Source: Xinfangfangia pollutisoli
Lineage (GTDB): Bacteria; Pseudomonadota; Alphaproteobacteria; Rhodobacterales; Rhodobacteraceae
NCBI RefSeq assembly: GCF_020179405.1
Contig: NZ_JAICBZ010000024.1
Span: 1 to 48,092 of the forward strand
Reading direction: 5' to 3'
DNA length: 48,092 nucleotides
Of this stretch, positions 1 to 48,092 are shown one piece after another. A program made the translations under genes and the position numbers. How positions within the stretch are numbered: the first letter of the stretch is position 1; each line of letters begins with the position of its first letter. The notes beneath the pieces are model-generated. The model was not told the DNA's origin and did no database searches. It saw only the letters and a list, made by a program, of their open reading frames with translations.

Positions 1-210
1 ATGCTGCCCCTGACGCTGGCGCTTGCGGCCTCGGCCTGCGCGACGCCGAAAACCTCAACCGCCTTCGCTGATTGCGAAAGCCCGGTGCTGCTGCCCGCGC
101 GGGATTTGACGCGCGCCGAGGTGGTCGCCTTCTGGGCCCAGGACCGCGCCGCGCTGGTGACCTGCAGGGCAAGGCACGCCGCCGCGGCGGGGGTGGATCC
201 GGCGGGGTAG
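1..210 (+). CDS. Small Rz1-like lipoprotein (possibly 5'-truncated)
   Basis: A 69-residue product begins at the first base of the window, so the true start may lie further upstream. It opens with a hydrophobic stretch ending in ASAC (Cys13), which reads as a lipoprotein signal, although the -3 residue is Ala rather than the usual Leu. The rest contains PARDLTRAEVVAFW followed by DRAALVTCRARH, the sort of short, charged, cysteine-containing tail seen in phage outer-membrane spanins (Rz1-type). That would make it a remnant or cargo lysis gene of a prophage, but no holin, endolysin or inner spanin is visible in the window. A degraded second copy lies at 873-975. The family assignment is an inference from composition and layout. 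Confidence 0.45.
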   Translation: MLPLTLALAASACATPKTSTAFADCESPVLLPARDLTRAEVVAFWAQDRAALVTCRARHAAAAGVDPAG

Positions 211-287
211 GGGGCTTTCAAAAGGGCCGGCAGATCCTGGCTTCGATCATCGGCTGGGGCCTTGCCGGAAGAAGGGTCAGGGTCCAC

Positions 288-761
288 CTAATTCCATGCG
301 CCGGAATAGGACAGGTCGGTGCATTGGGCCAGCTGATGCCCGGAATTTTCGAAACAGAAGGAAACGGCGTTCCGACCGGACTTTTTTACCCAGGCTTTCT
401 TGGAGACCGGCGCCCAGACACCATAAGTGTCCACCGCCACGCGCGCAGTTCCGAAAGTCAGCTCGCAGGTCTCGGCGTTGATCATCTTGGCCGAGAAATT
501 CTTGTAGCGCAGATTGTCATATTCGGCTTCGAGGATCTTGTTTGGCGACTGGTAATCGCAGCTGCCGCCGACATTGGTCCAGGTTCCAGACCCGACCTGT
601 TTCTTGCGGCTGTCGTTTGCGAAGGTCATCACGGTGCATTGGCCCTGCACTTCGGCTTCCCAACCCCAAAGCCCGTCAAAGGCCTTGTCGCATGAGGCCT
701 GCGCGCTGGTCGCCATGGCCATGCAGAGGGCTATAGGCAAGATCACTTTCATCTTCGTCAC
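288..761 (-). CDS. Hypothetical secreted protein
   Basis: This 157-residue protein has a clear Sec signal peptide: MTKMK, a hydrophobic core, and a likely cleavage after SAQA. The mature part is rich in Trp, Tyr and paired Cys residues (SCDKAF, QGQCTV, GSCDYQ, AETCEL, FCFENS, QCTDLS), giving six cysteines that could form disulfides in the periplasm. I do not recognise the family. Two Met codons lie close together at the N terminus (Met1 and Met4); either keeps the signal peptide. It stands alone, transcribed away from the toxin-antitoxin remnants, with about 250 bases of mostly decayed sequence upstream. Confidence 0.6.
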   Translation of the reverse strand: MTKMKVILPIALCMAMATSAQASCDKAFDGLWGWEAEVQGQCTVMTFANDSRKKQVGSGTWTNVGGSCDYQSPNKILEAEYDNLRYKNFSAKMINAETCELTFGTARVAVDTYGVWAPVSKKAWVKKSGRNAVSFCFENSGHQLAQCTDLSYSGAWN

Positions 762-872
762 CTCTCTTTTTCAGCACCAGTGCCGCCCCCAAAGAAGACC
801 GAGGATGCGACCTGACTTTTGCGTGAAAGTTCTGAAAGGCTAGGAGGGTGAAGCGATTCTCTCAACATGAGA

Positions 873-975
873 AGGCCGGTGCAGCGGCCCGCGCGGGATC
901 TGGCCCCGGGCCGAGGTGGACGCGTTCCGGGGCCCGGTCTGTGCGGCGCTGGTGACCTGCAGAGCCAGAAAGGGA
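873..975 (+). pseudogene. Frameshifted second copy of the Rz1-like gene at 1-210
   Basis: The bases from about 873 to 975 align with about 78-180: both carry the blocks GCCCGCGCGGGAT, GCCGAGGTGG and GCGCTGGTGACCTGCAG in the same order and spacing. The copy has one extra base just before GCCGAGG (near 907-911), which breaks the reading frame after the PARDL-like part, and several substitutions. It has no signal-peptide half and no usable start context. It is therefore a dead partial duplicate rather than a gene. Confidence 0.7.
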
Positions 976-1009
976 CAGCCTGATTATCCTCTGGGCCTTC
1001 GTGGGCGGA

Positions 1010-1315
1010 CTAACGGCGCGCAGTTTTCCGCATTTTATCGCCAGATGGGCCCCGGTCGGCGGGGATATAGGGGATCGGGATCAGTGTCGCGCCCTGGGCG
1101 ATCTGAGCCGCAACATCGGCGCGCTGGCGCAGGGTGTCGAGCGGGGCAGGGGCGACGTCCGGCTGATCCTCGAACCACAGATCCAGCACTTCGGTCGCTG
1201 CCGCCGGGATCTCGTTCCAGTCGTCAGCAGCCGCAAAGCAGCCCGGAAGATCCGGGAAGCTCAGCCCATAGGGGCTGTTTGCGTCCTTATGCACGATGGC
1301 GGTATAGTATCGCAT
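1010..1315 (-). CDS. HicB-like antitoxin, apparently lacking its C-terminal domain
   Basis: The 101-residue product starts MRYYTAIVHKD and carries YGLSFPDLPGCFAAADDW, the signature of the HicB-like partial RNase H fold found in HicB antitoxins. I chose the ATG at 1315 because the family begins with this motif; longer reading to 1360 runs into the neighbouring gene. HicB-like proteins of this type usually go on after the PYIPADR motif with a ribbon-helix-helix or HTH segment. Here the text after PADRG is only PSGDKMRKTARR and then a stop, so the DNA-binding part seems lost. No HicA toxin lies beside it. The gene follows the HigA-type antitoxin at 1332-1625 with a 16-base gap and may be co-transcribed with it. 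Confidence 0.65.
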   Translation of the reverse strand: MRYYTAIVHKDANSPYGLSFPDLPGCFAAADDWNEIPAAATEVLDLWFEDQPDVAPAPLDTLRQRADVAAQIAQGATLIPIPYIPADRGPSGDKMRKTARR

Positions 1316-1331
1316 CTGGTGTCTCCAATTG

Positions 1332-1625
1332 TCAGCCGCCCGGGATGGTCGAGGCCTCAAGGCGGATGTTTAGCGCCTTGGTCACGCCAAGAAGGGTGGA
1401 AAGCGTCGGGTTGCCGGTCGGCGACAGGGCCTTGTAAAGCGCCTCGCGGCTCAGGCCTGCGTCCCGCGCGACCTGAGACATGCCGCGGGCGCGCACGATC
1501 ACACCCAGGGTGTGGGCCACATATCCCGCATCCCCGGTCTCCAGCGCGTCGCGGAGGAAAGCCGCCTCAGCCTCAGGGTCACCCAGATATATGGCCGCGT
1601 CAAAAGGGGTGGTCTTGGTGGTCAT
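1332..1625 (-). CDS. HigA-type addiction-module antitoxin (HTH)
   Basis: This 97-residue protein matches the 'probable addiction module antidote' family. It has the N-terminal segment TTPFDAAIYL, then DPEAEAAFLRDALETGD, and a Cro/C1-type helix-turn-helix around residues 45-75 with MSQVARDAGLSREALYKAL. It would bind its own promoter and neutralise a RelE/HigB-type toxin. The toxin gene normally lies directly upstream in this family, overlapping the antitoxin start. It does so here at 1600-1916 but is broken, so this appears to be an orphan antitoxin. The open frame is intact. Confidence 0.8.
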   Translation of the reverse strand: MTTKTTPFDAAIYLGDPEAEAAFLRDALETGDAGYVAHTLGVIVRARGMSQVARDAGLSREALYKALSPTGNPTLSTLLGVTKALNIRLEASTIPGG

Positions 1626-1916
1626 AACCGATCTCCTGCGCTACCTTCTTGGCGCGCTTGATGTCTCGATCCTGTGTCCGCTTCGTGCCCCGCAGAGCAG
1701 GATGTCAAGCATCCCGTCCTGGCGGCAGAATTACACCCGATAGCCAGGGCCATGGTAGATCCGACGCTCACCAATTCCTTCGAAAACCTTGGTATCCCTG
1801 ATCAGACCTGGGCCAAGCCGCTCGAACCGGGCGGCCACCAGGGCGACGGCCTTGAGGTCTTTGAGGCTGCCCAGCTATTCGCAGAAGGTGGAGATGAGGC
1901 GGATTTCGTTCGGCAT
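1600..1916 (-). pseudogene. Dead RelE/HigB-type toxin gene
   Basis: Reading the minus strand from the ATG at 1916 gives recognisable RelE/HigB-family text: MPNEIRLISTFCE, then LGSLKDLKAVALVAARFERL, then ERRIYHGPGYRV, CRQDGMLDILLCG and, after a frameshift, TKRTQDRDIKRAKKVAQEIG. It is interrupted by a TAG at 1877-1875 (codon 14), a TAA at 1733-1731 where the family has Tyr in the GPGYRVYY motif, and a one-base loss in a G run near 1690 that separates CGG from TKRTQ. The dead frame overlaps the start of the antitoxin gene at 1625, the usual toxin-first arrangement. Three separate lesions make expression of a working toxin very unlikely. Confidence 0.8.
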
Positions 1917-2297
1917 ATGTCGCTTGTAGTTATCATGTGTTGCATTGTCGACGAAGGGCTACAGGTGCGAGGTCGATTGGCGAAGGCATTCGGATCTAGT
2001 CGCAAATGCCACGCGTAACTCTCGCCGCAGCTGAGCGCCCGAAATCGCAGGTTCCTGGCGCAGTCGAAAGGGGCGATGACCGGCGAGCAGGACGCAGGAA
2101 GGACCCTGACAGGCGACCGATCGACTCAGGCGCCGCCGATCACTTGACACCGAAATCCGTGCCAGCATGCTGGGTGGGTCGTTGTTTTGAACCTAGGTGA
2201 TCTCATTTGCCTGGGCTGAACTGGAACAGCGCTTCGGAAATATCCACCATGCATCGTCTCTCAGACCAATTGAAACACAGGCCGGCGGAGTAGAGCA
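1917..2297. other. Intergenic stretch upstream of cas3
   Basis: About 380 bases hold no gene I can support. A TTGACA hexamer at 2144-2149 could be a -35 box for the cas operon, but the -10 region about 17 bases later (around 2166-2172, ATGCTG) is poor. A GGCGGAG at 2282-2288 sits a short distance before the cas3 ATG at 2298 and is a plausible ribosome binding site. The part nearest 1917 would have held the promoter of the toxin-antitoxin pair. Confidence 0.4.
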
Positions 2298-4190
2298 ATG
2301 CCACCAAGAAAGGCATTTGCACATTCTGGATATGACCTTGTTGCGCGAAGCGACTGGCAAGATCTTGAAGAACACCTTCAGGCGACAGCAGAACTTGCCG
2401 AAGCCCGCGGCTCCCGATTTGGTCTGGGGAAAACCGCAGGGCTTGCGGCCCGATGGCATGATCTCGGGAAATATGACCCGGCCTTCGATCGAATCCTCTG
2501 CGGAGAAGCGGTGCGCGTCGATCACTCGACTGCCGGCGGGCGGTTGGTTCTGGATCGGGCGACGCCCCTGACGCGCTACGCCGCCGAAGTTCTGGCCTAT
2601 GCCATTCTCGGGCATCACGCCGGTTTGCCAGACCGGCGTGGGTCTGAGGCGAGCCTCCAGAACCGGATCGACAGTTCTGTCGACAAGCTTCCTGCCGACA
2701 TCGCCGCCGCACCAGTCGATCTAATGCCCGCGCTGAAAGAACTGTCGGCGCGGAGCTTCCGCGACCGGCGCGATCCGCGTTCCCTTTCACCAGCAGACCT
2801 GAAGCAGCGGACGCAGCAGGAGGCTTTCGATCTGTCGGTCGCCGGGCGTATGGTGTTTTCCTGTCTGGTGGATGCCGACTTCCGCGATACCGAAGCTTTT
2901 TACGATCGTCTTGAGGCGCGTCTGCGTGATCGGGACTGGCCCGTGCTGCAGAGCATCCTTCCGCAACTGACGCAGGCCTTCGACGCGAAAATCGCCGGCT
3001 TCTCAGCCACAGGCGATCTGAACCGCCTTCGCGCCGGAATCCTGGCGCATGTCCGCGCCAAAGCCGAGATGGCGCCCGGCCTTTTTACCTTGACCGTGCC
3101 GACGGGCGGCGGAAAGACGCTGGCTTCGATGGGGTTTGCGTTAGACCATGCGGCAAAGTATGGCCACCGCCGGATTATCTATGCAATTCCCTACACCTCG
3201 GTGATCGACCAGACCGCCGAGATCTTCCGAAATCTCTTCGGTGATGTCGTCCTGGAGCATCATTCCAGCATCGACGAGGAAAAGCCGGGGGCTGAACAGC
3301 GCGACAAGCTGCGCCTTGCGATGGAGGATTGGGCCGCCCCGATCGTGGTCACGACCAATGTGCAGCTTTTCGAAAGCCTGTTCGCGGCCCGCCCCTCACG
3401 CTGCCGCAAGCTGCACAATATCGCGGGCTCGATCATTGTTTTGGACGAGGCACAATGCCTGCCGCGCAAGCTGCTGCTGCCGGTGCTGCGGATGCTTGAT
3501 GCGCTTGCGGTGCAGTATGGCTGTTCGATCGTCCTTTGCACCGCCACGCAGCCCGCTTTCGACAGTCGACAGTTGCAGACCGGAGGCTTGCCTCTGGCTG
3601 GCCGCGAGCTGGCGCCCGACCCCGAAGAGCTGGCCCGCCAGCTGCGCCGGGTGACGATCCTTCGGGCTGGCGAGATGGACGATGCCGCATTGGTTGAGGC
3701 ACTTGGTGGCGCGCCGCAGGGCATGGTCATCGTCAACAGCCGCGCCCATGCTCTGGATCTCTTCGAAGCGGCAAGGGCTGCGGGATTGGACGGGGTGATC
3801 CATCTGACGACCCGCCAATATCCCGCCCATCGGCGCCGGGTTATCGCCGAGATCCGACAGAGGCTGGACGCAGGCCTACCCTGTCGCTTGATTGCGACCA
3901 GCCTGATCGAGGCGGGGATCGACCTGGACTTTCCGATCGGGTGGCGCGCGGAAGCCGGGCTCGATTCCTGCGTGCAGGCTGCGGGGCGGGTCAACCGGGA
4001 AGGCAAGCGGCCGGTGATGACCAGCACATTGACCATCTTCTCGGCACCCGGTCGGCCGATGCCGAACGAGATCCGGGTACTTGCTCAGGCGATGACTGGC
4101 ACGGCCGCGCGCTTTGCGGGCGATCTGCTGGCGCCTGAGGCGATCCGCGACTGGTTTGAGCATGTCTACTGGCGCGCCGGCGTTACATAG
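2298..4190 (+). CDS. cas3: Cas3 HD nuclease-helicase, N-terminal 630 residues, ended by an in-frame amber codon
   Basis: Cas3 is recruited by type I Cascade to nick and unwind target DNA. The HD nuclease part shows His26, the HD pair His54-Asp55 in WHDLGKY, DH at 75-76 and HH at 106-107 in LGHHAG. The helicase part has Walker A PTGGGKT at 268-274, DEAQ at 383-386, TATQP near 415-419 and the motif VI-like QAAGRVNREGK. All catalytic motifs are therefore present. The frame stops at a TAG at 4188-4190, and the same frame then continues without another stop to 4580 with the family's C-terminal domain. A full product would be about 760 residues, the usual I-C Cas3 size. So either this is a loss-of-function nonsense mutation, or Cas3 is made in two pieces or by readthrough. 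It heads the cas operon. Confidence 0.9.
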   Translation: MPPRKAFAHSGYDLVARSDWQDLEEHLQATAELAEARGSRFGLGKTAGLAARWHDLGKYDPAFDRILCGEAVRVDHSTAGGRLVLDRATPLTRYAAEVLAYAILGHHAGLPDRRGSEASLQNRIDSSVDKLPADIAAAPVDLMPALKELSARSFRDRRDPRSLSPADLKQRTQQEAFDLSVAGRMVFSCLVDADFRDTEAFYDRLEARLRDRDWPVLQSILPQLTQAFDAKIAGFSATGDLNRLRAGILAHVRAKAEMAPGLFTLTVPTGGGKTLASMGFALDHAAKYGHRRIIYAIPYTSVIDQTAEIFRNLFGDVVLEHHSSIDEEKPGAEQRDKLRLAMEDWAAPIVVTTNVQLFESLFAARPSRCRKLHNIAGSIIVLDEAQCLPRKLLLPVLRMLDALAVQYGCSIVLCTATQPAFDSRQLQTGGLPLAGRELAPDPEELARQLRRVTILRAGEMDDAALVEALGGAPQGMVIVNSRAHALDLFEAARAAGLDGVIHLTTRQYPAHRRRVIAEIRQRLDAGLPCRLIATSLIEAGIDLDFPIGWRAEAGLDSCVQAAGRVNREGKRPVMTSTLTIFSAPGRPMPNEIRVLAQAMTGTAARFAGDLLAPEAIRDWFEHVYWRAGVT

Positions 4191-4202
4191 CTTGGCCAGC
4201 TG

Positions 4203-4580
4203 ATGGTTGAGCAATTCGGTCTTTCCCGCAGCGGAACGGATTTTGCTTTTCGCAGCGTTGCGGCGCAGTTCCGCATGATCGAAAGCGCGATGGTCCCGGT
4301 GATCGTCCCCCTTGATCCCGAGGCCGCGGACTGGGTGGAGAAGCTGGGGCTTGCGCAGATCCCGTCCAGCCTGATCGCCCGCAAGCTTCAGGCTCATACG
4401 GTGCAGGTGCCGGCGAAAGCGCGGGCGATCATGCGGGAAAACGGCAAGGGAACCTTCCGCAATCCCGATCTGCGCGGCGATCAGTTTTTCGTCCTGTGCG
4501 ATCCGTCGCTTTACCGCGAGGATATTGGGCTTTGGTGGGAAAGTGCCGAATATCTGTCGCTGGAAGAAAGTGTGATTTGA
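4203..4580 (+). CDS. Cas3 C-terminal domain, separated from cas3 by the amber codon
   Basis: The frame after the TAG at 4188 is the same as that of cas3. It encodes the family's conserved end: GTDFAFRSVAAQFRMIES, VPVIVPLDPEA, VQVPAKARA, and a final WWESAEYLSLEESVI. The first usable ATG is at 4203, twelve bases after the stop, with no strong ribosome binding site, so a 125-residue fragment could be made only by reinitiation or weak internal initiation. In intact Cas3 the C-terminal domain lies over the helicase core and contributes to DNA handling and Cascade contact. Whether the two halves could work together is unknown. Confidence 0.75.
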   Translation: MVEQFGLSRSGTDFAFRSVAAQFRMIESAMVPVIVPLDPEAADWVEKLGLAQIPSSLIARKLQAHTVQVPAKARAIMRENGKGTFRNPDLRGDQFFVLCDPSLYREDIGLWWESAEYLSLEESVI

Positions 4581-4731
4581 ACGGGAATTGAGTGGGATTT
4601 TTTGCATCCAGAATGCAAGTTTTCCATTGCGCGCCGCGGTCGGGGTGATGCCGGGAATCTACCTGGTTCCGGGAAATTCGGCTTGTATGATTCCTGCCTC
4701 TGGCTAATTTGGCAGGAAGAGCGGGGGGAAC
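4581..4731. other. Spacer between cas3 and cas5c
   Basis: The rest of the cas genes overlap or nearly touch, but 151 bases separate the cas3 frame from cas5c. No gene is visible. The stretch is less GC-rich than its surroundings and ends with a purine-rich GAGCGGGGGGAAC right before the cas5c ATG, a good ribosome binding site. It may hold a separate promoter for cas5c-cas2, which would uncouple Cascade from cas3, but I see no convincing -35/-10 pair. Confidence 0.4.
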
Positions 4732-5430
4732 ATGGCTTACGGAATACGCCTGCATGTATGGGGCCGCTACGGCCTTTTCACGCGCCCCGAGATGAAGGTG
4801 GAACGGGTTTCCTATGACGTGATGACGCCATCGGCCGCGCGCGGCGTGCTTGAGGCGATCCACTGGAAACCGGCGATCCGCTGGGTGATTGATCGGATCC
4901 ATGTGCTGGAGCCGATCCGCTTCCAGTCGATCCGGCGCAATGAGGTGGGGCACAAGGCCCCGGCCGGGAATATCAAGCGGGCGATGAACCGTGGCGATCT
5001 GGAAGGGCTGCAGATCCTTGTCGATGAAGATCGCCAGCAGCGTGCCTCGACCGTTCTTGTCGCGCCCGCTTATGTGATCGAGGCGCATTTCGAGCTGACC
5101 GCAAAGGCGGGTGCCGAGGATACGGAAGGCAAGCATCTTGATATATTCAACCGCCGGGCGGCGCGGGGGCAGTGCTTTCACCAGCCTTGCCTCGGCACCC
5201 GGGAATTCGCCGCCAGCTTCGCCCTGATCCCGCCCGATGCGCCGCTGCCTTTCCGCGATCCCCAGGCCGAAACCGCCGATCTTGGCTTCGGCACGCCGCG
5301 CGATCTGGGCTTCATGCTTTGGGATATCGACCACGCCGCCCCGGGCCGCCCCTCGCTTTTCTTCCGCGCCGGCCTGCGCGATGGCGTGATGGAGGTGCCG
5401 GGGCCAGACAGTGCCGAGGTGCGGCGATGA
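4732..5430 (+). CDS. cas5c: Cas5c (Cas5d), crRNA-processing endoribonuclease of type I-C
   Basis: In subtype I-C, which lacks Cas6, Cas5c cuts the pre-crRNA at the repeat hairpin and then stays on the 5' handle in Cascade. The 232-residue protein has the family's N-terminal LHVWGRYGLFTRPEMKVER, the SYDVMTPSAARGVLEAIHW segment, the central GKHLDIFNRRAARGQCFH and the PCLGTREF motif. Lys134-His135 are the likely counterpart of the catalytic Lys-His pair described for the Bacillus halodurans enzyme. The position where that enzyme has a catalytic Tyr seems to be His44 here; this alignment is from memory and uncertain. The stop overlaps the cas8c ATG by four bases (ATGA). Confidence 0.93.
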   Translation: MAYGIRLHVWGRYGLFTRPEMKVERVSYDVMTPSAARGVLEAIHWKPAIRWVIDRIHVLEPIRFQSIRRNEVGHKAPAGNIKRAMNRGDLEGLQILVDEDRQQRASTVLVAPAYVIEAHFELTAKAGAEDTEGKHLDIFNRRAARGQCFHQPCLGTREFAASFALIPPDAPLPFRDPQAETADLGFGTPRDLGFMLWDIDHAAPGRPSLFFRAGLRDGVMEVPGPDSAEVRR

Positions 5431-7172
5431 GCCTTCTTGCCGCGCTGGTCCGCGCCTATGACCGCCTGCCGGACGCGCCGCCTTTCGGGTTTTCTTCCGA
5501 AAAGATCGGATTCTGCGTGGTGTTGGCCCGGGATGGCGCGGTCGCCGAGGTGGTCGACCTGCGCGACAGCGACAAGAAACGCAGCCCCAGGATGCTGATG
5601 GTGCCGCAGGCCCGGAAGCGCACGGTCGGCATCGCCCCGAATTTTCTGTGGGACAAGACCGCCTATGTCCTCGGCGTGACCGCGGGCGAGGGCAAACGCA
5701 CCGCCGAAGAACATGCGAAATTCCGCGCGCAGCACTCGGAATGGCTTGCCGGGACCGAGGATCCGGGCCTGCTGGCCTTCCTGCGGTTTCTTGAAACCTG
5801 GACACCCGAAACCTTCGCGCCGCCGCTTTGGCCAGACGATTTGCGCGACCAGAACCTGGTTTTCGCGCTGGCTGATGAATACCGAGACCGCTTCCTTCAG
5901 GATCGGCCCGCAGCGAAGGCGCTTTGGCGGCAGATCGGTGCCGAAGCGGCTTCGGACCCGCAGATCTGCCTCGTGACGGGCGAGCCGGGGCCGGTCGCGC
6001 GTCTGCACCCGTCCGTGAAAGGGGTCTGGGGCGCGCAATCCTCGGGCGCCAGCCTCGTTTCCTTTAACCTCGATGCCTTCACCTCTTACGGCCACGAACA
6101 GGGCGACAATGCCCCGGTCTCAGAGGCAGCGGTCTTTGCCTATACCACTGCGCTCAACCGCTATTTGGAAAAGGGCAGCGGTCATCGCATCCAGATCGGC
6201 GATGCCTCGACGGTGTTCTGGGCGGATGCCAGCGATCTTGAAGATGCTGCCGAAGCTGAGGTCATGTTTGCGGCCTTTTTTGACTCGGCCGGCGAAGACA
6301 GGGCCGCGACGGCGATCGTCGCCGACAGGCTTGCGCAGATCAGGGACGGCCGGCGGCTGGCCGAGATCGCCCCGCGGCTGGACAAGGGGGTACGGTTTTA
6401 CGTTCTGGGGCTTGCCCCCAATGCCGCCCGGCTGGCGGTGCGCTTCTACTGGGAAGATGATTTCGGCGCCCTGACCGCGAACTATCAAAGGTTCCTCTCC
6501 GACACCCGGCTTGAGCCGCCGCCTCGTGATGGCTGGCCGGCGCTCTGGCGCTACTTGCGCGACATCGCGGTGCTAGGGAAATCGGAGAACGTGCCGCCCA
6601 ATCTGGCTGGCGAATGGATGCGCGCGATCCTGACCGGCACGCCCTATCCCCTAACGCTGATGACGGCGGCGCTGATGCGTCTGCGCGCCGATGGCGATGC
6701 CAATGCGCTGCGCGTGGCGCTGCTGAAATCCGTCCTGATCCGCAATTTCAAACTGGAGGTTCCCGTGGCGCTCGATCCCGCCAATACGAACAAGGGCTAT
6801 GCCCTTGGCCGGCTGTTCGCCGTCTACGAGGAAGTCCAGCGCGCCGCCCTGGGCGGCAATGTGAATGCCACCATCAAGGACAAATTCTATGGCGCGGCCT
6901 CGGCCGCCCCGCAAAAGGTGTTTGCCGCGCTGAATTCAGGCTCTCAGCCGCATTTCTCGAAGCTGAAAAAGCAAAGCCCCGGCCGCGCCGTCAATCTGGA
7001 GCGGCTTCTGATGACGATCACCGATCTGATGGAGGCGGGAAACGACCCGATCCCCGCCTCGCTGTCCAGTCAGGAACAGGCGCTGTTCGGCATCGGATAT
7101 TACCACCAGCGCAGCGATTTTTTCCGCAAGCATGACGCCGGCGCCACCCCCTCGACGGAGACCGAAGAATGA
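5427..7172 (+). CDS. cas8c: Cas8c (Csd1), large subunit of type I-C Cascade
   Basis: This 581-residue protein begins MSLLAALVRAYDRLPDAPPF, the typical Csd1 opening. I chose the ATG at 5427 because it overlaps the cas5c stop in an ATGA and matches the family start; the frame is open further upstream only as an overlap with cas5c. Cas8c recognises the PAM and helps open the target. Text such as PNFLWDKTAYVLGV and FNLDAFTSYGHEQGDNAPVSE matches conserved Csd1 segments. The last 135 residues form the small-subunit-like region that can also be translated alone from a start at 6765. The stop overlaps the cas7c ATG by four bases. Confidence 0.93.
   Translation: MSLLAALVRAYDRLPDAPPFGFSSEKIGFCVVLARDGAVAEVVDLRDSDKKRSPRMLMVPQARKRTVGIAPNFLWDKTAYVLGVTAGEGKRTAEEHAKFRAQHSEWLAGTEDPGLLAFLRFLETWTPETFAPPLWPDDLRDQNLVFALADEYRDRFLQDRPAAKALWRQIGAEAASDPQICLVTGEPGPVARLHPSVKGVWGAQSSGASLVSFNLDAFTSYGHEQGDNAPVSEAAVFAYTTALNRYLEKGSGHRIQIGDASTVFWADASDLEDAAEAEVMFAAFFDSAGEDRAATAIVADRLAQIRDGRRLAEIAPRLDKGVRFYVLGLAPNAARLAVRFYWEDDFGALTANYQRFLSDTRLEPPPRDGWPALWRYLRDIAVLGKSENVPPNLAGEWMRAILTGTPYPLTLMTAALMRLRADGDANALRVALLKSVLIRNFKLEVPVALDPANTNKGYALGRLFAVYEEVQRAALGGNVNATIKDKFYGAASAAPQKVFAALNSGSQPHFSKLKKQSPGRAVNLERLLMTITDLMEAGNDPIPASLSSQEQALFGIGYYHQRSDFFRKHDAGATPSTETEE
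6765..7172 (+). CDS. cas11c: Cas11c small subunit from an internal GTG start inside cas8c
   Basis: Type I-C systems are known to make a separate small subunit (Cas11c) from an internal start within cas8c. Here a perfect GGAGG lies at 6755-6759, followed after five bases by an in-frame GTG at 6765. The product would be 135 residues starting at the VALDPANTNKGYALGRLF segment, which is just where the helical small-subunit region of Csd1 begins. It continues through NATIKDKFYGAASAAPQ and ends with cas8c. Several copies would line the crRNA backbone and stabilise Cascade on DNA. The start is inferred from the site and from what is known of the subtype. Confidence 0.7.
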   Translation: MALDPANTNKGYALGRLFAVYEEVQRAALGGNVNATIKDKFYGAASAAPQKVFAALNSGSQPHFSKLKKQSPGRAVNLERLLMTITDLMEAGNDPIPASLSSQEQALFGIGYYHQRSDFFRKHDAGATPSTETEE

Positions 7173-8122
7173 CCACGCTTTCCCGCCGCCACGATTTCGT
7201 GCTGATCTTCGACGTGACGAATGGCAATCCGAATGGCGATCCCGACGCCGGCAATCTGCCGCGGCTTGACCCCGAGACCAATCACGGCCTGGTCTCTGAT
7301 GTCAGCCTGAAACGCAAGATCCGCAACTATGTGGAACTTGCCCGCACCGGCCAGGATGGGTTCCACATCTACGTGGAAGAGGGTGCGATCCTGAACGATA
7401 AGCATCGTCAGGCCTATGTCGCGCTGCGCCCTGACGACCCGAAGGCGCAGAAAGAGCCGAAGCTGAACCCGAAAGATGATGCCGAAGCGATCCGCCTGCG
7501 CGACTTCATGTGCCGGAACTTCTTCGACGTGCGCACCTTCGGGGCGGTGATGTCCACCGGCATCAATTGCGGCCAGGTCAAGGGCCCGGTCCAGATGACC
7601 TTCGCCAGTTCAGTCGAGCCGATCCTGCCGGTCGAGATCACCGTGACCCGGATGGCCGCGACGAACGAGGCCGAAAAGAAGAAAACGGCCGAGGGCGCCG
7701 ATGGCGACCAGCGCAGCGACAATCGTACCATGGGCCGCAAACATATCGTTCCCTATGGCCTTTACGTCGCGCATGGCTTCATCTCGGCCAAATTCGCCGA
7801 ACGGACGGGCTTTTCCGACGCCGATCTCGATCTTCTGTTCGAGGCGCTGGTCTCGATGTTCGAACATGACCGCTCGGCCGCGCGCGGCGAGATGACCACC
7901 CGCAAGCTGGTCGTCTTCCGCCACGAGAACGCCTTGGGCAATGCCCCGGCGCATGTGCTGTTCGACCGGGTGAAGATCGGCCGCAACGTGGATGGCGCGT
8001 TTCGAGATCTTGACGACAAGGGGCTTGGCAACCTGGCGCCGGCCCGCAAGTTCTCGGATTACATGGTGAAGATCGACCAGGAGGATCTGCCGTCGGGCGT
8101 CGAGATCCTGGACCTGGCCTAG
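7169..8122 (+). CDS. cas7c: Cas7c (Csd2), backbone subunit of type I-C Cascade
   Basis: Cas7c polymerises along the crRNA spacer and forms the body of the complex. The 317-residue protein carries the hallmark FDVTNGNPNGDPDAG near residue 14, then SDVSLKRKIRNYV, FFDVRTFGAVMSTG and GQVKGPVQMTFASSVEPI, all conserved in Csd2. Later motifs include GRKHIVPYGLYVAHGFIS. The ATG at 7169 overlaps the cas8c stop (ATGA), implying translational coupling. Length is normal for the family, about 290-320 residues. Cas4 follows after two bases. Confidence 0.95.
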   Translation: MTTLSRRHDFVLIFDVTNGNPNGDPDAGNLPRLDPETNHGLVSDVSLKRKIRNYVELARTGQDGFHIYVEEGAILNDKHRQAYVALRPDDPKAQKEPKLNPKDDAEAIRLRDFMCRNFFDVRTFGAVMSTGINCGQVKGPVQMTFASSVEPILPVEITVTRMAATNEAEKKKTAEGADGDQRSDNRTMGRKHIVPYGLYVAHGFISAKFAERTGFSDADLDLLFEALVSMFEHDRSAARGEMTTRKLVVFRHENALGNAPAHVLFDRVKIGRNVDGAFRDLDDKGLGNLAPARKFSDYMVKIDQEDLPSGVEILDLA

Positions 8123-8124
8123 AC

Positions 8125-8772
8125 ATGCCGGCCGAAGAGGACCCCATACCCCTCTCGGCCTTGCAACATGCGGTCTACTGCCTGCGCCAGGCCGCGCTGA
8201 TCCATATCGAAAGGCTTTGGGCCGAGAACCGCTTCACCGCAGAAGGCGATGTCCTGCATGCGGTCGCCGACAAGGGCGGCAGTCGGAAGATGCGGGGGCT
8301 GCGGCGGGTTCTGGCGCTGCCGCTTGCCTGCCGGCGGCTGAACCTTTCTGGCACGGCGGATCTGGTGGAGTTCCTGCCGGGCCCGGCGGGCGAGACGGCT
8401 TTTCCCGTCGAATACAAGCGCGGCAAGCCGAAGCTGCATCGCGCCGATGAGGTGCAGTTGTGCGCGCAGGGCCTGTGTCTGGAAGAGATGACCGGTCAGC
8501 CCGTTCCCGAAGGCGCGCTGTACTATGCTGAAACCCGCCGCCGCGTGACCGTGCCCTTCGACGCCGATTTGCGCCGGTTGACCGAAGCCACCGTGGCCGA
8601 TCTGGCCGCCCTCTTTGCCAGCCGCATGACGCCGCCGCCGACACCGCATAAAAGCCGCTGCCGCGCCTGTTCGCTGATTGACCTATGCCGGCCCGAAACT
8701 TTCGCCCGGCCGGTCAGGCAATGGCGCGACCGAATGGTCGAAAAGGCGCTGGCGCCCGGGGCCTCGGAATGA
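8125..8772 (+). CDS. cas4: Cas4 RecB-like Fe-S exonuclease
   Basis: Cas4 trims prespacers and selects those with a correct PAM during adaptation, working with Cas1-Cas2. This 215-residue protein shows the Fe-S cluster cysteines Cys19 (VYCLRQ) and Cys179, Cys182 and Cys188 (SRCRACSLIDLCRPE). The RecB-nuclease residues are His45, Asp79 (GTADLVEF), Glu96 and Lys98 (VEYKRGK) and Gln111. All key residues are present, so the enzyme looks active. It starts two bases after the cas7c stop and its own stop overlaps the cas1 ATG. Confidence 0.93.
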   Translation: MPAEEDPIPLSALQHAVYCLRQAALIHIERLWAENRFTAEGDVLHAVADKGGSRKMRGLRRVLALPLACRRLNLSGTADLVEFLPGPAGETAFPVEYKRGKPKLHRADEVQLCAQGLCLEEMTGQPVPEGALYYAETRRRVTVPFDADLRRLTEATVADLAALFASRMTPPPTPHKSRCRACSLIDLCRPETFARPVRQWRDRMVEKALAPGASE

Positions 8773-9803
8773 AGAAGCTTCTCAATACCGTCTATGTGAC
8801 CAGCGAAGGTGCCGCCCTGAAAAAGGACGGCGAAAACCTGGTGGCCGAGGTCGAAGGCGCCGAGAAGGCGCGGGTGCCGCTGCACATGTTGGCCTCGATT
8901 GTGGTTTTCGGGCCGATCCTGGTCTCGCCGGCGCTGATCGGTGTTTGTGCCGAACGCGGGATCACGCTGGCGCTTCTGGATCGTGCCGGCCGGTTCCAGG
9001 CCCGGATCGAAGGGCCGGTCAGCGGCAATGTCCTTTTGCGCCGCGCGCAGTACCGCCTGGCCGACCGGGCCGAGGATGTGGTGCGCTCGATCGTCATGGG
9101 AAAGATCGCCAATCAGCGCGCGGTGATCCGTCGCGCCTTGCGCGACTATGGTGACGAGATGCCGTCCGAGACGCGCGACGCCCTTGCTGCCGCGACTGAA
9201 CGCATGGCGATGATTCTGCGACGGGTGCAGCTGAAGGATGAGACAGTCGATCTCATGCGCGGCTCGGAAGGCGAGGCGGCGACGCTGTATTTTGGTGTGT
9301 TCGGCCATCTTATCCGTTCTCCAGATGCCGAGTTGCGCTGGACCGGCCGCTCGCGCCGTCCACCGCTGGACGGGATGAACGCGCTTCTATCCTTTCTTTA
9401 CACGCTGCTGACCCATGACTGCCGTTCCGCCTGCGAAGCGATCGGGGTGGATCCTGCCGTCGGCTTCCTGCATCGCGACCGGCCCGGCCGGCCAAGCCTG
9501 GCTCTTGATCTGATGGAGGAATTGCGCGCGCCGCTGGCCGACCGGCTGGCGCTGTCGCTGGTCAACCGCCGCCAGCTGCGGGCTGGCGACTTTCGGCGGA
9601 TGGAGGGCGGCGCGGTTCTGATGACCGATGACGCGCGCCGACTGGTGCTGACCGCCTGGCAAGAGCGCAAAAGGGAAGAGCGTCTGCATCCTTTCCTGCA
9701 GGAAAAGGCGCCCTTCGGTCTGGTGCCCTATCTTCAGGCGCAGATGCTGGCCCGCCATTTGCGCGGCGATATCGACGCCTATCCGCCCTGGTTCTGGAGC
9801 TGA
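8769..9803 (+). CDS. cas1: Cas1 integrase
   Basis: Cas1 with Cas2 inserts new spacers at the leader end of the array. The ATG at 8769 overlaps the cas4 stop (ATGA) and gives the family opening [20 protein letters not shown], so this start is preferred over longer readings. The 344-residue protein has the N-terminal beta domain and the helical catalytic domain with Glu167 (RGSEGEAA), His235 ([18 protein letters not shown]) and Asp247/Glu250 as metal ligands. Size and motifs are those of an active type I-C Cas1. The stop is one base before cas2. Confidence 0.95.
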
Positions 9804-9804
9804 G

Positions 9805-10095
9805 ATGCTGGTGCTTGTCACCTATGATGTGAACACGTTGGAGGACGGCGGTAAGAAGCGCTTGCGGCGCCTGGCCCGCGCCTGCGAAGATTTCGGCCAG
9901 CGGGTTCAGTTTTCGGTATTTGAAATCGAGATCGACCCCGCGCAATGGGCGAAACTGAAGGCCAGGATCGAGGGGATTATTCGTTCGGACGTCGACAGCC
10001 TTCGCTATTATTATCTTGGCAGCAATTGGTCTCGGAAAGTCGAGCATGTCGGGGCGAAACCGTCGACCGATCTGAACGGGCCTCTCATCGTCTGA
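9805..10095 (+). CDS. cas2: Cas2 adaptation protein
   Basis: Cas2 dimers bridge the Cas1 dimers in the spacer-integration complex. The 96-residue protein opens [20 protein letters not shown], with the usual Asp8 of the ferredoxin-like fold, and continues with [16 protein letters not shown] and [11 protein letters not shown], as in I-C Cas2 proteins. It is the last cas gene, separated from cas1 by one base and from the first repeat by 190 bases of leader. Confidence 0.95.
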
Positions 10096-10285
10096 TTCCG
10101 GGTCGATGTTGCGAAGGTCAAGCATGTTCGCTAGTTTCGCCAGGTTCGCAGAGCGGCAGATCTTTGAAAACGTGAGATAAAAAACCGCGGCAACTCCGTA
10201 TGACTGCAAATTGCGTCGCAGGGGGGGGCAGTTCGCATTTTTGTGCTGTTTCTCTCCGTTTCGAGAAGCGTTTAGCATAGATGTG
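10096..10285 (+). promoter_or_regulatory. CRISPR leader
   Basis: The 190 bases between cas2 and the first repeat are less GC-rich than the flanks, with A and T runs such as GAGATAAAAAACC (about 10175-10187) and CATTTTTGTGCTG (about 10236-10248), and an eight-G run at 10221-10228. Position next to cas2, together with repeat decay at the far end of the array, marks this as the leader where new spacers enter and where array transcription should begin. No confident -35/-10 pair was identified. Confidence 0.75.
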
Positions 10286-13261
10286 GTCGCCCCTTCGCGG
10301 GGGCGTGGATCGAAACCGCCTTCTATATTGCGAGGTGGTTGCTCTCCCCGTGTCGCCCCTTCGCGGGGGCGTGGATCGAAACTTGATGAACACCGCCATT
10401 CAGAGGCCCGGGGAGCGTCGCCCCTTCGCGGGGGCGTGGATCGAAACGCGCATCATCGCGGTCGCGCATATCTGTGCCGCGGTCGCCCCTTCGCGGGGGC
10501 GTGGATCGAAACGCGTCCTCCCATTTCCGCCGCCGGTCCTCCCTGTCGTCGCCCCTTCGCGGGGGCGTGGATCGAAACAGCCGGACACCGTGCATATTCT
10601 CGGCTTCGGGGTGTCGCCCCTTCGCGGGGGCGTGGATCGAAACGCGATGCTTTTCTGCCATTCGTTCTGTCGGCACGAGAGTCGCCCCTTCGCGGGGGCG
10701 TGGATCGAAACAAGACCTTCGGCGCAACTGAGGCGCTGATCAATCAGGTCGCCCCTTCGCGGGGGCGTGGATCGAAACACTGTTCCAACGGCAACGCGGG
10801 CAGCGAGTGTTTGTCGCCCCTTCGCGGGGGCGTGGATCGAAACACCATGCGCTTGGCGCCGATCGCGCCGGACGGGGTGTCGCCCCTTCGCGGGGGCGTG
10901 GATCGAAACGGCCGGCCGGTCAGCTTTTCCCAGCGGCGCACCATGGTCGCCCCTTCGCGGGGGCGTGGATCGAAACTTCTACGAGCGGCAAGACGGCGGG
11001 CTGGGGTTTGTCGCCCCTTCGCGGGGGCGTGGATCGAAACTCTGTTCGGGTGGAAGCGAGAGAACGGGAAGCGGCGGTCGCCCCTTCGCGGGGGCGTGGA
11101 TCGAAACAGGCCGATCTGGGTTGCCGCAATGGCCCCATCCGGTCGCCCCTTCGCGGGGGCGTGGATCGAAACTTTACGACCACATCTAACCACCGGGGCT
11201 GCCGATGTCGCCCCTTCGCGGGGGCGTGGATCGAAACATCGACAGCATCACCGTTGCCGGTCGCCTGTGCGTCGCCCCTTCGCGGGGGCGTGGATCGAAA
11301 CCCAAATCCAGATCAGAAGTGGAAGCCGGGTCAAGTCGCCCCTTCGCGGGGGCGTGGATCGAAACCTTTCAATCTGCATTGCAAACTCCCGCGTTTCCTG
11401 TCGCCCCTTCGCGGGGGCGTGGATCGAAACGCCGCAGATCCGACGCTCTTTGGTACCGTCGCTCAGGTCGCCCCTTCGCGGGGGCGTGGATCGAAACGAC
11501 ATTGGCCGAGCCGCGCACCGGGCTGTGCTGGGTCGCCCCTTCGCGGGGGCGTGGATCGAAACCAGTTCTGGTTGGCGTCGCAAACCTGCGATGCCGGTCG
11601 CCCCTTCGCGGGGGCGTGGATCGAAACCCGACACCAATGCCGCCATCCGTGGGGGCAACCAGTCGCCCCTTCGCGGGGGCGTGGATCGAAACGCCGATGA
11701 TAAAGGGCTCAAAGCAGGTATTCGGTGGGTCGCCCCTTCGCGGGGGCGTGGATCGAAACGGCCGAAGGTCCCCTTCGGTGTGCGAGACCAGAGTCGCCCC
11801 TTCGCGGGGGCGTGGATCGAAACTCATGAAAAACTTCATTCAGCGCGGCGAGGTTGGTCGCCCCTTCGCGGGGGCGTGGATCGAAACACCGGCACCGAAA
11901 CCGCCGCGGCCAAGACCCGCGCGTCGCCCCTTCGCGGGGGCGTGGATCGAAACAACCCGGTGGGGACATTGTAGAAGGTGTTGCCGGTCGCCCCTTCGCG
12001 GGGGCGTGGATCGAAACACGGCGTGGTGGCAAGGGCCTGGCAAGGATCGGCGCGTCGCCCCTTCGCGGGGGCGTGGATCGAAACCATGCCTTTAGCCTCG
12101 GGCCGTCCGGGCCGCAGTCGTCGCCCCTTCGCGGGGGCGTGGATCGAAACCCCGGAATGGCATGACCGTCGAAGCCGAACGAAAGGTCGCCCCTTCGCGG
12201 GGGCGTGGATCGAAACAGCTGGAACGGCCGGACCGGATGATGACGCAGCCGGTCGCCCCTTCGCGGGGGCGTGGATCGAAACAGCAAGGATACCGGCCCG
12301 GTCATACGCGGCTGCAGGTCGCCCCTTCGCGGGGGCGTGGATCGAAACATGGTCATGCCTGCCGCACCGCCGGCGGCTGCACGTCGCCCCTTCGCGGGGG
12401 CGTGGATCGAAACGCCTTCAGAGGCGCGGGCGCGCCAAAGGAACCGACGTCGCCCCTTCGCGGGGGCGTGGATCGAAACCTGCCAGTCCAGCCGCGGGTC
12501 GCGCACCTTCGGCGGTCGCCCCTTCGCGGGGGCGTGGATCGAAACTCGCTGCCCGGCCCCTCAGGGACGCCGCGCGCCGTCGCCCCTTCGCGGGGGCGTG
12601 GATCGAAACGTCGCCGAACCGGACGAAGGAATACATCCCCGGCAGTCGCCCCTTCGCGGGGGCGTGGATCGAAACTTGCCGAGGTGATAGGCCAGATCGT
12701 GCGCCGCGTCGCCCCTTCGCGGGGGCGTGGATCGAAACAATTCGCGCGCCGGCATGGACTTGGCAGGGTCCGTCGCCCCTTCGCGGGGGCGTGGATCGAA
12801 ACACCTCCGCGGCCTGGACGATCAGGCCGACCGCGTGTCGCCCCTTCGCGGGGGCGTGGATCGAAACGACATGTCTCTCTGTCTGGACGATCTGCCGCGC
12901 CGTCGCCCCTTCGCGGGGGCGTGGATCGAAACACCTCCAGAGCCGAGGCGTCGAGCTGTTCCAGCGTCGCCCCTTCGCGGGGGCGTGGATCGAAACACCG
13001 TCACCAGCTGGCTCAAGGAGGCCGCATGAATGGTCGCCCCTTCGCGGGGGCGTGGATCGAAACACCCAGCAGGACGGGTCGTTTTCCCAATAGTCGCCCG
13101 GTCGCCCCTTCGCGGGGGCGTGGATCGAAACCCCGGTGGCGCCCTCGATCGCCACCGGGGTCGCTGGTCGCCCCTTCGCGGGGCGTGGATCGAAACAGGC
13201 GCGAGGGGATCACCTTCTGGCTCCACTTCGGTCGCCCCTTCACGGGGGCGTGGATTCAAAG
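10286..13261 (+). CRISPR. Type I-C CRISPR array, 46 repeats and 45 spacers
   Basis: The repeat is 31 bases: GTCGCCCC, loop TTCGC, GGGGGCG, then TGGATCGAAAC. CGCCCC and GGGGCG form the hairpin cut by Cas5c, leaving a handle ending ATCGAAAC. I located 46 copies by position, at steps of 63-68 bases, so spacers are 32-37 bases. Copies 1-44 look identical by eye. Copy 45 (13167-13196) lacks one G of the G run. Copy 46 (13231-13261) has CACGG instead of CGCGG and ends GATTCAAAG, so it is the degenerate terminal repeat. All spacers differ from each other as far as I can see by eye, and no spacer clearly matches elsewhere in this window, though that check was not exhaustive. Long apparent open frames across the array are repeat artefacts. 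Confidence 0.98.
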
Positions 13262-13271
13262 CCTCACCCGT

Positions 13272-13289
13272 TTACAGTCGCGACTGTAA
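13272..13289. other. 18-bp perfect palindrome just past the array
   Basis: TTACAGTCG is followed directly by its reverse complement CGACTGTAA, with no central spacer. It lies ten bases after the terminal repeat. A second inverted repeat, CCTTGA / TCAAGG with a four-base loop, follows at 13292-13307. No T run follows, so this does not look like an intrinsic terminator for the array. A protein-binding site or a recombination site is possible; nothing in the sequence decides. Confidence 0.6.
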
Positions 13290-13409
13290 CCCCTTGATTT
13301 CTCAAGGCTCGGTTCTGGGCTGATATACCGACCATGCCTCTGGAATCGCACGCAAATTCCTGCTCTTCCGCGATCGCCACCCCCCTTGGGTCAGGCACTG
13401 CGCCGCCGG

Positions 13410-13832
13410 TCAGTGCCCGTGATCGGCATGCAGGCACAGGTCGTGATTGCCCAGAACGTCGATCACCCGGCAGTCCGAAATCGTGCCATGGGCGCATTGC
13501 GCCACCATCCGCTGCAGCTCGGTCTGCAGGGCCTGCAAGCGCTGGATGCGTTCCTTCACCGCGATCAGCTGCCGCCGCGCGATCTCGTCGGCCGAGGCGC
13601 AGGGCATGTCGGGCTGGTCCGCCAGGCGCAGCAATTCGCGGATCGCGTCCAGCGGGAAGCCCAGGTCGCGGGCATGGCGCACGAAGCAAAGCCGCTCCAG
13701 CGTCTTCTGGCCGTAAAGCCGCTGGTTGCCACTGCTGCGGTCGGCTTCGGGCAGAAGGCCGATCTGTTCGTAATAGCGGATGGTCGGCACCTTCACCCCG
13801 GCGGCCTGGCTTAGCTTTCCGATCGTCAGCAT
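13410..13832 (-). CDS. MerR-family metal-responsive regulator (CadR/PbrR/ZntR type)
   Basis: This 140-residue protein starts MLTIGKLSQAAGVKVPTIRYYEQIGLLP, here cited in part as the MerR winged-helix opening at residues 1-28. It has the dimerisation helix around 80-112 and metal-binding cysteines Cys78, Cys113 and Cys121, as in CadR/PbrR-type sensors of Zn, Cd or Pb. A His-rich tail with Cys133 (CLHADHGH) resembles that of CadR. It would bind the operator at 13848-13864 and twist the long-spacer promoter when metal is bound. It is transcribed divergently from the metal ATPase, the standard arrangement. Confidence 0.9.
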   Translation of the reverse strand: MLTIGKLSQAAGVKVPTIRYYEQIGLLPEADRSSGNQRLYGQKTLERLCFVRHARDLGFPLDAIRELLRLADQPDMPCASADEIARRQLIAVKERIQRLQALQTELQRMVAQCAHGTISDCRVIDVLGNHDLCLHADHGH

Positions 13833-13842
13833 GAGAAACCTC

Positions 13843-13873
13843 TTGAAGCTCTAGTTGCTAGAGCATGTATCCC
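13843..13873 (+). promoter_or_regulatory. MerR-type promoter and operator of the metal ATPase gene
   Basis: A -35 box TTGAAG at 13843-13848 is followed after 19 bases by TATCCC at 13868-13873, the over-long spacing typical of MerR-activated promoters. Within the spacer lies the dyad GCTCTAG-TTG-CTAGAGC (13848-13864). The arrangement closely parallels the E. coli zntA promoter, which also has a dyad followed by GTGTATCC. This site shows that the ATPase start must be downstream of it, at 13927. Confidence 0.82.
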
Positions 13874-13926
13874 TGCGAATCGATGCAGACAAGTCGACCG
13901 GACCCAAGTCCGGGCAGGAGGCCGCG

Positions 13927-16194
13927 ATGCGCGAAGCGACGAAATATCAATGGACGGTCAGCGGCATGGATTGCGCCGCCTGCACCGTGAAGGTGACGAA
14001 GGCGGTCGAGCGGCTGCCGGGTGTCAGCGAGGTGAAGGTCGCGCTGATGAGCGAGCGTCTGTCGCTGGCGCTTGCCCCGGGGGCGACGGCGCCGGGCCAG
14101 GTGGAAGAGACGGTGCGCAAGCTGGGCTATCAGATCGCGCCGCTGTCCGACGGGGCGGGGGCGCGCAGCGGCGCGCGCGCGCATGTCCATGGTCCGGGCT
14201 GCGCCGGTCATGGCGCGACGGCGGATCATGACCATGATCACGATCATGACCACGGCCACGATCACGGCGCGGCGCCTGCGGCTGCGGGCCATCTGCATGA
14301 CGATCCGGCCGATCGCGGCAAGCCCTGGTATCGCAGCGGCAAGGGGCGGCTGGTGCTGGGCACCGGGCTGCTTCTGGCGCTGGCCTGGGGGTTCGAGCTG
14401 TTCGTCTCGGCCGAATATGGCGGCTGGGCCTTCGCGCTGGCCTGTGTCATCGGCCTTGCGCCGGTGGCGCAGCGGGCTTTCGCGGCGCTGCGTCTGGGCC
14501 AGCCCTTCACCATCGAAAGCCTGATGACCATCGCCGCGCTGGGTGCCCTGGTGATCGGCGCGGCCGAAGAGGCGGCTTTGGTCGTGTTCCTGTTCGCGGT
14601 GGGCGAGGTGCTGGAAGGCGTGGCGGCCGGCAAGGCGCGCGACAGTATCCGTGCCCTGGGCGATCTGGTGCCGAAGACCGCGCTTCTGGAACAGGACGGA
14701 CGCATAAGCGAGGTTCCGGCCGACAGTCTGCTGATCGGCCAGACCGTACTGGTGCGCCCGGGCGACCGGATCCCCGCCGATGGCGAGATCGTCGAGGGCA
14801 CAAGCGGCATCGACGAAAGCCCGGTCACCGGCGAAAGCGTGCCCGTCACCCGCGGCCCGGGGGCGGCGGTCTATGCCGGCGCGATCAACACCGAGGCTGC
14901 CTTGCGGATCCGCGTCAGCCGCGAACCCGCCGACAATACCATCGCGCGGATCATCCGCCTGGTCGAAGAGGCCGAAGAGGCGCGGGCGCCGACCGAGCGT
15001 TTCATCGACCGGTTCAGCCGCTGGTACATGCCCGCCATCGTCGCGGTCTCGGCGCTGGTCGTCCTGCTGCCGCCGCTGGCGCTGGGGCTGGACTGGCAGG
15101 TCTGGATCTATCGCGGCCTGGCGCTTCTGCTGATCGGTTGCCCCTGCGCGCTGGTGATCTCGGTTCCGGCCTCGATCGCCTCGGCCCTGTCTTCGGGGGC
15201 GCGGCGCGGGCTTTTGATGAAGGGTGGTGCTGTGATCGAGGCGGCGGCGGCGGTGCGGCGCATCGCCTTTGACAAGACCGGCACGCTGACCCATGGCAAG
15301 CCCGTCGTCACCGATCTGCGCCCCGCGCCCGATGTGGCGGAAGGCGATCTGCTGGCGGTGGCGGCGGCGGTCGAGGCCGGGTCCAGCCATCCGCTGGCCC
15401 AGGCGATCCTGCGCCGCGCGGACCAACAGGCGCTGGCGCCCCTGCCGGCGCGCGAGGCGCGGGCGATCCCCGGCAAGGGGGTTCAGGCGCTTGTGGAAGG
15501 CGCCCAGGCCTGGGTCGCCTCGCCCCGCCATGCGGCCGAGGCGGGCGGGCTGGCGCCGGCGCAGCAGGACGTGGCGCGCGCGCTGGAGGCCGAGGGCAAG
15601 ACGGTGGTCGCGGTCTTCCGCGAAGGCCAGCCGCTGGGCCTGATCGCGCTGCGCGACGAGCCGCGCGCCGATGCGGCCGAGGCGATGCGGCAATTGCGGG
15701 CGATGGGGATCGCTCCGGTCATCCTGACCGGCGACAATCCCCGCACCGCCGAGGCGATTGCCGGGCAGCTGGGCATGGCCTTCCGCGCCGAGATGCTGCC
15801 CGAAGACAAGCTGGGCGTGATCCGCGAGATGGCGGCCGAGGGCGGGGTGATGATGATCGGCGACGGCATCAACGACGCCCCGGCGCTGAAACAGGCGGGC
15901 GTGGGCGTCGCCATGGGCTCGGGCACCGATGTGGCGCTGGAAACCGCCGATGCGGCGATCCTGCGCGACCGGGTGCAGGATGTGCCGGCGCTGATCCGGC
16001 TGGCGCGGGCGACGATGGGCAATATCCGCCAGAATGTCGCCGTGGCGCTGGGGCTGAAGGCGGTGTTTCTGGTCACCTCGGTTCTGGGGCTGACGGGTCT
16101 GTGGATCGCGATCCTGGCCGATACCGGCGCAACGGTGCTGGTCACGCTGAACGCGCTGCGCCTGTTGCGCTTCGATCCGACGCGGGAGGGCTAG
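13927..16194 (+). CDS. zntA: Heavy-metal P1B-type ATPase, ZntA-like (Zn/Cd/Pb export)
   Basis: The 755-residue protein exports divalent metal across the inner membrane using ATP. It has an N-terminal heavy-metal domain with GMDCAAC (Cys16, Cys19), a striking His/Asp repeat at about residues 86-124 (HDHDHDHDHGHDHG), the transmembrane metal site Cys405-Pro-Cys407, the phosphorylated Asp449 in DKTGTLTHGKP, the SSHPLA motif and GDGINDAPAL. The last helices carry ADTGATVLVT with Asp732, the residue that marks Zn/Cd/Pb rather than Cu pumps. The ATG at 13927 is preceded by AGGAGG at 13916-13921; a longer reading would cover the promoter. It is controlled by the divergent MerR protein. Confidence 0.93.
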   Translation: MREATKYQWTVSGMDCAACTVKVTKAVERLPGVSEVKVALMSERLSLALAPGATAPGQVEETVRKLGYQIAPLSDGAGARSGARAHVHGPGCAGHGATADHDHDHDHDHGHDHGAAPAAAGHLHDDPADRGKPWYRSGKGRLVLGTGLLLALAWGFELFVSAEYGGWAFALACVIGLAPVAQRAFAALRLGQPFTIESLMTIAALGALVIGAAEEAALVVFLFAVGEVLEGVAAGKARDSIRALGDLVPKTALLEQDGRISEVPADSLLIGQTVLVRPGDRIPADGEIVEGTSGIDESPVTGESVPVTRGPGAAVYAGAINTEAALRIRVSREPADNTIARIIRLVEEAEEARAPTERFIDRFSRWYMPAIVAVSALVVLLPPLALGLDWQVWIYRGLALLLIGCPCALVISVPASIASALSSGARRGLLMKGGAVIEAAAAVRRIAFDKTGTLTHGKPVVTDLRPAPDVAEGDLLAVAAAVEAGSSHPLAQAILRRADQQALAPLPAREARAIPGKGVQALVEGAQAWVASPRHAAEAGGLAPAQQDVARALEAEGKTVVAVFREGQPLGLIALRDEPRADAAEAMRQLRAMGIAPVILTGDNPRTAEAIAGQLGMAFRAEMLPEDKLGVIREMAAEGGVMMIGDGINDAPALKQAGVGVAMGSGTDVALETADAAILRDRVQDVPALIRLARATMGNIRQNVAVALGLKAVFLVTSVLGLTGLWIAILADTGATVLVTLNALRLLRFDPTREG

Positions 16195-16195
16195 G

Positions 16196-16810
16196 ATGAT
16201 CGCGCCCTCCGGCTGGGCCGCTTTCGCGGCGCTGGGCCTGTATCTGGCGCTGTTCGCGCTGGGCACTCTGCGGCTGAGGGCGGCGGGGCAGCGGGTCTGG
16301 CTGTTTCCCGGCGCCAAAGGGGCCGACCGGCTGGCGGCGCTGGGCTTTCGCGCGGGCTTTGCACTGGCGGTCCTGGGCCCGCTTCTGTGGCGGGCGGTCC
16401 CCGCGCTGCACAGGGCCGATCCGCTGTGGCGCGACCTGCCGCAAACCGGGCTTGGCGCAGTTCTGGCGGCGCTGCTGGCCTGGGCCGGGGCGGGGCTGGC
16501 GCTGGTGGCGCAATCGGGCATGGGGGCCTCATGGCGGGTCGGCGTGGCGCAGGGTGCTGCGGGGCAATTGGTGACGGGCGGGCTGTTTTCGCTGTCGCGC
16601 AACCCCACCTTCCTGGGCCAGGTGCTGCTGCTGCTCGGTCTGGCGCTGGCCTTGCCCGCGCTGCCGACCCTGATTGCCCTGCTGCTGGTTCTGGCCGCGG
16701 CAAGCCTGCAGATCCGCAGCGAAGAGCGGCTGATGCTGGCCGCGCATGGCCCCGCCTATGCCGCCTATCAGCGCCGGGTGCCGCGCTGGATCGGTCTGCC
16801 GCGCCGGTAG
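16196..16810 (+). CDS. Membrane methyltransferase-like protein (ICMT/PEMT family)
   Basis: This 204-residue protein is mostly hydrophobic, with about five membrane segments. Its C-terminal half has FSLSRNPTFLGQVLLLLG and then SEERLMLAAHGPAYAAYQRRVPRW, the RNP...E..L...G..Y..Y..RV.R pattern of bacterial isoprenylcysteine carboxyl methyltransferase-like and phospholipid methyltransferase-like proteins. It starts one base after the zntA stop and so should be co-expressed with the metal pump. Such genes often sit beside metal exporters, but the substrate is not known. Confidence 0.75.
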   Translation: MIAPSGWAAFAALGLYLALFALGTLRLRAAGQRVWLFPGAKGADRLAALGFRAGFALAVLGPLLWRAVPALHRADPLWRDLPQTGLGAVLAALLAWAGAGLALVAQSGMGASWRVGVAQGAAGQLVTGGLFSLSRNPTFLGQVLLLLGLALALPALPTLIALLLVLAAASLQIRSEERLMLAAHGPAYAAYQRRVPRWIGLPRR

Positions 16811-16830
16811 GCCAAGGCCGCCGGGGCCGC

Positions 16831-17922
16831 TTAGCCCGCGCCGTCGCGAAACAGCGCCGCCAGCCGCGCGCGGTCGATCGCCCGGCAGATGCCGCCCTCG
16901 GGCTTGACGGTGGGCACATCCTCGCCCGCGACAAGCGCATTCACCACCGCCTCTTCCACCGCCTCGACCGCGGCCAGATAGACCGGGTCGATATGGTCGG
17001 GCGCCAGCTCGTCGATCCGGCGCAGCAGGGCGGTCTGTGGCAGCTCTTGCGGATTGGCGGTCGAGAAGGCCAGGAAGATATCGCCCGAACTGTTGCCGCC
17101 CGGCGTGCCGCCGCGGCCGATGCCGATCGCCGCCCGTCGCGCCAGGCCCTGCAGCGACAGCGGCGACAGCGGCGCGTCGGTGGCCAGGATCACGATGATC
17201 GAGCCGGTCTCGCGCTTGATCAGCCGGCCCTCGGGCATCAGCTGCCCGACCGGCCGGCCCAGGATCGTCAGCCAGGGCCGGATGCCGTGATTGGCCTGAA
17301 CCAGCGCGCCGACCGTATAGCCGGCCCCCAGATCGACCCGGCGCGAGGCGGTGCCGGTGCCGCCCTTGAACTCATAGGCGATCATCCCGTTGCCGCCGCC
17401 GGTCGAGCCTTCGGCGACCGGGCCCGGCCGGGCCGCGGCCAGGGCCGCCAGCGCATGATCGGGGGTCACCGCCAGCCGGGTGATGTCGTTCAGCACCCCG
17501 TCATAGGTTTCGGCCACGACCGGCATCGCCCAGGCGTGGCGGTCGCGGAAATGGCTGGCATAGGTGTCGATCATCCAGCGCACGGCGCCGCTGTGGCAGG
17601 CGCCGATGGCATGGGTGTTGCTGATCAGGATCGGGCCCAGGACATGCCCGGCATGGTCGATCCAATGCGTGCCCGTCATCTCGCCATTGCCGTTCAGCGC
17701 GGCATGGCCGGCCCAGACCGGGCGGGGGCGCGGGTCGTGGCCGCGGGGCAGCACCGCCGTCACACCGCTGCGCAGCCTTTGCGCCGGATCGGTCAGGGTG
17801 CAGAAGCCGACCTCGACGCCTTCGACATCGGTGATGGCGTTCAGGGGCCCGGGCGTGCCCGGAAAGGGCAGGCCCAGATCGCGGGCGCGGGGCGGCGGGG
17901 GCGTGGCAAAGCCGGCGGGCAT
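16831..17922 (-). CDS. P1-family peptidase (DmpA/BapA-like aminopeptidase)
   Basis: The 363-residue protein belongs to the self-cleaving Ntn-hydrolase-like L-aminopeptidase/D-esterase family. The nucleophile motif PGGNSSGDIFLAF is present; in DmpA the chain is cut just before a Ser in this motif to free the catalytic N terminus. Other conserved parts are ITDVEGVEVGF near the start, SGVTAVLPRG, GNGEMTGTHWI and STGGGNGMIAYEFKGGTG. It follows the kynureninase gene by 19 bases on the same strand and is probably in the same transcript. Substrates could be small peptides or beta-amino-acid amides; the context does not say which. Confidence 0.9.
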   Translation of the reverse strand: MPAGFATPPPPRARDLGLPFPGTPGPLNAITDVEGVEVGFCTLTDPAQRLRSGVTAVLPRGHDPRPRPVWAGHAALNGNGEMTGTHWIDHAGHVLGPILISNTHAIGACHSGAVRWMIDTYASHFRDRHAWAMPVVAETYDGVLNDITRLAVTPDHALAALAAARPGPVAEGSTGGGNGMIAYEFKGGTGTASRRVDLGAGYTVGALVQANHGIRPWLTILGRPVGQLMPEGRLIKRETGSIIVILATDAPLSPLSLQGLARRAAIGIGRGGTPGGNSSGDIFLAFSTANPQELPQTALLRRIDELAPDHIDPVYLAAVEAVEEAVVNALVAGEDVPTVKPEGGICRAIDRARLAALFRDGAG

Positions 17923-17941
17923 CCAGGATCTCGGGCTGCGG

Positions 17942-19132
17942 TCAGGTCACCCGCGACCTTACCTGATATTTCGGATCGCGCCAGATTTCGCTGCCGATCA
18001 CCTCGGCGATCAGCGCCGCGGCGCGGTCGATATCGGCGGCGTCCAGATACAGCGGCGTGATGCCGAAACGCATGATGTCGGGGGCACGGAAATCGCCGAT
18101 CACCCCGCGGTCGATCAGCGCCTGAATGGCGGCATAGCCCTGCGGGAAGGCGAAAGACACTTGCGAGCCGCGCTGGGCCGGGTCGCGGGGCGAGACCAGG
18201 CGCAGGGCAGGGCATTGCGCCTCGACCGCGGCGATGAAACGTTCGGACAGCGCGATCGAGGCGGCGCGCAGATCGGCCATGGAAACGCCCTGCCAGACGT
18301 CCAGCGCCCGGTCCAGCACCGCCAGCTGCAGGATCGGCGGCGTGCCGACGCGCAGCCTTTCGGCGCCCTGTGCCGGGCGATAGGCCAGCTCCATCGCGAA
18401 GGGCGCATCATGGCCCATCCAGCCGGCCAGGGCCGGGCGCAGATCCGCGATCAGATCGGGGCGGGCATAGATGAAGGCCGGCGCGCCCGGCCCGCCGTTC
18501 AGGAACTTGTAGCTGCAGCCCACCGCGAATTCGGCCTGGCAGGCGGTCAGGTCGACCGGCACCGCCCCGGCGCTATGGGCCAGATCCCAGATCATCACCG
18601 CGCCGGCCCGATGCGCGGCAGCGGTGATCGCGGCCATGTCATGCATCCGCCCGCTGCGGAAATCGACCTGGGTCAGCAAGACCGCCGCCACATCGGGGCC
18701 GAGCGCGTCCTGCACCTGGTCGGGATCGACAAGCCGCAACTCATGCCCCTTTCCCAGCGTGTCGATCAGACCCTGCGCCATGTACAGGTCGGCCGGGAAA
18801 TTGCCGCGGTCCGACAGCACGACGCGCCGGTCGGGGCGCAGCGCCAGCGCCGCCGCCAGCGCCTGATAGACCTTGATCGACAGCGTATCGCCCGTTGCGA
18901 CCGAGCCTTCGGGCGCCCCGATCAGCCCGCCGATCCGGTCGCCCACCTGGCGCGGCAGACTGATCCAGCCGGCCGAATTCCAGGCCCGGATCAGCTCTTG
19001 CCCCCATTGCGCGCCGATCACCTCGGCCGCGCGTTCGGCCGCGCCGCGCGGCAGCGGGCCCAGCGAGTTGCCGTCCAGATAGATCACGCCCTCGGGCAGG
19101 TCGAACAATGGCTTCAGCGGCAGATCGGTCAT
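17942..19132 (-). CDS. kynU: Kynureninase
   Basis: Kynureninase cleaves kynurenine (or 3-hydroxykynurenine) to anthranilate (or 3-hydroxyanthranilate) and alanine, using PLP. The 396-residue protein shows IYLDGNSLGPLPRG at residues 17-30, QVDFRSGRMHD, the PLP-contacting IWDLAHSAGA (Asp183, His186) and the PLP-binding Lys209 in CSYKFLNGGPGAP. I chose the ATG at 19132 because GGGGGAG lies a few bases upstream of it and the family starts here; a GTG at 19156 would swallow that site. No other kyn gene is in the window. Confidence 0.95.
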   Translation of the reverse strand: MTDLPLKPLFDLPEGVIYLDGNSLGPLPRGAAERAAEVIGAQWGQELIRAWNSAGWISLPRQVGDRIGGLIGAPEGSVATGDTLSIKVYQALAAALALRPDRRVVLSDRGNFPADLYMAQGLIDTLGKGHELRLVDPDQVQDALGPDVAAVLLTQVDFRSGRMHDMAAITAAAHRAGAVMIWDLAHSAGAVPVDLTACQAEFAVGCSYKFLNGGPGAPAFIYARPDLIADLRPALAGWMGHDAPFAMELAYRPAQGAERLRVGTPPILQLAVLDRALDVWQGVSMADLRAASIALSERFIAAVEAQCPALRLVSPRDPAQRGSQVSFAFPQGYAAIQALIDRGVIGDFRAPDIMRFGITPLYLDAADIDRAAALIAEVIGSEIWRDPKYQVRSRVT

Positions 19133-19210
19133 TCCACAGGCTCCCCCTCGCGGCACAGGGCCGCTGCATCAGTCCTAGCCGCCCGGCGGGGCCCGGCTCA
19201 AGTGCCCGCG

Positions 19211-19238
19211 TCAGGCCCCGTCTTTCAGGCCCCGTCTT
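19211..19238. repeat. 14-bp tandem duplication after the cfa stop
   Basis: TCAGGCCCCGTCTT occurs twice head to tail at 19211-19224 and 19225-19238, and a third TCAGGC begins at 19239 where the cfa stop codon lies. It appears to be a recent slippage duplication of the gene's end and puts extra in-line TGA codons after the stop. Confidence 0.7.
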
Positions 19239-20480
19239 TCAGGCTGGCTCGCCCGGGCCAAAGCGCGGCACCGGATCGGCATCGGGATACAGATAGTCGC
19301 GCGTGCGGGGCGCGGCATAGCGGCCACGGCCCAGCTGGACCTGGAACAACAGGTTGTAGCGTTCGGAAAACACCAGCTCTGCCGCGGTCAGATAGTAGCG
19401 CCACATCCGCACGAAGCCTTCATCGAACATCTCGCGCACGCGGGGCAGGTTCGCCTCGAAGCGTTGCTGCCAATGCCGCACCGTGCGTTCGTAATGCCCG
19501 CGCCAGACCTCGACATCGCAGCTGTAAAGCCCCGACTTTTCCACCGCCGCCAGCACTTCGGACAAAGCGGGCGTATAGGCGCCGGGGAAGATGTATTTCA
19601 TGAAGAAGGGCGAAGACACGCCCGGCGGCGTCGCCCGGCCGATGAAATGGATCAGCGCCAGCCCGTCTTCGGTCAGGTTGTCATGCAACTTGCGGAAATA
19701 GGTGCGGTATTGCGGCGCGCCCACATGTTCCAGCATGCCGACCGAGACGATGCGGTCGAAGGGTTCGGCCACTTCGCGATAATCGCAAAGCCGGATCTCG
19801 ACCTGGTCGGACACGCCATTTTCAGCCGCGAAGGCCTCGGCCGCGGCCTTCTGCTCGGCCGACAGGGTGATCCCGGTGACATGGACGCCCCAATCCTTGG
19901 CCAGCGTGACCGCAAGCCCGCCCCAGCCGCAGCCGATATCCATCACCCGCATGCCGGGCCGCAGCAGCAGCTTGCGCGCGATATGGGCCTTTTTCTTTTC
20001 CTGCGCTTCCTCCAGCGTCTCGTCGCCTTTCGGGAAATAGCCGCAGGTATATTGCCGCCCCGGCTCCATGAAGAGCCCGTAGAATTCGGCCGGAATGTCG
20101 TAATGCGCGGCGACATTGCGGCGCGAGACATGGATCGGGCTGCGCTGCACCGCCCGGCGCCAGACCAGGCGCAAGCCTTCGACCAGCCGATGCGCCAGCG
20201 GGAAATCGCCGGCCTGCTCGTTCAGGATCGCCAGCCGGATCAGGCTGCGCAGATCCTCGGCCGGGACCGAGATCAGCCCCTCCATATAGCATTCGCCCAA
20301 GCCGAGATCAGGATTCTTCAGGATGCGGCCAAAGGCGCGCGCATCATGCACGACCAGCGCGGCGCGCGGTTCGCCCCCAGGGCCGAAGCGGCGGGTCGTG
20401 CCGTCAGGCAGGGTCAGGGTCAGCTCTCCGACCCGCAGCATCCGGGTCAGGAAGCCCAGGAACAGCCGTTCGGCGATCAT
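19239..20480 (-). CDS. cfa: Cyclopropane-fatty-acyl-phospholipid synthase family protein
   Basis: The enzyme adds a methylene group from S-adenosylmethionine to double bonds in membrane phospholipid acyl chains. The 413-residue protein has the N-terminal lipid-binding-like domain (to about residue 110), the conserved NVAAHYDIPAEFY and the active-site-type Cys146 in YTCGYFPKGDETLEEAQ. The SAM-binding VMDIGCGWGG lies at 179-188 and the C-terminal HYERTVRHW is typical. The ATG at 20480 overlaps the stop of the upstream membrane-protein gene (ATGA). A distant relative acting on other lipids cannot be excluded. Confidence 0.9.
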   Translation of the reverse strand: MIAERLFLGFLTRMLRVGELTLTLPDGTTRRFGPGGEPRAALVVHDARAFGRILKNPDLGLGECYMEGLISVPAEDLRSLIRLAILNEQAGDFPLAHRLVEGLRLVWRRAVQRSPIHVSRRNVAAHYDIPAEFYGLFMEPGRQYTCGYFPKGDETLEEAQEKKKAHIARKLLLRPGMRVMDIGCGWGGLAVTLAKDWGVHVTGITLSAEQKAAAEAFAAENGVSDQVEIRLCDYREVAEPFDRIVSVGMLEHVGAPQYRTYFRKLHDNLTEDGLALIHFIGRATPPGVSSPFFMKYIFPGAYTPALSEVLAAVEKSGLYSCDVEVWRGHYERTVRHWQQRFEANLPRVREMFDEGFVRMWRYYLTAAELVFSERYNLLFQVQLGRGRYAAPRTRDYLYPDADPVPRFGPGEPA

Positions 20481-21250
20481 GCGGCGCGCGCCCCCGACAG
20501 GCCCGGCCAGATCCGCCACAGCGGCCAGCTTTCGACCTGCAGATAGCGCCGCACCGGCGTCTTGATCGCGATCATCAGGAAGCCGATCGACAACAGGCAC
20601 CAGACGGCGGGAATCTCGTTGGGGTTCGAGGTGGTCAGCCGCGCCAGAACCGGGCCCATCAGCAGATGGTAGATCACCAGCTTCCACGAGCCCAGCAGGA
20701 ACGGGACAAGGAACATCGCGATCGGATAGGTGGGGAAGGCATCGGCGAACAGCCTGTGCCAGGGCCAGCCCTGGCTTGCGGCGGCCATCCCCTCGAACAT
20801 GCCATTCACCGGCACCTGCCAGGCGATATGCCAATTGCCCGTCACCGAACACATCTGCGGCCCGCATAACAGCCGGCCGGGCGTACAAAGCCCCGCCGCC
20901 TCAAGCGGTTGCAATTGCACGATCATCACCGCGGCCGAGATCGAACAGGCGGCAAGGCAGATCGGCCAGGCCAGGCGCCGCACGGCGGCCGGCACGAAAT
21001 ACAGCGCCATCATCGCGCCGAAGAAGGGCTGGAAGGCGATATGCAGATAGCTGAGCAGCGTGGCAAAGCGGTTCGCGCCCAGCCCGCATTGGTCGATCAC
21101 GCTGTAGGTATAGCCCTGCAGCAGTTCCATGCCCGAGAAATACATCAGGGGCAGCCACAGAAGCGGGCTGTCTTTCTTCCAGGCCGCATAGCCGGTTGCC
21201 GCCAGGCCGGCCGCCGCCAGCGCGTATGAGGCTTCGCCACTCCAGCACAT
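20477..21250 (-). CDS. Multi-pass membrane protein, DUF5765-like
   Basis: The 257-residue protein starts MCWSGEASYALAAAGLAATG and has about seven hydrophobic segments. The opening, together with MYFSGMELLQGYTYSVIDQC and LSYLHIAFQPFF, matches a family of bacterial membrane proteins of unknown function (I believe DUF5765). A central loop has several Cys (LCTPGRLLCGPQMCSVTGNWHIAWQ). Its stop overlaps the start of the cfa gene, so the two are translationally coupled and may act together in membrane lipid modification; that link is inference. Confidence 0.7.
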   Translation of the reverse strand: MCWSGEASYALAAAGLAATGYAAWKKDSPLLWLPLMYFSGMELLQGYTYSVIDQCGLGANRFATLLSYLHIAFQPFFGAMMALYFVPAAVRRLAWPICLAACSISAAVMIVQLQPLEAAGLCTPGRLLCGPQMCSVTGNWHIAWQVPVNGMFEGMAAASQGWPWHRLFADAFPTYPIAMFLVPFLLGSWKLVIYHLLMGPVLARLTTSNPNEIPAVWCLLSIGFLMIAIKTPVRRYLQVESWPLWRIWPGLSGARAA

Positions 21251-21327
21251 CGGTCAGCCTCGGGGCGCGGGCGGCAGGTCCTGGCCCGCCGCAAGGGGGC
21301 GCGCAGGCAGGGCAGGTGCGTGCAGGA

Positions 21328-22391
21328 TCATGCAGCGCCGCCCCAGGTCCGGCGCAGGACGGCCTGCCAGTTGCGATGCGCCAGCTTTTGCAGCAGCGGC
21401 CGGTCATAGCCATGCGCCGCCAGCGCCTCGAGCAGCCGGGGCAGGCCCAGCACATCGCCGATCACCTCGGGCGTGGTGCAGCCATCGTAATCCGAGCCGA
21501 AGCCCAGATGATCCTCGCCCAGTTGTTCCAGCAGATGGTCCATGTGGCGCAGCACCGGATCCCAGCCGGTGGCGGCATTCTGCTGGCCATCGGCCCGCAG
21601 GAACGAGGTCGAGAAGTTCAGCCCGACCATGCCCTTCGACTCGCGGATCATGGCCAGCTGCCGGTCGGTCAGGTTGCGCGACGACGGCGTCAGCGCATGG
21701 GCGTTGGAATGGGTGGCAACCAGCGGCGCATCCGACAGGCGGGCGACATCGTCAAAGCCCTTTTCGTTCAGATGGCTGAGGTCGAGCATGATCTTCAGCG
21801 CATTGCATTCGCGCACCAGCCGCTGTCCGGCCTCGGTCAGGCCGGGGCCTGTATCGGGCGAGGAGGGGAAGGCGAAGGGCACGCCATGGCCGAACAGCGT
21901 TGGGCGCGACCAGACCGGGCCCAAGGACCGCAGGCCGGCGGCATGGAACAGATGCAGCGAATCCAGGCTTTCATCGATCGCCTCGGCGCCTTCGAAATGC
22001 AGGATCGCGGCGATGGTGCCGGTGGCGATGCAGGCATCCAGATCATCGGCCGAGCGCACGATCTTCAAGGCGCCCTTGGCTGCGCGTTCCATCCAGTACA
22101 GATGCCCGACCGCCTGCATCGCCGGGCCGATGGCGGCCGGGAAGGGGATTGGGTCGGGCAGGGGCAGGGCGAAGGGCGGGTGCGCCATCATCGCCATGAA
22201 ATCGGGGCCGTCATCGTCATGCGGCGAGGGCAGGTAGACGGCGAAGAAGCCACCGGCGAAGCCCGCCTGCTGCATCCGCGGCAGATCCAGATGGCCGATG
22301 CCTTCGCCGGTCAGGAAGATCTCTTCGCGCCGGGCCGGGTCCAGCAGCAGGCGCAGAAGGAAGTCGTTATGGCCGTCGAAAACCGGGATCA

Positions 22392-22392
<1 letters not shown>
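21328..22392 (-). CDS. Membrane-dipeptidase family peptidase (M19)
   Basis: This 354-residue zinc peptidase of the renal dipeptidase family hydrolyses dipeptides. It begins MIPVFDGHNDFLLR, with metal ligands His8 and Asp10. Other conserved parts are ILHFEGAEAID (the bridging Glu), MLDLSHLNEKG, ATHSNAHALTPSSRNL and FGSDYDG. The ATG at 22392 shares its A with the stop of the upstream ABC ATPase gene, so translation is coupled. With the ABC importer upstream this makes a peptide-uptake-and-cleavage unit. No signal peptide is seen, so it acts in the cytoplasm. Confidence 0.92.
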
Positions 22393-23147
<755 letters not shown>

Positions 23148-23172
23148 TGCGGGCCCCCCAGCTGCGGGGCAA

Positions 23173-23240
23173 GCGATTTCTTCGAAGAAATCGCAGCGGA
23201 GCCTTTGAAGGCTCCGGACCGGAATTTTCGAAAATTCCGG
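23173..23240. repeat. Three stacked palindromes between the two ABC ATPase genes
   Basis: Three perfect or near-perfect inverted repeats follow each other. 23173-23194 is a 22-base perfect palindrome with half-site GCGATTTCTTC. 23198-23215 is GGAGCCTT-TG-AAGGCTCC. 23219-23240 is a 22-base perfect palindrome with half-site CCGGAATTTTC. As RNA they would form three strong hairpins in the intercistronic region, which could protect or attenuate the mRNA and lower expression of the downstream ATPase. Such a compact set looks like a dispersed intergenic repeat, but I cannot test other loci. Confidence 0.8.
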
Positions 23241-23259
23241 TGAGGCGCGAGGGGCGGGG

Positions 23260-24105
23260 TCATTGCGTGCCCTCCTGCGCCCAGCCGCCCGAGCGGTCCA
23301 GCACCGGCAGGGCGGCGCGGCTGCCGCCGATCCGCGGAAGGCAGTTCAGCAGGCCCTGCGTATAGGGGTGCTGCGCCTGCATCAGCCGGCCGGCGGCGAT
23401 TTCCTCGACGATCTTGCCCTTGTACATCACCAGAACCCGGTCGCAGAACCGCGCCACCAGCCGCAGGTCGTGGCTGATGAAGATCAGCCCCATGCCGCGA
23501 TCGCGCACCAGCCGGTCCAGGATCGACAGCACTTCGGCCTGCACGGTCACGTCCAGCGCCGAGGTGGGTTCGTCGGCGATCAGCAGGTCGGGTTCGGGGA
23601 TCAGCATCATCGCGATCATCACCCGCTGGCCCATGCCGCCCGACAATTCATGCGGATAGGCGGTCAGCACCCGTTCGGGGTTGCGGATCTGCACCGCCTC
23701 AAGCGCGGCCAGCGCCTTGGCGCGGGCATCCGCGCGGCCCAGACCGTCGCGGCGGCGCAGGCCCTCGGTCAGCTGATCGCCGACATTCATCACCGGGTTC
23801 AGCGAATATTTCGGATCCTGCATCACCATGCCGATCCGCTTGCCGCGCAGCGCGCGCATCTCGCGTTCGCCCGCCGTCATCAGGTCGTGCCCGTCAAAGA
23901 CCATCCGGTCGGCCTGGATCCGGCCCGGCGGGCGGATCAGCCGCAAGACCGACCGTCCGGTCATGGTCTTGCCCGAGCCCGATTCGCCCACGATCCCCAG
24001 CCGTTCCCGGCCAAGGCTGAACGACACGCCGCGCACCGCCTCGACCGGGCCGGTCTCGGTGTCGAAGGTGACGCGCAGGTTCTGCACCTCAAGCAGCGGG
24101 CTCAT
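23260..24105 (-). CDS. Peptide-type ABC transporter ATPase (DppD/OppD-like)
   Basis: The 281-residue protein starts MSPLLEVQNLRVTFDTETG at the ATG at 24105, which overlaps the stop of the upstream permease gene (ATGA). It has Walker A GESGSGKTMTGRS, the Q-loop MQDPKYSLNPVMN, signature LSGGMGQRVMIAMML, Walker B LLIADEPTSALD and FISHDLRL. The C-terminal part, with HPYTQGLLNCLPRIGGSR, is the extension typical of DppD/OppD. The signature reads GGMGQR rather than the common GGMRQR, a small change of doubtful effect. Confidence 0.93.
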   Translation of the reverse strand: MSPLLEVQNLRVTFDTETGPVEAVRGVSFSLGRERLGIVGESGSGKTMTGRSVLRLIRPPGRIQADRMVFDGHDLMTAGEREMRALRGKRIGMVMQDPKYSLNPVMNVGDQLTEGLRRRDGLGRADARAKALAALEAVQIRNPERVLTAYPHELSGGMGQRVMIAMMLIPEPDLLIADEPTSALDVTVQAEVLSILDRLVRDRGMGLIFISHDLRLVARFCDRVLVMYKGKIVEEIAAGRLMQAQHPYTQGLLNCLPRIGGSRAALPVLDRSGGWAQEGTQ

Positions 24106-25025
24106 TTCGGGGCACTCCGCGGGTCCAGCACATCGCGCAACCCGTCGCCCAGCAGGTTGAAGCCCAGGGAGACCAGGAAGATCGCCAGGCCCGGCATGGT
24201 CGGGATCCACCATTGTTCGAACAGGAATTTCCGCCCGGCCGAGATCATCTGCCCCCATTCCGGCATCGGCGGCTGCACGCCCAGGCCCAGGAAGCCCAGC
24301 CCGGCGGCGATCAGGATCACCCCGGCCATGTCCAGCGTGACACGGATGATGACCGAAGGCAGGCACATCGGCACGATATGGCCGGCGATGATGCGCAGAT
24401 GGCTGGCGCCCTGCAGGCGGACGGCGGCGATATAGTCGGAATTGCGCACGGTCAGCGTCTCGGCCCGGGCGACGCGGGCATAGGGCGGCCAGGCGGTCAG
24501 CGCGATGGCCAGAACGGCGTTGAAGATGCCGGGGCCCAGAACGGCCACCAGGGCCAGGGCCAGGATCAGCCGCGGGAAGGCCATGAAGATATCGGTCAGC
24601 CGCATCAGCACCGCATCGACCCAGCCGCCGAAATAGCCCGAGACCGTGCCGATCATCAGCCCCAGCACCGGCGCCGTCACCGCGACCAGCGCGATGATAT
24701 ACAGGGTGACGCGGCTGCCCCAGATGATCCGGCTCAGGATGTCGCGGCCGAAATCGTCAGTGCCCAGCAGGAAACCGGGCGTGCCGGGCGGCTGCAGGCG
24801 GCGCGACAGATCCTGCACCACCGGATCATGCGGGGCGATCAGCGGCGCCAGCAGCGCCGTCAGCAGCAAAAGCCCGACGATCGCCAGCCCGAGCATCGCC
24901 AGCCCGTTCCTGCGGATGCGCAGCCAGGCCAGCCAGGCCTGTCCCAGCCGCGCCTGCCGGCGCGAACGCGGGTTCGGATCGGTCAGCCAGCCGCGCCAGC
25001 CCTGTCTTGCGGGAAGGCTGGTCAT
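24102..25025 (-). CDS. Peptide-type ABC transporter permease (DppC-like)
   Basis: The 307-residue inner-membrane protein has about six membrane segments. It has the OppC-type N-terminal extension, then LLGTDDFGRDILSRIIWGSR, the conserved DppC/OppC segment. The cytoplasmic EAA loop reads ARAETLTVRNSDYIAAVRLQGAS in that region and contacts the ATPases. Its start overlaps the stop of the partner permease gene and its stop overlaps the start of the first ATPase gene, so the importer subunits are translationally coupled. Confidence 0.93.
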   Translation of the reverse strand: MTSLPARQGWRGWLTDPNPRSRRQARLGQAWLAWLRIRRNGLAMLGLAIVGLLLLTALLAPLIAPHDPVVQDLSRRLQPPGTPGFLLGTDDFGRDILSRIIWGSRVTLYIIALVAVTAPVLGLMIGTVSGYFGGWVDAVLMRLTDIFMAFPRLILALALVAVLGPGIFNAVLAIALTAWPPYARVARAETLTVRNSDYIAAVRLQGASHLRIIAGHIVPMCLPSVIIRVTLDMAGVILIAAGLGFLGLGVQPPMPEWGQMISAGRKFLFEQWWIPTMPGLAIFLVSLGFNLLGDGLRDVLDPRSAPK

Positions 25026-26101
25026 GCGCGCGCCCTCGGGTCGACCAGCCGGTACAGGATGTCGCTGATCATGTTCAGGGTGACGAAGGCCAGGCCGACC
25101 ACGACCGTGCCGCCCAGAACCGCCGGCATGTCATTGGCGAACAAGGCATCGGTGATGTAGCGGCCCAGGCCCGGCCAGGCAAAGATCGTCTCGGTCAGCA
25201 CCGCGCCCTCCAGCAGATAGGCATAGCTCAAGGCGATGACGGTGATCAGCGGCACCATGACGTTGCGCATCGCATGGACCCAGATCACCCGCCATTCCGG
25301 CATGCCCTTGACGCGGGCGGTGGTGATGTATTCCTGCCCCAGTTCATTCATCATGAAGCTGCGGGTCATCCGGCTGATATAGGCCATCGAGACATAGCCC
25401 AGCAAAGCCGAGGGCAGGATGATGTGGCTGATCGCGTTGCGGAACATGTCCCAGGCGCCGTTCAGCGCCGCGTCGATCAGGATGATGCCGGTATATTGCG
25501 TCATCTGGAACTCGAGCAGCATCTGATAGCTGGCATCCAGCCGCCCCGGCCCCGCCACCCAGTCAAGCTGGCCGTAGAACACCAGAAGCCCCAGGAGCCC
25601 GAGCCAGAAGACCGGCATGGAATAGCCCACAAGCCCGACGATCCGCACGATCTGATCGGCGAAACTGCCGGGCCTTGTCGCGGCCAGAACCCCCGCCGGC
25701 ACGCCCGCTAGAACACCGAACAGCGTGCCCAGCGTGGCCAGTTCCAGCGTGGCGGGGAAATACCTTGCAACCTCTTGCAGAACCGGCTCGCGGGTGCGGA
25801 TCGACACGCCCAGATCGCCCTGCAGCGCATCCCACAGATAGATGCCGTATTGCACATACCAGGGCCGATCCAGGCCGAAATGCTGGCGCGCGGTCTCGAT
25901 CTGCGCCGGCGTCGCGCGTTCGCCGACAATCGACAGGATCGGGTCGATCGGCACGACGCGGGCGATGATGAAGGTCATCGTCAAAAGGCCCAGAAGGGTC
26001 AGCATCAGCGACAGAAGGCTGGTGCCCAGCCCGAACAGGCGACCGCGCCAGGGCGAGGGGCCAGAGAGGGGGACGGGGGCGGGGGAGGAGGTATTTGCCA
26101 T
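25022..26101 (-). CDS. Peptide-type ABC transporter permease (DppB-like)
   Basis: The 359-residue protein has about six membrane segments and the DppB-type opening with a first helix (LLSLMLTLLGLLTMTFII) followed by the PIDPILSIVGERATPAQIE periplasmic segment. The EAA loop contains QEYITTARVKGMPEWRVIW. It is slightly longer than usual because of an N-terminal extension rich in Pro and Ser. It lies 51 bases downstream of the binding-protein gene. Confidence 0.93.
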   Translation of the reverse strand: MANTSSPAPVPLSGPSPWRGRLFGLGTSLLSLMLTLLGLLTMTFIIARVVPIDPILSIVGERATPAQIETARQHFGLDRPWYVQYGIYLWDALQGDLGVSIRTREPVLQEVARYFPATLELATLGTLFGVLAGVPAGVLAATRPGSFADQIVRIVGLVGYSMPVFWLGLLGLLVFYGQLDWVAGPGRLDASYQMLLEFQMTQYTGIILIDAALNGAWDMFRNAISHIILPSALLGYVSMAYISRMTRSFMMNELGQEYITTARVKGMPEWRVIWVHAMRNVMVPLITVIALSYAYLLEGAVLTETIFAWPGLGRYITDALFANDMPAVLGGTVVVGLAFVTLNMISDILYRLVDPRARA

Positions 26102-26152
26102 CGGGAAAGGGACCCGCCCGCCGCAGGCTCTGCGACGGGCGGGCCGCTTCGC

Positions 26153-27751
26153 TTACTTGGTGACCAGCCAGTAGGACGCGGAATCAACCGCGCCGCCGGT
26201 GTAGAAATCCTTCACATTCGTGCGCAGCCCGGTCTCCTTCATTTCCTGGAACATCAGGACGAAGGCGGAATCCTGGCGGTGTTTTTCTTGGATTTCCTTG
26301 TACATCTCGGCGCGCTTGGCCGAATCGGGTTCGACCACCGCGGCTTCGGTCATCGCGCCCAGCTCGCCCGGATCCCAGGCGGTGCGCCAGGCCAGATAAC
26401 CAGTCGCCTTCGCCTCGTCGGAATTGTCGGGGTTCTGCGCGAAGGTCGAGGCATTGGTATGCGGATCGGGATAATCCGGGCCCCAGGTCTGCAGCGTGAT
26501 CTCATGCTGGCGGGCGCGGTACTTTTCCAACACCTGCTTGCCATCGCCCACATCCAGCGTCAGCTCGATGCCGATCTGGCCGAAGGTGTTCTGGATCGAC
26601 TGGGCAATATCCATCCGGTCTTGGGTGTTGCGCACGGTGATCGAGACCTTCAAGGGCAGCGGAACGCCGGACTTTTCAAGCAATTCCTTGGCCTTGGCCA
26701 GATCCAGCGTGAAGGGCGTGTCATCCAGCGCCCCCAGGAAGCCCTTGGGCAGGAAGGCCTGGTGAACGCCCCATTGCCCCTTCAGGATCGTGTCGGCCAT
26801 GCCGGTGTAATCAACGGCATAGCGCATGGCATCCAGCACATCGGGATTGGCCAGCGCCTCGACCTTCTGGTTCATCGCCAGATAATAAATCTGGCCGCCC
26901 ACATCGCTGGTGATGGTGACATCGGCATTGCCGGACAGCCCTTCCACATCGGTCGGCGTCAGCTTGCGCGCGATGTCGATATCGCCCTTTTCCAACAGCA
27001 GCCGTTCGGTCGCGCCTTCGGGGATATGCTGCATGAAGATGTTCTTGATCTTCGCATCGCCCCGCCAATAGCCCGGCCGCGCCTCAAGGATATAGCCCTC
27101 GTTCGGCTTGAAGCTTTTCAGCACATAGGCGCCGGTCCCGGCCGAGTTCGACTTCAGCCACTCATTGCCCATGTCGCCATCGACGGCATGCTCCTCGACC
27201 GTCTTCATGTCGACGATATTCGCAACACCCGCGGTCAGGCAGTTATAGACGAAAGACGGCGCATAGACCTTGTCGGTGGTGAACGAGACGGTGTCGCCGT
27301 CGAAGGTGATCTTCTCGTCGACATTGTCCTTGGTGAAACCGAACTGGGCCAGGATGAAGGCCGGGGTCTTGTCCAGCTTGATCACCCGCTTCAGCGAATA
27401 GGCGGCGTCTTCGGCGGTCAGCGGATTGCCCGAGGCAAAGGTGATGCCCGACTTGATCTTGAACGAGAAGGTCAGCCCATCTTCCGAGACCGACCAGCTT
27501 TCGGCCAGGCCCGGAATCAGCTCACCCGGCTTGGTCGGATCCAATTCGACCAGCGTGTCATAGAGGTTGTTGTTCAGGTCGAGGCCCGAGAATTCAAAGG
27601 CCTCATGCGGGTCGATCGAGACGATGTCGTCGATCGCATCGGCGATCACCAGCGTATCGGCCGGGGTTTCGGCGAAAAGCGCGGCCGGGGCGGCGCCGGC
27701 CATAAGGATTGCAAGGGCCGCGCTGCGGCCGATCCCACGGGTAAGGATCAT
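26153..27751 (-). CDS. ABC transporter substrate-binding protein (family 5, peptide type)
   Basis: The 532-residue protein has a signal peptide (MILTRGIGRSAALAILMAG, likely cut after ALFA) and the family-5 fold. Conserved parts are DAIDDIVSIDPHEAFEFSG, NNNLYDTLVELDP, LAESWSVSEDGLTFSFKIKS in sections and GTGAYVLKSF. It should bind oligopeptides or similar ligands in the periplasm and feed the permeases encoded downstream. The ATG at 27751 was chosen because it puts the signal peptide at the N terminus. The gene is the first of the transporter genes; a promoter probably lies in 27752-27859, where CCGGCCC / GGGCCGG (27773-27795) can form a hairpin. Confidence 0.92.
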   Translation of the reverse strand: MILTRGIGRSAALAILMAGAAPAALFAETPADTLVIADAIDDIVSIDPHEAFEFSGLDLNNNLYDTLVELDPTKPGELIPGLAESWSVSEDGLTFSFKIKSGITFASGNPLTAEDAAYSLKRVIKLDKTPAFILAQFGFTKDNVDEKITFDGDTVSFTTDKVYAPSFVYNCLTAGVANIVDMKTVEEHAVDGDMGNEWLKSNSAGTGAYVLKSFKPNEGYILEARPGYWRGDAKIKNIFMQHIPEGATERLLLEKGDIDIARKLTPTDVEGLSGNADVTITSDVGGQIYYLAMNQKVEALANPDVLDAMRYAVDYTGMADTILKGQWGVHQAFLPKGFLGALDDTPFTLDLAKAKELLEKSGVPLPLKVSITVRNTQDRMDIAQSIQNTFGQIGIELTLDVGDGKQVLEKYRARQHEITLQTWGPDYPDPHTNASTFAQNPDNSDEAKATGYLAWRTAWDPGELGAMTEAAVVEPDSAKRAEMYKEIQEKHRQDSAFVLMFQEMKETGLRTNVKDFYTGGAVDSASYWLVTK

Positions 27752-27859
27752 CTCGGAACTCCCTGATGTTGTCCGGCCCTCGGGAACGGGGCCGGTTCTT
27801 TGACCAGTTGGACAATTGCCGGGGGGACCTGTCAATGGGCTTGTCCTGCGCGCGCGGCA

Positions 27860-29452
27860 TCAGGGGGCGATCGGCACCGGCTTCGCCTGTTCTGCCAGCA
27901 GCCAGACCCGGTCGGCGGCCAGGCTTTGCCAGGGGCCGGGACCGGCGGTGCCGGGCCAGGTGATGCGGATCTCGGCCGTCTCGGCCGTGCCCAGGCCGAC
28001 ATGCAGGGGCGCCAGATGCCCGCCGCCATGGCCGCCACCGACGGTGATCTCGCGCGTCTGTACCGGCAGGCCCGGGGCGCGGATCTCGACGATGGCGCCG
28101 ACTGCATCGCGGTTGCCCTGCGGCTGCGACAGGCGCAGCGCCAGGAAATGCCCCATGCCGGGCCCGCCCAGATTGCGCCAGACTTGCGTCGGCGCATTGC
28201 GGTTGACCGCGATCAGATCGGGCAGGCCATCGGCGTTCAGATCCACCGCCGCCCCGCCGCGGCCTTCGGCAAAGCTTAACACTCCGGCGGTTTCCGCCGC
28301 TTCGGTGAAGCTGCCATCTTCGTTCTGGATCAACAGGTTGTTGGGATCTTTCTCGGCGAAATCCGGCATCTGCCAGACGTTTCCCTTGACGACGTAAAGA
28401 TCGACTCGCCCGTCCAAGTTGACATCGGTAAATTCCGCATGCCAGGCGGTCGAGGGGCGCGGATCGCCGCCGGTGAAGGGGCGATGTGCGGTCACGCCGC
28501 GCTTGAAGGCCTGATCGGCATATTGCGGTTTGCCCGAAGCGGGGTCTTTCAGCACCTGCAGTTTGTTGTCGGCCATCGAGGTCAGGAAATAGTCGGGATA
28601 GCCATCGCCCGTCACATCGGATTGCGCGATGCCCATGCCCCAGATCCGCAGCTTCGCCCAGCCCTCCTCGGGCGTGTACAGACGCGGCGGCCCGTCTGCG
28701 GGGAAATGCCAAAGCTGTTCCTGCCCGCCCTTGTAATATTCCCGGTCATTCGACACGCGCAGGCTGGGCCTGCCCGAGCGGTTCCAATCGGTGAACAGGA
28801 TCGACAGGGCGCAGAAGCCGGGGCTCAGCGGCAGGGCGGCGCCATAGCCGCCGCCCGGCGCAGGCCGGTACAGATGGTTCGGCGTGCAAGAGCCCCAGGG
28901 GAAGGCCTCTTGCCTGCGGTCGATGTAGCTTCCGACCGCAAGTGTCGGCCAGGACTGGCCTTTTTCCCAGGTCGCGGCGAAGGCGGTGGACCAGAGATCC
29001 AGCCCGTCGAACCCCCAGTCCGCGCTGGCCTCTTCAAAGCGGCAATCGCCCAGGCCGCGCATCAGCCGGTCGGGGCCCACGCGCAACAGCGCCAGATCGG
29101 TGATCCCGTCGCCGTCGATGTCCAAAGGCCAGGCGCCCGAAACCTGGTCGATGGCAAGCCCGCTGTCGGGCAGGGCGGCAAAGGCCAGCGCGCCGCCCGG
29201 GGCGCTGTCATTGCGAAACAGTTGCGCGGGCGCGGTGCCGCCGGCCAGCAAGACCTCGGGGCGCAGATCGCCGTTGCAGTCGAAGACCGCCGCCCCGCCG
29301 CCGACCATGAAGGTCCATTCGCCGGTGAAGCTGTGGGCAAGGCCCGAGGGCGCGGTTTCCTCGGCAAAGCGCGGAATCGCGGTTTCGCCGCTGGCCGCCG
29401 CCGCAGCCAGAGCCATGGTCATCAGCGCCAGCGCCAGGACGATGCCCTTCAT
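27860..29452 (-). CDS. CRTAC1-family FG-GAP/VCBS repeat protein
   Basis: The 530-residue protein has a signal peptide ending near AAAASGE. Repeated calcium-binding FG-GAP-type motifs follow: FDCNGDLRPEVLLAGG, LDIDGDGITDLALLRVG, DVTGDGYPDYFLTSM, DVNLDGRVDLYVV and DLNADGLPDLIAVNRN. These should build a beta-propeller. The C terminus has the ASPIC/UnbV-type region (GAIVEIRA... and IRITWPGTAG). It probably works in the periplasm. Its start overlaps the stop of the haloperoxidase-like gene (29449-29452), so the two are made together. Confidence 0.85.
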   Translation of the reverse strand: MKGIVLALALMTMALAAAAASGETAIPRFAEETAPSGLAHSFTGEWTFMVGGGAAVFDCNGDLRPEVLLAGGTAPAQLFRNDSAPGGALAFAALPDSGLAIDQVSGAWPLDIDGDGITDLALLRVGPDRLMRGLGDCRFEEASADWGFDGLDLWSTAFAATWEKGQSWPTLAVGSYIDRRQEAFPWGSCTPNHLYRPAPGGGYGAALPLSPGFCALSILFTDWNRSGRPSLRVSNDREYYKGGQEQLWHFPADGPPRLYTPEEGWAKLRIWGMGIAQSDVTGDGYPDYFLTSMADNKLQVLKDPASGKPQYADQAFKRGVTAHRPFTGGDPRPSTAWHAEFTDVNLDGRVDLYVVKGNVWQMPDFAEKDPNNLLIQNEDGSFTEAAETAGVLSFAEGRGGAAVDLNADGLPDLIAVNRNAPTQVWRNLGGPGMGHFLALRLSQPQGNRDAVGAIVEIRAPGLPVQTREITVGGGHGGGHLAPLHVGLGTAETAEIRITWPGTAGPGPWQSLAADRVWLLAEQAKPVPIAP

Positions 29453-30762
29453 TCCGACATCCTCAGCGCCACGGCATAGGCGCCGATGCAGGCGCCCTGG
29501 GTCAGGCCGCGCTCGATGGCGGCGCGGAAATGGATGCCGCCGTAAAGCCTTGAGATCGCGGCCTCTTCGGCGGCCGCCTGGAACGAGGCGAAGGCGCGTT
29601 CGGGGATGCCGTCATCCAGATGCGTGCCATCGACAAAGGCGTGATCGGCGCCGAAGACCGCGGCCAGCACCTCGGCCGCGGCGCCGGATTGGGTGGAATG
29701 GCCCGACGGGTATTCGGGGAAGGGCGGGGTGATCAGGATCGGCTGCCAGTTCGGGTCGATCACCCGATTGATATAGGTCACCGGGCGGACCAGATCGTAT
29801 TCGAATTTCGTATGCCAGCAGCCGATGAAACTGTCGGCCAGGGTGATGCCCAGCCGCGCCATCACCGCGCCCCAGCGCGGGCCATCGGCGCCTTCGATCT
29901 GCAATTCGGTCATCGCGATGGAAATCCAATGGCCGGGGGGCGTGGGCGACAGCATCGGATCATCCGACCAGAAGCGGGCGATGGCGGTCTGCTCGGGCGT
30001 CAGCGCATTCACCGCGTCATAGACTTCCTTCGCCTCGCGGTAGAAATCCGAGCCGGGATCTTCGGAATAGTCGGGCGGCGGCGGCAGGCCGCAGGTCGCG
30101 CCATCGGGCAGGGCAAAGGGCCGCAGATTGCCCCAATAGGGCAGAAGCGGTTTCTGCTGCAGCGCCACGGTCGAGGTGGGCACCCAATGCGCAGGGCCCG
30201 GGGTCAGCACCCAGGTCTCGGGGAAGCCCATATTGTCGATCACCGCGCCGCCATCGCCATCGGACCAGGCGATGATATGGCGCGCGACGGCTTGGCCATG
30301 ATCAACACTGCGGCGCAGGACCTGGGGGTCGACGCCTTCGGCCAGTTGCGCCGACAAGGCCTTGTCCATCGCTTCCATCGCCCGCTGCCCGGTCGGGCCG
30401 GTATTGAAGAAGAACGCGTCCACCGCCTCGGTCAGGGCGGCATTCAGGACGATGGCCTCGTCATAGGCCAGGCCCGGGTCGCGGGCGGGAAGCGCGGTCA
30501 GCTCGTTTACCTGACCCGCCAGCGTCACCCCCCCGCCGGGGCCGCCGACCTGCGCCTCATGCGCGATGATGCCGGTATAGGCGAAGGCGCGCGCGGCGAC
30601 GGGGGGCGAATAGGTGGCAGTATGGCGCACCAGTTCCAGCACCAGCCGGTACCATTGCTGCATCACCTCGGCCGGATCGCCCGCCCGCGCCGGCGCGGCG
30701 AGAAGGCCGCAGGTCAGGGTCAGGCTTAGGGCCAGACAGGCCAGTGACCGGATCATGCGCAT
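29449..30762 (-). CDS. Vanadium-dependent haloperoxidase / PAP2-type protein
   Basis: The 437-residue protein has a signal peptide cut near PARAG. Its C-terminal half has the vanadate/phosphate-binding motifs of the PAP2/haloperoxidase superfamily: EYPSGHSTQSGAA near residue 350 and, closer to the end, the conserved His in YGGIHFRAAIE. The middle has ARFWSDDPMLSPTPPGHW and AMTELQ, seen in bacterial haloperoxidase-like proteins. Function could be halide oxidation or phosphatase activity; sequence alone does not separate them. The ATG at 30762 gives the signal peptide. It forms a coupled pair with the CRTAC1-family gene. Confidence 0.82.
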   Translation of the reverse strand: MRMIRSLACLALSLTLTCGLLAAPARAGDPAEVMQQWYRLVLELVRHTATYSPPVAARAFAYTGIIAHEAQVGGPGGGVTLAGQVNELTALPARDPGLAYDEAIVLNAALTEAVDAFFFNTGPTGQRAMEAMDKALSAQLAEGVDPQVLRRSVDHGQAVARHIIAWSDGDGGAVIDNMGFPETWVLTPGPAHWVPTSTVALQQKPLLPYWGNLRPFALPDGATCGLPPPPDYSEDPGSDFYREAKEVYDAVNALTPEQTAIARFWSDDPMLSPTPPGHWISIAMTELQIEGADGPRWGAVMARLGITLADSFIGCWHTKFEYDLVRPVTYINRVIDPNWQPILITPPFPEYPSGHSTQSGAAAEVLAAVFGADHAFVDGTHLDDGIPERAFASFQAAAEEAAISRLYGGIHFRAAIERGLTQGACIGAYAVALRMSE

Positions 30763-30810
30763 GGATTGCCCCCCCCTGCCGCCCGCATCCGGCGCGGCTG
30801 GGCGATGAAA

Positions 30811-30829
30811 GCACGGGCGCATCCCGTGC
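30811..30829 (-). terminator. Hairpin after the small transglutaminase gene
   Basis: GCACGGG and CCCGTGC form a perfect seven-base stem with a five-base loop. It lies 24 bases past the stop of the transglutaminase gene and 49 bases before the haloperoxidase start. On the minus strand it is followed by TTTCATC, only a short T run, so termination may be partial. Confidence 0.5.
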
Positions 30830-30852
30830 GGCAAGGGCTGGCTGCGCGCGGG

Positions 30853-31728
30853 CTACAGCGCCACGATGTCGACCGCGTGGCTGCCCGATTGCAGCCCCTG
30901 CATCCGCAGCATGCCGATGACCGGCGCCGCTTCGGAATAGTCGCGCGCCGCGCCCACGGTGATATGGTCGCCGCCGACGAAACAGGCATTGGTCGGGTCG
31001 TAATCCAGCCAGCCGCCCTCGACCCCCGTCCAGGCGCGCACCCAGGCATGCATCGCATCGGCGCCCACCAGCCGCGGCTTGCCCGGCGGCGGCAGGGTGC
31101 GCAGATAGCCCGAGACATAGGCGGCCGGAATGCCCTGGCTGCGCAGTCCGGCGATCATGATCTGCGACAGATCCTGGCAGACGCCGCGGCGCGCGGCAAA
31201 GGCGGTGGCGATCGGCGTGTCCACCTCGGTCGCGCGGGGATCGAAGGTCATCGCCGCATGCAGCGCCTGCCCCAGCGCCTCGACCGCGGCGGCCACGGTG
31301 GGCGCGCCGGCACAGGCGCTGGCGGCGAAGGCGGAAATCGCGGGCACCGCGGGAATATGCGGCGAGGCGGCCAGGAAATGATGCGGCGCGGCGGGGCCCA
31401 GGCCGGGCGCCGCGGCCAGTTCGGCCGGCAATTCGGCCGGGTGGACCGACAGGTCAAAGCGCGGTCCCGGCTCTTGCCGCTCGACCCGGGCGGTCAGGTC
31501 GAAGCGCAGCTCGGACAGGCCCGGCGGCAGGGTGAAGCTGGTGACCTGGAAGCCCCAGAAATCGGTGAAGCGGTCCTGGTCCTGCGGCGGCGGCTGCATG
31601 CTGAGCGCGATCTGGTCGGCACGCTGGACCCGGGCGATCTGCGCCGGCTGCACGCGCAGAAGCTGCCGGCCCGAGCCGGGCGGCCGCTCGAAGGCGTAAT
31701 GGATCGCAAGATGCAGCTGATAGCGCAT
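30853..31728 (-). CDS. Transglutaminase-like cysteine peptidase family protein
   Basis: The 291-residue protein has the transglutaminase-core triad: Cys184 in RRGVCQDLSQI, His227 in GADAMHAWVRAW and Asp244 in WLDYDPTN. The N-terminal half is the beta-rich domain common to this family, beginning MRYQLHLAIHYAFERP. It probably hydrolyses or transfers peptide amide bonds in the cytoplasm; no signal peptide is seen. It is the last of three tightly spaced genes (gaps of 7 and 16 bases) with the ATP-grasp/alpha-E fusion and the large transglutaminase protein, a cluster predicted to make and cut peptide tags. Confidence 0.88.
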   Translation of the reverse strand: MRYQLHLAIHYAFERPPGSGRQLLRVQPAQIARVQRADQIALSMQPPPQDQDRFTDFWGFQVTSFTLPPGLSELRFDLTARVERQEPGPRFDLSVHPAELPAELAAAPGLGPAAPHHFLAASPHIPAVPAISAFAASACAGAPTVAAAVEALGQALHAAMTFDPRATEVDTPIATAFAARRGVCQDLSQIMIAGLRSQGIPAAYVSGYLRTLPPPGKPRLVGADAMHAWVRAWTGVEGGWLDYDPTNACFVGGDHITVGAARDYSEAAPVIGMLRMQGLQSGSHAVDIVAL

Positions 31729-31744
31729 GGGGCGGGGGCTCGGT

Positions 31745-34135
31745 TCAGATCAGATAGGTCGCGGTCAGCCGGTCCGACAGGGCGGCGATCCGGTCGCGGA
31801 AGTCTTCCAGCGCGGCAGTGTCCAGCGTTTCGGGATCGGCCACCGCCAGATCGGTCTGCATGCGCAGGATGTCGCGGGCGATGGGCGACAGGACGCCATG
31901 GTCGCGCGCCTCGGGCAGAAGGTCGATCTGGCTGCGCAGCCCGTCGATCTGATGGCGCAGCGCGCGGGGGTTCATCGGGTCCAGCGCCAGCACGTCGATC
32001 ACCGTTGCGCGCGCGGTCGAAACCGAGAAGCGCCGCCGATGGGTCAGGACGGAATCGCCCACCTCGACCGCCAGTTCCAGCGCGCCCACCGGCGCCTCGG
32101 GATCGGCCAGTACCGACAGCCAGCCGGCCATGGACAGCGCGCGTTCATGCAGCCGGCCGATCGACAGGAAGCGCCAGCCGACGAAGCGATACATGTTCTC
32201 ATGCACCAGGCCCGAGATCCCGGCCAGCTTGCGCAGCAGCGCCGACAGGGCGCGGGCGGCATCGTCGCCGGGCGTGACGCGGGTTGCCATCCGCCTTGCG
32301 GTCTTCTGCAGATCGGCCAGCGCCGACCAGGCATCGGGCGAGAACCGGTCGCGCACCTGGGCCGCGCTGGTGATGGCCGCATCCAGCGTGGCCAGCAGCC
32401 CTTTCGGAATGCCTTCGTCGGGCTTCACGCCCTGGGCTGCGAACAGGGGCGCCAGACAGTCGAACAGCGGGGCGGCGGCCAGCCCGGCTTCGGCCATACG
32501 GGTGTTGCGCGCGCGCAGAAGCCGGATGATCCCCTCGGCCCGTTCGACATAGCGCCCGAGCCAGAACAGGTTGTCGGCCGCGCGCGAGGGCAGGGCCGAG
32601 GGCAGCGGGCGGCGATAGGCTTCGGGGCGGGCCGGCACCATCGACAGGGTTTCGACCTTGTGGCGGGCGACGATCCAGACATCGGCCGCCTTGCCGCCCC
32701 TTTGCATGGCGATGGCGGCTGGGTCGGGCGTGGCGCCGATGCGGGCAAAGCCGCCGGGCAGCACCTGCCAGCCCTGTTGCGTGCGCGCCAGGAAGACGCG
32801 CAGCGTCATCGGCCGGGGCAGGATCGTGCCGTCGATCAGCGCGGGCGTGGTCGACAGCGTGACCGATTCCTGCGCCACCAGCTGCGCGCCCTCGCGGTCC
32901 AGCTTGCGCGCCAGCGCCTCGCGGCTGAGCGTATCGGCCGGCACGCGCCCGGCATGCGGATCGAAGGGCAGGGCGGTCGACAGCGCGCCGCCCAGGATCA
33001 TCCGGCCCGGATTGGCCAGCACGGTGGCGCGGGCCGCGGGCGCACCGCACCACCAGGTCGCGACATTTGGGATCAGCAGCGGCGCGCCGACCAGCTCGGG
33101 GGCAAGCTGGGGCAGGAAGGCCATCAGCGCCCGCATCTCCAGCACGCCCGAGCCAAGCGCGTTGATCAGGCTGACCTGCCCGGCCCGCAGCGCGGCGATC
33201 AGCCCCGGCGTGCCGATGCGCGAGCCCTGATCCAGTTCCAGCGGATCGGCATAGGCGCTGTCAAGCCGCCGCCACAGCACCTCGACCGGCTTCGGCCCCG
33301 AGACGGTGCGCAACAGAAGCCGGCCGTCCTGGACGCTCATGTCGTCGCCCTGCACCAGGTTGAAGGCCAGGTAGCGGGCGATATAGCTGTGTTCGAAATA
33401 GGTCTCGTTCAGCGGGCCCGGGGTCAGGATCGCGGCCCGCCCCTCGCGGTCGGTGCGATGGGCCAGCAGCGCGTCGCGGAAGTCGCGGAAGAAGCCGGCC
33501 AGGCGGTGGACATTCTCGGTCGCGTAGAATTCCGACAGCGCGCGCGAGGTGGCGACGCGGTTTTCCAGCGCATAGCCCGCGCCCGAGGGCGCCTGGGTGC
33601 GGTCCGACAGCACCCACCATTTGCCATCCGGGCCGCGGCCCAGCTCGAAGGCGATGAAATGCAGGAAATGCCCGGTGCGCGGGCGCACGCCCACCAGGGG
33701 GCGCAGCCATTCGGGGTTGCCCGCCACCAGATCCGGCGGCAGCCGGCCCGAGGCGACCAGATCGCCCGGCCCGTATAGATCGGCCATCACCCGTTCCAGC
33801 AGATCGGCGCGCTGCGCCAGGGCCGGCACCAGCGCCAGCCATTCGTCCTCGTCCACCAGCACCGGCACAGGCGACAAGGGCCAGCGCCGCTCGACCGAGC
33901 CCTCGGCGCCATACATCCGGTAGAACACGCCCGAATCGTTCAGATACTGGTCGGCCCGGGCGAAATGCAGCACCCGCTCGGTCGGGGTCAGACTGTCCAG
34001 CCAGCGCGCAAGCCCTTGCCACAACGGGCGGATCCGGCCCTGGGCATCGGCCATTTCATCGGGCACGCCTGGAAGCGGGCGATAGGCCAGAAGGCCGCCC
34101 TCCGACGCCAAAGCCTTGCCCTGCTGCGGTTGCAT
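31745..34135 (-). CDS. Circularly permuted ATP-grasp / alpha-E fusion protein
   Basis: The 796-residue protein joins two domains often encoded apart. Residues 1 to about 480 are the circularly permuted type 2 ATP-grasp domain (DYLNDSG-like QYLNDSGVFYR, YALENRVATSRALSE, LTPGPLNETYFEHSYIARYL, GSRIGTPGLIAAL). From about 490 the alpha-E domain begins at NLFWLGRYVERAEGIIRLLRA in part and runs to the C terminus as an all-helical region. ATP-grasp enzymes of this type are predicted peptide or amide ligases. The ATG at 34135 lies seven bases after the upstream stop and gives the conserved N terminus. Confidence 0.88.
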   Translation of the reverse strand: MQPQQGKALASEGGLLAYRPLPGVPDEMADAQGRIRPLWQGLARWLDSLTPTERVLHFARADQYLNDSGVFYRMYGAEGSVERRWPLSPVPVLVDEDEWLALVPALAQRADLLERVMADLYGPGDLVASGRLPPDLVAGNPEWLRPLVGVRPRTGHFLHFIAFELGRGPDGKWWVLSDRTQAPSGAGYALENRVATSRALSEFYATENVHRLAGFFRDFRDALLAHRTDREGRAAILTPGPLNETYFEHSYIARYLAFNLVQGDDMSVQDGRLLLRTVSGPKPVEVLWRRLDSAYADPLELDQGSRIGTPGLIAALRAGQVSLINALGSGVLEMRALMAFLPQLAPELVGAPLLIPNVATWWCGAPAARATVLANPGRMILGGALSTALPFDPHAGRVPADTLSREALARKLDREGAQLVAQESVTLSTTPALIDGTILPRPMTLRVFLARTQQGWQVLPGGFARIGATPDPAAIAMQRGGKAADVWIVARHKVETLSMVPARPEAYRRPLPSALPSRAADNLFWLGRYVERAEGIIRLLRARNTRMAEAGLAAAPLFDCLAPLFAAQGVKPDEGIPKGLLATLDAAITSAAQVRDRFSPDAWSALADLQKTARRMATRVTPGDDAARALSALLRKLAGISGLVHENMYRFVGWRFLSIGRLHERALSMAGWLSVLADPEAPVGALELAVEVGDSVLTHRRRFSVSTARATVIDVLALDPMNPRALRHQIDGLRSQIDLLPEARDHGVLSPIARDILRMQTDLAVADPETLDTAALEDFRDRIAALSDRLTATYLI

Positions 34136-34142
34136 GCGATGG

Positions 34143-37100
34143 TTAGACCCCGGCCGAGCGGCGCAGGTCAAGCGTGAACGGGAATTCGGCAAACCGGCGT
34201 TCGGCCGGCGGGCGGTGCCAATGGCCCGGACGATGGCCATAGGGTTCGAACCGCGCCAGCCGTCGCGCCTCGGCCTCGTTGCCATTCACCGGGAATGTCT
34301 CGTAATTCCGCCCGCCGGGATGGGCGACGTGATAGGTCGCCCCGCCAATCGCCCGGCCTGACCAGCTGTCATAGATGTCGAAATGCAACGGTGTGTCGAC
34401 CGGCACGACCGGATGCATGGCGCTGGCGGGCTGCCAGGCCTTGTAGCGCACCGCCGCGACCGAAGCGCCGCCGCCGATATCGGTCAGCGGCATGCGGCGG
34501 CCATTGCACAGAACCTCGTAGCGGCCGGGCTGGGCCGCGGTCAGCCGGGCCTGCAGCCGTTCGGTGGAACTGTCGGTATAGCGCACCGTCCCGCCGATGG
34601 CCCCGGTTTCGCCCAGGACATGCCAGGGCTCCAGCGCCTGGCGGATCTCCAGCGTCACGCCTTCGACCGAGACCTCGCCGCAGAAGGGGAAGCGGAATTC
34701 CTGCTGGGCCACGAACCATTCCTCGCGCATCGGATAGCCGTGGCGGTTCAGGTCGCGCAGCACGTCCTGGAAATCTTCCCAGACGAAATGCGGCAGCATG
34801 AAACGGTCATGCAGCGCCGTGCCCCAGCGGGTCAGATCCCCCGTCGCGGGCGAGACCCAGAACCGCGCGATCAGCGCGCGCAGCAGCAATTGCTGGGCCA
34901 GGCTCATCCGCGCATCGGGCGGCATCTCGAAGCCGCGGAATTCCACCAGCCCCAGCCGGCCGGTGGGCCCGTCGGGGGAATACAGCTTGTCGATGCAGAT
35001 CTCGGCCCGGTGGGTGTTGCCGGTGACATCGGTCAGGATGTTGCGCAACAGCCGGTCGGTCAGCCAGGGCAGGGGCGGCAGGCCCGAGCCCGGCGCCGGC
35101 ATCTGCGCCAGGGCGATTTCCAGCTCGTACAGGCTGTCATGCCGCGCCTCGTCGATCCGCGGCGCCTGGCTGGTGGGGCCGATGAACAGGCCCGAGAACA
35201 GATAGGACAGCGAAGGGTGGCGGTTCCAGTGCAGGATCAGCGATTTCAGCAGGTCCGGCCGGCGCAGGAACGGGCTGTCCAGCGTGGTATTGCCGCCCAC
35301 GACCACATGATTGCCGCCGCCCGTGCCGCAATGCTTGCCGTCGATCATGAACTTGTCGGCGCCCAGCCGGCTTTGCCGGGCTTCCTCATAGACGCCGGTG
35401 GTGATCGCCACGCAGTCGTCCCAGCTGTGGGCGGGGTGGATGTTCACCTCGATCACGCCCGGATCGGGGGCGACGCGGATCACGTTCAGCCGCGAATCCT
35501 GCGGCGGCTGATAGCCTTCGATATGCACTTTCAGCCCCAGCCGCAGCGCCGCCGCCTCGGCCGCGTGCAGAAGGTCGAGGTAATCCTCCAGCATCGGCAC
35601 CGGCGGCATGAAGACGCATAGCCGCCCGTCGCGCGGTTCCACCGACAGGGCGGTGCGCACCCAGCCGTCGACTTCCGAGATCTCTTGCGGCACCTGCGTC
35701 TGGGCCGGGGCTGCGGGCAGGAAACGGGCCAAGGGCGGGCTTTTGCGCCTTGCATCGTGATCCAGGGGATCGGGCAGGTCGGGCAGATCGACCGTCGGGT
35801 CCATCGGGTTGATATAGGGATATTGCGCGGGCGTCAGATGCGGCAGGCTGGCCAGCGGCAGCCGGTAGCCCGCCGGGCTGTCGCCGGGCACCAGAAAGAT
35901 CTTGCCGCGCCGCAGCCGCCATTTCTCGGAATGCCATTTCCGACCGCCCGACCGCGCCTGCCAGGGCTGCACCGGCAGAACGAAGCCCACGGGTTCGGTC
36001 AGGCCGCGGTTGAAGACCGTGGCCAGGCGGTGGCGTTCCTCGGAGTCTTTCAGTTGCGAGTTTTCCGGCGTCACATTGTCGGGCAGGTTCGCCTCTTTCA
36101 CCAGCCATTCGGCCGGATCCTCATAGGCGGGTTCGATATTGTCTTCCGGCAGGTCCAGCTCGGCCGCGATCTCGCGCAGGAATTCCTGCGCCTGCAGCGG
36201 GGTGGCCGCGAAATCCTCGCCCTCATCGGCGATCAGATCGGGGTTCTGCCAGACCGGCAGCCCGTCCTTGCGCCAATACAGGCTGAAGGTCCAGCGCGGC
36301 AGGGTTTCGCCCGGATACCACTTGCCCTGGCCGTAATGCAGAAAGCCGTTCGGCGCGAAGCGGCTGCGCAGGCGGCGGATCAGCTGATCGGCGCGGATGC
36401 GCTTGGTCGGGCCGACCGCCGCGGTGTTCCATTCGGCACTTTCGTAATCGTCGATCGACACGAAGGTCGGCTCGCCGCCCATGGTCAGCCGCACATCGCC
36501 CGCGACCAGTGCCTCGTCCACCTTCTGGCCCAGGGCGTTCAACTCGTCCCAGGCAGTATCCGAGAAGGGTTTGGTGATGCGCGGATGTTCGGCCACCCGC
36601 GCGACCTTCATGTCGAAGGCGAATTTTGTCTCGGGCGTGCCCGCGGCCGAAAACCCGCCAACGATCGGCGCGGCAGAGCGGTAATGCGGGGTCGCGGCCA
36701 GCGGGATATGGCTTTCGCCCGCCAGCAGGCCCGAGGTCGGGTCAAGCCCGATCCAGCCCGCGCCGGGCAGATAGACCTCGGCCCAGGCATGCAGATCGGT
36801 GAAATCGTGATCGGTGCCCGAGGGCCCGTCCAGCGATTTCAGATCGGGCTTCAGCTGGATCAGATAGCCCGACACGAAGCGCGCCGCGAAACCGAAATGC
36901 CGCAGCGCCTGCACCAGAAGCCAGGTCGAATCGCGGCACGAGCCCGAGCCGATGCCCAGCGTTTCCTCGGGCGTCTGCACCCCGGGCTCCATCCGGATCG
37001 TATAGGCCACCTTGCCGGCAATGGCGGCGTTCAGGTTGACCACGAAATCCACGGTGCGCACCCGGTCGCGCGGCACGGCATCCAGGAATTTCTGGAAGAA

Positions 37101-37475
37101 CGGCCCGACGGCTTCGGTCTTGCGGTAGATCGCCAGGTCTTCGGCCAGATCCAGCGCGTAGTCGAAGGGCCAATGCTCGGCCTGTTCCTCGACGAAGAAG
37201 TCGAACGGGTTGTAGACCGTCATGTCGGCGACCAGATCGACCTCGATCTTCAACTCGCGCACGGGTTCGGGGAAGACGAAGCGCGACAGCCAGTTCCCGA
37301 ACGGGTCCTGCTGGTGGTTCACGAAATGCTTGTCCGGGCTGACCTTCAGACTGTGCGACAGAACCCGGGTGCGCGAATGCGGGGCAGGGCGCAGGCGGAT
37401 GATCTGCGGCCCCAGCATCACCGGCCGGTCGTAGCGATAATGGGTAAGGTGGTAGATGCTGGCCTTGATCGACAT
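34143..37475 (-). CDS. Large transglutaminase-like protein with DUF2126
   Basis: The 1110-residue protein starts [19 protein letters not shown], a typical transglutaminase-like N terminus. The catalytic triad is Cys180 ([12 protein letters not shown]), His229 ([10 protein letters not shown]) and Asp245 (WIGLDPTSG). From about residue 370 on it matches the DUF2126 region, with [30 protein letters not shown] and, later, [17 protein letters not shown] and [13 protein letters not shown]; this part is related to glutamine-synthetase/amidoligase-type folds in published predictions. The ATG at 37475 is preferred over longer readings because it matches the family start. It leads the three-gene cluster. 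Confidence 0.9.
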
Positions 37476-37686
37476 GTCCCGGGTCCGACGTTCTGACGGT
37501 TCGGACCAACCTGTCGCGGCCGGGCGGTGAAAGAAAGTCTGGCTCCGGAAGAGCGGTGAAGTTTTCGGCATCTCCCGGCATTTGCGCCGCAGTTGCCCAA
37601 AAATCCGGCAGATCGGCACCGGCCTGCCCGCGACCTTGCCCCTGACCCTGCCCATGCCGCGCGGCCCGGGCAGGCCGGCGCCCGGA

Positions 37687-38283
37687 TCAGAAGCTCAGCC
37701 GGATCGCGGATTCCTTCAGTTCGGCCACCAGCCGGCGGCCCTGCTGGGCCAAGGCCTCGGGGACCAGGGCGAAATGCACCTGCGCGGCGCCGATCTCGGC
37801 CGGGGGGTGGCGTTCGGTCAGCACCTCCCATAGCGCCGGGTCGATCTTCAGCCGCGCCGCCTCGGCCTGCATCAGCCAGCCCGTCTCGCCCCGCTCGATC
37901 CTAATCCGGCCGCCATAGGCCAGCGCGGTTTCCAGGCATTGCAGCAGCAGGAAGGCCAGCTTCACCTCGCTGCGCGCCAGTTCCGAGGGGCTGATCCATT
38001 CGACCTGCAGCCGCCCGCCGCGCATCATGTCGGTCAGGATCGAGACCACCTCGCCCCGGGCGATCCGCGCATCCTGCCCCGCCGCCCCGAAGGCCACGCG
38101 GAAAAACCGGATCCGCGCATTGGCATGGGCGACGCTTTCGGCGATCAGCGCCAGTTCGGGGCTTGCGGCGCCACGCTCCATCATCAGAAGCTCGACCCCA
38201 TTGCCGATCGCGCCGATCGGGCTGATGAGGTCGTGGCAGATTCGCGATCCGATCAGGGCGGCGAGGTCTGGCTTGTCTTGCAT
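37687..38283 (-). CDS. chpT: Histidine phosphotransferase ChpT-like protein
   Basis: ChpT passes phosphate from the hybrid kinase CckA to CtrA and CpdR in alphaproteobacteria. The 198-residue protein has the dimerisation/phosphotransfer helix [21 protein letters not shown] in part, with the phospho-accepting His17, followed by the degenerate GHKL-like domain ([14 protein letters not shown] and the PHFAL-like [10 protein letters not shown] end). This gene helps place the organism. It is divergent from the DUF3553 gene with 23 bases between the two starts. Confidence 0.87.
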
Positions 38284-38306
38284 CTTTGGCCTCTGGGGTC
38301 TGCGCG

Positions 38307-38480
38307 ATGAATTCGTTTCTTGAACCCGGCATGTTCGTCCGGCATCCCGGGCGCCCCGATTGGGGCCTGGGTCAGGTCCAGTCGGTGATCGCCTGGCGCT
38401 GCACGGTGAATTTCGAACACGCGGGCAAGCAGGTCATCGACATGCGACAGATCGACCTTCTGGCCGAATTTCCGTCGTAA
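38307..38480 (+). CDS. DUF3553 small protein
   Basis: The 57-residue protein reads MNSFLEPGMFVRHPGRPDWG and then LGQVQSVIAWRCTVNFEHAGKQ in parts, ending with QIDLLAEF. This is the DUF3553 pattern, a short beta-rich module also found next to UvrD-like helicases. I chose the ATG at 38307 because it gives the family start. Function is unknown. It is divergent from chpT. Confidence 0.8.
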   Translation: MNSFLEPGMFVRHPGRPDWGLGQVQSVIAWRCTVNFEHAGKQVIDMRQIDLLAEFPS

Positions 38481-38606
38481 ATTCCATACTGGGCATTCCC
38501 GCCGGCATTGCAACCTGTGATGGCCGCGCGCCCGCAACACCCGCGGAAGGGGAGGTTGTCGTTGCATTGCCCGGCCCGGGACTTTAAGCCATAGGCGCGC
38601 GACGGG

Positions 38607-39401
38607 ATGGGGTCCATGCTACTGGCCGAAGACACAGTCTATACGCTGCGCCTTGCCAGCGATCCGGCCGACCTGCGGGGGGCCCAGCGGCTGCGCTATC
38701 GCGTATTCGTTGAGGAACTGGGGGCCGAGGGCCCGCTGGTCGACCATGCCCAGCGGCTGGAGCGGGACGAATTCGACCCGGTCTTCGACCATCTGGTCTT
38801 GATCGACACAAGGGTCGACCCGGCCAGCGCCGACCATGTCGTCGGCGCCTACCGGCTCTTGCCCTCGGACCGGCTGGACCGGGCGGGGCGCTTCTATTCC
38901 TCGACCGAATACGATCTGTCCGCGCTGCTAGCCTCGGGGCGCCGGCTGTTGGAACTGGGCCGCACCTGCGTGCATCCCGACCATCGCGGCGGGGCGGCGA
39001 TGTTCCATCTGTGGAACGGGCTGGCCGATTATGTGCTGGAACGCGACATCGAAGTGCTGTTCGGCGCGGCCTCGTTCCATGGCACCGATGTGGCCGCGCT
39101 GGCCATGCCGCTGAGCTATCTGTACCACACCCATCTGTCGCCGCCCGAGATGCGGGTGCGCGCCCTGCCGCCGGGGCGGGCCGAGATGAACCTGATCCCG
39201 GCCGAGCAGCTGGACCGCGCCGCCGCGATGAAGGCGATGCCGGCGCTGATCAAGGCCTATCTGCGGCTGGGCGGCACGGTGGGCGATGGCGCCTTCATCG
39301 ACCGGCCCTTCAACACCACCGATGTCTGCCTGGTGATGGATACGGGCCGCATGTCGTCGCGCCACCGCGATTTCTACACCCGCAAGAAGGGCTCGGCTTG
39401 A
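38607..39401 (+). CDS. olsB: OlsB, ornithine N-acyltransferase
   Basis: OlsB transfers a 3-hydroxyacyl chain from acyl carrier protein to ornithine, the first step of ornithine-lipid synthesis. The 264-residue GNAT-fold protein has QRLRYRVFVEELGAEG, ERDEFDPVFDHLVL, VVGAYRLLPSD, ELGRTCVHPDHRGG and GAASFHGTDVAALAMPLSYL, all typical. A second ATG at 38616 with a nearby G-rich site could be the real start; it changes only three residues. Its stop overlaps the olsA start (TTGA). Confidence 0.92.
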   Translation: MGSMLLAEDTVYTLRLASDPADLRGAQRLRYRVFVEELGAEGPLVDHAQRLERDEFDPVFDHLVLIDTRVDPASADHVVGAYRLLPSDRLDRAGRFYSSTEYDLSALLASGRRLLELGRTCVHPDHRGGAAMFHLWNGLADYVLERDIEVLFGAASFHGTDVAALAMPLSYLYHTHLSPPEMRVRALPPGRAEMNLIPAEQLDRAAAMKAMPALIKAYLRLGGTVGDGAFIDRPFNTTDVCLVMDTGRMSSRHRDFYTRKKGSA

Positions 39402-40210
39402 GCGACTGGCTGACCGCGCCGCCCCCGCATCCGCGCATCGGCCCGGCTGGCTGGCTGCGCGCGCTGGCCCGGGGCATTCCGATGGCGATCCTGACCTATC
39501 TGGGTCTGGTGCTGCTCTTGCTGCTGCGGCTGGTCGAGGCGCCGCTGTTCGGCCCCGTCCGGCCCTGGACGCCGCATCTGACCCAGGCGGTCTGCCGGAT
39601 GAACCTGGCGCTTCTGGGCCTGCGGCTTCGCGTCACCGGCCGGCCGATGACGGCGCGCGGCGCGGTGGTGGCCAACCATTCCTCCTGGCTGGATATCTTC
39701 GTGCTGAATGCCGGCCAGCGGATCTATTTCGTCGCCAAGGCCGAGGTCTCGGGCTGGGCCTTCATCGGCTGGCTTGCCCGCGCCACCGGCACCGTCTTCA
39801 TCCGCAGAAACGCCGCCGAGGCGCGCGATCAGCAACGCCTGTTCGAGACCCGCCTGCTGGCCGGCCACCAATTGCTGTTCTTCCCCGAGGGCACCTCGAC
39901 CGATTCCGCGCGCGTGCTGCCCTTCAAGCCCACGCTGTTCCAGGCCTTCTTCGCCCCCGACCTGTACCGGGAATTGCAGATCCAGCCCGTCACGGTGATC
40001 TACCGCGCGCCTGCGGGCGCCGACCCGCGTTTCTATGGCTGGTGGGGAGAGATGGATTTCGCCCCGCATCTGCTGCGGATGCTGGCCGCAAGGCGGCATG
40101 GCCGCGTCGAGGTGATCTACCACCCCCCGGTCCCGGTGGACGCCTTTGCGACCCGCAAGGAGCTGGCGGCCCATTGCGAGCGGGTCGTGCGGGCGTCGCA
40201 TGGAGGGTAG
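39398..40210 (+). CDS. olsA: OlsA, 1-acylglycerol-phosphate-type acyltransferase for ornithine lipids
   Basis: OlsA adds the second acyl chain to lyso-ornithine lipid at the inner membrane. From a TTG at 39398, overlapping the olsB stop, the product is 270 residues, the usual size. It has a membrane segment at about residues 28-47 and the acyltransferase motifs NHSSWLD (93-99) and FPEGTST (162-168). No ATG fits before the membrane helix, so the TTG start is favoured; the frame is open further upstream only inside olsB. The pair should be co-translated. Confidence 0.9.
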   Translation: MSDWLTAPPPHPRIGPAGWLRALARGIPMAILTYLGLVLLLLLRLVEAPLFGPVRPWTPHLTQAVCRMNLALLGLRLRVTGRPMTARGAVVANHSSWLDIFVLNAGQRIYFVAKAEVSGWAFIGWLARATGTVFIRRNAAEARDQQRLFETRLLAGHQLLFFPEGTSTDSARVLPFKPTLFQAFFAPDLYRELQIQPVTVIYRAPAGADPRFYGWWGEMDFAPHLLRMLAARRHGRVEVIYHPPVPVDAFATRKELAAHCERVVRASHGG

Positions 40211-40457
40211 GGGACGGCCCAGAATAGACGTTCTTGTCTGGCGCAGCGTGTGGCCAGCGCGTGGACAGCGCGTGGCCCAAGGTCACCAACTAGACATGTT
40301 CCGGACAATCAGGCAGAAATAAATCTGTCCTATATAATCTCCGTCACCCTTGCGTCTGAGTGCTAAACGCACGAAACTAGCTTGCACTAGCTGGACGATG
40401 CAGGTGTTTTGTGTGGTCTTCGGCGGTGGTGTGCAAATGTAAGTCTGGGGGCAAAAT
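40211..40457. other. Intergenic region before the ParA-like gene, with a tandem repeat and a possible promoter
   Basis: The region becomes AT-rich at about 40300, marking the edge of foreign sequence. At 40244-40276 three 11-base units follow head to tail: CAGCGTGTGGC, CAGCGCGTGGA and CAGCGCGTGGC. A consensus TATAAT lies at 40333-40338, with no good -35 box at the expected distance. GGGGG at about 40447-40451 precedes the TTG start of the ParA-like gene. Confidence 0.55.
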
Positions 40458-41507
40458 TTGGAATCGTACTCTATTTGGAACAACAAAGGCGGGACTGGGA
40501 AGAGTACGATTACCTTCCATATTGCATCTCGCTTTGCGGAGACTCATCCTGATCGCAACGTTTTAGTTGTGGATCTGTGCCCTCAGGCCAATAGCTCGAT
40601 GTTGTTATTGGGGGGCGGTGTGGCCGGTGAGACCGAGCTTCTCAAGTTGTGCTCACTCGCTACGCCGAAAAGCGTGGTGGGGTACATATCTGATGCTATT
40701 CTGAATAGAGCTACTCCGCAGATTCATAACTATTCAGTTCAAGTTTCCTCCATCAATGGTAATATTTCGAAAAATCTATTCCTTCTTTGTGGGGATGGAA
40801 ATTTGGAACTGATGGCGCCAGCCATCAACGATGAAGCAAATCGAACTCCATTTCCTGGGTTGGCGGATCCGTGGGAGTGGGTCCATCTCATATTCAAGAG
40901 AATGGCGGATGCACTCGACGGTCAGAAATGGACCGTGTTTTTTGACACCAATCCTTCGTTCTCGATTTATACAGAGCTGGCTATCTGTGGCTCGTCGCGC
41001 ATTCTGGTGCCCGTTAATGCGGACGATTCATCGCGCGTTGCAGTGAAGGCGCTATTCGCTTTACTTTATGGCACCGTTCCGCCACATCCGTTCTTCGGAA
41101 ACTACACATTTGCTGCTAAGGCTGATAACCGAAAAATAACGATCCCGCAGGTTCATCTTGCTATAGGAAACCGCTTCACACAATTTAAAGGCGCGGCTGC
41201 GGCATTTCAAGCTTTTTCGGACGCCACAGCTGATCAGTTATGGGCGGAGTTCCAGTCCAATCCTCATCGATTTACAGCTCGCGCGGTCATCCCTGGAAAT
41301 AGAGACCTGTTCCTTAAGGATTATGTTGGTGAACTTCGAGATTTCAATACTGCAGGGGTAGTCGCTGCGCACCATGGGACGCCGATGTCTAGGATGCGCC
41401 AAGACTACTACCCCGTACACAGCGATCCAGATGTAAAGGTGAATAAAAGTCAGCTCAAAGCCGGCCTTGATGCAGTAGACAGTGTCGTTGATCGTATTGA
41501 TCCATAA
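40458..41507 (+). CDS. ParA-family ATPase (stand-alone, AT-rich)
   Basis: The 349-residue protein begins at a TTG with NNKGGTGKSTITFHIASRF, the deviant Walker A of ParA/MinD ATPases, followed by VLVVDLCPQANSSMLLLGGG (the Walker A' / switch region, in parts) and VFFDTNPSFSIYTELAI. Its codon and base use is clearly more AT-rich than the surrounding genes, so it was probably acquired. No ParB, RepB or RepC gene is nearby. The C-terminal third, with AFQAFSDATADQLWAEF and VGELRDFNTAGVVAAHHG, is not part of the core fold and may bind a partner. Function could be plasmid-type partition, positioning or defence; nothing settles this. Confidence 0.8.
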   Translation: MESYSIWNNKGGTGKSTITFHIASRFAETHPDRNVLVVDLCPQANSSMLLLGGGVAGETELLKLCSLATPKSVVGYISDAILNRATPQIHNYSVQVSSINGNISKNLFLLCGDGNLELMAPAINDEANRTPFPGLADPWEWVHLIFKRMADALDGQKWTVFFDTNPSFSIYTELAICGSSRILVPVNADDSSRVAVKALFALLYGTVPPHPFFGNYTFAAKADNRKITIPQVHLAIGNRFTQFKGAAAAFQAFSDATADQLWAEFQSNPHRFTARAVIPGNRDLFLKDYVGELRDFNTAGVVAAHHGTPMSRMRQDYYPVHSDPDVKVNKSQLKAGLDAVDSVVDRIDP

Positions 41508-41808
41508 GATATATCAGCCAAATGGATGTAAAAACGAAAGATTGGCAATTCCAATTGATTTCGTTTTGGGGCGCGAATGTTGCAGCACTTCGCGATGAAG
41601 AATGCGAAACTCGGCTGCATTGGCGAGTGAATGCTTTTATGTTTTCTGCGATTCTGTTGCCGCATCGAAATTCAGGCCGCTCTGTGCCCATGGCATACCC
41701 GACCATGCAATTTTGAAACACATCAACCTCTAACAACCCCTTAATTCCACCCACCTAACCCCTTGAAATCCCTCACGCCACCCCCCTGTCCCACCGTGGG
41801 ACACCCCC
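41508..41808. other. AT-rich tail of the ParA island
   Basis: About 300 bases hold no gene I can support. A 64-codon open frame at 41522-41716 (+) has no ribosome binding site and no recognisable motif. The stretch shifts from AT-rich sequence to a pyrimidine-rich strand (many CCCC and CACC runs) from about 41730, near the end of the thiE-like gene. It contains the palindrome at 41787-41803. Confidence 0.5.
41787..41803. other. parS-like palindrome / possible thiE terminator stem
   Basis: TGTCCCAC and GTGGGACA are perfect eight-base inverted arms around one central C. The pattern resembles the chromosomal parS site (TGTTTCAC/GTGAAACA arms), but with CC/GG in place of TT/AA and one extra central base. 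It lies 6 bases past the thiE-like stop, so it could instead be an RNA hairpin ending that transcript, although no T run follows on the minus strand. Confidence 0.5.
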
Positions 41809-42429
41809 TCACCCCAGACAGGACACCAGCCGCTTCAGGCTCTGGGCCGCATCCGTTGCGGCCCAGATCTCCTCGCCCACCGCGAAGAAATCGGTGACCG
41901 GGCCGAAGCGGGCCACCAGCTCTTCGCTCACCCCGCCCTCGGCGATCACCGGGACCTCGATCATCTCGGACCACCATTCGAACAGCTCGAACGGCGCCAG
42001 GCTGCCGTCGCCCAGATCCGCGCCGCCGATCGGCCCGAACGCCACGTAATCCGCCCCCGCCTCGCCGGCCGAGATCCCCTCGTGCCGGCTGGTGCCGCAG
42101 AAGGCGCCGACGATCGCATCCGCGCCCAGATCCTTGCGCGCCTTGCGCACCTGGCGCGCGCCGTCGGTCAGATGCACCCCGTCCAGCCCGTGCCGTTCCG
42201 CCAGCAGCAGGTGGTTGTCGATCACCACCGCCACGTCGCGGGCATGCGCCACCAGCCGGCAGGCATCCGCCGCGCGGCCCAGCAGGTCGGTGTCGCGGCT
42301 GGCCAGCGACAGGCGCAGGCAGGCGACCTCGACCGTGTCCAGCACCGCGGCCAGACGGTCGGGGAAGGTTTCAAGGTCCAGAACGGCGGGGGTGATCAGG
42401 GTGATCTGCGGGCGGTCTTCAGCGGCCAT
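41809..42429 (-). CDS. Thiamine phosphate synthase-like protein
   Basis: The 206-residue protein has the TIM-barrel pattern of ThiE: ITLITPAVLDLETFPDRL, VVIDNHLLLAERHGLDGVHLTD in parts, VGAFCGTSRHEGISAGEAGADYVAF in parts with the conserved GADY, GPIGG, and PVIAEGGVSEE. ThiE joins the pyrimidine and thiazole halves of thiamine. The opening is divergent and several ThiE residues are replaced, so it may be a ThiE/TenI-like paralogue as often found in Rhodobacterales. No other thi gene is close. Confidence 0.75.
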   Translation of the reverse strand: MAAEDRPQITLITPAVLDLETFPDRLAAVLDTVEVACLRLSLASRDTDLLGRAADACRLVAHARDVAVVIDNHLLLAERHGLDGVHLTDGARQVRKARKDLGADAIVGAFCGTSRHEGISAGEAGADYVAFGPIGGADLGDGSLAPFELFEWWSEMIEVPVIAEGGVSEELVARFGPVTDFFAVGEEIWAATDAAQSLKRLVSCLG

Positions 42430-42543
42430 TCTCGGGCGGGCTCCAAGGGAAATCCGGCCTGTCCTAGCAGCATCGGGGCGGCTTGGCTACCTTGGCCCCC
42501 TGGCGGGATTGCTCCCAACGCGCGCGCGCCGTATCAGGGCGGG

Positions 42544-43290
42544 ATGATCGAACCCGCCTTCATCCTTGTGCGCCCGCAGATGGGCGAGAATATCGGCGCC
42601 GCCGCCCGCGCCATGCTGAATTTCGGCCTGACGCGGATGCGCGTGGTCGATCCGCGCGACGGCTGGCCGAACCCCAAGGCGGTGGCGATGGCCTCGGGCG
42701 CGGGGCGGATCCTGGACCACGCCGGGATCTTCCCCGATCTGGGCGCCGCGGTGGCCGATTGCGATTTCGTCTTCGCCACCACGGCGCGCTCGCGCGAATT
42801 GGTGAAGGAAATCGTCACGCCCGAGCGGGCCATGGCCATGGCGCGGGAAATGGCGGCGCAGGGCAAGAAGCTGGGCTTCCTGTTCGGCCCCGAACGCGCG
42901 GGGCTGGAGAATGACGACATCGCCCATGCCAATGCCATCGTGACCGTGCCGGTGAACCCCGAATTCTTCTCGCTGAACCTGGCGCAGGCGGTGCTTCTCT
43001 TGGCCTATGAATGGGGTCGGCAGGGCAGCGAGGTGCCGGCTTCGGCGATGGAACTGGCGCGGACGGAACTGGCCAGCCGCGAGGATATCCAGCGCCTGGC
43101 CGGGCATTTCGAGGAACGGCTTGAGACGGCGGGCTTCTTCTTTCCGCCGACCAAGGCCGCGGGCATGAAGCTGAACCTGCGCAACATGTGGGGCCGCCTG
43201 GCGCTGACCAAGGCCGAGGTGCAGACCTTTCACGGCATGCTGCGCCAGATCGCCTTCCGGCTGAAGAAGCAGGATCAGGCCGACGGCTGA
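42544..43290 (+). CDS. trmJ: TrmJ-type tRNA/rRNA 2'-O-methyltransferase (SPOUT)
   Basis: The 248-residue protein has the SPOUT knot motifs: PQMGENIGAAARAMLNFGL at residues 10-28, FLFGPERAGLENDDI and the SAM-binding VPVNPEFFSLNLAQAV. TrmJ methylates position 32 of several tRNAs. The helical C-terminal extension (ERLETAGFFFPPTKAAGMKLN and on) is also typical of this group. The ATG at 42544 gives the family start. It is divergent from the thiE-like gene. Confidence 0.9.
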   Translation: MIEPAFILVRPQMGENIGAAARAMLNFGLTRMRVVDPRDGWPNPKAVAMASGAGRILDHAGIFPDLGAAVADCDFVFATTARSRELVKEIVTPERAMAMAREMAAQGKKLGFLFGPERAGLENDDIAHANAIVTVPVNPEFFSLNLAQAVLLLAYEWGRQGSEVPASAMELARTELASREDIQRLAGHFEERLETAGFFFPPTKAAGMKLNLRNMWGRLALTKAEVQTFHGMLRQIAFRLKKQDQADG

Positions 43291-43387
43291 TCGCCGCCCA
43301 TCCGCTGCCAAAGGCCAAGGGCAAAGGCTTCCGTCGGCGGGGTCTGTCGTCTAACCTGACTGGAAACAGGCAAAGGCGGGCAGGCAG

Positions 43388-44617
43388 ATGATTTCACGGC
43401 GGTTCTTCACGATTGCGGCGCTTGGCTCGGGCCTGTCGGCCTGTGTGGGCGGGGTCTCGGGCGGCGGGGGCGGCGCCAGCCCCTCGGCACCGCCGCGGAT
43501 CGTCGCCAATCCGGCCTTCGACGCCTGGCTGGCGGGCTTCCGCGACCGCGCCGCGGTGCGGGGGATCAGCGCAGGCACGATGAATGCCGCCTTCCGCCAT
43601 GCGGGCTATATCCCCGAGGTGATCGAGAAGGACCGCAACCAGACCGAATTCAGCCGCACGACCGAAGATTATCTGAACATCGCCATGTCGGAGGAGCGGG
43701 TGTCGATGGGCCGCCAGCGCTATGCCGCGCTGCGCCCCGTGCTGTCGGCGATCGAAAGCCGCTACGGGGTTGAAGGCCATGTCGTCACTGCCTTCTGGGG
43801 GCTGGAAAGCTTCTATGGCACGCGGCAGGGCAATGTGCCCGTGGTCTCGGCGCTGGCGACGCTGGCCTTTGACGGCCGGCGGGGGGCGTTCTTCGAACAG
43901 CAGCTGACCGCGGCCCTGCGCATCCTGCAGGCCGGCGACATCGCGCCCGACCGGATGACCGGCAGCTGGGCCGGCGCCATGGGGCATACCCAGTTCATCC
44001 CGACCTCGTTCCTGGAATATGCGGTGGATTTCACCGGCGACGGGCATCGCGACATCTGGTCCAGCGATCCGACCGATGCCCTGGCGTCGACCGCGAATTA
44101 CATGAAGCGGGCGGGCTGGGTGCATGGCCTGCCCTGGGGCATGGAGGTGATCCTGCCCGCGGGCTTTGATGCGGGCCTTCTGGGCCGCGGCAAGGGGCGC
44201 TCGGCAGCCGACTGGTCGGGCCTGGGCGTGCGGGCGGCACAGGGCGGCGGGCTGCAGTCGGGGTCGATCATCGCGCCGATGGGTCTGGCAAGCCCCGCCT
44301 TCCTGCTGACGCAGAATTTCAACGCCATCCTGCGCTACAACAATGCCGAGAATTACGCCCTGGGCGTCGGCACGCTGTCGGACCGGATCCGGGGCGGCGG
44401 GCCGCTGGTCGGGACTTTCGGGCCGGATAAGGCCGGTATGACCAAGGCCGACCGGCAGGAATTGCAGGAACGCCTGACCGCGGCGGGCTATGATACCGGC
44501 GGGCATGACGGGGTGATCGGCGCCAAGACCAAGTCGGCGATCAGCGCCTATCAGGCCGCGCGCGGCCTTGCGGTGACCGGAGAGCCCTCGCTGGACCTGC
44601 TGGCGCTGCTGCGCTGA
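43388..44617 (+). CDS. Lytic murein transglycosylase (MltB-type) lipoprotein with peptidoglycan-binding domain
   Basis: The enzyme cuts the glycan strands of peptidoglycan. The 409-residue protein has a lipoprotein signal with lipobox LSAC (Cys19), a Gly-rich linker, and the MltB-type domain with the catalytic Glu140 in FWGLESFYGTRQGNVPV. It continues with SWAGAMGHTQFIPTSFLEYA and DIWSSDPTDALASTANYM. A peptidoglycan-binding repeat lies at about residues 345-409 (GYDTGGHDGVIGAKTKSAI). It would sit in the outer membrane. Confidence 0.93.
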   Translation: MISRRFFTIAALGSGLSACVGGVSGGGGGASPSAPPRIVANPAFDAWLAGFRDRAAVRGISAGTMNAAFRHAGYIPEVIEKDRNQTEFSRTTEDYLNIAMSEERVSMGRQRYAALRPVLSAIESRYGVEGHVVTAFWGLESFYGTRQGNVPVVSALATLAFDGRRGAFFEQQLTAALRILQAGDIAPDRMTGSWAGAMGHTQFIPTSFLEYAVDFTGDGHRDIWSSDPTDALASTANYMKRAGWVHGLPWGMEVILPAGFDAGLLGRGKGRSAADWSGLGVRAAQGGGLQSGSIIAPMGLASPAFLLTQNFNAILRYNNAENYALGVGTLSDRIRGGGPLVGTFGPDKAGMTKADRQELQERLTAAGYDTGGHDGVIGAKTKSAISAYQAARGLAVTGEPSLDLLALLR

Positions 44618-44685
44618 CCTCGGGCGGCCTTGAAGCTGCCGGACGGGGCGCCTAGTCTCCGCCGGCAATCAGGGTGGGGCGAGGC

Positions 44686-45855
44686 ATGGCCGGCAAGCGC
44701 AGCATTTTCGAAGAGGTGGGGGCCGAGGGCCCGGCGCGGTCCCTGGCGGGCGGCGGGCTGATCGACCAGCGGCCGAAGGGCGCGCGCGGGGCGATCCGGC
44801 TGTGGCTGGTCGCGCTGTTCCTGATGGTGGCGGCGATGATCGTCGTGGGCGGGCTGACCCGGCTGACCGAATCCGGCCTGTCGATCACCGAATGGAAGCC
44901 GGTCACCGGCATGGTGCCGCCCCTGTCCGAGGCCGATTGGACCGCCGAGTTCGATAAGTACAAGGCCACCCCGCAATTCGCCCTGGTCAACAGCCAGATG
45001 ACGGTTGAAGAGTTCAAGTCGATCTTCTGGTGGGAATGGGGCCACCGGCAGCTGGGCCGGGCGGTGGGCCTGGTCTGGGCGCTGGGATTCCTGTGGTTCC
45101 TGGCCCGCGGCCAGATCCCCACCGGCTGGACGGGGCGGCTGCTGGCGGTCGGCCTGCTGGGCGGGCTGCAGGGCGGGGTCGGCTGGCTGATGGTCAAATC
45201 CGGCCTGGTCGGCCAGATGGTCAGCGTCGCAAGCTACATGCTGGCCTTCCATCTGGGCGTGGCTTTCGTGATCCTGGGGCTTCTGGCCTGGTATGCGATG
45301 CTTCTGGGCCGCAGCGAGGCGGCCCTGATGACGGCCCGGCGCGGGCGCGAGGCGAAGCTGTTCTCGATGTCGACGGGGCTGATGCATTTCGCCTTCCTGC
45401 AGATCCTTCTGGGCGCGCTGGTCGCGGGCATCGACGCGGGGCTTGCCTTCCCGACCTGGCCCCTGATGGGCGACAGCTTCTTCCCGGCTGACGCTTTCTA
45501 TGTGCCCGATGGTGCGGGCGGCAGCCTGCCGGTCTGGCATGCCTTCTTTGAAAATCCGGGGCTCGTGCAATTCATGCACCGCGTCTCGGGCTATCTTCTG
45601 GTGATCTTCGGTGTGATCGTCTGGCTGCGCGGCCGCCGCTCGGCCCATGCGCAGACGCGCTTTGCCTTCCATATGGTCATGGCCATGCTGCTGGCCCAGG
45701 CGGCGCTGGGCGTGGCGACGATCCTGACCGGCGTTCATCTGCATGTCGCGATCACCCATCAGATCGGTGCGGTGATCCTTTGGGTGCTGATCCTGCGGGC
45801 CCGGCACCTGGCGCAATACCCCGTTCAGGGGTCGATCCGGAAAGGAACGGCATGA
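44686..45855 (+). CDS. ctaA: Heme A synthase (COX15/CtaA)
   Basis: The 389-residue membrane protein oxidises the C8 methyl of heme O to make heme A for cytochrome c oxidase. It has about eight membrane helices and the conserved GGLTRLTESGLSITEWKPVTG in parts, the heme-ligand region WWEWGHRQLGR, LQGGVGWLMVKSGL, LMHFAFLQILLGALVAG, FMHRVSGY and LHVAITHQIG. The ATG at 44686 follows a G-rich GGTGGGGCGAGG site. The stop overlaps the start of the M32 peptidase gene (ATGA). Confidence 0.95.
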   Translation: MAGKRSIFEEVGAEGPARSLAGGGLIDQRPKGARGAIRLWLVALFLMVAAMIVVGGLTRLTESGLSITEWKPVTGMVPPLSEADWTAEFDKYKATPQFALVNSQMTVEEFKSIFWWEWGHRQLGRAVGLVWALGFLWFLARGQIPTGWTGRLLAVGLLGGLQGGVGWLMVKSGLVGQMVSVASYMLAFHLGVAFVILGLLAWYAMLLGRSEAALMTARRGREAKLFSMSTGLMHFAFLQILLGALVAGIDAGLAFPTWPLMGDSFFPADAFYVPDGAGGSLPVWHAFFENPGLVQFMHRVSGYLLVIFGVIVWLRGRRSAHAQTRFAFHMVMAMLLAQAALGVATILTGVHLHVAITHQIGAVILWVLILRARHLAQYPVQGSIRKGTA

Positions 45856-47333
45856 TGCGAAACGATGCTTACGAGGCCCTGATGGCGCATGCGCGCGAAA
45901 CCGCGGCGCTGGAACAGGTCTCGGGCCGGCTGGGCTGGGATCAGGAAACCACCATGCCCCGCGGCGCGGCCGAGCAGCGGGGCGAGGAAATGGCGGCGAT
46001 GGAGGGGGTCCTGCATGCCCGCCGCACCGACCCGCGCCTGGCCGACTGGCTGGCGGCGGTCGAGCCTGCCGACGCGGTGGCATCGGCGCAGCTGGCCAAG
46101 ATCGCCCGCGCCCATGCCCGCGCGGTGAAGGTTCCGGCCCGGCTGGCGCAGGAAATCGCCCGCGTCACCAGCCTGTCGCAGGGAATCTGGGCCGAGGCGC
46201 GGTCGCGCGACGATGTGGCGGCCTTCCTGCCGACCCTGGCCGAAGTGATCCGCCTGAAGCGCGAGGAAGGCGCGGCCCTGGCGGCAGGTGGCGATGTTTA
46301 TGACGCCATGGTCGACGATTACGAGCCGGGCATGACCGGCGCCGATATCGCGCGGATGTTCGGCGAATTGCGCCCGCGTCTGGTGGCCTTGCGCGAAAAG
46401 GTTCTGGGGGCGGCCCATCAGCCGAAACCGCTTGACGGCGCGTTCGGCGCCGATGCGCAGATCCGCCTGTCGCGCGATCTGGCCACCGCCTTCGGCTATG
46501 ACTGGAGCCGGGGCCGGCTGGACATTGCGGTGCATCCGTTCAGCTCGGGCTCGGGCAATGACGTGCGCATCACCACCCGCGTTGTGGAAAGCGAGCCGTT
46601 CAACTGCTTCTACTCCACCATCCATGAAACCGGGCATGCCTGTTACGAGCAGAATGTCGATCCCGATTATCTGCTGACGCCGATCGGGCAGGGCGCCTCG
46701 ATGGGGGTGCATGAAAGCCAGAGCCGGATCTACGAAAACCAGCTGGGCCGCAGCCAGGCCTTCACCTCCTGGCTGTATACCCAGATGCTGGAACGCTTCG
46801 GCGCCTTCGGCATCGGCGATGCGCGCGCCTTCTTCGCCGCGGTGAACCGGGTGCAGCCCGGCTTCATCCGCACCGAAGCCGATGAGGTGCATTACAACCT
46901 GCATGTGATGCTGCGCTTCGATCTGGAACGCGCGCTGATGCTGGGCGATCTGGCGGTGGGCGATCTGGAGGCGGCCTGGAATGACCGCTTCAAGGCCGAT
47001 TTCGGCGTGGCGGTCGAGCGGCCCAGCCAGGGCATGCTGCAGGATGTGCATTGGTCGATCGGGCTGTTCGGCTATTTCCCCACCTATTCGCTGGGCAACC
47101 TTTATGCCGGCTGCCTGCACAAGGCGCTGCGCGCCGATCTGCCCGATCTGGATGCGCAGATGGCGGCGGGCGATCTGTCGGCCGCGACCGGCTGGCTGCG
47201 CGAGAAGGTGCAGCGGCACGGCTCGCTGATGGCGCCGGCCGAGGTGATCAGCCAGGCCTGCGGCTTCGCGCCCTCGGCGGGCCCGCTGCTGGATTATCTG
47301 GAAGCCAAGTTCGGCGCGATCTACGGGGTCTGA
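45852..47333 (+). CDS. Carboxypeptidase M32 (Taq type)
   Basis: The 493-residue metallocarboxypeptidase has the zinc motif HETGH at residues 258-262 (TIHETGHACYEQ) and the third ligand in MGVHESQSRIYENQLGRS. Other family parts are GWDQETTMPRGAAEQRG near the N terminus, ITTRVVESEPFNCFYS and DVHWSIGLFGYFPTYSLGN. It removes residues from peptide C termini in the cytoplasm. The ATG at 45852 overlaps the ctaA stop, so the two are coupled. Confidence 0.95.
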   Translation: MMRNDAYEALMAHARETAALEQVSGRLGWDQETTMPRGAAEQRGEEMAAMEGVLHARRTDPRLADWLAAVEPADAVASAQLAKIARAHARAVKVPARLAQEIARVTSLSQGIWAEARSRDDVAAFLPTLAEVIRLKREEGAALAAGGDVYDAMVDDYEPGMTGADIARMFGELRPRLVALREKVLGAAHQPKPLDGAFGADAQIRLSRDLATAFGYDWSRGRLDIAVHPFSSGSGNDVRITTRVVESEPFNCFYSTIHETGHACYEQNVDPDYLLTPIGQGASMGVHESQSRIYENQLGRSQAFTSWLYTQMLERFGAFGIGDARAFFAAVNRVQPGFIRTEADEVHYNLHVMLRFDLERALMLGDLAVGDLEAAWNDRFKADFGVAVERPSQGMLQDVHWSIGLFGYFPTYSLGNLYAGCLHKALRADLPDLDAQMAAGDLSAATGWLREKVQRHGSLMAPAEVISQACGFAPSAGPLLDYLEAKFGAIYGV

Positions 47334-47334
47334 T

Positions 47335-48092
47335 CTGCAAGCGCCCGGGTCCAGCGCGGGGCAGACCGAAGGGCCGGCGGCGGGGGATTCCCTTGCCGTC
47401 TGGCTTCTGGCGCTGGGCCAGACGCTGATCTATGCCGGCACGCTGTATTCCTTTGCCGCCCTGCTGCCGGATCTTGAGGCGGATACCGGCTGGACCAAGG
47501 CCATGCTGGCCGCCGGGCCGACCACGGCCTTTCTGGTCATGGCGCTGCTGACGCCGCTGTCGGGCCGGCTGATCGACCGCGGCCTGGGCGGAGAGGTGCT
47601 GATCGTGGCGCCGGTTCTGGCGGCGGCCGGGCTGGCGATCCTGTCCTGTGTCACCTCGCCTGCCGGCTGGATGGCGGGCTGGGCGCTGGTCGGACTGGCC
47701 CAGGCGGGCGCGCTGTACGAGACCTGCTTTTCCTTCCTGACCCGCAGGCTGGGCACGGGCGCGCGGGCCGCGATCACAAGGGTCACGCTGGTCGCGGGCT
47801 TTGCCGGGACGGTGGCCTTCCCGCTGGGCCGGGTGTTGGGCCATGCCTTCGGCGGGCAGGGCGCGCTTGCGGTCTTTGCCGCGATCGTGGCGCTGGGCGT
47901 GGTGCCGGTCAATGCGCTGGCGGTGCTGCGGCTGCGCCGGCGGGCAAGGGCGGCGGCGCTGCAGCGCCCGCCCGATCCGCCCGGCGCGCTGCGGGCGGCG
48001 CTGCGCCGGCCCGCCTTCTGGGCCATCACGCTGGCCTTTGGCCTGGCCTATCTGAATCACGGCATCCTGATCACCTATATTCTGCCTTTGCT
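47335..48092 (+). CDS. MFS transporter, N-terminal part (cut by the window end; start uncertain)
   Basis: From 47335 the frame is open to the window end and reads as a major-facilitator protein: the first helix region AVWLLALGQTLIYAGTLYSF, then the loop motif LTPLSGRLIDRGLGG between helices 2 and 3, and later ALVGLAQAGALYETCFSFLTR and AFGLAYLNHGILITYILPL. No ATG, GTG or TTG occurs in this frame before the first helix. The nearest stop upstream in the frame is at 47245-47247. A CTG at 47335, with GGGG a few bases before it, is the best candidate start; the first ATG would remove helix 1. The family is clear, the substrate unknown. Confidence 0.78.
   Translation, partial: MQAPGSSAGQTEGPAAGDSLAVWLLALGQTLIYAGTLYSFAALLPDLEADTGWTKAMLAAGPTTAFLVMALLTPLSGRLIDRGLGGEVLIVAPVLAAAGLAILSCVTSPAGWMAGWALVGLAQAGALYETCFSFLTRRLGTGARAAITRVTLVAGFAGTVAFPLGRVLGHAFGGQGALAVFAAIVALGVVPVNALAVLRLRRRARAAALQRPPDPPGALRAALRRPAFWAITLAFGLAYLNHGILITYILPL

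Follow-up and report, generated by a model that had tools for sequence, protein, structure and literature searches.

Type I-C CRISPR-Cas systems carry their genes in the order cas3-cas5c-cas8c-cas7-cas4-cas1-cas2. In other Cas3 proteins, the C-terminal domain (CTD) has been proposed to close the DNA channel and to contact Cascade. Where Cas3 is naturally split, as in the Cas3' and Cas3'' of other subtypes, it is the HD and helicase parts that lie on separate genes, a division that is conserved among relatives. For the Cas3 considered here, the nearest protein of known structure is the type I-C Cas3 of Neisseria lactamica, whose PDB entries 8zns and 8g9u were the best PDB matches of an intact relative by sequence and the two best fold matches of that relative's structure model. 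In the available portion of PMC11417383, in which 8G9U is the N. lactamica complex, this Cas3 is made up of HD, helicase, linker, and CTD. The N. lactamica protein is one uninterrupted chain, whereas in the locus described here a stop codon falls in the linker before the CTD. What such a loss would mean can be judged from both sides. Two residue changes in the CTD of the Bacillus halodurans type I-C Cas3 are cited in the same portion of PMC11417383 as abolishing nuclease activity; in N. lactamica Cas3, however, the CTD substitutions K779A and Q781A had no effect on dsDNA activity, ssDNA activity was lost in Q781A only, and the CTD alone did not bind DNA, with the precise role of the type I-C CTD left for future study. 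On this mixed evidence, loss of the CTD would probably cripple Cas3.

Natural disruption of CRISPR-Cas loci in which much of the locus is kept is described, in the sections available, for IS insertions in cas genes (PMC10359306) and for a type I-C locus of P. aeruginosa that a genomic island interrupts (PMC5136561). The premature stops shown in the available part of the latter report are not in cas3. Both of these precedents involve insertions, whereas the disruption here is a single stop codon. A limited literature search, drawing on partial texts, yielded no earlier published case of a type I-C cas3 interrupted here, and is weak evidence that there is none.

The locus lies on the forward strand of the window (the whole stretch of DNA that was analyzed, 48,092 nucleotides), which belongs to the 4.4-Mb draft genome of Xinfangfangia pollutisoli, assembled in 188 contigs. 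Its features are as follows.

2298..4190, + strand: cas3 upstream open reading frame (ORF), 630 aa from the ATG at 2298, with HD nuclease and both helicase lobes
4188..4190, + strand: in-frame TAG, mapped to the linker between helicase core and CTD by frame reading, relatives, alignment, and the model of a relative
4191..4580, + strand: cas3 frame beyond the TAG, 129 codons followed by TGA, assigned to the Cas3 CTD by tblastn, relatives, and alignment
4203..4205, + strand: in-frame ATG, 12 bases after the TAG, without a Shine-Dalgarno match in a simple scan; Met in 11 of 48 intact relatives
4732..5430, + strand: cas5c, looks intact (Pfam, NCBIfam)
5427..7172, + strand: cas8c (csd1), looks intact (Pfam, NCBIfam)
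7169..8122, + strand: cas7c (csd2), looks intact, ends with TAG (Pfam, NCBIfam)
8125..8772, + strand: cas4, looks intact (Pfam, NCBIfam)
8769..9803, + strand: cas1c, looks intact, its ATG overlapping the end of cas4 (Pfam, NCBIfam)
9805..10095, + strand: cas2, looks intact (Pfam, NCBIfam)
10286..13131, + strand: CRISPR array, 44 identical 31-base repeats and 43 distinct spacers (repeat analysis)
13167..13261, + strand: two degenerate repeats at the leader-far end of the array (repeat analysis)

All seven genes stand in the order cas3-cas5c-cas8c-cas7-cas4-cas1-cas2 with an adjoining array, and the type I-C signature gene cas8c/csd1 scored 583.4 bits against TIGR01863 (cut-off, 218.65). An earlier reading made from the sequence alone had described the remaining cas genes and the array as healthy, and both descriptions held up: each of the six genes covers most or all of its family profile, and repeat degeneracy is confined to the two leader-far copies. 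The gene set is that of the type I-C operon as listed in the available part of PMC5136561. As a separate observation, cas8c (5427-7172) shares 63% identity with its counterpart in one related locus (L003) and 75% with that in another (L007), while cas5, cas7, cas4, cas1, and cas2 share 81-88% with both; the contrast between L003 and L007 may reflect either rapid evolution of cas8c or its recombination in one lineage. Adjoining the array, a 916-codon ORF on the minus strand (13858-16608) has no Pfam match, and a long ORF is also present on the opposite strand.

From ATG 2298, which has GGAG 7 bases 5' of it, the cas3 frame runs to the TAG at 4188-4190. The sequence-only reading had noted this in-frame stop and counted 130 codons beyond it; the stop was found as described, but the frame, open over 4191-4577, holds 129 codons before the TGA at 4578-4580. 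Matches to the HD, DEAD-helicase, and Cas3 helicase C-terminal families (Pfam, NCBIfam) all lie upstream of the TAG, again as had been claimed. The upstream part accordingly has the HD and helicase motifs expected of a functional type I-C Cas3, but the CTD is not in the same chain, the TAG preceding it. The downstream piece has no family match of its own in Pfam or NCBIfam. Nevertheless, 41 of 42 related loci gave a tblastn alignment with it, 39 of them in the frame of the upstream part, and this argues that it is, as had been proposed, a genuine Cas3 CTD and not a chance open frame. Besides the TAG, no further lesion was found in the cas3 frame. A second Cas3 in the genome was looked for and not found, each genome search returning one match, and no Cas3 of >60% identity was found on plasmids.

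The comparison set consisted of 42 related type I-C loci taken from genome contigs, among which the closest Cas3 relatives came from Rhodobacteraceae, including Paracoccus. Ten Rhodobacteraceae loci (L002-L010 and L018, from Paracoccus, Gemmobacter, and metagenome-assembled genomes) each gave tblastn matches to all seven cas genes and share 62-70% identity with the upstream part of this Cas3; in all of them cas3 is one ORF, whereas here it is split by the TAG. Aligning Cas3 with type I-C relatives, the check that the sequence-only reading had proposed, showed that 39 of the 42 read through the stop site as one ORF, that the other 3 are broken elsewhere, and that none is cut at this point. Cas3 ending naturally here and followed by a separate CTD gene was likewise seen in 0 of the 42. 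The present arrangement also differs from the Cas3'/Cas3'' splits of other subtypes, since HD and helicase are fused here. Two of the broken relatives, L035 (2282-4518) and L039 (10001-12222), change frame before the stop site. In L035, cas7 too is spread over two frames and cas4 and cas2 are only partial, so this may be a poor contig; L039 retains the other six cas genes. In the third, L037 (239-1912), Cas3 homology is lost at query residue 580 within an ORF of 633 codons (stop to stop) that ends in an unrelated tail, and the stretch examined yielded neither a CTD nor a further cas gene; L037 thus looks like a solitary truncated cas3.

A wider search used the Cas3 of an intact relative (746 positions) against 394 genomes of the family, sampled from a larger group. 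It returned 28 matches, of which 19 cover at least 720 of the 746 query positions, 4 are partial, and 5 are weak and were taken for other helicases. Eighteen of the 19 near-full-length proteins contain no stop; only that of X. pollutisoli has an internal one, the single TAG. The four partial matches (G309:C28, G285:C273, G174:C227, and G351:C54), one with 2 in-frame TGA codons, would be broken genes or contig ends. Within the genus, this Cas3 occurs in 3 of 13 genomes, X. pollutisoli included, and in genus member G007 it is also uninterrupted.

To place the cut, the two window pieces were aligned with 48 intact relatives (39 of the 42 loci plus 9 genus or family genomes); the two sets may overlap in species, and L035, L037, and L039 were excluded as broken. 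At the stop column, these relatives carry eight different residues; the absence of a stop there follows from the selection of uninterrupted ORFs, and it is the variability that is informative. The column lies in a gappy stretch, so its exact position depends on the alignment. For the intact relative L003, a structure was modeled with an alignment of 23 rows chosen from the 39 intact loci; the mean pLDDT is 85.8. The stop corresponds to about residue 616 of this model, in the linker that joins helicase core and CTD, between a helix at 598-610 and the C-terminal elements. The sequence match of the intact relative to the N. lactamica PDB entries ends at query residue 656 of 746, soon after the stop point.

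The condition of the downstream piece bears on the age of the break. Against 23 chosen intact relatives, the window keeps 151 of 152 invariant columns upstream and 16 of 16 downstream. Downstream divergence is as the upstream part predicts, with a mean residual of -0.19 and per-relative means of -4.9 to +4.6 for the 23 relatives; the residual standard deviation over pairs of relatives is 5.3. With 16 invariant columns and a best upstream identity of 73%, this test is coarse and yields no date. Retention of the invariant residues together with the lack of excess divergence nevertheless indicates that the break is recent or that the CTD piece is still used, and long neutral decay of the piece appears unlikely on this evidence. 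A real and recent nonsense mutation in an ordinary type I-C cas3, which removed the CTD and disabled or weakened interference, is in our judgment probably what happened. It corresponds to the first of three options in the sequence-only reading (recent loss of interference with the rest kept, amber suppression, or reinitiation) and is the best supported of them, the loss of function itself being deduced from sequence. A working two-piece Cas3 would, however, show the same lack of decay.

A base error in the draft assembly, the living cell having an ordinary intact cas3, is unlikely but a real contender. A single wrong base would give exactly this picture, and both the draft state of the genome and an operon that otherwise looks intact, with no other lesion in the cas3 frame, fit with it. 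Against an error stand the completeness of the genome (99.77%, with 0.18% contamination), the absence of a homopolymer run at the TAG, and ten neighboring ORFs chosen from 56 of at least 200 aa, 9 of which match Pfam families and none of which is obviously broken; all three are indirect with respect to the base itself.

Alternatively, ribosomes might stop at the TAG and restart at ATG 4203, producing a 125-residue CTD that joins the helicase core as a two-part Cas3. The ATG is where the sequence-only reading had placed it, in frame and 12 bases past the TAG; the cut falls in a linker, and the CTD piece has not decayed. Coupled starts also seem to be used in this operon, as cas1 begins without a Shine-Dalgarno match in the same scan and overlaps the end of cas4, and the cas4 ATG comes two bases after the cas7 TAG. 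Yet no Shine-Dalgarno match precedes ATG 4203 itself, and none of the 42 relatives is divided at this point. Moreover, since 11 of the 48 relatives with an undivided Cas3 have methionine at this column, the ATG codon was probably inherited. We hold reinitiation of this kind to be quite unlikely, and give little credence to its functional form, a working two-chain Cas3 in which the 630-residue core receives the CTD in trans and activity is set by the frequency of ribosome restart.

Amber read-through or a suppressor tRNA yielding some full-length Cas3 is highly improbable and found no support: although the stop column tolerates many residues in relatives, so that a range of inserted amino acids might be functional, the anticodon CUA is absent from all 41 tRNA matches (an incomplete list), and cas7 in the same operon uses TAG as its ordinary terminator straight before cas4. 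ARAGORN named 40 of these matches, none CUA, and the 41st, at a contig start, was read by eye as CAU. The list is incomplete because tRNA-Tyr and tRNA-Ile (GAT) are missing from it, probably through an assembly or search gap.

The spacers offer a view of past activity. Compared with the related loci (~0.9 Mb), the 43 spacers gave one full-length match, the others being 15-20 bases long: spacer 19 (11498-11531) agrees at 30 of 34 bases with an array spacer of Paracoccus ravus (L007:11810-11843). With a viral contig (L101:2224-2257), found with a search pattern degenerate at four positions, spacer 19 likewise agrees at 30 of 34 bases, counted by eye, and TTC, the type I-C protospacer-adjacent motif, precedes the target in this one case. 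This match is in line with past anti-viral use of the array. Spacer 19 had no match among annotated phages, and spacer 1 had no exact match among viral contigs. A self-targeting spacer would show that interference is off. A whole-genome search with spacers 1-3 of the 43, allowing up to 3 mismatches, matched the array only and gave no self-target, and none of the 43 had a full-length match in the rest of the window among the matches listed.

Under the favored reading of a recent nonsense mutation, one such change would have severed the Cas3 chain in the linker that separates helicase core from CTD, where position, frame, and homology place the stop. Translation would then mainly yield a protein of 630 residues that has the HD nuclease and the helicase but lacks the CTD. 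Interference and Cas3-dependent primed adaptation would most likely be lost or strongly reduced, because all 39 uninterrupted relatives possess the CTD, for which a role in closing the channel and contacting Cascade has been proposed in other Cas3 proteins. With the array and the genes for Cascade and Cas4-Cas1-Cas2 apparently intact, the locus could still make crRNA, bind targets, and take up spacers by the naive route.

In sum, this may prove to be a further CRISPR locus that has been disabled, or an error in a single base. If the stop is real, however, X. pollutisoli would provide a naturally occurring Cas3 without its CTD, in a locus that otherwise looks intact, which could be used to probe the role of the type I-C CTD and to ask whether Cascade there binds without cutting.
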